DNA from: Macrophomina tecta
Lineage: Eukaryota > Ascomycota > Dothideomycetes > Botryosphaeriales > Botryosphaeriaceae
NCBI GenBank assembly: GCA_024180945.1
Contig: JAKSGN010000005.1
Span: 1-64,000, forward strand
Direction: 5' to 3'
DNA: 64,000 nucleotides
A program made the position numbers and the translations under genes. The notes beneath the pieces are model-generated. The model made no database searches. It was not told the DNA's origin and saw only the letters and a program-made list of their open reading frames with translations. Positions within the stretch are counted from its first letter, which is position 1. Each line of letters begins with the position of its first letter. Shown here piece by piece: positions 1 through 64,000 of the stretch.

Positions 1-1090
1 TGAATTTGTACGCCGGGCTGTCCCAATCGTGCTGCCGCTGCGTCCGCATAAAAAACATCAACACCTGCTCCCACGACCGGGCACGGTCCTTGATCGATTC
101 CTCGTCCATATACGGCTGCAACGGCTGATATCGGGTCTGATGCTTCTCCGTCCTGATCGCCTGCATCCGCATCGACACGCCCGCCCGCTTCGCCACGCTC
201 TCCTGACTAATGCGGGCAACGTCCTCCATCGCCTGCCACACGGCCGTCTCGATCGGCTCGTTCGGATCGTCTTTTTCCTTATCGGCGGGCTTCCATCGTC
301 TGTTCTTCTTTTCGTCCTCCTCGCCGCCCGGCTTGACGATGCACCGCGACAAATCCTCGCGGTTCTTGCCGGCCAAATACTTCTGCCACTGCGTCCGCTC
401 CAACCACGGGTTCGCCTGATCCCTCTCGGCGTCCTGAACGACGGCGGCTGCCTCCTTCTCGGCCTGCTCGAACCGGGCCTGCATCTGCTGCCACGCCCGC
501 GTCCACGTGTCCCTGCTACTATCGTTGCTGCCGCCGTTGCCGTCTTCGCGCGTTCCATTCTCTTCCTCTGCCGGTTGCTGCACCTCGAAATACTGCGATC
601 CGTGCCGGCTCGTGAAAAATCGCTGACAATGCACCCGCCTCACTGCTTCCTGAAACCGCCTCTCGACCCGCTCGCCCTTGCTCTTGCCCGACCCGCCCTT
701 TCGGCTGCCGGCCGACCACTGATGCTCGATGCGCCAATGCTTCTTCATCGTCATTCTGTCCCGGCAAATATACCGGCACCCGTCGGGCTGTAACTCGCAC
801 ATTAACCCGTCCTGATGCAACGGCAACTCCGGGATCGGCCTGTCGATGCCTGCGGGCGCCTGAAATTCTCCGGGGGACCTGATTAATCCGGCAAACGCCA
901 CGACCTCCTCCGCGATCGCCTCTGCGTTCTTTCCGCTGATGCCGTGATGTCTGCCCTGCAAATGCCCTGCCACCTGATCCGGCCACACCGCGTGCCGGCA
1001 CTCCTTGCACACGACGACTCCAAATTCTCCTAACCCTAAATGATGAAAATACTCCGCTGTTTCGGCCATGTTGACTTGCGCTTGCTGCAT
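1..1090 (-). CDS. Telomere-linked RecQ-type helicase, N-terminal part, unit 1 (runs off left edge)
   Basis: The reading frame opens at the ATG at 1090-1088 (protein starts MQQAQVNMAE) and stays open for 363 codons to the window edge. It holds a first finger (CKECRHAVW then two spaced His), a second finger (CRYICRDRM...KKHW..EH) and the motif CQRFFTSRHGSQYFEV. This pattern is typical of the OrsD-like N-terminus (Pfam PF12013, from memory) found in fungal telomere-linked helicases. A long charged segment follows. The recombinase-like and helicase regions seen in unit 2 would lie to the left, outside the window. Unlike units 2, 3 and 4, this copy shows no frameshift, so it is the best candidate for a functional gene in the array. 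Expected role: nuclear, ATP-dependent DNA unwinding at chromosome ends. The function is inferred from the family; the open frame is seen directly. Confidence 0.8.
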   Translation of the reverse strand, partial: MQQAQVNMAETAEYFHHLGLGEFGVVVCKECRHAVWPDQVAGHLQGRHHGISGKNAEAIAEEVVAFAGLIRSPGEFQAPAGIDRPIPELPLHQDGLMCELQPDGCRYICRDRMTMKKHWRIEHQWSAGSRKGGSGKSKGERVERRFQEAVRRVHCQRFFTSRHGSQYFEVQQPAEEENGTREDGNGGSNDSSRDTWTRAWQQMQARFEQAEKEAAAVVQDAERDQANPWLERTQWQKYLAGKNREDLSRCIVKPGGEEDEKKNRRWKPADKEKDDPNEPIETAVWQAMEDVARISQESVAKRAGVSMRMQAIRTEKHQTRYQPLQPYMDEESIKDRARSWEQVLMFFMRTQRQHDWDSPAYKF

Positions 1091-1488
1091 GCTCGTTATT
1101 TCGCTGCTATCTGCTTATTCTTTCGCTGCGTTGATGCGGGAAACCACCCTTTGCTATCGAACTAACTACTTTAACCCTTGCTCTTAACTCTCTGACTCGG
1201 CGCCTGCTGCACGTTCGCGCGCTGCGTGCCTACCCGGCGAATGCGCGCTCTTTAACCACTACCGCGCTCGGGCCGCTCTTACCCCATCAACCTTACCCTA
1301 ACTTACCCCAACTGCCAAATTACGCTCGAACACGCGATCGGGCGGGCATGTCATACGCAAAAATTCTTATCGCCTAACCGCGCTCTGCAACATATCTTAA
1401 TTTAACGCGAATCCGACATCTTTTTTCTGAATCGACCGTACTCAATCGACCGTACTCGTAACCCTAACCCTAAACCTTAATTTTGTAT
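1091..1488 (-). promoter_or_regulatory. Upstream region of TLH unit 1
   Basis: About 400 bases upstream of the unit 1 start, repeated almost base for base at 5497-5891, 7187-7584, 8872-9269 and, without a gene, in units 5 and 6. It presumably carries the promoter, but I see no convincing TATA box. Near its outer edge are two direct copies of AATCGACCGTACTC (from about 1430 and 1443), followed by a telomere-type tract. The near identity between copies suggests recent duplication or gene conversion. Confidence 0.6.
1459..1476 (+). repeat. Interstitial telomeric tract (TAACCC)2 plus variant
   Basis: TAACCC TAACCC TAAACC lies between the direct AATCGACC half-sites and the 47-bp repeat. The C-rich strand is the + strand, the orientation expected for a left chromosome end. 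The same tract recurs at 5862-5879, 7555-7572, 9732-9749 and 10212-10229, and as the variant TAACCC TACCCC at 9240-9257. At two to three repeats it is too short to be a working telomere. It marks every unit junction. Confidence 0.9.
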
Positions 1489-1535
1489 GGGACCTGAATC
1501 GACCCTTATAACGGTCGATTCACTCCTTTCGGTTT
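1489..1535. repeat. 47-bp junction repeat with 9-8-9 inverted repeat (one copy)
   Basis: The unit begins GGGACCT and ends TTTCGGTTT. Inside, at 1496-1521, a left arm GAATCGACC and a right arm GGTCGATTC are perfect inverted copies separated by the 8-bp spacer CTTATAAC. This is the constant right-hand edge of each TLH unit. To its right the sequence changes from unit to unit. The arm sequence also occurs twice upstream as direct half-sites. The architecture resembles a tyrosine-recombinase crossover site; it could also be only a hairpin or a protein-binding palindrome. Confidence 0.85.
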
Positions 1536-1536
1536 G

Positions 1537-4500
1537 GCATCATGCTACGCGGCTCGCCCGCGTGCACGATCAACCTGATGCCCGGTATATCGATCCCCAT
1601 CCCCAACGCGCTCGTCGCCACTACCACCCGTTCTCTACCCACTCGGAAATCCTCCAACACCTCGTCCTTTCGCCGCTCGCTCATGTCTGCCCGGAATTCC
1701 TCGCACGCGAACCGGCCTGCTTTCGCCAACCGCTCCACCTCCCCCCGCGTCTTGCAATAAACTACTCCTTTCCCCTCCGCCGACGCCCTCAACTCCCGAT
1801 CCACTAACTCCGCTACCAAATCCTCCTGCTCCTTCCTACTACTCTCCTTCCTGCCAACCACCCGATACCGCACGTTCTTCCGCACCGTCGACCCCCTAAA
1901 CATCTTTACCTCGTCCGCCCTCCATCCCATCCTTTTATACAACCTGCTCTCCTCCGCCGCCGGCAATGTCGCCGTTAATAATATCATCTGCGTCTCTACT
2001 CCCGCCAACTTGCCCAACTGCTGCAAATGCTTCCGAAAATCCACCCTATCGTTCAACACGACGTGACATTCGTCCACCACGATACGGTCCAACTGCCTCG
2101 TCCGCCTGATGCGCTTTAAAAACGTCCCGAACTCCTCGCCCACCGCCGCCTCCGGCGTCACCAACACGATCGACTCCGCATCCGCCTGCCGCCTGCCGCC
2201 CCATACCGCGCACCGCACCCCCGCCTCATCGCACCGCCGCTTCATATCCTTCCGCAACGACTTCAACGGCACCACTACTACTGTCGTGCCACCGGGTTCT
2301 GCCCACGCCGGCAATGTGAATAACACGCTCTTGCCCGCCCCCGTCGGCATCACTGCCACCACGGGGCTGTGCCCTGCCTTGATCGCATCCAATGCCGGCT
2401 CCTGCACGCTGCGGAAAACCGCCTCCTTACCCACCAACTGCCGCAACTGTTCCTCGGCATTCATCTTGTTTAACCGGATCCAACGATCCAACCGCTCCTC
2501 TTCCGCCTCCTCCTCGAACGGGCACCGCTTGCGCTTTTTGCTCGTCGCCTTGCTATCCGCCGCCTCGTTCCGCTCGTCTGCCTGACCCGTCGGTTCGAAT
2601 CCTAAAAATCGGTGCCAATCGACGCTGCACGCCCGGAACTGCTGCCTTCGTTCTGCCACCCACCCCAACTGCTCCATGATTCCCCTCGCATATACGATTC
2701 CCGCCACGTGCGACGTGTGCCCTGCCTGCGCGTCCGCGATCGCCGCCGCCATGCCGTCCTCATCCTGCCGCTGCTCGCTATCGTCTCCCTCTCCATCGTC
2801 CTGCCTGAACGCCGTCGGCCCGCGGATCCACTGCCTGCTGATTGCTATCGCGATATCACGATACGCCCGCACCGTGACTTCATGCCCTAACCCCGCTGCT
2901 GTCTCCCGCTTAATCGCCTGTCTCATCCGCTCCGTCGTCCACTTCTTGCCCCCGGGCTCGGCTGCCCATAAATGCGCGGACAACGGCGGCGACTGCTCCT
3001 GCTCCTGCTGCTGTTGCTCCTGCTGCTGCTCCTGCTGTTGCTCCTGCTGTTGCTCCTGCTGCTGCCCCTGCCGCTGCCCCTGCTGCTGCTTGCCTCGTAT
3101 CAACACCTCAATTCTCTGCTGAAACGGCAAAACCAACCACAAATACCACACCAACACCTCGCCCACCTCGCGCGGTAAATACCGGTGAATGATCTTGACA
3201 TCTCCCTGCAACGCGTACCCCTTGTGATACCGCGTAACAAACACGACCATCCCGTCTTCGATGAAAATATGCCGGTGCCCCGCCTCCGCCGTGTTGCTGT
3301 GCCTGATGCTTAATATCTCCGGCCCTCTCGCCGGCTGCCCGCCCGTTATGTGCATCAACACCAATAACTTTTCCTTAAACGCCGCAACCCGGCTCATCCA
3401 ATCCGATACCGCCTCGCGGCTCAACCCCGACGCCGTCCCCTGCCGGGTGAACCGCTTTCTGACCGCGCCGTTCTGCATAATCTGCTCGAACAACCACGAC
3501 CTCCCGTCCACGGGGAATCTGTTGCGCTGATCCTGCAAAAAATTCCACCCTCGACGGCCGTTTGTCGGGTCGTCATGCATCGAATGCCACGGCACCGCGG
3601 GCACCTCCCGCCGGCTTTTGCAAAACAACAAATCCTCGACCAACACCTGCGCCGTCGTCTGCGCCAAACCGTGTACCATCCCGCGGAACTGCGCCATGCT
3701 GAACGATATGTTCTTGTACTCCAACACATCTCTATCCCTCCACCCGACGTGCCCTTTCGCCGTTGTGTTGAAATGAATCTTCATACCATACGCCCGCAAA
3801 TCCAAAAACCACTGCATCGGGCTGTCGCTGCCGCGGACCATGAAATCGTCCATCATCTTGTTCACCCACTGCAACCCGCTCCTGCCGGGGCGCCTGCTGC
3901 TCTCGCCGCTTCTACTGCTTCCCCCGCTTTCGTATCCACTATCTTCGAAATCACACGGCCTCGCGCTCGCGCTAAAATGCTCGTTCTCCTCCGCCGGCGT
4001 TGCTACCTCGAATGCCTTCTGAATGACCATGAAATGCGCCACCTTGATCAACGCCGATAAAATCGACCCGTATGTCTCCGGGCCTCTCCAACTGTTGTCC
4101 GTCGGGTCGACTCCTAACACGGCGGCGGCGCATACCAACGCACTCTCGTACTCGCGCTCGACGAATCGTTGATTCAACAACTCGATGCAAAAATCTAAAC
4201 ATGCCCGTTGAATCGGGGTTAATTTTTGCCACTTCTCTTCGTCCTTCTCGTTTGTCTCGCTTTCTTCCTCGTCGCCTTCCCCTTCTCCCTCCTCTTCTGC
4301 TTCCTCGTTATCTTCGTTTTCTTTGTTACTTTCTTCCCCATCTTCGCCTCCTTCTACCTCCCGCTCTGCCTCTTCGACCAATCTGACGAATGCTTCGAAC
4401 TGACTGCGGGTGAATTTGTACGCCGGGCTGTCCCAATCGTGCTGCCGCTGCGTCCGCATAAAAAACATCAACACCTGCTCCCACGACCGGGCACGGTCCT

Positions 4501-5496
4501 TGATCGATTCCTCGTCCATATACGGCTGCAACGGCTGATATCGGGTCTGATGCTTCTCCGTCCTGATCGCCTGCATCCGCATCGACACGCCCGCCCGCTT
4601 CGCCACGCTCTCCTGACTAATGCGGGCAACGTCCTCCATCGCCTGCCACACGGCCGTCTCGATCGGCTCGTTCGGATCGTCTTTTTCCTTATCGGCGGGC
4701 TTCCATCGTCTGTTCTTCTTTTCGTCCTCCTCGCCGCCCGGCTTGACGATGCACCGCGACAAATCCTCGCGGTTCTTGCCGGCCAAATACTTCTGCCACT
4801 GCGTCCGCTCCAACCACGGGTTCGCCTGATCCCTCTCGGCGTCCTGAACGACGGCGGCTGCCTCCTTCTCGGCCTGCTCGAACCGGGCCTGCATCTGCTG
4901 CCACGCCCGCGTCCACGTGTCCCTGCTACTATCGTTGCTGCCGCCGTTGCCGTCTTCGCGCGTTCCATTCTCTTCCTCTGCCGGTTGCTGCACCTCGAAA
5001 TACTGCGATCCGTGCCGGCTCGTGAAAAATCGCTGACAATGCACCCGCCTCACTGCTTCCTGAAACCGCCTCTCGACCCGCTCGCCCTTGCTCTTGCCCG
5101 ACCCGCCCTTTCGGCTGCCGGCCGACCACTGATGCTCGATGCACCAATGCTTCTTCATCGTCATTCTGTCGCAAATATACCGGCACCTCGAGGCTGTAAC
5201 TCGCACATTAACCCGTCCTGATGCAACGGCAACTCCGGGATCGGCCTGTCGATGCCTGCGGGCGCCTGAAATTCTCCGGGGGACCTGATTAATCCGGCAA
5301 ACGCCACGACCTCCTCCGCGATCGCCTCTGCGTTCTTTCCGCTGATGCCGTGATGTCTGCCCTGCAAATGCCCTGCCACCTGATCCGGCCACACCGCGTG
5401 CCGGCACTCCTTGCACACGACGACTCCAAATTCCCCTAACCCTAAATGATGAAAATACTCCGCTGTTTCGGCCATGTTGACTTGCGCTTGCTGCAT
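1537..5496 (-). pseudogene. Telomere-linked RecQ helicase, unit 2: frameshifted and cut off before motif VI
   Basis: The start is the ATG at 5496. The N-terminal frame (C2H2 fingers) breaks near 5185, where three bases and then one base are missing relative to units 1, 3 and 4. The frame after the break stays open from about 5185 down to 1520. In order it encodes the second finger, CQRFF..YFEV, an acidic Glu-rich linker (about 4230-4340), a Ser/Gly linker, a tyrosine-recombinase-like segment (about 2690-3360), a Gln-rich tract (about 2985-3090) and RecQ helicase motifs: MPTGAGKS near 2340, DECH near 2072, TATLP near 1970. The protein ends after HAGEPRSMM at the junction at 1536, then reads five foreign residues to a stop at 1520. 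Motif VI (GRAGR) and the RecQ zinc region are missing, so an active helicase is unlikely. Confidence 0.85.
2985..3090 (-). repeat. Polyglutamine-coding (CAG/CTG) minisatellite in TLH unit 2
   Basis: An imperfect 15-bp tandem repeat of CTG/TTG triplets separated by CTC on the + strand. On the minus strand it encodes runs of QQQ broken by E. It sits inside the recombinase-like segment, between the Lys and second Arg motifs. The same position in the 11549-16595 gene carries a different repeat (QQQQR units), so the two tracts expanded separately. Confidence 0.85.
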
Positions 5497-5940
5497 GCTC
5501 GTTATTTCGCTGCTATCTGCTTATTCTTTCGCTGCGTTGATGCGGGAAACCACCCTTTGCTATCGAACTAACTACTTTAACCCTTGCTCTTAACTCTCTG
5601 ACTCGGCGCCTGCTGCACGTTCGCGCGCTGCGTGCCTACCCGGCGAATGCGCGCTCTTTAACCACTACCGCGCTCGGGCCGCCCTTACCCCATCAACCTT
5701 ACCCTAACTTACCCCAACTGCCAAATTACGCTCGAACACGCGATCGGGCGGGCATGTCATACGCAAAAATTCTTATCGCCTAACCGCGCTCTGCAACATA
5801 TCTTAATTTAACGCGAATCCGACATCTTTCTGAATCGACCGTACTCAATCGACCGTACTCGTAACCCTAACCCTAAACCTTAATTTTGTATGGGACCTGA
5901 ATCGACCCTTATAACGGTCGATTCACTCCTTTTCCGGTTT
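5497..5940. repeat. Unit 2 right end: TLH upstream region, telomeric tract and 47-bp repeat
   Basis: A near-identical copy of 1091-1535: upstream region, two AATCGACC half-sites, TAACCC tract at 5862-5879 and one junction repeat at 5892-5940. This copy of the junction repeat is 49 bp, with two extra bases before CGGTTT. Immediately to its right, TLH coding sequence resumes in mid-gene, in the acidic linker. Confidence 0.85.
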
Positions 5941-7186
5941 GTCTCGCTTTCTTCCTCGTCGCCTTCCCCTTCTCCCTCCTCTTCTGCTTCCTCGTTATCT
6001 TCGTTTTCTTTGTTACTTTCTTCCCCATCTTCGCCTCCTTCTACCTCCCGCTCTGCCTCTTCGACCAATCTGACGAATGCTTCGAACTGACTGCGGGTGA
6101 ATTTGTACGCCGGGCTGTCCCAATCGTGCTGCCGCTGCGTCCGCATAAAAAACATCAACACCTGCTCCCACGACCGGGCACGGTCCTTGATCGATTCCTC
6201 GTCCATATACGGCTGCAACGGCTGATATCGGGTCTGATGCTTCTCCGTCCTGATCGCCTGCATCCGCATCGACACGCCCGCCCGCTTCGCCACGCTCTCC
6301 TGACTAATGCGGGCAACGTCCTCCATCGCCTGCCACACGGCCCGTCTCGATCGGCTCGTCCGGATCGTCTTTTTCCTTATCGGCGGGCTTCCATCGTGTT
6401 CTTCTTTTCGTCCTCCTCGCCGCCCAGCTTGACGATGCACCGCGACAAATCCTCGCGGTTCTTGCCGGCCAAATACTTCTGCCACTGCGTCCGCTCCAAC
6501 CACGGGTTCGCCTGATCCCTCTCGGCGTCCTGAACGACGGCGGCTGCCTCCTTCTCGGCCTGCTCGAACCGGGCCTGCATCTGCTGCCACGCCCGCGTCC
6601 ACGTGTCCCTGCTACTATCGTTGCTGCCGCCGTTGCCGTCTTCGCGCGTTCCATTCTCTTCCTCTGCCGGTTGCTGCACCTCGAAATACTGCGATCCGTG
6701 CCGGCTCGTGAAAAATCGCTGACAATGCACCCGCCTCACTGCTTCCTGAAACCGCCTCTCGACCCGCTCGCCCTTGCTCTTGCCCGACCCGCCCTTTCGG
6801 CTGCCGGCCGACCACTGATGCTCGATGCGCCAATGCTTCTTCATCGTCATTCTGTCCCGGCAAATATACCGGCACCCGTCGGGCTGTAACTCGCACATTA
6901 ACCCGTCCTGATGCAACGGCAACTCCGGGATCGGCCTGTCGATGCCTGCGGGCGCCTGAAATTCTCCGGGGGACCTGATTAATCCGGCAAACGCCACGAC
7001 CTCCTCCGCGATCGCCTCTGCGTTCTTTCCGCTGATGCCGTGATGTCTGCCCTGCAAATGCCCTGCCACCTGATCCGGCCACACCGCGTGCCGGCACTCC
7101 TTGCACACGACGACTCCAAATTCTCCTAACCCTAAATGATGAAAATACTCCGCTGTTTCGGCCATGTTGACTTGCGCTTGCTGCAT
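5941..7186 (-). pseudogene. TLH unit 3: N-terminal fragment with frameshifts
   Basis: Starts at the ATG at 7186 and matches the N-terminus of unit 1. The reading frame runs to about 6395, where two bases are missing in the stretch encoding the KKN..R region. One extra base near 6342 shifts it again. Downstream, the acidic linker reads in another frame until the 47-bp junction at 5940. It keeps the two C2H2-type fingers and the OrsD-like block. It has no recombinase-like region and no helicase. It is cut at exactly the same base as unit 4, so one of the two probably arose by duplication of the other. Confidence 0.85.
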
Positions 7187-7631
7187 GCTCGTTATTTCGC
7201 TGCTATCTGCTTATTCTTTCGCTGCGTTGATGCAGGAAACCACCCTTTGCTATCGAACTAACTACTTTAACCCTTGCTCTTAACTCTCTGACTCGGCGCC
7301 TGCTGCACGTTCGCGCGCTGCGTGCCTACCCGGCGAATGCGCGCTCTTTAACCACTACCGCGCTCGGGCCGCTCTTACCCCATCAACCTTACCCTAACTT
7401 ACCCCAACTGCCAAATTACGCTCGAACACGCGATCGGGCGGGCATGTCATACGCAAAAATTCTTATCGCCTAACCGCGCTCTGCAACATATCTTAATTTA
7501 ACGCGAATCCGACATCTTTTTTCTGAATCGACCGTACTCAATCGACCGTACTCGTAACCCTAACCCTAAACCTTAATTTTGTATGGGACCTGAATCGACC
7601 CTTATAACGGTCGATTCACTCCTTTCGGTTT
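7187..7631. repeat. Unit 3 right end: upstream region, telomeric tract and 47-bp repeat
   Basis: The same architecture as 1091-1535, with a TAACCC tract at 7555-7572 and a single junction repeat at 7585-7631. The repeat's terminal GTTTG overlaps the GTTTG of the truncated TLH gene that follows, a 5-base microhomology at the join. Confidence 0.85.
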
Positions 7632-8871
7632 GTCTCGCTTTCTTCCTCGTCGCCTTCCCCTTCTCCCTCCTCTTCTGCTTCCTCGTTATCTTCGTTTTCT
7701 TTGTTACTTTCTTCCCCATCTTCGCCTCCTTCTACCTCCCGCTCTGCCTCTTCGACCAATCTGACGAATGCTTCGAACTGACTGCGGGTGAATTTGTACG
7801 CCGGGCTGTCCCAATCGTGCTGCCGCTGCGTCCGCATAAAAAACATCAACACCTGCTCCCACGACCGGGCACGGTCCTTGATCGATTCCTCGTCCATATA
7901 CGGCTGCAACGGCTGATATCGGGTCTGATGCTTCTCCGTCCTGATCGCCTGCATCCGCATCGACACGCCCGCCCGCTTCGCCACGCTCTCCTGACTAATG
8001 CGGGCAACGTCCTCCATCGCCTGCCACACGGCCGTCTCGATCGGCTCGTTCGGATCGTCTTTTTCCTTATCGGCGGGCTTCCATCGTCTGTTCTTCTTTT
8101 CGTCCTCCTCGCCGCCCGGCTTGACGATGCACCGCGACAAATCCTCGCGGTTCTTGCCGGCCAAATACTTCTGCCACTGCGTCCGCTCCAACCACGGGTT
8201 CGCCTGATCCCTCTCGGCGTCCTGAACGACGGCGGCTGCCTCCTTCTCGGCCTGCTCGAACCGGGCCTGCATCTGCTGCCACGCCCGCGTCCACGTGTCC
8301 CTGCTACTATCGTTGCTGCCGCCGTTGCCGTCTTCGCGCGTTCCATTCTCTTCCTCTGCCGGTTGCTGCACCTCGAAATACTGCGATCCGTGCCGGCTCG
8401 TGAAAAATCGCTGACAATGCACCCGCCTCACTGCTTCCTGAAACCGCCTCTCGACCCGCTCGCCCTTGCTCTTGCCCGACCCGCCCTTTCGGCTGCCGGC
8501 CGACCACTGATGCTCGATGCGCCAATGCTTCTTCATCGTCATTCTGTCCCGGCAAATATACCGGCACCCGTCGGGCTGTAACTCGCACATTAACCCGTCT
8601 GATGCAGCGGATCGGCCTGTCGATGCCTGCGGGCGCACATCGAAATTCTCCCGGGGACCCTGATTAATCCGGCAAACGCCACGACCTCCTCCGCGATCGC
8701 CTCTGCGTTCTTTCCGCTGATGCCGTGATGTCTGCCCTGCAAATGCCCTGCCACCTGATCCGGCCACACCGCGTGCCGGCACTCCTTGCACACGACGACT
8801 CCAAATTCTCCTAACCCTAAATGATGAAAATACTCCGCTGTTTCGGCCATGTTGACTTGCGCTTGCTGCAT
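7632..8871 (-). pseudogene. TLH unit 4: N-terminal fragment with frameshift
   Basis: The ATG is at 8871. The first finger is intact. At about 8600-8660 several small indels relative to unit 1 (a loss of roughly 13 bases and nearby single-base gains) break the frame just before the second finger. From there the correct frame is open from MCELQPDG through the acidic linker to the junction at 7631, where it stops within the 47-bp repeat at 7616. It contains only the N-terminal third of the protein. It shares its truncation point with unit 3, but the indels differ. Confidence 0.85.
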
Positions 8872-9410
8872 GCTCGTTATTTCGCTGCTATCTGCTTATT
8901 CTTTCGCTGCGTTGATGCGGGAAACCACCCTTTGCTATCGAACTAACTACTTTAACCCTTGCTCTTAACTCTCTGACTCGGCGCCTGCTGCACGTTCGCG
9001 CGCTGCGTGCCTACCCGGCGAATGCGCGCTCTTTAACCACTACCGCGCTCGGGCCGCTCTTACCCCATCAACCTTACCCTAACTTACCCCAACTGCCAAA
9101 TTACGCTCGAACACGCGATCGGGCGGGCATGTCATACGCAAAAATTCTTATCGCCTAACCGCGCTCTGCAACATATCTTAATTTAACGCGAATCCGACAT
9201 CTTTTTTCTGAATCGACCGTACTCAATCGACCGTACTCGTAACCCTACCCCTAAACCTTAATTTTGTATGGGACCTGAATCGACCCTTATAACGGTCGAT
9301 TCACTCCTTTCGGTTTGGGACCTGAATCGACCCTTATAACGGTCGATTCACTCCTTTCGGTTTGGGACCTGAATCGACCCTTATAACGGTCGATTCACTC
9401 CTTTCGGTTT
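8872..9410. repeat. Unit 4 right end with three tandem 47-bp junction repeats
   Basis: The upstream region is followed by a variant telomeric tract (9240-9257, with TACCCC in place of TAACCC). Then come three perfect head-to-tail copies of the 47-bp repeat at 9270-9316, 9317-9363 and 9364-9410. Each copy contains the 9-8-9 inverted repeat. Tandem multiplication of the site occurs only in units 4 to 6, the oldest layers of the array if it grows leftwards. Confidence 0.9.
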
Positions 9411-9902
9411 GGGAAACCACCCTTTGCTATCGAACTAACTACTTTAACCCTTGCTCTTAACTCTCTGACTCGGCGCCTGCTGCACGTTCGCGCGCTACGT
9501 GCCTACCCGGCGAATGCGCGCTCTTTAACCACTACCGCGCTCGGGCCGCTCTTACCCCATCAACCTTACCCTAACTTACCCCAACTGCCAAATTACGCTC
9601 GAACACGCGATCGGGCGGGCATGTCATACGCAAAAATTCTTATCGCCTAACCGCGCTCTGCAACATATCTTAATTTAACGCGAATCCGACATCTTTTTTC
9701 TGAATCGACCGTACTCAATCGACCGTACTCGTAACCCTAACCCTAAACCTTAATTTTGTATGGGACCTGAATCGACCCTTATAACGGTCGATTCACTCCT
9801 TTCGGTTTGGGACCTGAATCGACCCTTATAACGGTCGATTCACTCCTTTCGGTTTGGGACCTGAATCGACCCTTATAACGGTCGATTCACTCCTTTCGGT
9901 TT
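9411..9902. repeat. Unit 5: gene-less TLH unit with three 47-bp repeats
   Basis: Begins abruptly at GGGAAACCACC inside the TLH upstream region; in a full unit the same bases follow TGATGC. It has therefore lost the whole gene. It retains the rest of the upstream region, the telomeric tract (9732-9749) and three 47-bp repeats at 9762-9808, 9809-9855 and 9856-9902. The shared GGG at the join is a microhomology. Confidence 0.9.
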
Positions 9903-10335
9903 GGGAAACCACCCTTTGCTATCGAACTAACTACTTTAACCCTTGCTCTTAACTCTGACTCGGCGCCTGCTGCGTTCGCGCGCTGAAATTGCCGGCGAAT
10001 GCGCGCTCTTTAACCACCCGCGCTCGGGCCGCTCTCACCCCATCAACCTTACCTAACACCCCAACTGCCATTACGCTCCGAACACGCGATCGGGCGGGCA
10101 TGTCATACCGCAAAAATTCTTATCGCCTAACCGCGCTCTGCAACATATCTTAATTTAACGCGAATCCGACATCTTTTTTCTGAATCGACCGTACTCAATC
10201 GACCGTACTCGTAACCCTAACCCTAAACCTTAATTTTGTATGGGACCTGAATCGACCCTTATAACGGTCGATTCACTCCTTTCGGTTTGGGACCTGAATC
10301 GACCCTTATAACGGTCGATTCACTCCTTTCGGTTT
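9903..10335. repeat. Unit 6: gene-less, indel-rich TLH unit with two 47-bp repeats
   Basis: Also starts at GGGAAACCACC. Between about 9955 and 10110 it carries many small deletions and substitutions not seen in units 1 to 5, consistent with being the oldest layer. The telomeric tract is at 10212-10229 and two 47-bp repeats are at 10242-10288 and 10289-10335. The second repeat abuts LINE sequence directly. Confidence 0.85.
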
Positions 10336-11120
10336 GGGTTCCGGGGCACGTCAACGTGCACGGAAATGAGGAGGCCGACAGACTTGCTAAACAAGCAACG
10401 TTAATCCCCCCTACAACAGAAGACACTTCTGTTGCATTCTACGGAATGCAACTAAAAGAAGTTCTCTACAACGAGTGGAAAAGCCAGCTCTTATCAGTTC
10501 CCAGCTCAGCCTACAGTAAAGCATTTACCTGGAAGATAAAGAGGAAGCTGATCGCCCCTACTACAGTAAGGGAAACAGCTTCCTCCTTCTACCAGCTGAA
10601 GATTGGACACGGGTACTTCAAGTCCTATCTCTACCGTTTTAACCATGTAGAGGATGATAGATGCTACTGCTCTGGTACGGCAAAGCAAACACCGAGACAT
10701 CTCCTCTTAGACTGTTATTTATATAGAGCTGAAAGGCTCTCTATAAAAGACGCTCTGGAGAAACCTATTCTTAATCTTACGGACCTATTCACTACAAATA
10801 AAGGCGCTCAAGCAACAGCTGAGTTTCTTAGAAAAACCAAGATATCTACGCGCCGGTGGATTCTTAACAACACGCCCGACGGGGTTTAAATACGTCCGAC
10901 GCTTACACTCCTTTGTTTTCTATTACTATTCTCTTATACTATCTCCTTAGAGGCCTGCCTCTCGTTTGGCTTTTAAGTCTACTATTCCTTGTGCTCTCCT
11001 AGAATGCTTCTTTTACAAGGAGCCTCTAGAAAATGTATAACTAGAAACGGCTTCTAAAGCCCGTCTTTGATAGTCTCTGACTCAAGAAGGACGTTAAACT
11101 AAATAAATAAATAAATAAAT
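10335..11120 (+). pseudogene. 5'-truncated non-LTR retrotransposon (LINE): RNase H and C-terminal zinc region
   Basis: The protein begins WVPGHVNVHGNEEADRLAKQ, the end of a LINE-encoded RNase H domain. It continues to CYCSG...PRHLLLDC, the Cys/His cluster that closes the protein in Tad-like fungal LINEs, and stops at 10889. A 3' untranslated region follows, ending in a TAAA-repeat tail at about 11101-11120, typical of LINE 3' ends. Reverse transcriptase and everything upstream are missing. The cut falls exactly at the 47-bp repeat of TLH unit 6, so this may be a chromosome break re-capped by a TLH unit and not ordinary LINE 5' truncation. It lies in the 3' flank of the second TLH gene. It is not RIP-mutated. 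Confidence 0.85.
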
Positions 11121-11548
11121 TACTACCCTCTACCCTCCGCCTCTATTATCGCCCCCGCTTAATCTACTATCGAATAACCACGCTATTGCGTTCTTTAATA
11201 CCGTAAAATAATGCCTGTGCGCTCTCTATTCTAATAAATACCTAACTCGCCATCCTCCAATTTTTATACTTATAAATCTGCCGATTTTTTAAACGTACAA
11301 AACCCCCATCGCCCTCCACCCTACCTCCCCACCCCCCGCGCTTTCCCACCACCTATTCCCTATCATACATCTATTTTACGCTGCTTTTACCGTTCGTACG
11401 CCGTGCTTCGGCTTCTTTGCTTTACGCGCGCGCTCGATCTCTCAATATCAATCTATCTTAACCTAAACTTACACCAACCCTCACACCTACCCTTGCACTC
11501 CTACACCCACCCTTAAACGCCACTACCCCCCACCGACGCTCCCTAACA
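11121..11548. other. 3' flank of the full-length TLH gene; no gene seen
   Basis: Pyrimidine-rich sequence with scattered CCCTA/CACCC-type motifs and no convincing open frame. It lies just downstream of the TLH stop codon at 11549 and probably includes its 3' untranslated region. It has no counterpart in units 2 to 4, which are cut earlier. Confidence 0.5.
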
Positions 11549-13959
11549 TCACCCCTCCCCGCCTATGCTATCTACCCGCCGCGCCAACCATAAAAATTCC
11601 CAAACTAAATTATTACTCTCCACCTCTGCCGTATCCCGCTTTCGCCCTAAATACCCGACCACACTCTCCTCCTGCTCTGCATCTACTCCATTCTCTACTA
11701 TCTGCTGCAACCACCTTCTCCAAACTGCCCCGTACCCGTGCTTGATCCCGTACAATGCCCCCAACAATACTCCACTGTACTGACATTCCCGCCCCGTCCT
11801 TCTCCACCCGCCGCTGTCGTTGCTCTCCCACCCATCACACACGCTCTGCGGCGCCCCGCATCTAAAACACCCCGAATATCGGTCGTACCTGATCGTCCGC
11901 TTTGCCTTGCGCCTTTCATCCTCTGCCTGCTGTCCCTTCTCCGTCATGCAATCGCCAACGTCATGCTCTGCCGGCCACCCTACCGCCTTGCACACCCCAC
12001 AAACCCGCTTCCACCGCCGCAATTGCCGCTCTACTTCCTCCAACTCCTGCCTCTCCTCCTGCGCCCTCGCCGCCTGCCTTATATACGGCCGGGCCCGTTG
12101 CTGCTCCTGCCTACGGAATATCTCCCTGCTCTTTTCCCGCTCTACCTGCTCCCGCTCCACCCGCTCTCTTTCTATTCGCTCCTTCTCCATTTGCCCCCTT
12201 TCTATTTGCTCCCTCTCCGCCTGCTCTACCTCTGCTCCTCGCCTTTCCCCGTCTCCCCCGCAATTATCACACAATTCTTCGCCATCCTCGCATGAAATTC
12301 GCCCCCTCCGGCCATCAAAATACTCGTCCATGATGATACGGCGGCACTGCCCGCTTGCCGGATCCGTATACTGCTCGACCAACTTATCCTCCACCTCCCC
12401 ACCTCCCCCTCTGACCACAATTGCCTCGCTCCTTCTGCCGTCTCTCCCTGCCCTGCCGCTCTCCTGCCCGTAATCCATCATGCTGCGCGGCTCGCCCGCA
12501 TGCACAATCAACCTAATGTCCGGAATATCAATCCCCATGCCCAACGCGCTCGTCGCCACCACCACTCGCTCTCGGCCTGCCCGGAAATCCTCCAACACTT
12601 CGTCCTTGCGCTGATCGCTTATATCGGCGTGAAATGCTTCGCAAACGAACCGGCCTGCCCCTACCAACCGCTCGACCTCTCCCTTCGTCTTGCAATAAAC
12701 CACCACCTTGCCCTCCGCCGACGCCGTTAACTGCTGCTCCACCAACTCCGTCACCAAATCCTCCTGCTCCTTCCTGCCGCTCCCCTTCCCACCTACCACC
12801 CTATACTGCACGTTCTTGCGCACCGTCGACCCCCTAAACATCTTCACTTCGTCCGCCATCCACCCCATCCGCTTGTATAACCTGCCCTCCTCCGCCGGCG
12901 GCAACGTCGCCGTCAACAACACCATCTGCGTCTCCGCCCCCGCCAACTTGCCCAATCGCTGCAAATGCTTGCGAAAATCCACTCGGTCGTTCAACACGAC
13001 GTGACATTCGTCCACGACGATCCGGTCCAACTGCCTCGTCCGCCTGATGCGCTTTAAAAACGTCCCGAACTCCTCGCCCACCGCCGCCTCCGGCGTCACC
13101 AATACAATCGACTCCGCGTCCGGCTGCTGCCTGCCGCCCCACACCGCGCACCTTACGCCCGCCTCTTTGCACCGCCGCCTCATATCCTTGCGCAACGACT
13201 TTAACGGCACTACTACCACCGTCGTGCCCCCGGGCTCTGCCCACGCCGGCAACATGAACAACACGCTCTTGCCCGCCCCCGTCGGCATCACCGCCACCAC
13301 GGGGCTATACCCGGCCTTTATTGCCTCCATCGCCGGCTTCTGCACGCTGCGGAACACCGCCTCCTTGCCTACCAACTGCTTCAACTGCTCCTCGGCGTTC
13401 ATCTTCCTCAACCGGGTCCGGCGGTTCAACCGCTCCTCGTCGGCCTCATCCTCGAACGGGCACCGCTTGCGCTTCTTGCTTATCATCTTGCCGTCCATCT
13501 GTTCGTCCCGTTCGTACTGTTCGTCTGCCTGGCGGGTCGATTCGAACCCCAAAAATCGATGCCAATCGATGCTGCACGCTCGAAACTTCTGCCTCCGCTC
13601 CGCCACCCATCCCAACTGCTCCATGATGCCTCGCGCGTATATAATGCCTGCTACGTGCGACGTGTGTCCTGCCTGCGCATCGGCAATCGCTGCTGCCGCA
13701 TCGTCTTCATCCTGCGGCCCTTCATCATCTCCTTCCCCATTATCCTGCCTGAATGCCGTCGGTCCTCTGATCCACTGCCTGCTGATTGCTATTGCGATGT
13801 CGCGGTACGCCTGCACGGTAATCTCATGCCCCAAACCGGCGGCCGTCTCACGCTTCATCGCCTGCCTCATCCGCTCTGTCGTCCACCTCTTGCCACCGGG
13901 CTCGGGCGCCCACAAATGCGCTGACAACGGCGGCAACTGCGGCGGCTTTTGCCTTTGAT

Positions 13960-14080
13960 TTTGCCTCTGTCTCTGCTGTTGTTGCCTCTGCTGTTGTTGC
14001 CTCTGCTGTTGTTGCCTCTGCTGTTGTTGCCTCTGCTGTTGTTGCCCCTGCTGTTGTTGCCCCTGCATCTGCTCCTGCGG
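13960..14080 (-). repeat. Polyglutamine-coding 15-bp minisatellite in the full-length TLH gene
   Basis: About five or more tandem 15-bp units of the type TGTTGCCTCTGCTGT on the + strand encode repeated QQQQR on the minus strand. The tract lies between the Lys motif (RYHKGY) and the second Arg motif (AYRDIAIA) of the recombinase-like segment, like the QQQE tract in unit 2, but with a different unit. A length-variable insertion in an otherwise conserved domain suggests a surface loop. Confidence 0.9.
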
Positions 14081-14984
14081 ATTGCCTCGCATCAACACCT
14101 CCATTCGCTGCTGAAACGGCAAAATCAACCATAAATACAACACCAATAACTCGCCCACCTCGCGGGGCAAATATCGATGAATAATCTTGACGTCCCCTTG
14201 CAACGCGTACCCCTTGTGATACCGCGTCACAAACACGACCATGCCGTCCTCGATGAAAATGTGCCGGTGCCCTGCCTCGGCTGTGTTGCTGTGCCTGATG
14301 CTTAATATCTCGGGGCCTCTCCCCGGCTGCCCGCCCGTGATATGCATCAACACCAACAACTTCTCCTTGAACGCGGCCACGCGGCCCATCCAATCCAACG
14401 CGGCCTCGCGGCTCAACCCCGACGCCGTCCCCTGCCGGGTGAACCGCCTTCTGACCGCGCCGTTCTGCATAATCTGCTCGAACAACCACGACCTCCCGTC
14501 CACGGGGAATCTGTTGCGCTGATCCTGCAAAAAATTCCACCCTCGACGGCCGTTTGTCGGGTCGTCATGCATCGAATGCCACGGCACCGCGGGCACCTCC
14601 CGCCGGCTTTTGCAAAACAACAAATCCTCCACCAACACCTGCGCCGTCGTCTGTGCCAACCGGTGCACCATACCGCGGAACTGTGCCATGCTGAACGATA
14701 CGTTCTTGTACTCCAACACGTCCCTGTTCCTCCACCCAACGTGCCCCTTCGCCGTCGTGTTGAAATGAATCTTCATCCCGTATGCCCGCAAATCCAACCA
14801 CCACTGCATCGGGCTGTCGCTGCCGCGGACCATGAAATCGTCCATCATCTTGTTCACCCACTGCAAACTGCTCCTGCCGAGCTGTCCGGTCCGGTCGTTG
14901 CGGCTGTTGCTCCTACTACCGCCACCACTACTTCCGCCGCTTGCCCCCGCCGCTGCCGCTGCCCCCGCCGCTGCCGCCGCCGCT

Positions 14985-15010
14985 GCTGCTGCTGCTGCTG
15001 CTGCTGCTTT
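14985..15010 (-). repeat. GCT/CTG trinucleotide run in the Ser/Gly linker
   Basis: Uninterrupted CTG triplets on the + strand encode polySer in the N-terminal frame and polyAla in the shifted frame. Together with the neighbouring GC-rich C5 runs this makes the linker prone to slippage. The frameshift of this gene lies in the same linker. Confidence 0.8.
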
Positions 15011-16595
15011 CATACCCGCTATCCTCGAAATTGCACGGCCTTGCGCTCGGGCTATACCGCTCGTCCTCCTCCGCCGGGGTTGCGATTTCAAATGCTTTCT
15101 GAATCACCATGAAATGCGCCACCTTCATCAACGCCGACAAAATCGACGTGTACGTGTCCGGGCCTCTCCAACTATCACCCATCGGGTCAACCCCCAATAC
15201 GGCTGCGGCGCACACCGACGCGCTTTCGTACTCGCACGCGGCGAATCGCTGATTTAACAACTCCATGCAAAAATCCAAACACGCGCGTTGAATGCGGGTT
15301 AACTTCTGCGGTTGACTACTGTCGTCATCATCGCCGTCGCCGTTATCGTCGCTCTCGTCGGCTTCATCGGTTTCTTTGTTATCGGTATTGCTGGTTTCTT
15401 CATCGTCATCGTCGTTTTCTTCGTCCTCGGTTCCGCTGCCGTCTTCCCCCCCTTTACCTCCTGCTACCTTCTCGGCCTCATTCATCAATCTGATAAATGC
15501 CTCCTCTTGACTGCGGGTGAACCTGTACCCCGGGCTGTCCCAATCGTGCTCCCGCTGCGTCCTGATGAAAAACATTAATATCTGCTCCCACGGCCGGACC
15601 CGGTCCTTGATCGACTCCTCGTCTAAATACGGCTGCAACGGCTGATACCGGTTCTGATACTTCTCCGTCCTGATCGCCTGCATCCGCATCGATACGCCTG
15701 CCCTTTTCGCCACGCTCTTCTGACTGATGCGGGCAACGTCCTCCATCGCCTGCCACACCGTCATCTCAATCGGCTTGTACGGGTCGTCTTCTTCTTCTTC
15801 GTCGTCGCCGGGGGCCCTCCACCTCCTCTTGTTTTTGTTGTCATCGCCGCCACCCGGCTCCCTGACGGCCCGCAATAAATCCTCGCGGTTCTTGTTGACC
15901 AAATACTGCTGCCACTTCGTCCGGTCCAACCACGGGTTCGCCTGATCCCTCTCGGCGTCCTGAATGATCGCGGCTGCCGCCTTCTCGGCCTCTTCGAGTT
16001 GTTTCTGCATCTGCTGCCACACCCGGGTCCACGTCGCCCTGCTGCCGCGGTCATCCCCTTCATTGCGGCTGCGCCGGGCCTGATGTTCGCTTGCGTCCTC
16101 CTCCGACTGCTGCACCTCAAAATACTGCGACCCGTGCCGGCTGGTGAAAAATCTTTGACAATGAACGGGTTTCGCCCCCTCCCAAAACCGTCTCTCTACT
16201 CTATCGCTCTTGCTCTTACCTGACCCTCCTCCGGCCCGGCTGCCGCCTGCTGACCACTGATGCTCGTTCCGCCAATGCTTCTTTATCGTCACCTTGTCCC
16301 GGCAAATATACGCGCACCTACCTGCCTCTAACCGGCATAACAACCCATCTTCGTGCAACGGCAACTCCGGAATCGGTCTGCTGACGCTCTGCGGCACCTC
16401 AAACTGCCCGGGGAATCTGATCAATCGGGGCCACGCCCTGACCTCGTCTCCAATGACCTCCGCCTCCTTCCCGGGCATGCCGTGATGCTTGCCCTGTAAA
16501 TGCCCCTCCACCTGATCCGGCCACACGGCGTGCCTGCACTCCTTGCACACCGCGACCTGATGCTCCGCCAAATGATAAAAATGCTCGTTTGCCAT

Positions 16596-17256
16596 TGTTG
16601 ATGTCTGTTCGCGGGACGCGAAAAACGTTTTGAACGGGTTGATCGGGCTAAACGGGCGCTCGAATACGCTCCTTTTTTTAAATGCGACGCGGTATCGCGC
16701 ACCCCTGTTCGCGCCTGAATAAACTTAGTTAACCCTACTTTGAATCAACCTTACCCTAAATCAACCCTACTTTGAATCCACTCTACTGAATCCACTCTGC
16801 TGAATCCACTCTACTGAATCCACTCTACTAAATGCACCCAACTGAACCCACTGCATTCTAAATCTCCCCTTGTGACGGGGCGCTCACCTTTTCGGTTTTT
16901 GAAATGCCATCGTGTCTGCAACCCTAACCCTATTCTGTGCGGCGAGCTTTTGATTTTCCAAACCGTCGCGCTGGTCCGCGCGCGCACCCGCAGCTTGCGC
17001 ACCCCATTAAACTTACCCTAAGTTACCCTATCTCACCAATTATGCCCGAACGGACGGTCGCATCGGCATACTTCTCAATATAATTTTGATCGGGCAGGTG
17101 CGCTCTATTATATATCTCAATTTGACGTAAATCCGGCTTCCTTTCTGAGTCGACCCTACCCTGAGTCGACCGTACTATCCGCCAGGAAACTACCCGACGA
17201 ACTTGTATGAGAGCTCAGTCGACCCTTATAGCAGTAGACTCAACTTTTTTGGTTAG
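16596..17256. promoter_or_regulatory. Upstream region and end of the full-length TLH unit
   Basis: About 660 bases upstream of the TLH start, only distantly related to the array units but built the same way. It has four tandem copies of a 14-bp repeat (TGAATCCACTCTAC type, 16773-16830), a short telomere-like CCCTAACCCTA at 16922-16932, two direct copies of CTGAGTCGACC (17145-17155, 17161-17171) and a decayed inverted repeat at about 17213-17242 around the core CTTATAGC. It ends in TTTTTTGGTTAG, matching the CGGTTTG edge of the 47-bp repeat. At 17257 RIP'd retrotransposon begins abruptly, so this is the right edge of an older TLH unit. Confidence 0.7.
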
Positions 17257-20200
17257 GCGAACTTTATAACTAAGCTATTCTAGTAGCCTATACTTCGGTG
17301 CTAGTATATATTCTAGTATCTACGATAACTTAACCCCCTAATAGAAGTACGAAAATAGCTAAACTAGACCTATTCTATAGTAACTAAAAGAAGCTCTAGA
17401 TCTTTCTTTTATAATTTAATCTATACTTCTTCTTTAACTCTAGAGATTTCTCTACTAATAATAAAAAGATAATATTCGCCACTACCTACCTCTATAATAT
17501 TACGGTATAATAGTTCGAGCCCTACCTTAGAGACCGAATAGAGAAAGAACTAGAGACACGTAAAAAGAATACTAAAAAAATTTTTAGTAGCTATAAATAC
17601 TTTATAGCTTAGATTAAGTAGAGCTTTAAAGACCTCGATAAAGTTAATAAAGCCTAATAAGCTATTATAAATATCTACTAAAAGACCTTAGTAGTAGACT
17701 ATACTATAGAGTTCTAGAAGGCTATAGCGTACTTAAATAATTAGTCTAACTATACCCTTATAGACTACTACTATCGAGGACTTAAGAATAGGGTTAAAGA
17801 TTAATTTATAATATAAGACGACCCTAAAATCCTAGATAAGCTTATTAAGCTAGCTATTAAATATAATAACCGTCTCTTTAAGCGCTAATTAAAGAAATAT
17901 AAGAAAAACTATAGAGCTAATACCTTACGTCTCTTATAGCCACGCTATATATAAGAAGAAGATAATACTATAAAGCTAGATACCGCCTAATAAAGTAATA
18001 AGAGTAATAAGTATAAATAATAACCCTAACGCTAGTAGATAAAGTAAGAAATAGAATGCTTTAATAAAGAACTCTATATCTACTACGAAAATAAATAGAA
18101 TTCCTAGTATTATAACTTATAATGAAATAAAACTAGTAAGACTACTACTATCGCTACTTAAGAAGAAAAAGAACCCCACTCTATATCTACTCTAAGTAAA
18201 GAAGTTAACTATATAGCTATAAGCTAGACCGCCTACTTCGACGATAACTATATAACCTATTAAAGCGATAAATAAGCTATTAAATAGTACTCCTCTAAGC
18301 TATAATAGCTAAACCTAGCTACGCGCAACGAGGAAGTACTAGAAATTAATAACCTAATCGATAACTTCTTCTATAATAATAAGCTAGTTAATAGCGATAT
18401 AGGTAAACTCTATAATAATATACCTAAATCTAGCGAAGTAGAAAATATAGAGTAATAGTAGAATTAAGCTATACTTAACTAAATTACGAAATATCTAAAT
18501 AGATACGGAGATATAAGGTATATTAAACCTAGCCTCGTCTCGATAATTAACTAGATTCCCGGATTAAGAATAGACCTACTACTTTAGTAATACTAGATAG
18601 AAAACGGGAAGCTTAGCTCTTAATTCTATAAAGACGATATATAGTACTTCTAGAAGAAATTATCCCTTACCTCAGCTAATAAAGTAGCGACCTAGCTTAA
18701 AAGTAAGACCCGGGGAGTATAGTAATAATAAGACCTCGTGTACTTATAAAATATAGCGCTTATCCTCGGTATATACGGGATAGTAATAAGGGTCTAGAAT
18801 ATTCTATAATAGATTCTAAAGAAGAGATACACTATACCTATCTTTAAATACTAAATATATAATAACTAGATTTACTAGCGGTGCCGTATTAGGCGCGGAT
18901 ACTAGATATAGTAGAAGAAATTACTAATCCTAGTAGAGAACTAGAACTTCTACTTCTACGAGAAAATAGTAAGCTGCTATCTATTAAAAAACTAAACGGC
19001 CTCCCTAGTTAAAAATCCTAGAAGGGGCCGTTAGATAGGTTCCTTAACTAGGTTTTATATATATTAAATAGTATATATACCTTAGAAAAAGTTCTTAGAA
19101 TACTAGTAACTATCTACGAATAAACTGTAATAGCTATACTTAATAGCGAAGTAGAAGGTAATTTTATTAGCTACGTCTTTACTATCTAAAATAATATTTA
19201 GCTTATAAGAAAAGACTATTTCTACTCGTTAAAAATAGTAGACGGGTTAGCCACCTTATATAATAAAAGATAAATTTAGGTTAAGATAAAACCTATAAAG
19301 CTTACTATTAGAAGATATATAAAGAAGATTACGCTTAATATAATCTTTATACTAGAATACGATATTATTCTAGAAATCCCGTGGTTTAAAATTTACGAAC
19401 CGTATATTTAATAGAAGAAAAGAATAGTTATCTTTCTAAATAAAAAATACGCTAGATACTTAGTAACTACTAAAAAAATATCTATAGTAAAGAGTAGCTA
19501 GAGCTAGAAGCTAGAGTCGAAGAACTAAAGCTAGAAATATCTAAGTAGCTAGAGTCGTAATAACTCTATAAATATTAAGAAAATCTTCTATATAGCTATC
19601 TAACGTATAAGACGCCGAGAAGAGGAGATATATATACTTTATCTAAAGCCTAGTAAGGAAATTAAGTAAAAAATTATTACTTATATAATATAGGGCCTTC
19701 GCTAGAAGGATAATAATATTCTAAAGCTAGTCGAAGAAGACTACCCCTAAAGAATTTATAGAAAATATAATCTATTTACTTATAAATAAATAGATATTGT
19801 TAAATAGGGTATTTCGGTCGCTAAGGTTAACGTAGACCTTAATAAAATTATAAGGCCTACTACTAATAAATTAATACTACTACTAGAAATATAAAACCTA
19901 TTAAAAGATTTTTAAAAATTCGTAGATCTCTATAAAAAATAAGAGAAAAAATTATTACTAAAATACTAATCTTAAGATTATAAGATATCTCTTATTCTAG
20001 AAACGTACTTTATATTTAAACCTATCTACTCGCTCTCTTAAAGTAAGCTAGAGGCTTTAAGGAAATACTTTAAGAAGAATATAAAACGTAAATATATTCG
20101 GCCCTTATTTTTACTAGCCGGCTACCCTATCTTATTTATTCTAAAGAAGAATAGTAAACTATACCTTTAAATAGACTATTAGTAACTAAATGATATAATA

Positions 20201-21023
20201 GTTAAGAACTATTATTCTCTTTCTAGAATTAATAAACTCTAGAATAAATTCTAGAATATAAAATACTTTATAAAGCTTAATCTTTATAAGCGCTACTACT
20301 TCGTCTAAATAAAGAATAAAGAAGAATAGAAAACCTCGTTTCGAATATAACTCGAATATTTTAAATATACGATTATATTATTCGAACTAATAAACGCTCT
20401 AATAACTTTTTAGAGCCTCGTAAACGATATACTATAACCCTATCTAGACGTATTCTATATAGTATACTTAGACGATATTATTATCTACTTTAAAACCCTA
20501 GAAGAATATAAGAACTATATATAAAAAATCTTAGAAGTACTAAGGGGGAGAGACTTATAAATCGCGCTAGATAAGTATAAATAGATTATATAGCGTACTA
20601 AATTCTTAGGGTTTATTCTTACACCCGGACACATTAGTATAGATAGAAAGAAACTAAATATAATTAAAGACTAGCCTACGCTAAAAACTATTAAAAAAGT
20701 ATAATTTTTTCTTAGATTTACTAACTTTTACTAGAAGTTTATTCTAAACTACGCTAAGGTATCTATACCTCTTATAAACCTAATAAAGAAGGAATATAAG
20801 TTCATATAAAAAGAAAAATAATAAATAGCCTTTAACTTACTAAAGCGTATATTTACGAAAGCCTTAGTTTTAGATATCTATAACCCTAATCTATCTATTA
20901 CGGTCGAAACCGATGCCTTTAACTACGCTATAGAAGTAGTTCTTAGCTAGCTAGATAAATAAAATAAACTATACTCTATCGCCTTCTATTTAAGAAAAAT
21001 AATAGATTTTAAGAAGAACTATA
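17257..21023 (+). pseudogene. RIP-destroyed Ty3/gypsy element, gag to RNase H, both ends missing
   Basis: The sequence is saturated with TA and nearly free of CA and TG, so most former Gln and Arg codons read as stops. Read on the + strand, the reverse transcriptase remains recognisable: a YPILFILKKN block followed by the IDY motif (about 20130-20200), YLDDIIIY at about 20463-20489, and KFLGFILTPGH at about 20600. The RNase H start (LSITVETDAFNYAI) lies at about 20890-20940. The left edge abuts the TLH unit with no 5' LTR, consistent with a chromosome break. The right edge at 21023 falls in the RNase H region where the next element begins. The region before about 19900 should hold gag and protease, but I cannot place their motifs. 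Confidence 0.75.
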
Positions 21024-21512
21024 TATAACAAGCGGGCCTCTACCTCTAAAAATCTAAATACTAAAAAGAAAGAAAATCTATCGAGAAGGGTTTTCTTAAG
21101 TAGGTATAAGAAGAAAGTAAGAGTAAGTTAAATACGTAATAAGACTAAGTACTATATATAAAGGCCGTATTACTAATAATATACTAAATTATTATTAAAG
21201 TTAACCACGAAGGTTAAAGCTATCTAAAGAGTGTAGTTTATATACTAGTAGAAAAATATCTATAATCTAGTTTTTAATCTATCTACTCTATTCCTCGGGA
21301 GGGCGGTAATCTTAGAAGTAGATAGAGTAGCTTATTCTACTCTAAGTACTCTATAGTATTCTAGTCCGAGCGTCTTCGAAGTAGTAAGAGTACTATCTTA
21401 GCGTTATATACTTTACGTAAGTACGTATAAGTTCTTTCTATACCGTACCCGAGCTTTCTACTTACTACCTTATTCTGCTATTTCCTAACCCTATAGAGGC
21501 TACGCTATAATA
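21024..21512 (-). repeat. 3' LTR of element B, RIP'd
   Basis: Starts TATAACAAGCGGGCC, a C/G-to-T/A version of TGTAACGAGCGGGCC at the 5' LTR. It ends ...GCTATAATA against GCCGTAACA. At 489 bp it is longer than the 436-bp 5' LTR, with a stretch around 21290-21400 that does not match, so the two LTRs differ by more than point mutation. Confidence 0.75.
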
Positions 21513-21614
21513 CTATCCCCCCTTTTAGGTCCTTCGGCCCGAAGAATTCTATAACGTATATAAGTTTTTAGTAGGTAACCCTTACTTCCTTCCGTGTCTT
21601 TTACTTATTATACC

Positions 21615-22150
21615 TAAGGTTTCCTCGACGTAACGTTATTACGCGCTCGTTAGTTACTACTAATACGAGATGCCTTTCCCCTATAGCGCTTATCGTGCCG
21701 CTAGTACGAAGTATTTTATTAGCTTAGATTCGGGGCACTATAAGCGCTATTTATTAAAGAACTATAAATACGACTTAGTAGTTTCTTAGCGCGATTATAT
21801 ATCTTTCCCGCTTATTCTCTATCCTGGCTAACCGTTATAGGGGCGAAAATTAACGCGAAAGTAAAGAAGATAGAGGATTAGCTAGAGCGCCTTTATAAGA
21901 ATAAGCGTTAGATTTTAGTAGAGGAGTTAAAACTCTAAGAGCGTTGTTTCGAGGTATACGCTTATTATTATCGCTTAAAGAAGTAACTCGCTCTTCTTAC
22001 GTATAAGTAAAAGGGGATGTTTAAACGCGAGCTAGCGTTTATTAAGAAGTTAAAAAAGCTCGAAAAGAAGAATCGCGATAAGCGATGTATAGCTAGCGAG
22101 AATATACTAACTTTAAAACATTCTTCGAGTCTTTCTATTATTACGGGCTT
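21615..22150 (+). pseudogene. Antisense accessory ORF of element B, RIP'd
   Basis: Lies just inside the 3' LTR and polypurine tract, opposite in direction to gag-pol. It begins around a YEMPFPYSAY motif (about 21667). Then, in one frame, it gives a long Lys/Glu-rich, probably coiled-coil stretch (about 21840-22090) whose only breaks are TAG/TAA codons at positions where RIP would turn CAG/CAA into stops. A similar ORF with the same motif lies at the equivalent place in the element at 57257-64000, and a third relative lies at 29800-30411. Function unknown. Confidence 0.55.
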
Positions 22151-23217
22151 CTCGAATTTTAGAGGTTCTTAGTCTAACTTAGTAGCTAGGATTACGTTTC
22201 CGTCTAGGGCTAAGTTATAAATAGATTCGTTCTTTTAGGGCGACCCCGTTTCCGCGAAAGGTTAGGGTTCTAATAATAAAATTTTATAACGAGATCTAGG
22301 TATATATCGTTCTTTAGTATCTACTAGTTATCTTTATTTCCGTAACCTTCCTATTTAACGAGATATTTAAGCTAACGGCTAAACCGCTTATAGTCTAGAA
22401 TCTTTTCGACTAGGTACTAGTTTTTTTCGGCGTTAGGATTTTCCAGTATAATCTCTTTCTATATTTCTAGAATAGTGGCGTTTTCTAGCGCTAGCTTAAG
22501 TATTACTATGTAAAAGATAGAGTTTATTCGTATATTAGATAGTTTAAGTTAATACGTAACTTCTCTAAGTTTTTCTATAATTTTAAATAGACCGATTTTC
22601 TTAAAATCTAATTTATCGCTCGGTTGTTTTAATTTAATATTTTTTGTAAGGAGGTATACTTTATTCCTTCTTTTAAGGTTTAGTACCGCCTAGTACCGTC
22701 TATTATAGTATTTAAATATTATAATTCGTATATATTCGAGGTCGAGACTAATAGCTTTATATAATTCTCTTAGCTACTCGGCTTTAAGAACGCCTTTCTA
22801 GGCTAATTTTCTACTTAGAATAACTTCTCTATACGCGTCTAGTTTAAACCTATAGTTAGTAAAAAATAGGAATACGTTAATTAACTCTTATTTAGCGCTA
22901 TTATAGGCGAATTATACTATAGATAGCTATATAGCCTAGTTATTCTATAGGTAGTTAATATAGCAGCGAAGATATTATTCGAGAGTCTAGTTTATTCGTT
23001 CTATTTAGCCGTTGGTTTGCGCGTATACTATTATAGAGAGTTTATTTTTTACTCTAAGCTAGCGTATAAGCATTTACTAAAATTTAAATCTTATTAGCTT
23101 ATTTCTATCTAAGACTAATACTTCTGGCATTCCGTAGTCCGCGAAAATATATTAGAGAAACGTATAGACTAGCTATTCTATATTTAATACCTCTAGATAG
23201 GGTAAAAAGCATACGTA

Positions 23218-24013
23218 TGTTACGAACCCCCGGGGACAAGGGCTTTATGACCCCGCGGGCTGGGAGCCCGAACGGGAAAAGGCACCGCAGGGGCCAGAAA
23301 CCCTCACGGGCAGCAGAGCCGCACGACCAAGGCGCCCGCACGGGAAAACCAGCCTCAAGGGAGGACGGCGCGTACGGACCCAGGCTAGGCAACAACAGAA
23401 GCCCACACGGGAACGACGCCCACGCGGCGCAGCGACACACCAAGGGCAGAATCCCGCAGGGGAAGAATCAGTCACGGAAGTACGCTTGGCCAAACCGGGT
23501 AGTAAGTACAGGAGTATACACCCTTGCCAAGGGCAGGAGATGGAACCCGGGAAACCGACTTTCGAGCACGAAGAACGAACAAGAGAAAGGCGGACATATC
23601 GTCCGCTCATCAAGGAAGAAGTCGGATTCCGGAAAACGGGCATTAGCGCCCAAGTCACGTGGGGCCCACCAGGCCCACTCGAGGATCAGAAGCCTTGGCA
23701 CTGATCCAACTCTCAGATTGATCCAACACCACGACTGATCCAACAGTCGTCCTGATCCCCAGATTGTCATAGCTTTCCTACAGTATATAGAACACACTCA
23801 TTAGGTAGTACTTTGGCCTTCGTGGTCAACTCAAGATTCCAATACAGACTTATTGGAGGTAACAAGCCTGACGCGCACCGCGCACCGACCTGTCACGTGA
23901 TCGCTACCCATCGTTCCAATCCTTTACCCTTCTCTTGTCCTTCAAGGTAAACCTTACCGCTACCTGACCCTGCTAGGCGACTCCGAAGCCTAGTGGAAGA
24001 GGCCGCCGTTACA
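23218..24013 (+). mobile_element. Unmutated solo LTR (796 bp) with 5-bp target duplication
   Basis: GC-rich and free of RIP, set inside the RIP'd pol of element B. It begins TGTTACGAACCC and ends GCCGCCGTTACA (TG...CA ends) and is flanked by perfect ACGTA duplications at 23213-23217 and 24014-24018. RIP'd copies of the same LTR occur at 30516-31302, 31477-32264, 44792-45575 and (reversed) 57257-57999, which fixes its boundaries and family. It must have inserted, and its internal region recombined out, after the host element was mutated. A TATATAG box at about 23784 could be the LTR promoter. Confidence 0.92.
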
Positions 24014-27000
24014 ACGTACTTCGTAAGTCTATTAATAAAGACTAAAATTAAGTTATACTTAACTTCTATAAGCGGATCTCTAGACTCTAGTAGCTTCGTA
24101 ATAAAGTCTAGTATAATCTATTACTATAGTCGTTCCGGTACTTCTAGGGGTTATAGTTATCCGTATAGAGCATATATTACGGCTTTACTTCGGATATAAA
24201 GGTCGTATTATAAAACTATACGCTAGACTATCTTTCGTAATTTCGGAAAGTAGAAGTTTTACGTAATTCTCTTAGTTATTCTATCGATATTCTAATATCT
24301 ATATACGGGTACTACGTATATATTCTTAACGAGTACTTCTTATAGTCTTATCGGGATATAGATTAATTCTTTAAAGAGAAGCGTTTCTTTCCTATCTTAA
24401 GTAATACGCGGGTCGTTCTTAAGCGCTAAAAGTTTCTACGCGAAGAAGTCCTAAGCGTATACTTCTTAAATCTTCTAATACTACGGGTTTAACTCGATAC
24501 GAAGTATTAGAAAAGACTATCTAGCGAGGATAAATAATCTATCGCTTATCTACTATAATACTATAGATTATGACTCGATTCTTTCTTTTATATAGTCTAC
24601 CCTTCTACTAAGCGCGTTAGCGGCGGCGTTATCTATACCTTTTCTATACATAATCTTAAAGTTATAGGATGCTAATTCTTATAACTAGCGAATCTATCAT
24701 CGGTTTAGCTTCTTAGTCGTAGTAAAGTGCGTGAGATTCTAATAGTTATAATATACTATTACCTATTATTCGGCTTCTTCTAGATAGTATCTCTAGTACT
24801 TAAACGCTAAGACTATAGCTAAGAGCTCCTTATTATAAGTATTATAGTTAAGCTCTACCGGGGTAAACTTTCTTAAATAGAACGCGATTAGATGCTATCT
24901 ACCTTACTTATTAGGCTAGCTAAGATATACTTCTAGGGCGAATTCTAACGTATTAGTTTCTACTTCGATAGATTTATCGGGATCGTATATTTCTAAAACG
25001 AGTACTTCGTAAAATATCTACTTTAGCGAATCGAAGGCTTATTACTAATCGTCTTTTTATTAAAAGCTATACTTCTTCTAAGTAAGTCGCGTTAAAGGTT
25101 TTATAATCTTTAAATAGTTCTAGATAAACTTCTTATAGAAGTTCGTAAATCTAAGAAAGAACTATACTTTCTTAATCGTCTTTAGTACTAGCTATTTCTT
25201 AATAGAGTCTAGTTTCGAGTCTATACTAATATATTCGGGGATAATAATAAAGCCTAAGAATTTTATTCTTTATACGTGCTATTCGTACTTCTCTAGTACG
25301 ATAGATAGATTTTTTACTTAGAGGATTTCTAGAATCTTTCTAATATACTTCTTATATTCCTCGAGTATTTCTAAAAAGATAAGGATATCGTCGAGGTAAG
25401 CTATATAGAAGATATCTAAGTAGTCGCGTAGCGTATTATTAATAAGATTCTAGAAGATTATTAGCGCGTTAGTAAATCTAAATAGTATAATCGTGTACTC
25501 GTAGAGTTCTAGCCTTATATAAAAGACTATCTTCTACTCTTTTCCTTCTTTAATTCTAACTAAGTAATATCTATTCTAAAGATCTAGCTTTATAAAGTAC
25601 TTCGTATTCTCTAACTTATTCTAGAGCTCGTTAATATGTAAGAGCGAGTAGCGATTCTTAATTATAATATCGTTAAGTTATCGGTAGTCGATATAGAGGC
25701 GTAACTTACTATTCTTCTTAGAAATAAAGAGGATCGAATATTTAGCTAATAACGTTAATAGCTAAATATATCCTCGTTCGAGATTCTTCTTAATATATTT
25801 TTTTAAAGCCTCTATTTTCTTTTTTAATAAGAAGTAGATAGGCTTATAAGCTAGCTTTATTTCTAGCTTAAGCGGAATCTCGTAGTTCTATAGTTAATAC
25901 TTAGGTAAGTCTTCCTTTCCTCTTTCTTAATAAACGGTAACTAAGTTCTAATATTTATCGAGTACTATTTCTATTTCTAGTATTGGAGGTATTTCTTATA
26001 GTCGCGACTATATCTTTAAACTACTATATTATTTTCTCTTAATTCTCGTAGAATTATCTTCTCCGATAGAAGTTAGATAGTTCTTATTCTTTAGCCCTTT
26101 CTATTAGGCCCTAGCTAGTGCTCTCTATTATACCGCCGGTAAGAGTTAAATATATATAAGGCAGACCTAATATTCCTAGCGTTATATACGCCGAAATACC
26201 TCTTTTAAGATTATCTAGACGTCTACTAAAGATTCTAGGGCTACTAATTACTTTCGCGAAGCCTTACTTTTAGCCTTACGCTTTCTCTACGTAGTTCTTT
26301 ATAATAAGTATTATACCTAAATTTCGGGTATTCTTAACTCGGTAGGGCTTACTCCGCTTAAGGCACTATATTTTACTAAAGAGGCGGCGTCTTATACGCT
26401 ATAGTTCTAGTCCTATCTTAGGCTTTTCTTAAGGTTACCGTTAATACTACTATTACTAGGCCTTACGCTATCGTTTAAGTCTTACGTTTCTTCTAATAAT
26501 TCGAGGGTATCGTTTCGCTTAATAGGGCTTATTTCTATAATAGAATTATATTTTACTAAGAAGGCTTCGCCTTCTACGTCGTAGTTCTAGTTCTAACTTA
26601 TACTACTATCGAAGTCGCCTATATAGTTACCGTATTTAGGCCTTATACTAGCTACTTTCCGTTTTATACTAAAAATATATCCTTAAAAGATATCTAGTAG
26701 TTCTTATTTAATATTCTTATAACTACTTTTTAGGTTTTCGATAATATCCTAGATATTCTATTATAGGAAGAGTATATCGCTCGCCTAGTTAATAAGGGGG
26801 TTACGAGTCCTAAGCTAAGGTATTCTAAGAATAACGTCGTATTCTAGAATTCTTTAGATATTAAGAGTAATCTAATTAGGGTATTTATTAACTTTTAGTA
26901 AGACTTTTTCTATTTTAATACATATCTATTCTTCTCTATAGTTGGTATTTCTTTTATTAAATCTACTAAGAGAGTAGGGTTCTTTCTTTTTTTAATAAGA

Positions 27001-28316
27001 AATATTTAATTTTTATACTAGTTCGTTATAGATAAAATCTTTACTTAATCTACTATTAACTAGTATCGAGATTATACGTTCTTATAGAACTTTAGTAATC
27101 TTAAATTATCTCTAAAGTTTCTTTCTAGTAAGAGTTTCCGTTTCCGATATACGTAATACTATATAAAGGGACCTAGACTATAGCCCCTAGATTAATTCTA
27201 ATACTATAGGGCCGTCTAGTTTTTTAGCTTTAGATAGCCGTAGACTTTACTATATATATAGTCTTTCTATTTATTAACTTAAAGGTATATTTATTTCTAG
27301 TTAGTTTATTTATTAGCACGTAACTATTTTCGCTAATAGACTATATCCCTTCGCACCTAGTATTAGAAAGCTAGTATATTAAGTTTCTCGTTTAGTATTT
27401 ACTAGAGTATATAATTCTAGATAGTTATTATACCGTATTAATAAAGAATTCTTACTAACTCTCGAAGAAAGTTATAGTCTATTTACTATTAAGTAGTTAT
27501 TCTTTAATAATAGAGCGTTACGAGTGCGGTTTTCTTCGTAATAATAAGTTTATACTTCTTTTTATTTTACTCGATTTGGGTTTTCTAGAGGGTCTCTTAG
27601 CGCTATATCTATAGTACCGTAAGGGCTAACCCTCTCTCGTAGGAAATCTAGATTATCTAGATGAGTTAATCGCTCTTATTTATTATCTCTACGCTAATTC
27701 TATACTTAGCTATAAGGCGCTTAAGTTCTAAAAGAATTATAGAGTCCGGTATAGCTTTTACTTCGCTATTTATTAAGTTATATAGTTCTTTAGTCTCGCT
27801 ATTTACGAGCTCCTCGTCTAAGAAAAAGCTATTAATAATATTATCGGTCTCGCTAACTTCTTCGTTCCTAGTTATTATACTAAATTATTATAGTTCGTAG
27901 GGGTACTATTCTAATATATTCTTGCTGCTTTAGTGCGTTTAATAGTTATCGTTATAGTAGGCTATCTAGTATAACGTATCGTAGTTATCTTAGTAGAATA
28001 TAACTAATACTTCGCGCTAGGCACTCGAGGTCTACTTCTTCTTCTTCTTATTACGAGGGTTCTACGGGCATTTAGAAGAGAAGTACTTATTACTACTATA
28101 GATAATATAGAGTCGATTCTTATAGCGCTATTTTTACTCGTTCGTCTAGTTTAAATTAGGTTCTTTAGGCTTTTTATTATTATTTCGATCTTTATTCTCT
28201 TTTTTATCGTCTTAACGGTTAGCGGCGTCTAAAGCTATAGTATTTTCTTTTTTTAATATAGTGCGTTCTTAGCGTGGCTTAGTTATATTTACTTAGTAGC
28301 TACTCTTTTTTTTAAA

Positions 28317-29081
28317 TTACTTATTAGTCCGTCTTCTATTTATATTAGTAGCTAGGCGGATTAGTTCCGGGAGTATTTCTAGCTTATTATAGTAGAATAT
28401 AGCCTCTTTAATCTCGTCCTTCAGGCCGCGGTAGTACAGCTGTCGGAGCGTGTAGTCTGAGTGCTCTCCGGCGACGTAGGCTGCTTCTTGGAATTCGGCC
28501 GTGTAGTCGAGTACGGACTTTTTCTGCTGAATCCTGAAAAGGATCTGATTGGCGCGCTTGGCCTCGTCGATGGCACTGAAAGCGTCCTGCAGTTGTTTGG
28601 CGAATGTCCTGTAGTCGGAGAAGATGGCCTGGGTCTGAGGCGACCATTGCCATTGCGGCTTTTCTTGGGTCTCTCGTTTATAAGGTCTGAACCACTTTTC
28701 TGCTGCTCCTCGGAGGAAGGTACTGGCGTAGCGAACCTTGTCTGCGTCGTTGCCGAATTGTCCTTTGGCGAAGTGCAGATAGTCTTCCAGCTGCATGAGG
28801 AAGCTCTGCGTCTTGGTACGCTCTCCGTGGTAAAGGTCCGGCTTCGGCACCTTGACCTTAGTGGTTGGGTCCCTTGCAGGGCTTGGCCCAGTGGTTTGAT
28901 CCTGCCGACCCCTCAGGACGAGATTCTCGGCTCGTAGTTCCTGAATCATCTGCATGAGTTCTCTCATGGTGGGCTCCGTTTGCTCCTGTCGAGCGGGCTG
29001 AGGGGGCCCGGGAGTCGGTGTGTGAGGAACTGCTGGACGATCTTGTCCCGCGCTGATGTCCTCCATGTTGACCGAGTCCAT
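28317..29081 (-). CDS. Ty3/gypsy gag, N-terminal part, unmutated up to about 28415
   Basis: Starts MDSVNMEDIS at 29081 with a proline- and glutamine-rich leader. A short coiled coil (MRELMQMIQELRAEN) comes next, followed by a retrotransposon gag (capsid) domain: KPDLYHGERTKTQSFLMQLE, an Arg/Trp block (AAEKWFRPY), FRIQQKKSVLDYTAEF and LYYRGLKDEIKEAI. The capsid packages element RNA in the cytoplasm. The last roughly 35 codons (28317-28420) lie in RIP'd DNA and the frame survives there by chance. Downstream zinc-knuckle and pol coding is destroyed. The 254-residue open frame is therefore a fragment. It could still be expressed from the intact 5' LTR, which would give a truncated gag. Confidence 0.8.
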   Translation of the reverse strand: MDSVNMEDISAGQDRPAVPHTPTPGPPQPARQEQTEPTMRELMQMIQELRAENLVLRGRQDQTTGPSPARDPTTKVKVPKPDLYHGERTKTQSFLMQLEDYLHFAKGQFGNDADKVRYASTFLRGAAEKWFRPYKRETQEKPQWQWSPQTQAIFSDYRTFAKQLQDAFSAIDEAKRANQILFRIQQKKSVLDYTAEFQEAAYVAGEHSDYTLRQLYYRGLKDEIKEAIFYYNKLEILPELIRLATNINRRRTNK

Positions 29082-29172
29082 TGCTGTTTCCTAAACTCGT
29101 TAGGGGGTGATACCTTACCCGATGAGACTTGATCTCGGAACCTTCCTCTCCTTGCAAGGATGGTGGTCAAAG

Positions 29173-29608
29173 TGTAACGAGCGGGCCTCTGCCTCTAAGG
29201 ATCCAAACACCAAAGAGGGAGAAAACCTGTCGAGGGGGTTTTCCTTGAGTGGGTACAAGAAGAGGGTGAGAGCAAGTCGAACACGTGATGAGACTGAGCA
29301 CTGCGTGCGAAGGCCGTGTTACTAACAATGTGCTGAATTGTTATGGAAGTTGACCACGAAGGTCAAAGCTATCTAAGGAGTGTGGTTTATATACAAGTAG
29401 GAAAGTGTATACAATCTAGTGGTGCTGTTGCGAGCCCAGCTCCAGAGGGCTCGAGGTGAGCCGTTGTGAGCCCGGCTCGTAAGGGCTCGGTGGGTCCGTC
29501 CTTGGGTACTCACGTGCTGAGCCACGTGATCCCCTCTTTTCTTTGGAGTTCCCCGCAGAACGTCCTTTCCTTCCTTATTCCCTATACTGTGGAGGCTGCG
29601 CCGTAACA
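29173..29608 (-). repeat. 5' LTR of element B, not RIP'd
   Basis: Runs TGTAACGAGCGGGCC to GGCTGCGCCGTAACA on the + strand; the element reads leftwards. It is GC-rich and unmutated, together with the adjoining gag. The 3' LTR of the same element is heavily mutated. A related LTR of opposite orientation lies at 37427-37893. A primer-binding site should lie just left of 29173, but I could not match it to a tRNA. Confidence 0.85.
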
Positions 29609-29799
29609 AAACTATACGACTATTAAGAACTTATTAATAAGTTCTATCGCCAAAACCTAGATTAACTAATACCGCCGACTTATTATATACGAAGGACCCG
29701 AAATCGAACTTAGAAAATAGAGATAACCGCGCCTAATTAACTAGACCGGAACCCTTAGGGGGGGTAGAACCTAAACTAATGCTAAGAGACCTAATAGAC

Positions 29800-30411
29800 T
29801 AGAATACCCCTATAACGTTATTAGCTAAGGCATCGCTACGTAAACGCTTTGGCGATCGTTCCTTCTTAGTATTTTTAGGGTTAACCGGACTCCTAGCCTC
29901 GCGGGTAGCCTTTAGGCGATCTAATTCTTTAAGATTCTTAATAGACTATACCTTCTTATTTAATATTAAGCTACTACGACGCTATAATAGAACCTTTTAC
30001 TTACGGGAATGCTCTAAGCGAGACGAGATAGTACGTAGCTCGAATATTAGCTTAGAGATAGTATCTAAAGCCTCTATCTTATTAGTAGTAACCTTTATAA
30101 TAGCACGCTCGAGACAAATAACTAGAAAAAAAAAGTTAAAACTAGTTAGAAAAAGACGGAAAAAACTTATAATTATTCTTCTCCGCACTACTAGTATTAT
30201 AGTAGATATTACTACGACGGGCACACTCCCTATAGCGTAAATACCCCGAAGTAATACGATATACTACGGGCTTACCCTTCTCCTCTAATAAAAGACACCG
30301 AGCGTAAGAAATCGATATATTAAGGTCTAGAAGCGTATATAAAGAATTAATCTTCGTACTAAGAAATTTACGCTTAACCTACTACTCATCGCGCTTACGT
30401 TTAGGAGGCAT
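29800..30411 (-). pseudogene. Antisense accessory ORF next to gypsy 3' LTR (RIP'd)
   Basis: Starts MPPKRKR at 30411. It encodes LLLEEKGKPVVYRI and then a YRECARR segment, likely once Cys-rich, because TGC/TGT codons become TAC/TAT under RIP. A coiled-coil-like region follows (LERAIIKVTTNKIEALDTI) and an end matching SPKRLRSDALANN in the 58101-58671 copy. One clean open stretch survives at 29997-30224. It is opposite in direction to the element's LTR polarity. Function unknown. Confidence 0.6.
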
Positions 30412-30515
30412 TATGGGAAAGACTTATAAGAAAAAGAAATAAAATAATAAAAAAAGCCTAAGATATAGACGAATAGATAAATCTTTAGGCTAAAGATTCT
30501 TAAGAGGGGGAATAG

Positions 30516-31302
30516 TATTACGAACCCTAAGATATAAGGGCTTTATAACCCTACGAGTAAAAAGCCCGTACGAGAAAAGACACCGTAGGGGCTAAAAACC
30601 TATAAGAACGATAGAGCTATACTACTAGTATACCCGCACGGGAAAACTAGCCTTAAGGAAAGATAGCGCGTACGGGCCTAGATAAGATAGTAATAGAAGC
30701 CCGCACGAAAGCGACGTCTACGCGGTATAGTAAGACTACGAGAATACTAACTAGATTAAACTCCCGTAGGGGAAGAATATCTATAAGGAAGAGATTACGA
30801 ATCCTAAAAGCTAACTTTAGACTAGAGAAACGGACGGGATAAAGTTAGATAACTTATATAGTCTAAGAAATAATAGTCTAGCGGTAGAATACTTTCTTAA
30901 CCGATATAGAAGTCGGATTCTAGAAAATAGATATTAGCGCCTAAGTTACGTATAGTCTACCCGACCTACTTATAGATTAGAAGCCTTGGTAAAGATCTAA
31001 TCCTTAGAATAATCTAATACTACGACTAATTTAATAGTCGTCTTAATCTATAGATTATTATAGCTTTTTTATAGTATATAGATATACTTCTTAGATAGTA
31101 CTTTAACCTTTATAGTTAACTTAAAGTTCTAATATAATTCTATTAGAGGTAATAAGCCTAACGCGCACCGCGCACCGATATATTATATAATTACTACTAT
31201 TATTCTAATCCTTTACCCTTCTCTTATTCTTTAAGGTAAACCCTTTAGCTACCTAACCTTACTAGGCGATTCTAAAGCCTAGTAGAAGAGGCCGCCGTTA
31301 TA
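30516..31302 (+). repeat. LTR, RIP'd copy of the 23218-24013 family
   Basis: Aligns end to end with the unmutated LTR, with C-to-T and G-to-A changes (TATTACGAACCC for TGTTACGAACCC; GTTATA for GTTACA). It is preceded by a polypurine tract, so it is a 3' LTR of a + strand element. Confidence 0.85.
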
Positions 31303-32264
31303 ATATCTTATAGTCCTCGCGATTAATATACTTACCTAGAAGAACCTATTTAGTATACTTATATTTTAAAGGTATTATAAAAATTTACTAGAGAAAAGAA
31401 AGAAAGAATAAGAAAAATCTAAGATATAAATAAATAAATAAATCTTCGAGCTAAAGATTCTTAAAGGGGGGGATAGTATTATAAATCCTAGAAGATAAGG
31501 GCTTTATAACCCTACGAGCAGAAAGCCTATATAGAAAAAGATCTTATAGGAACTAAAAACCCTTATAAGTAGTAGAGCTATATGACTAAGACGCCTATAT
31601 AGAAAAACTAGCCTTAAGAAAGAATAGCATGTATAAACCCTAGATAAGCTATAGTAGAAGCCTATACGAGAATAATATATACGTAGTATAGTAATATACT
31701 AAGAGTAGAATTCTATAAGAAAAAAAGTAGTTATAAAAATATATTTAGCTAAGCTAGATAGTAAGTATAAAAATATATATTCTTACTAAGAATAAGAGAT
31801 AAGATTTAAGAAACTAACTTTTAAGTATAAAGAATAAATAAGAGAATAGTAGATATATTACCTACTTATTAAAAAAGAAGTTAGATTCTAGAAAATAGAT
31901 ATTAGTACCTAAGTTATATAGGATCTACTAGGCCTACTAAATAATAAAGAATTACGACTATTCTCTATAATACTTAGATAACTAAGAATATTAACTATCT
32001 ACTACTATTTATAGATTACTATATATATTTTATAATATATAGATATACTTTTTAGATAGTACTTTAATCTTTATAGTTAACTTAAGATTCTAATATAGAC
32101 TTATTAGAGATAATAAGTCTAATATATACTATATACTAATCTATTACGTAATTACTATCTACTATTCTAATTCTTTATTCTTCTCTTATTTTTTAAGATA
32201 AATCTTACTACTATTTAACCCTACTAGGCGACTCTAAAGCCTAGTAAAAGAGACTACCGTTATA
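31303..32264 (+). mobile_element. Second gypsy 3' end: 174 bp of internal sequence plus LTR (RIP'd)
   Basis: After the LTR at 30516-31302 comes a short piece of the same internal 3' region (its TAGTCCTCGCGATTAATAT matches, reversed, the start of the accessory ORF at about 58140-58160). Then come a polypurine tract (GGGGGGGATAG) and another LTR at 31477-32264. One element inserted close to the 3' end of a relative, or unequal recombination between two copies, would give this pattern. This LTR is more heavily mutated than its neighbour. Confidence 0.75.
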
Positions 32265-35200
32265 AATATATATCTTATATTTTAATAGATAGTTATTTTT
32301 ATTAAATTTATACTTAAATATTTAAGTAAGCGGTATTATCTTTTTAGTATTATCTTATATATTTATTACTAAAATAATATTCTATACTTTTTTATTCTAG
32401 ACTTTCTATAGTTTCGTTTCTAATACTTTAAGAAATTTAGCGCCTATTAAATATATAAGAGTATTATTATACGTCTTAAACTTAGATAGAAGAGTATTTT
32501 AGTACTAGTATATTAGCTATTTAGTAGATAATACTATAATAAATATAGTTCTCTAGGCTTAACCTAAGTACTAATTAAGTAGAAGTTATATAATATAGGC
32601 TAATTTACGTGTTCTTTTACCTTAAATAATTAAATTTAAATTAATTTATGCGCTAATTTCTAAGCCTCTTAGTGTACGGTTACCTTATACGGCTACTAGA
32701 TTAGGCGAAGTCTTATATTAAGCTAGTATTAGTTACTCGAGTCTTAGTTATTATTCTTAATTATTTTCTAAGGCTTAAGGAGCTAGTTAGTAATATTATT
32801 TAAGCGTTATAGATATAGTTTCTAAATCTAGCTATAGCTTTTAATTATTTTAGATTTAACTATCTCTAGTTATAATTATTCTAATATTCTATATTTAGTA
32901 TACTTAAAGGCTACTTTTAGGCTACTCTTCTTATAAGTTTAACCTATTACTCGTTATAGATAGTAATAGTATTAGTAGTTAAATAAATAAATCTAGCTAA
33001 TAGCTACTACTAGCTTCTATAGCTTAGTTTTATTTTTAAGACTAAACTAGTTTATTTTTTAAAAACTTATTACTTATTAATAAGACTAAAAATAATATAA
33101 AATTATTATTATTTAAATAAATTTATAGATATATAAAAGTTTATTTTTTTTAGCTTCTAATACTTCTTAATAGTACTCTTTTTTATAAGATAAGTACTTA
33201 CTATTCTTATTAAATATAATATCTCTAATATATAGGATTTTATCTATACTTAGTATCTAGATTTAAAATATATTAGTAGAGTTATATTTAACTAAATATC
33301 TAATTAGCGCTCTTTTCTAAAGCTTTTAGATATATAGAATTATCTTATTTAGTATATATACTTTATAGCTATATATACGTAGATAGCTAACGTTTAGCTT
33401 CTTACTATAAACTATTTTAAATAAAGTATTCTAGTTAAGGTCTTTAACTAGTATTCTATTAAAGATATAAGTAGCTATATAAACGTATTTAGACTAGTAG
33501 TAATTAGATAGATTACTACTAATTTATAGTATTTTTATCTTTAGAATAAGTAATTATTTAAAATATTTAGTATTACTATTCTACTTAGATATTTAAGAAC
33601 TTAATATTTTAAGAATAATTTCTTTCTACTAGAGTTCTCTCTAGAAGGTAGTTCTAAGAGATATTTTACTATTTAAGTATATAAATATTACTTTTTAGTA
33701 AAAGTATTTTTTAATTATTTATTTTATTAATAGAATAATATCTACATAGTTATTTTTATTTATATAGATTATTATAATTATATACTACGTAGCTATATAT
33801 TTAAGATATATTATCTATATATATTTATTAGTAGCTTTAACTATCTAAATAAGATTAATTAATATTTAGAAAAATAGTTCTAAGAATAATATCTTAGATA
33901 TTATATTATATAAGATAATTTAATAAGCCTTAGCTTAAATATATATATTATAGTATTATAATATAGCTTCTTTAGTAATAGCTATATCTTTAGTAGTAGC
34001 TAGTATAGCTTTAATAATAATAAGTAATATATAAGTAAAGACGTTATACTATTACTTTACTAGATATTTATAGATTATAAGTTCTATAGTAATTTAATTC
34101 TCTAGATTCTTTACCTTATTAAGCTCTATAAAGTAGAGGTTTTAGTAGAGTATTAATTTATACTTAATAATATCTTTCTTTTAAAAGACTAGGTAAACTA
34201 TATTAAGATAAACTTTTTTTTATTTATCTTAGTAACTAATATAAGGTTAGCTATAAATAATAGTATATAGATAGTATTTAGTAACGTTAGAATTTATTAT
34301 ATTAAGTAACGATAAGCCTTAATAGTAACTATACTAAATACTTTTACTAAAATATATATATTACCACTTATAATATAGTTATTAGGGCCTATATTACGTG
34401 TTTTAGTAAATCGCTTCTTTATATATTAATTATATATATAGTATAAGAAGCTAGTATTAACTATCTATAAAAGCTATAATATAGTTAGTTTACTATATTT
34501 AGCTATAAGTAATATAATAATAATAGCTATAAGTACTATTAGATTTTTATTCTTAAAATCTTTTACTTAAGCTATTAAGTTCTAATAATCTTAATTTTTA
34601 TTAGTAGGTTTACTTTCTTTAGCTTCTCTAGCTAGTACGTATTTAACTATTACTTTAGTACGTAGATTACTTATTTTCTTTTAAATTTAAGTCTAAATAT
34701 TCTTCTTTAGCTTCTACCTAAATAGATATACTTATTTATTTAGATAGTAGTATTTAGATATTTAGTAAAGTATACTATATAGATATAGTCTTAGTAGTAG
34801 ATTTTCTAATTAGCGCTTATTTTAAAGTATTACTATTATTATTATTTAAGTAGTATCTTTATCTTAGACTACTTACTTATGCCTTACATATTTTTAGTAA
34901 TTGGTAATATAGTTAGTAACCTTTAGTTTAGTATTTACTATTTTAGAAGACTCTCTAATAGCTATTATAGTATATTTAGAGTTATATAAAAGAAGTAAAT
35001 TAAGAAAAGTATTAATATCTTATTTTAATATAATCTCTAGTATCTTTAGAGCTTTAGCTTTATAAACTATTTCTTTCTATTAGTTTAGCTACTTATCTAT
35101 ATTCTAATTATTAGAAGGCTTTTCTAGCTAGTAAAGCTACTTAATAATAAGGTATTTTTATATAGTAATAGATAGTTTAATTCTTACTTATAGAGCTCTA

Positions 35201-36027
35201 AGTTAATAATAAAAGTACGTATTAGATAGATTTTAAAGAATTTATTAAAGTAAAGCTTCTATAAAGTTATTAATAATTATTAAAAAATTATTAATTTTTT
35301 TATAAATACGTTTATAGTCTTTCTTCTTCTTCTTATAGTTATTAAGATTAAGATAATAATAGTCGATTATTTATTCTTATTATTAATTTAGCTTAACTAG
35401 TACCGTAGATTAGGCTAGTAGTTCTAGCTTACTTAAATTAATATATTTAAATATATTAGCACGTTATATATATAATTAAATAAGGTTAAACTAGATATTC
35501 TAGTCTTAAAAGCCTTTTAAGATAATAATTAGCTTCGAAAATATTATAGTTATTAATTTTAATATATTATTTATTAGATTAGTTCTTTAGTTATATATAT
35601 AAAATTGGCTAATAGATCGACTAATTACTTAGAAATATAGTAATAGTATTAGCTATAGCTCGCTTATATATAGCTACGCTATAATAAATATAATTAACTA
35701 TTATTAGCTATTATTATACTATAGTATATATCTTTAGTTAGCTAATAATAGTTAAGATTATATACTACTAGTAGTACTATATACTTAAGCCACTTTAAAT
35801 ATCGACTAGATACCTTAGAATAACTAAAAAATAATTATAGATAATACTTTAGATAGTAGAAAATATTAAATATATATCTAGGCTTATAAGTATTAGATCT
35901 AGTAGTAATACTATTAATTAAGAATAAGTAGTATAAGGTATAAGAGAAATATTTAAAAAAGTTCTCTTATTTATTCTCTTCTATAACTAAGCTAAAGTTT
36001 ATTATATATATATATAATATTTTAATA
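32265..36027 (-). pseudogene. RIP-destroyed Ty1/copia element (gag to integrase)
   Basis: Read on the minus strand, the copia integrase C-terminal signature is recognisable at about 33320-33480: a YIFNRILVKDLN..TLFKIVY block followed by LRIYSYKVYIL. The right part (33790-36027) matches 47716-49957 closely along its length, and a gag-like frame is better preserved in that copy. The reverse transcriptase should lie left of 33.1 kb but only about 0.8 kb remains, cut by the LTR ending at 32264. CA and TG are almost absent throughout. No LTRs assigned. Confidence 0.65.
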
Positions 36028-37200
36028 CTAGTTTTAGTCTATTTCTTATCTAAAGTTAAATAACTATTAGTCGACTTAGATAGCCGTATTAATAGTTTTA
36101 CTAAGATTCTTAGATAGTCTAATATAGATAAATTTAGTTTTTATATTATACTTTAGTTCTTTATAGAAAATATATTTAAGGGATTAGTTATTCTAGTTAA
36201 ACTAGAAGGCGAGTATATAAAATTCTATAATATATTTTAAAACTAACTAAGTTTACTATAGGTCTTAAATTTAAAGAACGACTTTCTATTCTTTATTTTT
36301 ACTACTAAAGGCTTATCTAATTATATTAGTAAAATAATTATAGTTAGTAAATAAGCTACTAGTCTTTATATATAAAATAGCCGAGTAAAAGTTCTTTTAA
36401 TAGAATTTAAACTATTATACTATATTATCTCTAAGATAGATTTTTATAAAGTAAATTCTTTTTTTATCGTTCTTAAATAAAGTTTTATAGGACTTAAAGT
36501 AGTTCTCTAGCTAGGCTAGAAAGTTATTAAGCTTACGCTAATCTTTATTATAAGTATTAGGGGTGTTAACCTTTAATTTAGTATTATAAGGAATTAGTTT
36601 TAGTATTACGAAAATAACTAAAGTAGAGAGCTATATAGTATAGTTAATAGTAAAGACTTATTCCCTAATAAAGTATTCTAAAAGAACTTAACTATAGTTA
36701 TTATTAGCGTTTTCTAGTACTTAAGGTCTATTAATTACTTAGCTTAAAGATACTATACCTAAGAAATAGGCTTCTAAAATAAGTAGTCTTATATTAAGAG
36801 CTAGGGTTTTAGAAATTAAAGAGTAAATTAACTAGAGCTATTTCTCTTTCGTTAGAAGACTATTCTTAATTTTAGTCTAGAATACTATAGTTAGTAGTTT
36901 TAGAGTAAGGTTAGCTCTAGTACCTATAAGAAGATAGTTAAAGTATTATATTATTATTCTTTTTAGAAAAGATTAGGCATATTATTAAATAGCTTAGGCT
37001 TTCTAAAAGCCGTTATAGTAGGTAGAGAAGGATTTATATATAAGATTAAAATATAAATTAATTAATAAATTAACTATAAGGGTTCTATCTACTATAAATA
37101 AATATAGTCTATATATATAGAGTATTTAGTTAGATTATAGTAGATTACTAGCTAGCTTACCTTAATCTAGTAAGCTAAGTAATCTATAGTTAGTATACTA
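36028..37200. other. RIP'd sequence of uncertain origin
   Basis: Dense TA with no intact gene. On the + strand, 36180-36420 reads as a partly open frame with a faint retrotransposon-like look, but I cannot assign a domain. A segment at about 36985-37215 recurs in inverted orientation at about 51345-51570 and includes a short palindrome around TAGATTAC; it may be the terminal repeat of an unidentified element. Confidence 0.4.
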
Positions 37201-37893
37201 GGTAATAAATCTACCTTCTATTCTTTAGGGCATAATCTAAGCTAAGGATTTTCTACTCTAAGGGGTTAGAGTCTTTTTTAGGGAATAGCGCTACCCTTTT
37301 TTTATTTCCTCTAGCTAGTATCGTAATAATATAACGCGCATAACTAGAAAATATAAGTATATAAGAACTTTATATCTACTAAGCTACGAAATTCTTCGGG
37401 CTAAAAAACTCTAAAAGGGGGAACAGTATTACGATATAGCTTTTATAGAATAGAAAATAGGTAAAATAAGAAAATAAAGTAGGGCGTAGATATATACTAT
37501 AGATAGATCTATAGAGAAAGTTATATAAATTATATAATACTAAATATTAATCTATATACTCTTGCCTAGATAAATATAGATTAAGTAGATTAAATCTCTT
37601 TAATCTCTATAATCTATATTCTATAGAAATAGATTAATAGAATTAATATTAGATTATAGACCTTTTCTACTAGTATATAAACTATACTTCTTAGATAGCT
37701 TTAACCTTCGTAGCTAACTTTAATAATAGAATTTAGACTCTATTAGTAATACGGCCTTCGTACGTAGTGCTTAGTCTTATTACGTATTTAACTTGCTCTT
37801 ATCCTCTTCTTATACCCACTTAAGGATATCCTTTAATAGGTTTTCTCCCTCTTTGGTGTTTGGATCCTTAGAGGCAGAGGCCCGCTCGTTACA
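37201..37893 (+). mobile_element. 3' end and LTR of an element B relative (RIP'd on the left, clean on the right)
   Basis: A polypurine tract (CTAAAAGGGGGAACAG, about 37411-37426) is followed by an LTR at 37427-37893. This is the reverse complement of the element B LTR at 29173-29608. The left three quarters are RIP'd, but the last roughly 50 bases (from about 37843, ending CCCGCTCGTTACA) are identical to the unmutated LTR. Ordinary DNA begins at 37894. No matching 5' LTR is visible. Confidence 0.75.
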
Positions 37894-39946
37894 CTAGGAT
37901 GCCGAGGCGGCTTCGGCTACCTTCTCGGCACGCTTGTCCCGTTCCATCCACACGTAGAAAATTGCTGGTGGAATTGCGACACGGAGAACGTGCCGTAGAT
38001 GCGAGACGCCGAGAATAAAAGCAATATATCTACAGGGAGTCAGTCAAACAGAGAATAACTTATGCGATCTTCTGAGAGAAAAATTGACAAAGCTGACAGC
38101 ATTCTTCGTTTCGTGAAGTGTCGCACTCTCACTTGTTCTCCGTAGGGTGAACCTGGGGTGCGGCAACGCCAAAATGTCAGACACCCTTCACCCATTACCA
38201 GACGGAACAAGTATAGATCAAAACTTTTTGGAATACCCACAAACTAAACCGGATTGCATATTCCATGCTGACTCCGAGAGGACGCATGCTTTAACTGTAA
38301 TTCGAATACAATATATCAACCGCGGGTATCCGCCTTGCTCTGCAACCTTGTCGCATGGAAGAACCTTATGGAAGCCCAATAGTAGCAGCAGACACTGGTG
38401 TAGCAAGCTGATGACCTTCTGCCAACTTCACACACGTTCTCTCCCTTCTCACCTCCTGGGCTCGAAGCCTGATAACGGGATGAGTCGGACTCACCTGGCC
38501 GGTAAGTCCTGTTTGAACCTATCTCAAACATGGGGATGTAGGAACGAGAAGATCTAGCCGACACAGGAACAGCGGATATTTAACTACAAGCTTAGATGAG
38601 ACGGTAATAAAGCAGAAATCAGAGGCCCGGCGGGAGGTTCGATGTCTCTAGCCTTCACGAAGGGCACCGAAAACAGTCACGCGGATCCGTGGAGAAATTG
38701 CAGCCTAATCAAAGGGGCAGTCATATAATCTAGGGTGCTCTCTGTAGCATAGCCCCGCTTTTCTGCAGCTGCAAGTCTAAGACAGGCCAGAAGCATAGTG
38801 GTCTTATATGGACGGCCTATGGAATGTATAAGGAGACATGCTGACTCCGCCTTTCCCATATTACGTGTTTTTGCTGGCTGAGCAAGAGTGGTTGGTGCGG
38901 GGGTGGAACACAAGGCTGCAATTTGCGGTCTAAGTCCATCAACGCCGCAAAACACATCCATAAGCTAGGCTCTTTCCCCTTCGAACCTAGCGAGAGCGAC
39001 GAAGCAATCAGGGAGTATGTAGAGAACTAGACAGAAGCTCTTATTCGCCGCAGTGCGAATCCACGACGCGCTTAGCCTATTTAGTGGCGACCTGGTTATG
39101 GCTCTCGGAGTTCCACTGGCCTCCGAGAGCCGATGCTAACAAGCGACAGCTAGCGTAGCTCGACTCCCCCAGTTGTGGCACAACAGAGTCAACACTCCAA
39201 GCAAGTGCATAGTATCATCTCTCCATCCTGTCATACCTTCTGAAAGCATGTGTGCTAACTATACAAGTATTCTCAGACGCCCTTCACGACATCTTCGTCT
39301 ACCACTGCGTTAATTCGTCTTCGCTCCCTGAGATTAGCGCCGACACGTCAAGCACTGTCACAATACCACTCCGAAACTTCGTTGGCAAGTCTCTTACAAT
39401 CGCTCCAAATTGTAACAACAGGCAGGATGGCGGTGGCTAGGGAGGCGCCGCTGCTGATACTGGATGTGGATACGGATATGGTTGTGTGCTTAGCGCCATT
39501 TCTAGCAGCACCTAACAAGACAAACGAAGAGCCAGCTCTGCTTCTTCACGGAGCCAAGTTAGAGGGTTTTCAGCCCGAGCAACATGCTTTCCCCGGCCTT
39601 GGAGCGCGTCTTATCTTCCGTTGCCGTCACGCTTCGCCCTACAAAATTATGCAATGCTCATTGACCTCTAGGTCAGCCGCTGTGCCGTCCTTGCTAAGGA
39701 CTACGATGCCGCCGATTCTCTACACCTCAAGGACTCCATTGGCGACCGCGTCATCCCCGTCCAGCCCACCTGCGGCATCGTCCAAGAATTCAGAGAAATG
39801 GGTCTTCGTCAAAAATATGATTATAGAAAACAGACTCTGGCACTATGTACCTACAATGGTCCTTCTGAATAACAACACTGCCTTTACATTGGCTAAGACT
39901 CTATGAAAAGGGCTTCCATAGGAAGGCAAAAGCAATGGCAGCTTGT
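37894..39946. other. Ordinary (non-RIP'd) DNA with gene remnants
   Basis: Base composition returns to normal with both CA and TG. Several short frames exist (for example 38147-38557 + and 38677-38961 -), but none resembles a known protein and they overlap on both strands. A stretch at about 39690-39870 (+) reads LAKDYDAADSLHLKDSIGDR and on to a stop, protein-like but lacking a start. I take it as the possible 3' end of a decayed gene of unknown family. Confidence 0.4.
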
Positions 39947-40849
39947 TTACAGCGGGACCCCAAGAGCTCCCAAAATCCCGAATGTGTCAATATTTACTCT
40001 CATACCAACTATCTGCCCTCCCTGCCACCGGCTGATTGTATAGTGCAGCAGATTGAAGCTTTTGTTGGTCGCCGCAACCGGCTCGTCCGCCAAGTACGGC
40101 GGCAAAGTCAGAGGCCCCTGGTGTGTGCCGCTCAAGTTGTATATAGTGGCGGTCCAGTCTCCCTGTCCGATGGTTTGTCGATTCTCAAGCGCAAGGTCGG
40201 GGAACGCGGTCTTATACGACGACAGTGCGTTGAGGAAGCCTTGCAGATCGAGTCCCTCGTCGTTGAAACCGTAGACGGTGATGTCGGGGGACAGATTCAT
40301 GCTTTCGGCGTCGAACTTGCCGGCGTCGAAGGCGTCTTCGGTCTGCTGCATCTTTTCCTTGTTGGCGACGGAGGAGTCGACGCCTGCCTGCGTTGACAAA
40401 GGCGCAGTGTACGGGCTCAGTTCGAGGTCGGGCAGGTCGGCGGCAGGCCGCGTGGGGAGCAGACCCAACTGGCGCCACATCTTGGGGACGTCGCTCCAGA
40501 GGTACTCTTCCATCATCAACCCTCCGTTCCAGCGCGCAATCGTCATGAGGTCGGCCTTGACGGTCCGCATCGTCGGAGACAAGAGAGCACCCGTCGCGTT
40601 TGGGAGCGGTCCATCGTTTGTGCCGGTGAACTGTGAAAGTGCAACGGTCCAGTCACCCTCGCCGAAGAGGATCTTGTAGTCGTGGTTGTGAGGTGCGATG
40701 TCAGAATAGGTGGAGAATGTGAGGCGCATATCTTGGAGATGCTCGTCAAGGTCCATCACCACGCCGCCGGTATAGTACACCGAGATGTTAGGATGGTGAT
40801 TGAAGTGGAGGAGATCGCGGGCTATGAATGCGTCATCTGAGACTTGCAT
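39947..40849 (-). CDS. Two-domain SnoaL-like (NTF2-fold) protein
   Basis: A protein of about 300 residues. I start it at the ATG at 40849 (MQVSDDAFIA); the frame is open seven codons further, but only from a GTG. It contains two copies of a SnoaL-like domain in tandem. Each has a Y-x-G/GFN strand, a ...HLQDMRLTFSTYSD or ...FLNALSSYKTAFPD helix, a G(E/Q)GDWT strand and a final IxRWxGGxxxxxx strand. Such NTF2-fold domains occur in polyketide cyclases and many small-molecule isomerases or hydrolases, and in proteins with no assigned reaction; the substrate here cannot be predicted. It has no signal peptide and is probably cytoplasmic. It is the only intact host-type gene in the window, isolated between RIP'd blocks, with no neighbouring biosynthetic genes. 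An upstream exon cannot be excluded. Confidence 0.8.
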   Translation of the reverse strand: MQVSDDAFIARDLLHFNHHPNISVYYTGGVVMDLDEHLQDMRLTFSTYSDIAPHNHDYKILFGEGDWTVALSQFTGTNDGPLPNATGALLSPTMRTVKADLMTIARWNGGLMMEEYLWSDVPKMWRQLGLLPTRPAADLPDLELSPYTAPLSTQAGVDSSVANKEKMQQTEDAFDAGKFDAESMNLSPDITVYGFNDEGLDLQGFLNALSSYKTAFPDLALENRQTIGQGDWTATIYNLSGTHQGPLTLPPYLADEPVAATNKSFNLLHYTISRWQGGQIVGMRVNIDTFGILGALGVPL

Positions 40850-40870
40850 CTGTCGAGTATTCTGGGGCAC

Positions 40871-41640
40871 TGTCCAGTGTATTTCATTTTGGGGCGGTGG
40901 CTGGACAATTTCTGCTGATGCCTAAGTATTCCATCAATATGTCATGCGGAACAGGTCGGAGTCGTACGGCGCTTGTTGAGTGCATATCTTCCGGAGCCTC
41001 CCACGCTCCGTCCAGCAATGGAGGGGTGGAATACAATTGCGCAAGCCGCAGTGAGGCTACTTGTTTCAAGGATTGAGAAGATAATGGAAAGTTGCATTTT
41101 GAGCATTGCCGGGCCCTTCGGACTGACACAACAAATTCGACACAACAAAGGGAGCTAGGATATCGAGCTGATTTTCCACAGGATCTCAATTCTTTATGTA
41201 CGTATCCTGTACTGCTCTCCTGCTTGATCAGCAATTTCTTTGATGGCTTACTTACTCTGGGATAAGCTGTCTATGATCCTTGCCTTGTCAAACTTAGCAG
41301 AAATTACGCTTCTCGCCTCTATAATCCTCCTAGGTATAGCCTAAGCATGGTCGGATTGGATTTTTTTAGTTGAATAACAGATAAACATGACATATCATTC
41401 GCCCGTCAGAATGTTACTTACCGCTATGGGAAAAGTTCTATTGCACTCGGCTCAATCATTTCTCCGACTCAAGCCCATCTCTCCATCCAGCGCCGTGGCA
41501 GTGTCTGATTTGTAAGACATTGATTTGTAAGACATTGATTTGTAAAACAGCGAATATACCGAGCATACGGTTCAAAAAGCTTAAGAAGTTCAATATGGCT
41601 GCAAATCGGTTCAGACGCTAAAAAATTAAAGAAACTAAAA
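40871..41640. other. Upstream flank of the SnoaL-like gene; no further gene
   Basis: Normal-composition DNA with only short overlapping frames on both strands, none recognisable. It probably holds the promoter of the gene at 39947-40849. Three direct copies of TGATTTGTAA(G/A)ACA lie at about 41507-41546. RIP'd DNA begins near 41640. Confidence 0.4.
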
Positions 41641-41926
41641 CATTTACTTAGGATTTATTTAGTGGTATTAGGTATAAATACTTTAAGTTATGGCGGAGCT
41701 CTATTAGTGCGGGTAAGAACTTCCCTACGATTCTACATATAAGACTATAGAGATAATAATAAATATAGAAATTATAGTACACCTATATAAGATTTAATTA
41801 CTATTTAAGAAAGTAATTCTAATACTACTATTATAAGAATAGATACCTAATTTCTTACTAAAATAGCTAGTCTTAGCGCTTTTCGCTTAGGAATTAAGTA
41901 TCTAATTCTCGTTGCGAAATTTTTAA

Positions 41927-42640
41927 ATTTGCTTAGATAAGAGCAAAGAGTGCCTAAGCTACTCTTTTTAGAGTACTTTATCGCGCTATAAAATATGCTA
42001 CATATATAATTTAGAAGAAAATTTACTTATATAAAAAGAGTAGTAGTTCTTACTATTACCTAGAAATATTTTATCGCATAATAAAATAGTTAATATATAT
42101 AATATAAGTATAAATTTACTTAGATAAAAAAATAGTAGTTCTTATCTTTACTAGAAATATTTTATTATGCGATAAAATATTTAATACCTATAAAAGTAAA
42201 TTTACTTAAATAGAAAAAATAGTAGTTTTTATTCTTATAAAAAATACTTTATTATACTATAAATTATTTAATATCTATAAAAGTAAATTTACTTAGATAA
42301 AAAGAATAGTAGTTCTTATTCTTATAAAAAGTACTTAATTATATAATAAAATATTTAATACCTATAAAAATAAATTTACTTAGATAAGAGAAGTAATAGT
42401 CTATAGTATTACTAAAATAGTTATCGTATAATAAAATAATTTATATATCTAGAGAAAAATTTATTTATATAAAAAAAATAGCTATTCTCCCCCTTACTAA
42501 AAAATATTTAGTTATATAATAAAATATTCTATATATATAAGTTAGAGAAGAATTTACTTAGATAAAAAAATAGTAGTTTTTACTATTACTAGGCGTAATT
42601 TATTATAGAATAAAATATTTAATTATATAAGTTAAACAAA
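41927..42640. repeat. RIP'd satellite, about eight units of 85-93 bp
   Basis: The block AATTTACTTA(G/T)ATAAAA...TAGTAGTTCT...TTTTAT..AATAAAATA recurs with starts at about 41927, 42020, 42112, 42198, 42283, 42372, 42457 and 42550. The first unit keeps more GC (GAGCAAAGAGTGCC) and may be closest to the ancestral sequence. Later units are almost pure A/T. It lies directly right of the gene island. Confidence 0.75.
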
Positions 42641-43499
42641 ACTTTGTTTATCTAAAAATATAAATAATATAAGTTAGAACTATAAAGAATATTTTATTAT
42701 ATAAAAAAATAAATAAATATATAATTATTAGATTAATTATATATATTTAGCTTAAGCTAAGTATAGTCTATTTAAAAGAGAATAAAAGAATATTCTATAG
42801 CTACTCCTCTTAAATACTATATTAACTTATTCTAATTAATTCTTTTATTATTAATTAAGCTATTACTATACTTATTTTAATAGTTATAAGCCGGGGTATA
42901 TCTTTTATATTTTTTATATTATAAGCTATTCTTTTTAGTATCTTATTATACTATTTCGAGTATTTTATAGTATCTGGACGGTTATTCTTAGTTATTATAA
43001 ATATAGGTTAAACGGAGGTACTTAGGTCTTAATAAAGTTTTTATCGCCTAGCTTAGTTAAGCTTAAGACTCCACGAGACTTAGAAATCTTAGAAATAAGC
43101 TTAGATAAATTTCTTAGAATTAAAAATAGTTAAAAATTACTTACTTAAAGAACTAATCTAGTAGGAAATAAAAAGACTTATATATATAACTAGCTAAAAC
43201 TTAAATAGAGACTTATTTAGCTATAAATATAGATCTTAATCTTAACTTAATTAAAGGTAAGGTAGAAATATACTTCTATTAGTCTATAGACTTCTAGATT
43301 ATTATATTTATAATAAGAATTAATAATTAAATTCTAAGTCCGTGTTTTAGCTCTAAGAGGCTAATTCGAACGTCTCGTTTAGTCTTAGATATCTCTCTAG
43401 GTAGTCTAGATATATTACTTAATAACTTCTAAATAAATAACGCTAGTAGTAGTACTTCGTAATAAAAGTTACTATATAACTAGGCTAGTTTCTTGTCTA
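42641..43499. other. RIP'd relic, unassigned
   Basis: TA-rich sequence with no recognisable domain on either strand. Somewhat less mutated patches (around 42890 and 43330) retain a few GC-rich words. Confidence 0.4.
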
Positions 43500-43695
43500 A
43501 AAGTCTTATTCCGTTCCGAGAGATTAACCTCCAGGTAGGTATATGCCTGCTGCTGAAGGGTGCTTTGGGGTGGGGGGGTAGGCCCGGTTCGGGCCCTCGA
43601 GCCTACCTGCTAGGCTGGGTACGGCCTGCCACGGGCCTTATTTCTTGGTTTTTTCTAGGTTTCCGGCCATAAAGTCCATAGGTTTGGCCTAAACC
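43500..43695. repeat. Short GC-rich insert in RIP'd DNA
   Basis: About 190 bases of normal, GC-rich sequence with a G-run (GGTGGGGGGG at about 43570) and short inverted words (TAGGTTT near 43658 against AAACCTA near 43695; GGCCCGGTTCGGGCC at about 43582-43596). It has no coding potential. Its sharp contrast with both flanks and the inverted words suggest a small non-autonomous transposon inserted after RIP, but I could not define its ends or a target duplication. Confidence 0.45.
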
Positions 43696-44791
43696 TAAAA
43701 AGGCTAGACTATAGACTTTTAGTAAAGACTATTCTAGATAATTTAGCTTATTAGAATTCTTAGTTAGAGGTTTTATTCCTTAGTAATCTTAGGCGGAGTA
43801 TTATTTATAATATTAGTACTTTTTTACTATATATATCTTGTAATAGAGGACTTTAGTTACCTTCTATAATATATCTTTTTATTATCTATAGCGAAGTACT
43901 TTACTACTATCTTAGAGTAATACTTTTAAGTAATAGCTTATTTATTTATCTTATACCTATTATCTATTTTAGTAATATACTTATACCTTCTTTAGTATAT
44001 AATATAACGTAATATAATACTACACTATAATATCTTTTAAATCTATTATTGTCTTAAAGATAGCCGATAATTTAAATAAATAATACTTTATTATCTAATT
44101 AAAAGCTAAGAAATATAAGATATTTAATTATATTAATTTATTAAAGCTATTAAAACCTTCTTAACTAACTAAACTAGCTAAGATTTAAGAGCTACTAGTT
44201 TTTAATCTAAACTAATAAAGAGCCTAGAAGCACTATAAAATATAAATTAATACTTATAAAAGAAATCTAGCTAAGTATAAAAAGCTAAAAAAGAAGATTA
44301 ATAATCTTTTAATAATTATTAAGAACTTAGTAAGCCTATTATTACTTTTATTTTTAACTAAGTTAAGAAATAATTCGTACTTCTATTCTTAGCTTATAGC
44401 GCTTAAGGTGCGGCTTTAACTAATAAAGAAAACTTAAAAAGAACTTATTATTAATAAGCTTTACTAGCTTAAAAAGCCTCTAAGTAACTAGAATATTAAT
44501 AAATAGCTTTTATAATATAAAGAGACTTTATTTAAGATAAAAAAACTTAAACTTCGAAAGATTATAAATAATTTAGATAAAGTTATTTTTTTAAGGCGTT
44601 TATATTTTTTAATACCTACTAAGCTACTAATTATAAAATTAAGCTATAGAATAATAAACTTACTAAGTTACTTTATAATCTAATTATTAACTACTAAAAC
44701 TACTTATAGTAAAATATAGCTAAGTATTTAAAGGCTACTTTAGTAGCCTTTATTACTTTACTAAAAAATAGAAAGTAGAATAGAATATTAT
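43696..44791. other. RIP'd relic interrupted by a solo LTR
   Basis: Lys-rich, stop-riddled frames that could derive from a DNA transposon, but no catalytic motif is legible. The relic presumably continues at 45581-45859 on the other side of the solo LTR, since that LTR has a clean target duplication. Confidence 0.35.
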
Positions 44792-45575
44792 TATTACGAA
44801 CCCTAAAGAAATAAGAACTTTATAACCCCCTAGATAGAAAGCCTATATAGGAAAAAACACACTGTAGAGGCTAAAAACCCGTAAAAATAATAGAGCCGTA
44901 ATACTAGTATACCTATACGGGAAAAATAGCCTAGAAGAAGAATAGTATATATAGGCCTAAATAAGATAGTAGTAAAAGCCCGTATAAAAATAATATCTAC
45001 GCGGTATAATAAGACTATAAGAATACTAACTAGGTTAAACTTCTATAAAGAAAGAATATTTCTAAGAAAAGAATTATAAATTCTAGAAACTAGCTTTAGG
45101 CTAAGAGAAATAGATAGAAAAAAGTTAAGTAACTTATATAGTCTAAGAAATAATAGTCTAGTAGTATAATACTTCTTTAACTAATATAAAAGTTAGATTC
45201 TAGAAAATAAGCCTTAGTACCTAAGTTATATAAGATCTACTAGGCTTACTAAATAATAAAGAATTATAATTATCCCCTACTACGTATAGATAATAAGAAA
45301 TACTAACTATCCTCTACTATTTCTAGATTATTATAACTTTTATATAGTATATAGATATACTTCTTAGATAGTACTTTAATCTTTATAGTTAACTTAAAGT
45401 TCTAATATAAATCTATTAGAGATAATAAGTCTAATATATACTACGTACTAATATATTATATAATTACTACTATTATTCTAATTCTTTACCCTTCTCTTAT
45501 TCTTTAAGGTAAATCCTATCGCTATTTAACCCTACTAGGCAATTCTAAAGCCTAGTAGAAGAGGCTGCTATTATA
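44792..45575 (+). mobile_element. RIP'd solo LTR (784 bp) with target duplication
   Basis: Full-length mutated copy of the 23218-24013 LTR (TATTACGAACCC ... CTATTATA), flanked by perfect 5-bp ATTAT at 44787-44791 and 45576-45580. No internal sequence or polypurine tract adjoins it, so it is a true solo LTR. It is the RIP'd counterpart of the clean one, showing that the family was active before as well as after RIP of this region. Confidence 0.9.
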
Positions 45576-45859
45576 ATTATTTATTTATTTATATAGCGAA
45601 TACTACTTCTACTATAAGTATAGATACTATAATTTAGAGGCTAGACTAGTAAATTAAATACTAAACTAAGAGATTTAAGATAAGATTAATAAGTTACTAA
45701 AAAATTTATAAATTAAGAGAAGAGTTAAATGCTCTATTAAATAATTTTAAAATAGCTAAATCTATAGCTAAGATTAGAAGAAGTAAGAAAATACTTCTTA
45801 AAAGAAATAAGAGCTAAAACTAGGCTAAAGAAATAAGAAAATATTATTTTTTCTAGCTA

Positions 45860-47715
45860 ACGTGGTTGATAACCGAGCTGCGCATACAACCGAGCTGCGC
45901 ACCCCACCAATGCCGCGCGACTTTGCAGGCTAATATCTCAACACTACAACAAGCTATTGCAATGCAAAAAGTTTATTTAGAATTTTTAGATTCATTAGTA
46001 TCTAGCTTGCAGGTACGCAAATTGTGTCCTAGCATACCGCGGCGCCCGCAGCGCCTTTGTTGTGTCGCACCCCCATCCGTGCGCGCCCTCTTCGAAGACT
46101 CCCCACCCTCATCCCGCCCACCTACGTTGCTGGGAGCCATCAATTCAGCTGCCTCCTCTGCCGTCAACGACCCTCCAGTCTGGATATACTTCCTCTTGCC
46201 TGATTTTCGCTTGGTTAGAGTCTTATTGGCCTCCCGCAAGTCAGTCATTTCGGCGCGCAACAACACCAGTTCGTGTGCCATCGCTATGGTGCCTTTTGTC
46301 AGCTGAACCACAGCTTCTTTCAAGGAACTTGGCGAAGAACCTGCAGGAGGCGGAATCTTATTAAGGACAAAGGCTGATTGGGAGTCTACTTCGTGAAGAG
46401 TGCGCGGTGTTTTGGGCTCCCAAGGGGTGGTCTCTAGGGCAGGTGGCGTTGGCGTACGAAGCTTCACATCAAGCTTGGATAGCACCGCGTCTGGGTCTAG
46501 TGGGACTAGCCCAGCGCCTCTAAAGCTTGCAAGGATGTTCTCCTTCTTAAAAACCCGGGCGTGAGCTGCCCTGAAGGCTGGGAGGAACTCGGTCTTAGAG
46601 ATATGGGTGACGTGCCTGCGCGCCAAGGCCGAGATCTCATCACCGTACGCGCGCTTCAACGGCGAATAGCAACCCACATCAAGTGGCTGCAATAGGTGCG
46701 ACGCGTGTGGGGGCATACAGAGAGCGATAATCCTGTTCTCCGTGCAGAGATCCTGGAAATCCTGCGAGTTGTGGCTCTCGTGACCGTCGATTATGAGCAG
46801 CCGGTGCGTGCCCACGGTACGCGACTTTGTATGCGCGTTAAAATGCTTCAACCACGCCACTCCTAGCTCGTTGGTCGTCCAGCCGTTCTCGGTGACTCCA
46901 TTAGGCCAGTCTTTAGGCATGAGACCGTCCTAGTACCAGGTGGAGATGTGCTTCTTGCCTGCGAAGATGATGAAGGGGGGGATCACAGAGCCGTCAGCGC
47001 AGATGCACTCAATCGCGGTGGTCCACTCGCGATCGCCTGGCTGCACCAGTTTCCCTTTGCCGCCGCGCTTTTCTGAGCCTGTAACCACGTACTGCGTCGA
47101 GATTACACCCATCATAAAGCCAGTCTCGTCAAAGTTGTAGCTGTCTTCATCCAGGATGCCGTACTTCGCCTTCATGTTGCGCACCAGCTCGAACCACTTG
47201 CCAATCACCTCTGGATCTTCGTTCAAGGCTCGCTGACGATCATAGGAACGTGTCATCCGAACCTTGAGCGCAGGCGATCGCTTAATGAGGTTATCCACCC
47301 AGCGCTTGCCTGTTGGCTTGCCACCCCGCTCTGCTAGCAACCTATCGGCCATTGCTCGCACAGCAAGCTTCGTAGGCGGAAACCCTCTTGAATCCTGGTC
47401 CAATATACGCTCAACTATCACTAGCTCCTCTTCCTTGCTGAGCTTTCGTCCGTTGGCCTCGCAATCGCGTCGGGGGGTCGCTCCACCACGTCGGCTGCGG
47501 AGCGTACTTGGGGGAACGGCGTAGAGGGCCGCAGCGCGTCGCTCGCTTAAAGACGCGTTTCGTTTACGAGATTGTATAGCTAGCTTAATTCTCGCTTCGT
47601 TAGAAGATGTCAGGGTGTGGTGTTGTGGATGCATCGCGTCTGAAGATCGGTAGGATGGATTTTGGTGGTGGGGTGCGCAGCTCGGTTGTATGCGCAGCTC
47701 GGTTATCAACCACGT
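45860..47715 (-). mobile_element. pogo/Fot1-type DNA transposon with 50-bp terminal inverted repeats
   Basis: 1856 bp, GC-rich and not RIP'd. Perfect 50-bp inverted ends lie at 45860-45909 and 47666-47715, starting ACGTGGTTGAT and containing two tandem 17-bp words beginning AACCGAGCTGCGCA, probably transposase binding sites. TA lies on both sides (45858-45859, 47716-47717), the duplication expected for this superfamily. The right flank is copia sequence; the left flank is not. Confidence 0.93.
45973..47634 (-). pseudogene. pogo-family transposase with one in-frame stop
   Basis: I start it at the ATG at 47634 (MHPQHHTL); the frame is open further, but only into the terminal repeat. It is 553 codons with a single TAG at 46930-46932. 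Domains: a psq-like helix-turn-helix (EARIKLAIQSRKRNASLSER), a CENP-B-type DNA-binding region (SKEEELVIVERIL ... GKRWVDNLIKRSP), then the DDE/DDD catalytic core with YNFDETGF, LIIDGHESHN and HLLQPLDVGCYSPLK. A Lys/Arg-rich tail ends in a degenerate zinc knuckle (CGRRGMLGHNLRTC). The enzyme cuts and pastes its own element at TA sites in the nucleus. The stop is the kind a single C-to-T change makes from a Gln codon, so loss of function looks recent. Confidence 0.9.
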
Positions 47716-49957
47716 TAGCTATATATTTAAGATACGTTATCTATATATACCTATTAGTAGCTTCGATCATCTAAATAAGATTAAATAATATTTAGAAGAA
47801 TAGTTCTAAGGATAATTCCTCGGGCGTTATATTACGTGAGATAATTTAATAAGCTTTAGCTCGAGCGTATATATTATAGTGCTACAGTATAGCTTCTTTT
47901 ATAATAGCTGTACCTTTAGTAGCAGCTGGTAGCGCTTTAATAATAGTAGATAATACGTAAGTAAAGACTTTATACTATTACTTAGCTAGACGCTTATAGA
48001 TTATTAATTTCGTAGTAATTTAATTCTCTAGATTCTTTACCTTATTAAGCTCTATAAAGTAGAGGTTTTAATAGGGCGTTAGTTTATATGTAATAATATC
48101 TTTCTTATAAAGGACTAGGCGGCCTATATTAAGATAAACTTCTTTTTTATTTATCTTAGTAACTAACACGAGGTTAGCTATAAAGAATAGCACGTAGGTA
48201 GTATCTAAGAATATTAGAATTCGTTGCGTTAAGTAATAATAAGCCTTAATAGTAACTATACTAAACGCTTCTACTAGAATGTATATATTACTACTTATAA
48301 CGTAGTTATCTAGACCTACGTTACGTGTTTTAGTAAACCGCTTCTTTATATATTAGTTATATATGTGGTGCGAGGAGCTAGTATTAACTATCTATAATAG
48401 CTATAGCGTGGTTAGTTTACTACGTTTAGCTATAAGTAATATAGTAATAATAGCTATAAGCGCTACTAGATTTTTATTCTTAGAATCTTCCGCTTAAGCT
48501 ATTAAGTTTTAATAATCTTAATTCTTATTAGTTAGTTCGCCTTCTTTAGCTCTTCTAGCTAGTGCGCGTTCGACTGTTGCTTTAGTGCGTGGATTACTTA
48601 TCTTTTTTTAAATTTAAGCCTAAATGTCCTTCTTTAGCTTCTACCTAGATGGGCGTACTTATTTATTTAGGTAGTAGTATTTAGTTATCTAGTAAAGTAT
48701 ACTATATAGGTACGGCCTTAGTAGTAGATCTTTTAATTAGAGCTTGCCTCGAAGCATTACTACTATTATTATTCGAGTAGTGTCTTTGCCTTAGGCTACT
48801 TACTTGTGCCTTACGTGCTCTCGGTAATTATTAATATAGTTAGTAACCTTTAGTTTAGTATCCGCTATTTTAGAAGATTCTCTAATAGCTATTATAGTAT
48901 ATTTAAAGTCGTATAAAAGAAGCGAATTAAAAAAGATATTAATACCTCGCCTTAATATAACCTCTAGTATCTTTAGAGCTTTAGCTTTATAAACCATTTC
49001 TTTCTATTAGTTTAGCTACTTATCTATATTCTAATTATTAGGAGGCTTTTCTAGCTAGCGAAGTTAATTAACAATAAGGCGTTTCTACGTAGCGGTAAAT
49101 AGCTTAATCCTTACTTATAGAGCTCTAAGTTAGTAGTATAGATACGTATTAGAAAGATTCTAAAGAATCGGTTAAAGCGAGGCTTCTATAGAGTTATTAA
49201 TAACCGTTAAAAGATTATTAATTTTCTTATAGATATACTTATAGTTCTTCTTTTCCTCCTTATAGTTATCTAGATTAAGATAGTAATAGTTAATCATCTA
49301 CTCTTATTATTAATTTAGCTTAACCGGTGCCGCGAATTAGGCTAGGCGTTCCGGCTTGCTTAGATCGATGTATTTAAATATATTAGCGCGTTATGCGCAT
49401 AATTAGATAAGGTTAAACTAGATATTCTAGTCTTAAGAGCCTTTTAGGATAATAATTAGCTTTAAGAATATTATAGTTATTAATTTTAATACGTTATTTA
49501 TTAGATTAGTTCTTTAGTTGCACGTATAAAATGGGCCGATAGATCGACTAATCGCTTAGAAATATAGTAATACTAGTAGCTATAGCTCGCTTATACGTAG
49601 CTATGCTATAATAGGTGTGGTTAGCTATTATTAGCTATAGTTATACTATAGTATATGCCTTTGGTTAGCTAATAACGGTTAAGGTTGTATGTTACTAGTA
49701 GTACTATATACTTAAGCCGCTTCGGATGTCGACTAGATGCCTTAGAACGACTAAAAAGTAGTTATAGATAATACTTTAGATAGTAGAAGATATTAAATGC
49801 ATATCCGGGCTTATAACTATTAAATTTAGTGGTAATACTATTAATTAAGAATAAGTAGCATAAGAACTAAGAGATATGCTTAGAGAAAGCCTCTTATTTA
49901 TTCTCTTCTATAACTAAGCTAAAGTTTATTATATATATATATAATATTCTAATAACT
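47716..49957 (-). pseudogene. RIP'd Ty1/copia fragment (gag region), second copy
   Basis: Matches 33790-36027 along its length but is less mutated. A 65-residue stretch at 48800-48997 (MVYKAKALKILEVILRR ... HVRHK) stays open and looks like the copia gag region. Its left end is defined by the pogo transposon; the integrase and reverse transcriptase that should follow are absent. Homology to the other copy stops near 49957 in a (TA)n run. Confidence 0.65.
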
Positions 49958-51270
49958 TTCTATATCTTTACACGCGTATAACTCTATAGTACACAATAAT
50001 ACTATCGAATTAATAAAGAATATTATTATATAGTATTTATAGTATTCTTTTAGTATATATATAAATTATATTCTAGCTCTCTATAGCGTCTATAGCGCAC
50101 TATTTACTATCTACTTATATTTAATTAAGCCGAGTCTTAACGTATTTCGCCTTTAAGCTACTTACTAATGTTCTTTTAAGTAATAAGTTCCTTATTCTTC
50201 GTCTTTATTAATATATCTTACTTCTAGATCCGCTTTTTTTTACGCTATCTATACTTTATAGCGGCCTTATTTGCCTTCTTTAGCCTAGAGACCTAATCGC
50301 GTAGTAATACTATCTTATAGCCTATTATCTTAGTGCCCTTCGTAAGCCGACTAAGGGATTAAATAATTAATATAGGCGATAAATCTTAATACCTTTATAT
50401 CCGATTGCGAATTAGCGTTAATTAAAACTCTAGTTTATATGCGTTACTTAGTGTTTTCGACTCCTATAAGATAGCCTCTAGGGCGGGTAGTATTAGCGTA
50501 TAAAGCTTTATATTAAGTTTTAATATTACCCTATCTAGATTATACGGGACTAGGCCGGCGCCTTAAAAGCTTACGTAGATATTAGCCTTTATAATTAACT
50601 TATTAAATACTACTTTAAAGGCTAGCAGAAACTTAAGCTTCGTAATATAATTAATATAGTTATATATTAAGTCTCTAATCTAACTCCTATATACGTGCTT
50701 TAATAGCGAGAAGTAGCTAACGTTAAGCGGCTATAGAAGATATAATAAATATAGTAATATATAGAGAGTATAAATATTATTCTCCTTATAGATTATCTAG
50801 AATTTAAGCGAGTTATAGCTCTTATAGCCGTCTAAGATTAGTAGCTAACGCGCGCCTACTATCCACTTCTTTATATACTTATTAAAGTACTATAGCTATA
50901 TAATACTAAGCTCATTTATTATCTAGCCGTTATCGCTAACTATAATAATCTAATCGCTAGATATATCGTCGTCCTCGTACTAAGTAGAAAGGTGGCACTT
51001 ATCTATAAAGATAATAAATAGTAGGATTACCTACCTAGCTATATTAATTTCCTAGATTACTATAGCCTATTTATACTCGCCTAGCTATATTACCTTTGGT
51101 TAATTACACCTCTCTAAGCCTATAACGATAAGCTATAATAATATCTTACCTATTATAAAGCTAGTCTCGTCGAAGTTATAGGTATTCTCGTCATAGATAC
51201 TATATATAGCTTTAGTATACTATATAAGCTTAAACTAGTATTACGATACTAGCTAGAGAGAATAAAGAAA
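49958..51270 (-). pseudogene. RIP'd relative of the pogo transposase
   Basis: On the minus strand, 50460-51230 follows the order of the intact transposase at 45973-47634: a YNFDETSF motif (about 51160-51190), a region matching LIIDGHESHN (about 50790-50840), and matches to GAGLVPLDPDAVLSKLDVKL (about 50490-50570). CA and TG are nearly absent and there are many stops. It is a separate, older insertion of a related family. Its inverted ends were not found. Confidence 0.7.
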
Positions 51271-51600
51271 GAACGGCCCTACTCTCTAGAAAAGATACTA
51301 ACCTCTTAAAGCGGGAAATTCTTAGTTCGGATTACGCTCTAAAGAATAGAAGATAGATCTATTACCTAGTATACTAACTATAGATTACTTAACTTACTAG
51401 ATTACGGTAAGCTAGCTAGTAATCTACCGTAATCTAACTAAATACCCTATATATATAGGCTATACTCGTTTATAATAGATAGAATCTTTATAGTTAACTT
51501 ATTAATTCTTACTTTAATATTATATATAATTCTTTTCTACCTACTACTACGGCCCCTAAAAGCCTATACTACCCGACGATACGCCCGACCTCCCCTAGAA
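51271..51600. repeat. Inverted copy of the 36985-37215 segment
   Basis: The sequence around 51345-51570 (with TAGTATACTAACTATAGATTAC and a palindrome around GGTAAGCTAGCTAG) is the approximate reverse complement of 36985-37215. Both are RIP'd. They may be terminal repeats of one unidentified retrotransposon family. Confidence 0.5.
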
Positions 51601-54600
51601 AGAGTAACGGCGTAATACTTTAACTATTACCCTATAGGTACTAAAGGTAATTACCTAGTAAAGAATACTAACTATAAATAATAAGAATTTCCCACCCTAG
51701 TATAACTCCTAAGGGGAAGACGTGCCTATAACTAAGAAATAATTCCCGCCCTAATCTTAACCTTAAGACCCTATATAGGCTCTATACGGGCTTATCTAAA
51801 ACCTTTAAGCTACTATATAACGCCTTAAACTTAGTTAACGAAAGTAATCCGAATAAATAGCTCGCCTAATCTAAAACCTAACTCCTACGACTATCTATCT
51901 AACATAGACCCTAATAACTAACTAGAAAGTTATGTAAAAACCTACCTTAAATCCTAAATCTATAGATTTAGTCGCACCTCTAGCCTTTAAACTAAAAATC
52001 AAGGCCTCAGATATATTTAATAGGGCTAGAGGGCAACTAGATAAATTTCTATAATAAATCTAAACGTATTTCTATATATATTAAATCTTCTTTTAAGATA
52101 ATATCTAGAAGGTACTATTCGCTAGCTTCTATCTAAGGAATAATACCGCTAGATAGTTTAAACTATACTAGATTAACTAGAATGGCGCTAAGCTACATGA
52201 AGAAACTAAAGAAATTATTAATAGTTTTAAAAAATTTACTAAGGTACTATATACTATATTTAATAATAAGAATTACTACTAAGATGCCGCCTATTAAATC
52301 TACTATTTAAAATAAACCGAATTAGCTACTAACTATACTATCTAGTTCTAACTATATATCTTATATCTTAAATAGGATAACGAGGTCTTGTATATACTCT
52401 ACTACGAGAGACTTAAGAACTATATTAAGAATAAATTCGCCCATACTAAGCTACCTACTACGTACTAGAAAATAGTACGTACTATAATCTAGATCGACTT
52501 ATGTATATATAATTATTTTTGGGAGACGAGAAGATTCTTTAAAAATATTACTAATACTACCTAATTCTGTAATAGTCTACTACTAGGGAACCCTATAAAC
52601 CTAAATACTAACTAATAAAAGACCCCCTAGCTAGCGCTAGAAGAAGAATAATACTAATATAAAAAGAGTCTTTACTTCTACTATAGAAAGTATAGATATA
52701 TTAGTAGAAACTATCTAGATAAGTAGACTAATAACTAGTAGACTAATAATAAAAAAACTACCTCAGCTACTAAAGAATAATTTAAAACTCTTAATTATAA
52801 TACTCTCTACTAGTCTATCTATAGCATCGAAGCCTGCCTAACTTACTAAGAAGCTAAGAATATTAGCGGGTACTACCTAAAAAACTAGAAATACCTACTA
52901 AACTAGGGCTATAGTAGGCGAGCTCCTTACCCTATAGAACTATAGTAGTATTAACTAAAAATACTATAGGATACCTACTAGAGAATAAAGGAGACTCTAT
53001 AAAATATAGAAACTACTAGGTTATTATAATAAAGATTAATAGACGCCGAGCGCTTACCCTTATTAATTTAGTATTATAAGGGAACTACATCTTAAACTAA
53101 TTTATAAAAAAAGCTAACCTAAAGCCCCGAGAAAAGAACTAACCCTATTAGCTAAAAATAGTTAATAGATTACCTAGCTCCTTTAGAGATAGAAAGATAA
53201 TTATCGAAACCCTAAAACTAATTCTTAAATATAAAGACTATAGAGAATATATCTATCTAGACATTACTAAGATTTCTAAGTATAATATTATTCTCGGTAT
53301 TCCTTGGCAAAAGAAATAGAAAGTATAATATAACTAGAATAATAAAAAAATTATTCTTAAGTCTAGAGAATAAAATTAAAAAGAACTAGAATAGAAACTA
53401 CGTACTATAGCTAAATCTATTATCTATATAAGTCTAATCTCGAAAGCTACGCTAGAAAGAATATAAAAGAAAAAGTAAATAATTAGAATAATATAGTACT
53501 ACCCTACTACTATAAATAAAGAATAAGCCTAATAAATTAGCGCTACTAGATAAGAAGAACTAGACTATCTAATATTTATAGAAGGAGATAACTCTACTAG
53601 AATATATAAATAGTACCTTAATAGTATTCTTAAGGAATACTACTAGTTTAAGAAGATTTTTAGAGAAAAGATTAAAAACGCGCTACTAAAATACTAACTA
53701 TAGAACTACGAGATTAATCTAAAACCAAATATTAAACCTTAATTTAAGCTATTATACCTAATATTAGAAAAAGAATTATAAGTAATAAGAGAATACCTAG
53801 ACCTATTATTAAAGAAAGAATATATTTAATTCTTCTAGTCTTTAGTAGAATTACCCGTTCTCTTCGTACTAAAACTAGAAGATAAGTTATATCTTTATAT
53901 AGATTATAAATCTTTAAATAATATTACTATTAAGGACTACTACCCCCTACCCTATATTAATAAACTAAGGAATTACCTCTTAGAAGTATAGTTCTTTACT
54001 AAACTAGACCTACGGGATAGATACTACCTTATCCGAATTAAAGAAGAATATAAATAGAGAACTATATTTTAAATCTAATATAGCCTATACGAATATTTAG
54101 TAATATTTTTTAGACTTACTAATACTTCTACTATATTCTAAGCCCTCGTTAACTATATTCTATAGGAATACCTAGATAGATTCTATATAGCTTACCTTAA
54201 TAATATTCTAATTTACTCGAAAACCCTAGAAGAATATAAGAAATATATATCTAAGATTCTCTAGAAACTACTCGAATATAGCCTCTTAGTTAAACTAGAA
54301 AAATATACCTTCTATACCTAAAAGGTTAAATTCTTAGGCTTTATTATCGAACTAGAAAAAGTAGTTATAGACCTAAGAAAGATAGAAAATATTCTAAAAT
54401 AGCCTAAACTAAGAAACGTTAAAGAAGTATAAGCCTTTTTAAGGTTTACTAACTTCTATTGGTAGTTTATCGAATAATACTTCTATATAGCTAAACTACT
54501 AATTCGACTTACCCGAAAAGATACCTTATTCGCCTAGAAAGAACTATAATAGAAAGCGTTTAACTAACTTAAAAAGGCCTTCGTAGAAGCCCCTATATTA

Positions 54601-56430
54601 ATTATATTTAATTTCGATAAGCCCCTTTATCTCGAAACTAACATATTCGACTATACTATTAGCGCTACTCTTAGCTAACTAGATAATAAAGAAAGATTAT
54701 ACCCTATTATATACTACTTTCGTAAAATATTATCTATAGAACTTAACTACGAGATATATAATAAAGAACTACTTACGATTATTATAGTATTTAAGAAATA
54801 GCAATATTACCTTAAAGAAGCTAACTACGAAATTATAATATATTTAGATTATAAGAACCTAGAATACTTTATAACTACTAAGATATTAAATAGAAAATAA
54901 GTACGATAGGTAAAATAACTCGCTTTCTTCTACTTTAAGATTTACTACTATAAAGAAAATAAAAATAGTAAGACGAACGTACTTAGCTATAGAGCTAATT
55001 ATATAAAAAGAAAGCCGGAATTATCACTAGTAGTACTTAGATAAAATAATAATAGTATATTAGATTCTAACCGCCCCTAAATTATCGAAGAACTCGATAT
55101 ACTATAGAAGAAATAAATACTAGTATCTATTATAAGACTAAGAAACTCTATTAATAATAATAAGCCCCCGAGAGCCCTAATACCCGAATAGAAACTTAAA
55201 GATAATAAAGAACTATAAAATAAAGAACCTATATCTATACTAAAAGAAACTACGGAAGAGATATTAAATAAAGAAGAAGATAATACTACTACTTAGAAAT
55301 AAATTATTTAAAGAAAATATAATAATAACCTACTATTCTAGAAACTACTATAATAAATAGGCACTATCGAATATAATAACCCCAACCTAGTCTAAGATTA
55401 TAGAGGTAATATACTATTCCGCGGAAAAATCTATATACTAATATATCTACGTAAATAACTAACTAAGGAATACTATAAATCTATAGTTTATAAATACCCG
55501 GAAATAATAAGAATATTAAAATAACTTATAAGATATTTTTATTTTTTCTAAATAAGAAAAACAGTAGAAAAAGTTATCTAGAAATATAATAAATATATAA
55601 AGAATAAAGCGGTATAATATATATTATACGAATAGCTATAGCTTATTATAATGCTAACTAAACCCTAGAAATTAGTTATAATAAACTTTATTACTAACCT
55701 ATTAATTTTAGTAGACCCCGTGACTAAAATATAATATAATGCTATCTTAGTTATCGTCGACCGTCTAATAAAATAGGCATACTTTATTCCTTATAATAAG
55801 AAAATTAGAGTAGAGGGCTACGCCTACCTCTTTCTTAGATATATTTTTACTTACTATAGGATGTCTAAGAAACTAATTACGAACTAGGACCTATAATTTA
55901 GAGCTAAGTTCTAGCAAACCTTAGTCTATAAACTAGGAACTAAATATAAGATATTAATAATAGTATACCCGTAAACCGATAGATAAATAGAATAAACTAA
56001 CTAGATGCTAGAGTAATATCTAATATTCTATTTAAACTATAAGTAAAATAACTAGGTCGAACTCCTACCGCTAGCCTAATACGCGTATAATAGTATATTA
56101 ATAGAAGCTATATAAATAATGCCCTTCTACGCTAACTATAATTTCGACCCCACCGCTTTCGGAGAACCCTAGATCTGTAAAGTACTTACTTAAAAAACTA
56201 TACTTAGGGTAGACTATAAAGCGCTAAGGCTTAGGTAGAGGATTACTAAGCTATATTATAAATAATAAAGCCTAGTAAGTAGTTAGAAAGAGATAATTCT
56301 CTAAGAGAAAAGTAGATAGGAGATTTAATAAAGAAAGATAAGACGGGAGGTAAGAATATAAAATAAAGCTTTTATATTAGATTTCTTAGTATTGCGCGTC
56401 TTAAAGAGCGAAACTACGGTGCTATCTAGA
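51601..56430 (+). pseudogene. RIP-destroyed Ty3/gypsy element E (gag to integrase)
   Basis: Read on the + strand. There is a gag-like stretch (about 52050-52900) with a ruined zinc knuckle at about 52665-52730, where the spacing CX2CX4HX4C is kept but Cys and His read as Tyr or Arg. Reverse transcriptase follows with LYIDYKSLNN (about 53890) and AYLNNILIYSKTLEEYKKYI (about 54195-54250; the usual YLDD reads YLNN after G-to-A changes). RNase H covers about 54540-54900 (YYFRKILSIELNYEIYNKEL). Integrase covers about 55700-56160, with DPVTK, VDRLIK, LITN and YANYNFDPTAFGEP. LTRs were not identified. Stops occur almost only at former Gln, Arg or Trp codons. Confidence 0.75.
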
Positions 56431-56750
56431 GCTTCTTATATATACTTATTTCTTATATAAGTAGATCCTTCTAGATACACCATATTAGAAATCCAACGAG
56501 GGTAATTTATAAGAAATAAGATTCTAGCCCTAATCCTTATCCGTTTTATATAATTTTTATATTATAATAACAGGAAATAATTGAACTTTTATAATATATA
56601 AAAGGATTTTTAGTAGGGGCTATACCCGTTTAGTTATTAGTTAGTAAAGTAGAGTAGTAAATTTTACTACCTTAGTTTACTATCGTGGTTTACTACCGTA
56701 GTTTGCCACTGCTATAGCTCCAAGGTATATTCGTTATATACTTTAGGTAG
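56431..56750. other. RIP'd spacer with a lightly mutated patch
   Basis: About 320 bases between two gypsy relics. 56475-56550 keeps CA and TG words (ACACCATATTAGAAATCCAA) unlike its surroundings. No gene seen. Confidence 0.35.
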
Positions 56751-57256
56751 TATACTAATACCTAAGGTAATATATTAATAAGCTACGCTTATATAAGCTT
56801 ACTTATTAATATTTAACATAGACTAGCTACGCAAATTATACTAAGAACTAGCTCGAGATATTAAATTTACCGTATACTAAATAGCTATATATTACGATAA
56901 ACGGCGCTAGGCGTCGCCGCCTCTAAAGAAGAGAAATAAAGTCTAGCTCCTTAGAAAAAATATTAAAACTATATAATCGAATAATAAATTAGACTATAAG
57001 AAAATTAGACCCTACTAGATTAAAAAAAAACTTTTATCTATTTTCTTTAAACTTAAATTACTAGAATAAATAGGTATATATCTAGTTTTCTATATCTTCT
57101 TACTCAAACCCATATATAGCAATACTAAACCCAATCTAGAAATTAAAATATATTCTAATAATATTAATAGAGAATAGCTAGTAGAAAAAATCCTTAATAA
57201 AGACTAGATCGACGGTTAATATAAGTACTTTATTAAATAGAAAGAAATAGACCCCG
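56751..57256 (+). pseudogene. gypsy fragment: end of integrase and chromodomain
   Basis: The + strand encodes the C-terminal integrase region (RRNKV.LLRKNIKT ... KLDYKKIRPY, then LVFYIFLLKPIYSNTK) and the beginning of a chromodomain (YKYFIK.KEIDP). It is a chromovirus-type (Ty3/gypsy with chromodomain) 3' pol end, whose chromodomain would direct integration to heterochromatin. It is cut in the chromodomain by the LTR at 57257. Confidence 0.7.
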
Positions 57257-57999
57257 TATAATGGCGGCCTCTTCTACTAGGCTTTAGAATCGCCTAGTAG
57301 GTTTAGGTAGCTAAAGGGTTTACCTTAAAGAACAAGAGAAGGGTAAAGAATTAGAATAATAGTAGTAATTACGTAATATATCGGTGCGCGGTGCGCGTCA
57401 GGCTTATTACCTCTAATAGGGTTGTATTAGAACTTTAAGTTAACTACGAAGGTTAAGGTACTATCTAGGAAGTATATCTATATACTATAGAAAATATATA
57501 GTAATCTATAGATAGTAGTAGATAGTTAGCATCCTTAGTTATCTAAGTACTATAGAGGATAGTCGTAATCTTTTATTATCTAGTGGGCCCGGCGGGTCCT
57601 ACGTAACTTAGGCGCTAAGGCCTATTTTCTGAAACTCGACTTCTACTCTAATAAGCGGACGATATATTTAATATTCTCTTTATTCGTTTCTTATATCTAA
57701 AGCTAGTTTTCTAGATCTATACCCTTTTTCTATAGGTGTCTTTCCCCTACGGGAACTCGGTCCTACTATTCTTCTGGGTAGTCGCTATACTACGCGGGCG
57801 TCGCTCCCGTACGGGCTTTTATTACTATCTTGCCTAGGCCCGTACGCGCCGTCTTCTCTTAAGGCCGGTTTTTCCGTGCGGGTGTGCTAGTGGTGCGGCT
57901 CTACCGTTTTTATAGATTTCTAGCCCCTGCGGTGCCTTTTTCCGTGCGGGCTTTCTGCCCGTGGGGTTATAAAGCCCTTATACCCTAGGATTCGTAATA
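57257..57999 (-). repeat. 3' LTR of element D, RIP'd
   Basis: Reverse complement of the 23218-24013 LTR. It starts TATAATGGCGGCCTC and ends GGATTCGTAATA. The right-hand half (from about 57750) retains much GC, so RIP is uneven along it. Confidence 0.85.
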
Positions 58000-58100
58000 C
58001 TATCCCCCCTCTTAAGGATCTTCGGCCCGAAGATTTATTCATTCGTCTATATCTTAGGTTTCTCTTATTCTTTTTTTCTTTTCTCTAGTAAATTTTTACG

Positions 58101-58671
58101 ATGCCTTTAAAACGTAAGCATACTAAATAGGTTCTTCTAGGTAAGCGTATCGATCGCGAGGGCTACGAGATGCCCGTTCCTTATTCTTCTTATTTACTCC
58201 TAGCTTCTAAGGACGAGCCCGTAGAGTATTAGATAGATATTAAGAGTTCTTCCTGTTGTAGAGAGTATACCCGTTGTGATTAAACTACTTGCGATAGTAG
58301 GGGTCTCGATACTACGGATTATATATTCTGTTTCTGTCGTCTCTTACTATTACTAATATTTGACTCTAGTTAACCGTCTCGATCGGGCGCGCACCAAAGT
58401 GCGTACGGACCGGGAGGAGGCTCGTAAGGCTATATAGGCCGTAATAGCCCGTTTATCTCGTTTAGAGAAATAGAAGGATCTCTTAGAGCGTTATACTTAT
58501 TTAATGCTCTCGAAGAAGGCTATAACCGTAGAGAAGTTAGAGGAGTTAAACCGTCTCGAGTCAGCTCGCGAGGCTAGGGAGCCCGTTAACCCTAAAAATA
58601 CTAAGGAGGAACGATCGCTAAAGCGTTTACGTAGCGATGCCTTAGCTAATAACATTGTGGGGTCGTTCTAA
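58101..58671 (+). pseudogene. Antisense accessory ORF of element D
   Basis: Starts MPLKRKHTKQ at 58101 with a YEMPVPYSSY motif and a Cys-rich stretch (SSSCCREYTRCD). After a frame change between about 58290 and 58400 (an intron or indel) it continues as an Arg/Lys/Glu-rich coiled coil (RTDREEARKAI, LERYTYLMLSKKAITVEKLE) and ends LKRLRSDALANN. It runs opposite to gag-pol. The same layout is seen at 29800-30411 and 21615-22150. Several Tyr codons sit where Cys is likely before RIP, so a small zinc-binding domain is possible. Confidence 0.6.
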
Positions 58672-61600
58672 TTTATTAGGTCTTCTAGCGTTGGTTTAGG
58701 TTCTGTGCCTCCCGAGGGTTTCGGTCTAATTAATTAGGCGCGGTTGTCTTTATTTTTTAACTTCGATTTTAGGTCCTTCGTATACGACGAGTCGGCGGTG
58801 TTAGTCGATCTAGGTTTCGGCGGTAGAACTTATTAATAAGTTCTTAATAGTTATATAGTTCCGGTAGTTCCTAGGTATTGTCCTAGTCTCCTTTCTATTT
58901 AAGGAGGTATCGGAACTAACCGTTAATATAGCCGCTGTCTAGGACTTATTTTACATCCTAGTCTATGTTTTCGTCGGCGTCTAGATTTTCCGGTAGCATT
59001 TCTTTTATTTAGCGTAATAGCGTGGCGTTTTCTGGTGCCGGTTCGAGGAGTAAGACGTAAAATATAGGGTATATCCATATAGTATTAGGTAGTCTAAGGC
59101 GGAAATTAACCTTTCTAATCTATTCTTTAACTTCGAACGGTCCGATTTTCTTAAAGTCTAATTTATTGTTCGGCCGTTTTATCTTAATATTTTTTCTAAG
59201 GAGGTAAACTTTGTCCCCCCCTTTTAGCTTTAGTGCCTTCTAGTGCCGTTTGTTGTAGTATTTACCTATTTATAGGGCTACGAATTCGAGGTCTAGGTAT
59301 AGTTATTCATAGAGTACCTTTAGCTAGTCTACTTTAAGAATTCCTTTTTAGGCTAGAAATTCGCTTGGTATTGGCTCTTTATAAGCTATGGGCTCGTAAT
59401 CGTAATTAGCGTAGAACGGGGATTCTTGCGTAGCTAACGCTTTTAAGCTATTATACGCGAACTATACGAGCGATAGTAGCTCGACCCAATTATCTTATAC
59501 GTAATTAAGGTAGTAGCGTAGGTACTATTCTAGTATCTAATTCGTCCGTTCCGTCTATTCGTCTATTTAAGGATGTACCGTAGTCGAGAGCTTATACTTT
59601 ACTCTAAGCTAGCGGGTGAGAGTCTACTAGAATTAGAATATAAATAGCCGATCTCTATTTAATACGAGCTCTTCTGATAACCCGTAATTACTAAGGATTA
59701 TTCTAAGGAACGTATAGGTGAGTTCTTCCATATTTACCGTCTTAAGGTATAGTAGGTAATATACGTACTTTATTATTCTATTAACAATAACTAGGATCGA
59801 GTTATACTTAACCTTAGTAAACGGTTCTTTTAACTTAGATAGGTCCGTAATAAAGTCTAGCGAGATAGATTGCTAAGGGCGCTTCGGTACCGGTAGTGGC
59901 TAAAGTAGTCCGTAGGGTATATATCTCGCAGCCTTACTTTTAATATAAAGGTCGTATTACGAGACTATCCGTTAGACGGTTCTTTTTAGCCCTAGGAAGT
60001 AGTAGCTTCTTATAATTCACTCTATCATCTTGTTTGTTTCTTAATAACTGTGTGCTAAGATTTCATATATATCTTTTACGAGCTCTTTCCGTAGTTTAAC
60101 TAGGATATAGACTAATTTTAAAAATAGAATTATACTATCTGCGTTTCTAGTTACTCGGGGGTCGTTGTCGAATTCTTTAATTTCTTAAGCCATTGCGTTA
60201 TCTGCGTAGGCTTCTCGGATCTTTTGCTTCTATTTATTACCTTCGAGGCGTATCGCTAGGGCGAATAGTCTAACTGGGGTAAGCGAGTCGTCTAGTTCTT
60301 CTTTAAGCTACGTTTGTCCTAGGCTATAAATAGCTATAATCTAGCGGCTACGGCTAGCGGGTATAAAAGACCCGTTCTTCTACGTATTAAGTATTATAGA
60401 TTACGGACCTAGCTTTTCTTTAATATAGTCGGCTCGTCTGCTTAACGCGTTAGCGCGAGCGTTCTTAGATCCCTTTTTATAGGTAATCTTTATATTATAG
60501 AACGCTAGTTCTTTAGCCTACTAAATCTATCATCGGTTTAATTTCTTAGTAGTAGTAAAGTGTGAGAGGTTCTTATAGTCGTAGTAGACTATAACCTAGT
60601 ACTTAGCGCCTTCGAGGTAGTGTCTCTATTCTTTAAAAGCCGTAACTATGGCTAAGAGTTCCTTATTATAGACGTCGTAGTTCTTCTCGGCAGGTATTAT
60701 TTTCCTTAAGTAGTAGACGATGGGGTATAGTCTACCTTCTTCGTCTAACTAACTAAGTACGGCTTCTATAGCGTAGTCTAAAGCGTCGGTTTCTACCGTA
60801 ATCGGCAGATCTAGGTTGTAGAGCCCTAGAACCGGTACTTCTATAAATATCCGCTTTAGTAAGTCGAACGCTCGTTATTATCTTTCTTTCTATATAAACC
60901 CGTGCTCTTTCTTAGTAATATTGGTTAGAGGTACCGCTATTCTAGCATAGTTTATAATAAACTTCCGGTAAAAGTTAGTAAATCTAAGAAAGGATTATAC
61001 TTTTTTAATGGTTCGCGGTGTCGGCTAGTCTTTAATTGCGTCTAGTTTCTTATCGTCCATACCGATATGCCCTAGGGTGATGATAAACCCTAGGTATTTT
61101 ATTTTTTATATATACTACTCGTTCTTTTCTAGGGCTACTTAGAGATTTCGTTCGTCTAAGGCCTTTAGAACTTTTCTTACATGCTCGGTATATTCCTCGA
61201 GCGTTCCCGAGTATATTAGGATATTATTTAGGTAAGCTAAGGCGAATATATCTAAATATAGACGTAGGGTATCGTTAACTAAGCTCTAGAAGGTAGCCGG
61301 TATGTTAGTAAGCCTAAAAGATATTACCGTATACTCGTAATATCTAAATCGCGTTTAAAATGCTATCTTCTATTCTTTTTCTTTCTTAATATGGACTAGG
61401 TAGTAACCTTCTTAAAGGTCTAGTTTTGTAAAGAACTTAGCGTTGCGAAGCTTATCTTATAATTCGTCGATACGAGGTAATAGATATCGGTTTTTTACCG
61501 TAATATTATTTAGCTATCTATAGTCGACGTAGAGGCGGAGCTTGCTATTCTTTTTTAGAATAAATAGAATAGGATATTCTACCGGCGACTATAAGAGTCG

Positions 61601-64000
61601 TATATATCCTCGTTCTAGGTTTTTATTAATATATTCCCGTAATGCTTTAGCCTCTGTCTTAGACAAGGAGTAAATAGGCTTAAAAGTAGATTATATTCCC
61701 GGGAGTAGAGGTATCTTATAATCCCATAGCTAATACTTTAGTAGTTATTCTTTACCTCTTTCTTAAAATATTCTTAGTATATTCTAGAACTCCTATAGAA
61801 CTATCTCTAATTCTAGTATAGGTGCTAGTTTATTCTTAGTAGGCCTTATAATTCCGCTAAGGTCTACGCTAACCTCGGCTGCCAAAATGCCTTTATCGTT
61901 ATAGCTCTTATACCCGAGGGGACTAGTACTCACTTTATCCGGGTAGCCGTACTATTTATTAAGTCTCTAGGGGCAATCTTCTCCGACTAGCTTAGGGCTA
62001 TCTTTATTCTTATCTATAAGGCCCTATATCGTACGAGTAGAAGTTTTCTGCTCGGTATCCTTACTAGGTTTTATATAAATTATATAGGCCTTTTCTTCTC
62101 ATCTTATTATAAGTTTTAGCACTCGGTAGCTAATAGTCTTAATATCTACGAGTACGTTATTATCCCGCTATCTTGACTTAAAGGTTCCGCTCTAGCTCTT
62201 AGGCTCTAGCGCTTTCTTCTAGCTCTATTAGCTTCTTCTTGCCATTACGAGATAGCATCTATAGTATTCGTTAGAAAACGTAATAGTCTCTATTCTCTAG
62301 CTAATATATAGGTCGTAAGTCTTTAGCTACGGTATTCCTAGGATAATATCGTATCCGGGGATTATTATTACGTCGAGGTTAATTCGTTCTCGGTGATTAC
62401 CGATGGTAAGGGGTACTTCCCCTATCTTAATTCGTATCTAGCTATTTCCGTATTTCGCTGGGGAGCCGTTTACCGTACTTAGCTAATAAGGGTAATTCTT
62501 AGCTTACTAGGATAGTTAGTTCTTAACGATAAACTTAGGGTCGATAAATACGCCTTATACGCCGCTATTAATTATAGCCATCGCCTTTTTCCCGTAGAAT
62601 GTAACTAGAATATGTAAAAGTTAATATAGGTTTAATCCGGTAGGTATAATTTCGTTTATTATATGTGTAACCTAGTTAAGGGACCTATCTAACGGCCTCT
62701 CCTAGGGTTTCTATCTAGGGGAGCCATCTAGTTTTTTAATATAGGTCGTTCCGTTATTTTATAACAGATATACTCATTCTATTCGTTAACTAGGATTAAG
62801 ATGTCTTTCTATTACGTCTATCTACCGTGTTTAATTAGTCGTCTCTAGTAGATCCACCCGTTTCGGACCTAATACTAGAAGGTAGGCATATTATATTTTT
62901 CGTAGGGTATCTATTATAAGGTGTCTCTGTCTCTAGTTACTATGCTATACTAATAGAGGGTATAGGCTATATTACGGAGATATTATAGGTTTTATTATTA
63001 TCGTGCCCCCTATACCTTGTCCTCTAGCTAAGATGCGAGTTCGTCGGCCGTCTCGAGTAGTAATTTTTTCTAGGGGTTCTAGGTGTCGTCTTACTATACG
63101 CATACGTATATCTTTTCTTACTATACCTTGTATTGCTGCGTCCCGAGGTTAATCGTAGGGCCTAGAATCTAGGTAACCGTAGGCTCTAGGCTATTAGTAA
63201 TGCGGCGTGTCTCTCCGTATCGAGCTAGGTACTTAGTTATCCTTATAAGCATAGCTTCGTTTTGCTACTACTCGTTATCGGTCGTGCTTAACTCTAGGAT
63301 ACTATCGTATAGTTCCTTCGTGTCGCTATCGACTAGGTTCTTATTATTAGAAAAGGCTTCGATAAGCTCTTTCTCTATTCTTAGGGTCGTATTAACGTGT
63401 TATGGCTTCTTAGAGTACTAGTCTATGGCGTTCTTATCGCTCTAGTAAGTAGTATAGTTATTATTATAGTAGGCTATCTAACTAAGCCTTTAATACTTAG
63501 GGCTCTAGCTTTCTTTATATTGCTTATTAAATTCGGCGAAGGGGTTTTCTTACTTAGTAACTGTAGAGACTTCTCGGCTTTTCGGTTTTTACGTCGTGGC
63601 CGAGACTTGTTTATTCTTCTTAAGGTAGTAGTATATCTTTTCCTAAGTCTTACTATAGTAGACGTATAGTTCTTTTTTAAACCTTTATTTTTACTCTAGG
63701 ATCTATTCTTTACGTTGTTTTTCCTTATAGCCATTATTCTTTCCCCTATAGTAGTTGTTTCTTTTAGGTAGGTCGTTCCGGCGGTTAATATTATCTAGCT
63801 CTATAGCATCTCCTCCTTCCTAAGTATATCTAGGGCACGCTAGGCGCGAAGTATTTACTTCGTAGTTAGACTTATACTTCTCGGATTAGCGCTCGAAGAG
63901 GCAGTTATCGCATTTAATAGCTAGTTTAATAAGCTCGTCTAGGGTCTTAGGGTCGTTTTATATTATAAGTTAGTCTTTAACCCTTTTCTTAAGTCCTCGG

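Follow-up and report, generated by a model that had tools for sequence, protein, structure and literature searches.

Fungal subtelomeric RecQ-like genes have reportedly been known since 1998, from a paper on Ustilago, and the role assigned to them has so far been a 'possible role in telomere maintenance'. The accessible parts of later publications describe UTASa with a RecQ domain and UTASb with OrsD in Ustilago, with raised expression in telomerase-negative strains (PMC10532341), an OrsD gene corresponding to the Metarhizium recQ gene (PMC11457142), telomere-linked helicase (TLH) genes together with telomeric retrotransposons in Fusarium (PMC12857005) and subtelomeric RecQ genes in Mycosphaerella (PMC4522978). 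For the subtelomeric RecQ helicases of Agaricus bisporus var. burnettii and other fungi, the accessible text of a study from 2020 names the helicase core as the sole domain found (PMC7473861). In the accessible portions of the open-access literature, a body of work that leaves most subscription papers outside, we found nothing reported on a recombinase domain within TLH proteins or within OrsD proteins. The author of the initial annotation of this DNA likewise knew of no description of a recombinase fused to RecQ in these genes. Our analysis suggests that TLH very likely contains a divergent tyrosine-recombinase-type catalytic domain, which appears to have been overlooked until now both in TLH genes and in their fungal relatives.

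The DNA analysed here, referred to as the window, is the initial 64 kb of C5, one of the 37 contigs that make up a 54.1-Mb assembly, and contains two units (Table 1). The named homologues point to an ascomycete as the source, probably close to Pleosporales. They show the features of the TLH class, a RecQ-type core and many near-identical copies at chromosome ends, for which contig ends serve as a stand-in: the recombinase-type segment has 26 full-length matches in the genome, with identities of 90-100%, and a single partial match, many of them no more than about 15 kb from a contig end. More distant and stop-ridden matches to the segment are also present, and (TTAGGG)4 is absent from the whole assembly. 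In both units, Arg, Lys, Arg, His and Tyr follow one another in the order typical of tyrosine recombinases, in the stretch that separates the C2H2 (OrsD) part from the RecQ core. The initial annotation had recognised this set of motifs from the letters of the DNA; when coordinates were mapped through the translation of P0001, all of them were present at about the positions it had given for unit 1, and the five residues were located in unit 2 as well (P0002, 2690-3328). It was equally right about the spacing of His and Tyr (H480 and Y489 in unit 1), which are nine positions apart with eight residues between them, and about the His of the HxxR box, whose slot three residues before R434 is occupied by Gln in unit 1 and by Arg in unit 2. 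The same nine-position step from His to Tyr is found in lambda Int, XerD and Cre. Its picture of a single protein with the segment between the C2H2 and RecQ parts holds for the order of the parts, but unit 1 is present in the window as two different frames, P0003 (OrsD) and P0001 (recombinase-helicase), which overlap at a GCT repeat. The frame of unit 2 (P0002) ends within the helicase, with SMMPNRKE before the stop. By its position, the conserved segment in front of the catalytic domain may act as a core-binding domain. The Gln-rich stretch within the domain is largely private to the copies in the window, as judged from a comparison of 121 rows; weak Pfam and PDB matches of the segment sit mainly on this stretch. 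An ordinary RecQ accessory domain was considered and rejected, as the PDB RecQ matches begin at about residue 570.

Table 1. Coordinates of units, predicted domains, catalytic-type residues and upstream sites in the window.
Feature	Position	Strand	Basis or remark
Unit 1 frame P0001, recombinase-helicase part	11549-15103	-	translation
Unit 1 frame P0003, OrsD part	14928-16724	-	
Unit 1 OrsD (PF12013) C2H2-type domain in P0003	16257..16583	-	Pfam 4.8e-26
Unit 1 RecQ-type helicase core	12437..13348	-	Pfam DEAD 6e-20, Helicase_C 1.3e-20; PDB RecQ1 9.3e-34
Unit 1 predicted recombinase-type catalytic domain, P0001 residues 235-515	13559..14401	-	conservation and profile-profile comparison
Unit 1 conserved segment preceding the catalytic domain, where a core-binding domain would lie	14402..14860	-	conservation
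Gln-rich insertion within the unit 1 domain, residues 340-391	13931..14086	-	mostly missing from 121 homologue rows
Unit 1 Arg I, R262 in GQPGRGPE	14318..14320	-	pairs with Cre Arg of LRIAEI
Unit 1 Lys, K297 in YHKGY	14213..14215	-	four columns from Cre Lys in profile alignment
Unit 1 Arg II, R434 in AYRDIAIA	13802..13804	-	pairs with HxxR Arg
Unit 1 His, H480 in AGHTSHVAG	13664..13666	-	pairs with Cre W / XerC GH
Unit 1 Tyr, Y489, proposed nucleophile	13637..13639	-	pairs with catalytic Tyr of Cre/XerC
Unit 2 open frame (P0002)	1520..5512	-	helicase shortened by junction at about 1537
Unit 2 counterpart of the unit 1 recombinase-type segment	2570..3886	-	five residues retained
Unit 2 Arg I	3326-3328	-	translation of P0002
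Unit 2 Lys	3221-3223	-	translation of P0002
Unit 2 Arg II	2858-2860	-	translation of P0002
Unit 2 His	2717-2719	-	translation of P0002
Unit 2 Tyr	2690-2692	-	translation of P0002
Core site TGAATCGACC-CTTATAAC-GGTCGATTCA	1495..1522	.	
Core site, 5' side of unit 2	5898..5925	.	
Core site	7591..7618	.	
Three core sites, 47-bp tandem	9276..9397	.	
Three core sites, 47-bp tandem	9768..9889	.	
Two core sites, 47-bp tandem	10248..10322	.	
Two direct accessory half-sites AATCGACCGTACTC	1430..1457	.	again at 5833, 7526, 9211, 9703, 10183
Unit 1 accessory half-sites TGAGTCGACC (two copies)	17146..17171	.	
Unit 1 core site, left arm degenerate on gene strand	17215..17242	.	

Upstream of the gene lies a composite site, whose core consists of 10-bp inverted arms flanking an 8-bp spacer and is accompanied by telomere-like repeats and two direct half-sites. 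On the gene strand of unit 2, AACCG(G)AAA(A)GGAG leads into the core TGAATCGACC-GTTATAAG-GGTCGATTCA, which is followed by GGTCCCATACAAAATTAAGGTTTAGGGTTAGGGTTAC and then by the direct half-sites GGTCGATTGA and GGTCGATTCA. The genome contains the core at 139 places with up to two mismatches (those listed are all exact; 0 for the reversed control), and the telomere-like GGGTTAGGGTTA begins 52 bp after the start of the core in 26 of 28 copies, as counted by hand on contigs C1-C9. A block of ~230 bp upstream of P0127, a divergent full-length TLH, is 88% identical to the unit 2 block. The half-site varies with the paralogue, reading GGTCGATTCA in unit 2, GGTGGATTCA in P0127 and GGTCGACTCA in unit 1, and for each of the three the distinguishing base is identical in all four copies. 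P0127 has GGTGGATTCA in each of the two core arms and in each of the two direct copies, and unit 1 has the C of GGTCGACTCA in its half-sites, with further changes in its core arms. When the 31 differences among 186 aligned bases were placed at random, the same position and base changed in four half-sites in 13 of 60000 trials, a figure that homogenisation could weaken for the direct copies, though hardly for the inverted arms. A degenerate core with other arms, allowing up to one mismatch, matched eight places (control 0), two of which are the P0127 sites; near the helicase-less genes described below (loci L041, L042 and L044), no 10-8-10 palindrome passed the filter. It is plausible that the composite site represents a candidate target of the putative TLH recombinase.

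For this upstream site, and for it only, a different explanation has not far from an even chance of being correct, namely that it serves the C2H2 (OrsD) part as a promoter operator, or is an origin or satellite motif, rather than a recombination site, and that the units spread by homologous recombination and break-induced replication. An operator would be expected upstream of a gene, where the site indeed lies, and an ordinary process of subtelomere homogenisation would be in keeping with 17 stretches of 1522 bases that are 100% identical and end at one and the same base of the unit, nine of them at contig base 1 and eight on the right-hand side, with C1 and C7 confirmed as contig ends. The likeliest cause of this shared stop is a collapsed terminal repeat. 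However, the combination of an 8-bp spacer, inverted arms and accessory half-sites is the usual layout of a recombinase site, familiar from loxP, FRT and lambda att, and the core has been multiplied on its own in 47-bp tandems.

The junctions bear on both explanations. We compared them at exact sites in 19 rows (window, L039 and L040) and in 17 rows (L017-L035). On the side away from the gene, partner sequences differ between sites: TLH cut at three neighbouring bases is the partner in 16/17 rows of L017-L035, and the other partners are two TLH 5' fragments, the upstream region, the core itself (in the 47-bp tandems) and other sequence. The element side, by contrast, is constant and reads CAAACC, one or two G, three or four A, GGAG and core, a fixed terminus that argues against an operator or satellite. 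The unit junctions lie ~15 bp outside the core arm, and a search of the junction rows for junctions within the core spacer found none, so that recombination in the core does not by itself explain them in a simple way; this position and the short microhomology at several junctions (others have none) agree with spread by homologous recombination and break-induced replication. Their orientation suggests that the truncation affects the telomeric side of the older unit. The junctions resemble the repeated attachment of a unit by one fixed end to shortened ends, a pattern unlike the one expected of exchange within the spacer. Unit spread could be explained by homologous recombination of subtelomeres alone.

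The recombinase-type domain itself is conserved well beyond the window. For each homologue search, 8000 candidates were scored, and the best 120 of 334, 300 and 251 matches were used. The first set, together with unit 2, forms the 121-row comparison, in which R262, E265 and K297 are each retained in 121/121 rows, R434 in 120/121, H480 in 119/120 and Y489 in 120/120. The source genome additionally encodes two frames without a helicase, P0128 (881 aa) and P0126 (936 aa), and a distant TLH-like frame, P0129; clade B was gathered with P0126 (best 120 of 300) and clade C with P0129 (best 120 of 251). The combined set of 366 proteins (clade A 123, B 122, C 121), which is free of the Fusarium, Magnaporthe, Ustilago and fission-yeast TLH proteins and includes 7 that are partial over the domain, retains R262 in 365/365, K297 in 363/364, R434 in 359/360 and Y489 in 354/356 cases, gaps being left out of the denominators. 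The Arg I box, GQPARG(P/T)E, has its Arg in 365/365 and its Glu in 363/365 of these proteins and resembles the T-G-x-R-x-x-E motif of the superfamily. Helicase motifs are found in 107/123 proteins of clade A, 0/122 of clade B and 101/121 of clade C, and clade B proteins extend for a median of 62 residues from the Tyr to the C-terminus; to judge from these sequences, clade B is a helicase-less OrsD-recombinase branch. Comparison of units 1 and 2 shows purifying selection on the catalytic segment (dN 0.076, dS 1.03, dN/dS 0.073; helicase dN/dS 0.126). The preceding segment has a dS of merely 0.19, which suggests patchy conversion.

It is unlikely that a domain derived from a recombinase was retained for DNA binding or protein contacts after its catalysis had been lost. 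Such a loss would fit the behaviour of the two His positions. A conserved His (or Lys) in the HxxR box is characteristic of the superfamily, yet this position is variable across the 366 proteins and unconserved in every clade, being mostly A/Q/P/R in clade A (His 2/123), L/P/T/Q in clade B, and L (84/121) or His (25/121) in clade C, part of which therefore has HxxR. The His of the GH motif is present in 233/234 proteins of clades A and B and replaced by Arg in 120/121 of clade C. The residue following Arg II is His in clades B (114/116) and C (121/121), whereas clade A usually has Glu, Gln or Asp there. Known members, however, are not uniform at either His position: the HxxR His differs among tyrosine recombinases, and Cre has Trp in place of the second His, the residue with which H480 aligns. 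Moreover, R, K, R and Y hardly vary, even though identity over the segment is no higher than 35-42% between clades A and B and the clade C protein P0129 matches the window segment in pieces of 44% and 32%, and retention of the Tyr is not expected of an inert scaffold. The initial annotation had staked its proposal on the survival of these residues in homologues, an expectation borne out for R, K, R and Y and disappointed for the His of clade C.

Searches of the segment by Pfam, PDB single sequence and PDB profile found no recombinase match; PF00589 (Phage_integrase) was found neither in the TLH-family proteins scanned nor anywhere in the genome, PF11917 (DUF3435) was not matched among the proteins scanned, and no relatives were found in viral contigs. 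We therefore compared a three-clade TLH-family profile (190 rows) by hhalign with an integrase profile of our own, for which 56 non-redundant catalytic domains were combined, among them those of XerC, lambda Int and Cre. The alignment covered 132 columns with a score of 30.83, a P value of 2.9e-4 and a probability of 40.6%, compared with a mean of 12.9 and a maximum of 22.57 for 200 column shuffles and 14.67 for the reversed profile. It paired ARGTE with the LRxxE of Arg I, YRH with the HxxR Arg, H480 with the Cre Trp or XerC GH, and Y489 with the Tyr. The Tyr is thus in superfamily register with Arg II and the [H/W] position, which is Arg in clade C (120/121); K297, for all its conservation (363/364), lies four columns from the Cre Lys. 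The profile-profile comparison proposed by the initial annotation has accordingly yielded a localised integrase match with R, R, H and Y in register, with a displaced Lys and a modest probability. Single clades scored 28.4, 19.1 and 22.1 (probability 2-30%), clade pairs 21.9-26.3, and an early two-clade alignment rose from 23.3 to 30.8 upon addition of the third clade. Removal of lambda Int and the Cre group from the integrases gave 31.2, and four random integrase halves gave 25.7-32.2. For scale, DUF3435 exons of the source genome, which we take to represent the Starship-captain family, scored 33.7, 26.0 and 20.95 (the last out of register), so that the signal of the segment is similar in size to that of a known fungal recombinase family.

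A recombinase-type fold of the segment would be in keeping with these scores. The alternative of an unrelated fold, with motifs and profile score coinciding by chance, draws on the missing Pfam and PDB matches and on an hhalign probability below 50%, but appears very improbable, given that every clade and integrase subset tried aligned on one diagonal (some over part of it), that the aligned residues belong to the invariant set, and that within TLH the score is confined to the catalytic segment. Among 12 windows slid along the full-length proteins of clades A and C, 137 in all, the one starting at GQPAR reached 30.68 and the other eleven 9.4-17.95, with yigA and yigB at 11.9 and 13.8 in the same test; the preceding segment scored 12.75 against the profile, which was built on catalytic domains, and did not match. 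The same fold could also belong to an enzyme that resembles a telomere resolvase or topoisomerase IB and works on chromosome ends without site exchange. Such an enzyme would suit the location at chromosome ends and the nearly full palindrome of the core with its central TTATAA, but is very improbable, as the sites are internal and tandem and the contigs continue through them.

Collectively, these observations are probably best explained by a divergent domain of the tyrosine-recombinase/topoisomerase-IB type in an OrsD(C2H2)-YR-RecQ family, with TLH as a recombinase-helicase whose target would be the terminal site of its own unit. The earlier statement that TLH is a recombinase-helicase is upheld for the domain, by residue order, spacing, conservation and profile match, and goes too far as a claim of proven activity; recombinase activity of TLH is plausible. 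In the proposed mechanism, TLH would bind the 5'-terminal composite site of its own unit, which comprises the 10-bp inverted arms, the 8-bp spacer, the short telomere-like tract and the two direct half-sites, and would nick and exchange strands there, with Tyr489 predicted to attack the DNA and form a 3'-phosphotyrosine. The RecQ motor could then open or resolve the joints, and units might in this way multiply and attach at chromosome ends, where the site and whole-unit tandems occur. It is tempting to go one step further and speculate that TLH units are self-encoded chromosome-end-adding elements, whose recombinase-helicase would recognise the composite site and attach new units, each time by the end that bears this site, to broken or eroded chromosome ends. 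We regard this extension as doubtful, but if it were true, telomere-linked helicases would be mobile elements that heal ends with a tyrosine recombinase rather than a reverse transcriptase. The site beside the gene suggests a testable idea of how the gene spreads between chromosome ends, and the domain, the helicase-less sister branch and a candidate site that covaries with the paralogue make the role of TLH directly testable.

With the tyrosine recombinases of bacteria and phages (Cre, XerC and lambda Int), the TLH domain shares the register of R, R, H and Y, a nearby K and the His-Tyr spacing. It differs from them in lacking detectable membership of their sequence family, in having a longer segment between Arg II and His, and in its linkage to OrsD and, in two clades, to RecQ. 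DUF3435 proteins are likewise fungal and present in the source genome, and their ITG..RPG..L and TKGYLG boxes look similar by eye, whereas direct profile comparison gave weak scores of 17.1-18.2. Cryptons are fungal recombinase transposons with defined element ends and an added DNA-binding domain of the GCR1_C type; the combination of a fungal recombinase with an added DNA-binding domain would be common to both. The closest relatives are the TLH genes described in other fungi (Ustilago UTASa, Metarhizium, Magnaporthe and Fusarium), which are also subtelomeric and multi-copy and have a RecQ core and, in many cases, OrsD, and to the published descriptions of which our analysis adds a predicted recombinase-type domain in all three clades compared.

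The start of the window (1-1522) is one of 17 stretches that share 1522 identical bases, all of which end at one common base of the telomere-linked RecQ helicase (TLH) unit. Nine lie at contig starts and eight on right-hand sides, two of the latter having been checked and found to be contig ends; (TTAGGG)4 was not found anywhere in the assembly.

When TLH units 1 and 2 are compared, the stretch preceding the predicted tyrosine-recombinase-type catalytic domain (window 14402-14860) shows roughly one fifth of the silent divergence seen in the domain itself (dS 0.19 against 1.03), which suggests patchy conversion. The frame of unit 1 shifts within a GCT repeat (window 14928-15103), and the copy on contig C28 is a single open frame of 1722 aa. 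The region upstream of unit 1 carries 5.7 copies of TGAATCCACTCTAC (window 16773-16852), in which the half-site, a short motif of the candidate composite site, is closer to that of the divergent full-length paralogue P0127 than to unit 1's own.

Elsewhere in the genome, the stops in four old copies of the predicted recombinase-type segment form a pattern such as repeat-induced point mutation would leave. At L041, the helicase-less frame comprises 936 aa from stop to stop and is directly followed, after a gap of about 60 bases, by the clade-C frame.

Segment copies, OrsD-recombinase frames and DUF3435 genes in the M. tecta genome
Feature	Location	Content
Old segment copies	C20:1417540, C8:40227, C14:14140, C11:28453	Many TAG/TAA stops
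L041	C20:82000-89500	Helicase-less OrsD-recombinase frame and clade-C OrsD-recombinase-RecQ frame, same strand
L042	C21:664500-670500	Further OrsD-recombinase frames or pieces, close together, same direction
L044	C1:373500-381500	Further OrsD-recombinase frames or pieces, close together, same direction
L047-L054		Several DUF3435 genes

The DUF3435 genes, of the Starship-captain family, have Cys/His-rich ends that, judged by eye, resemble C2H2 fingers.
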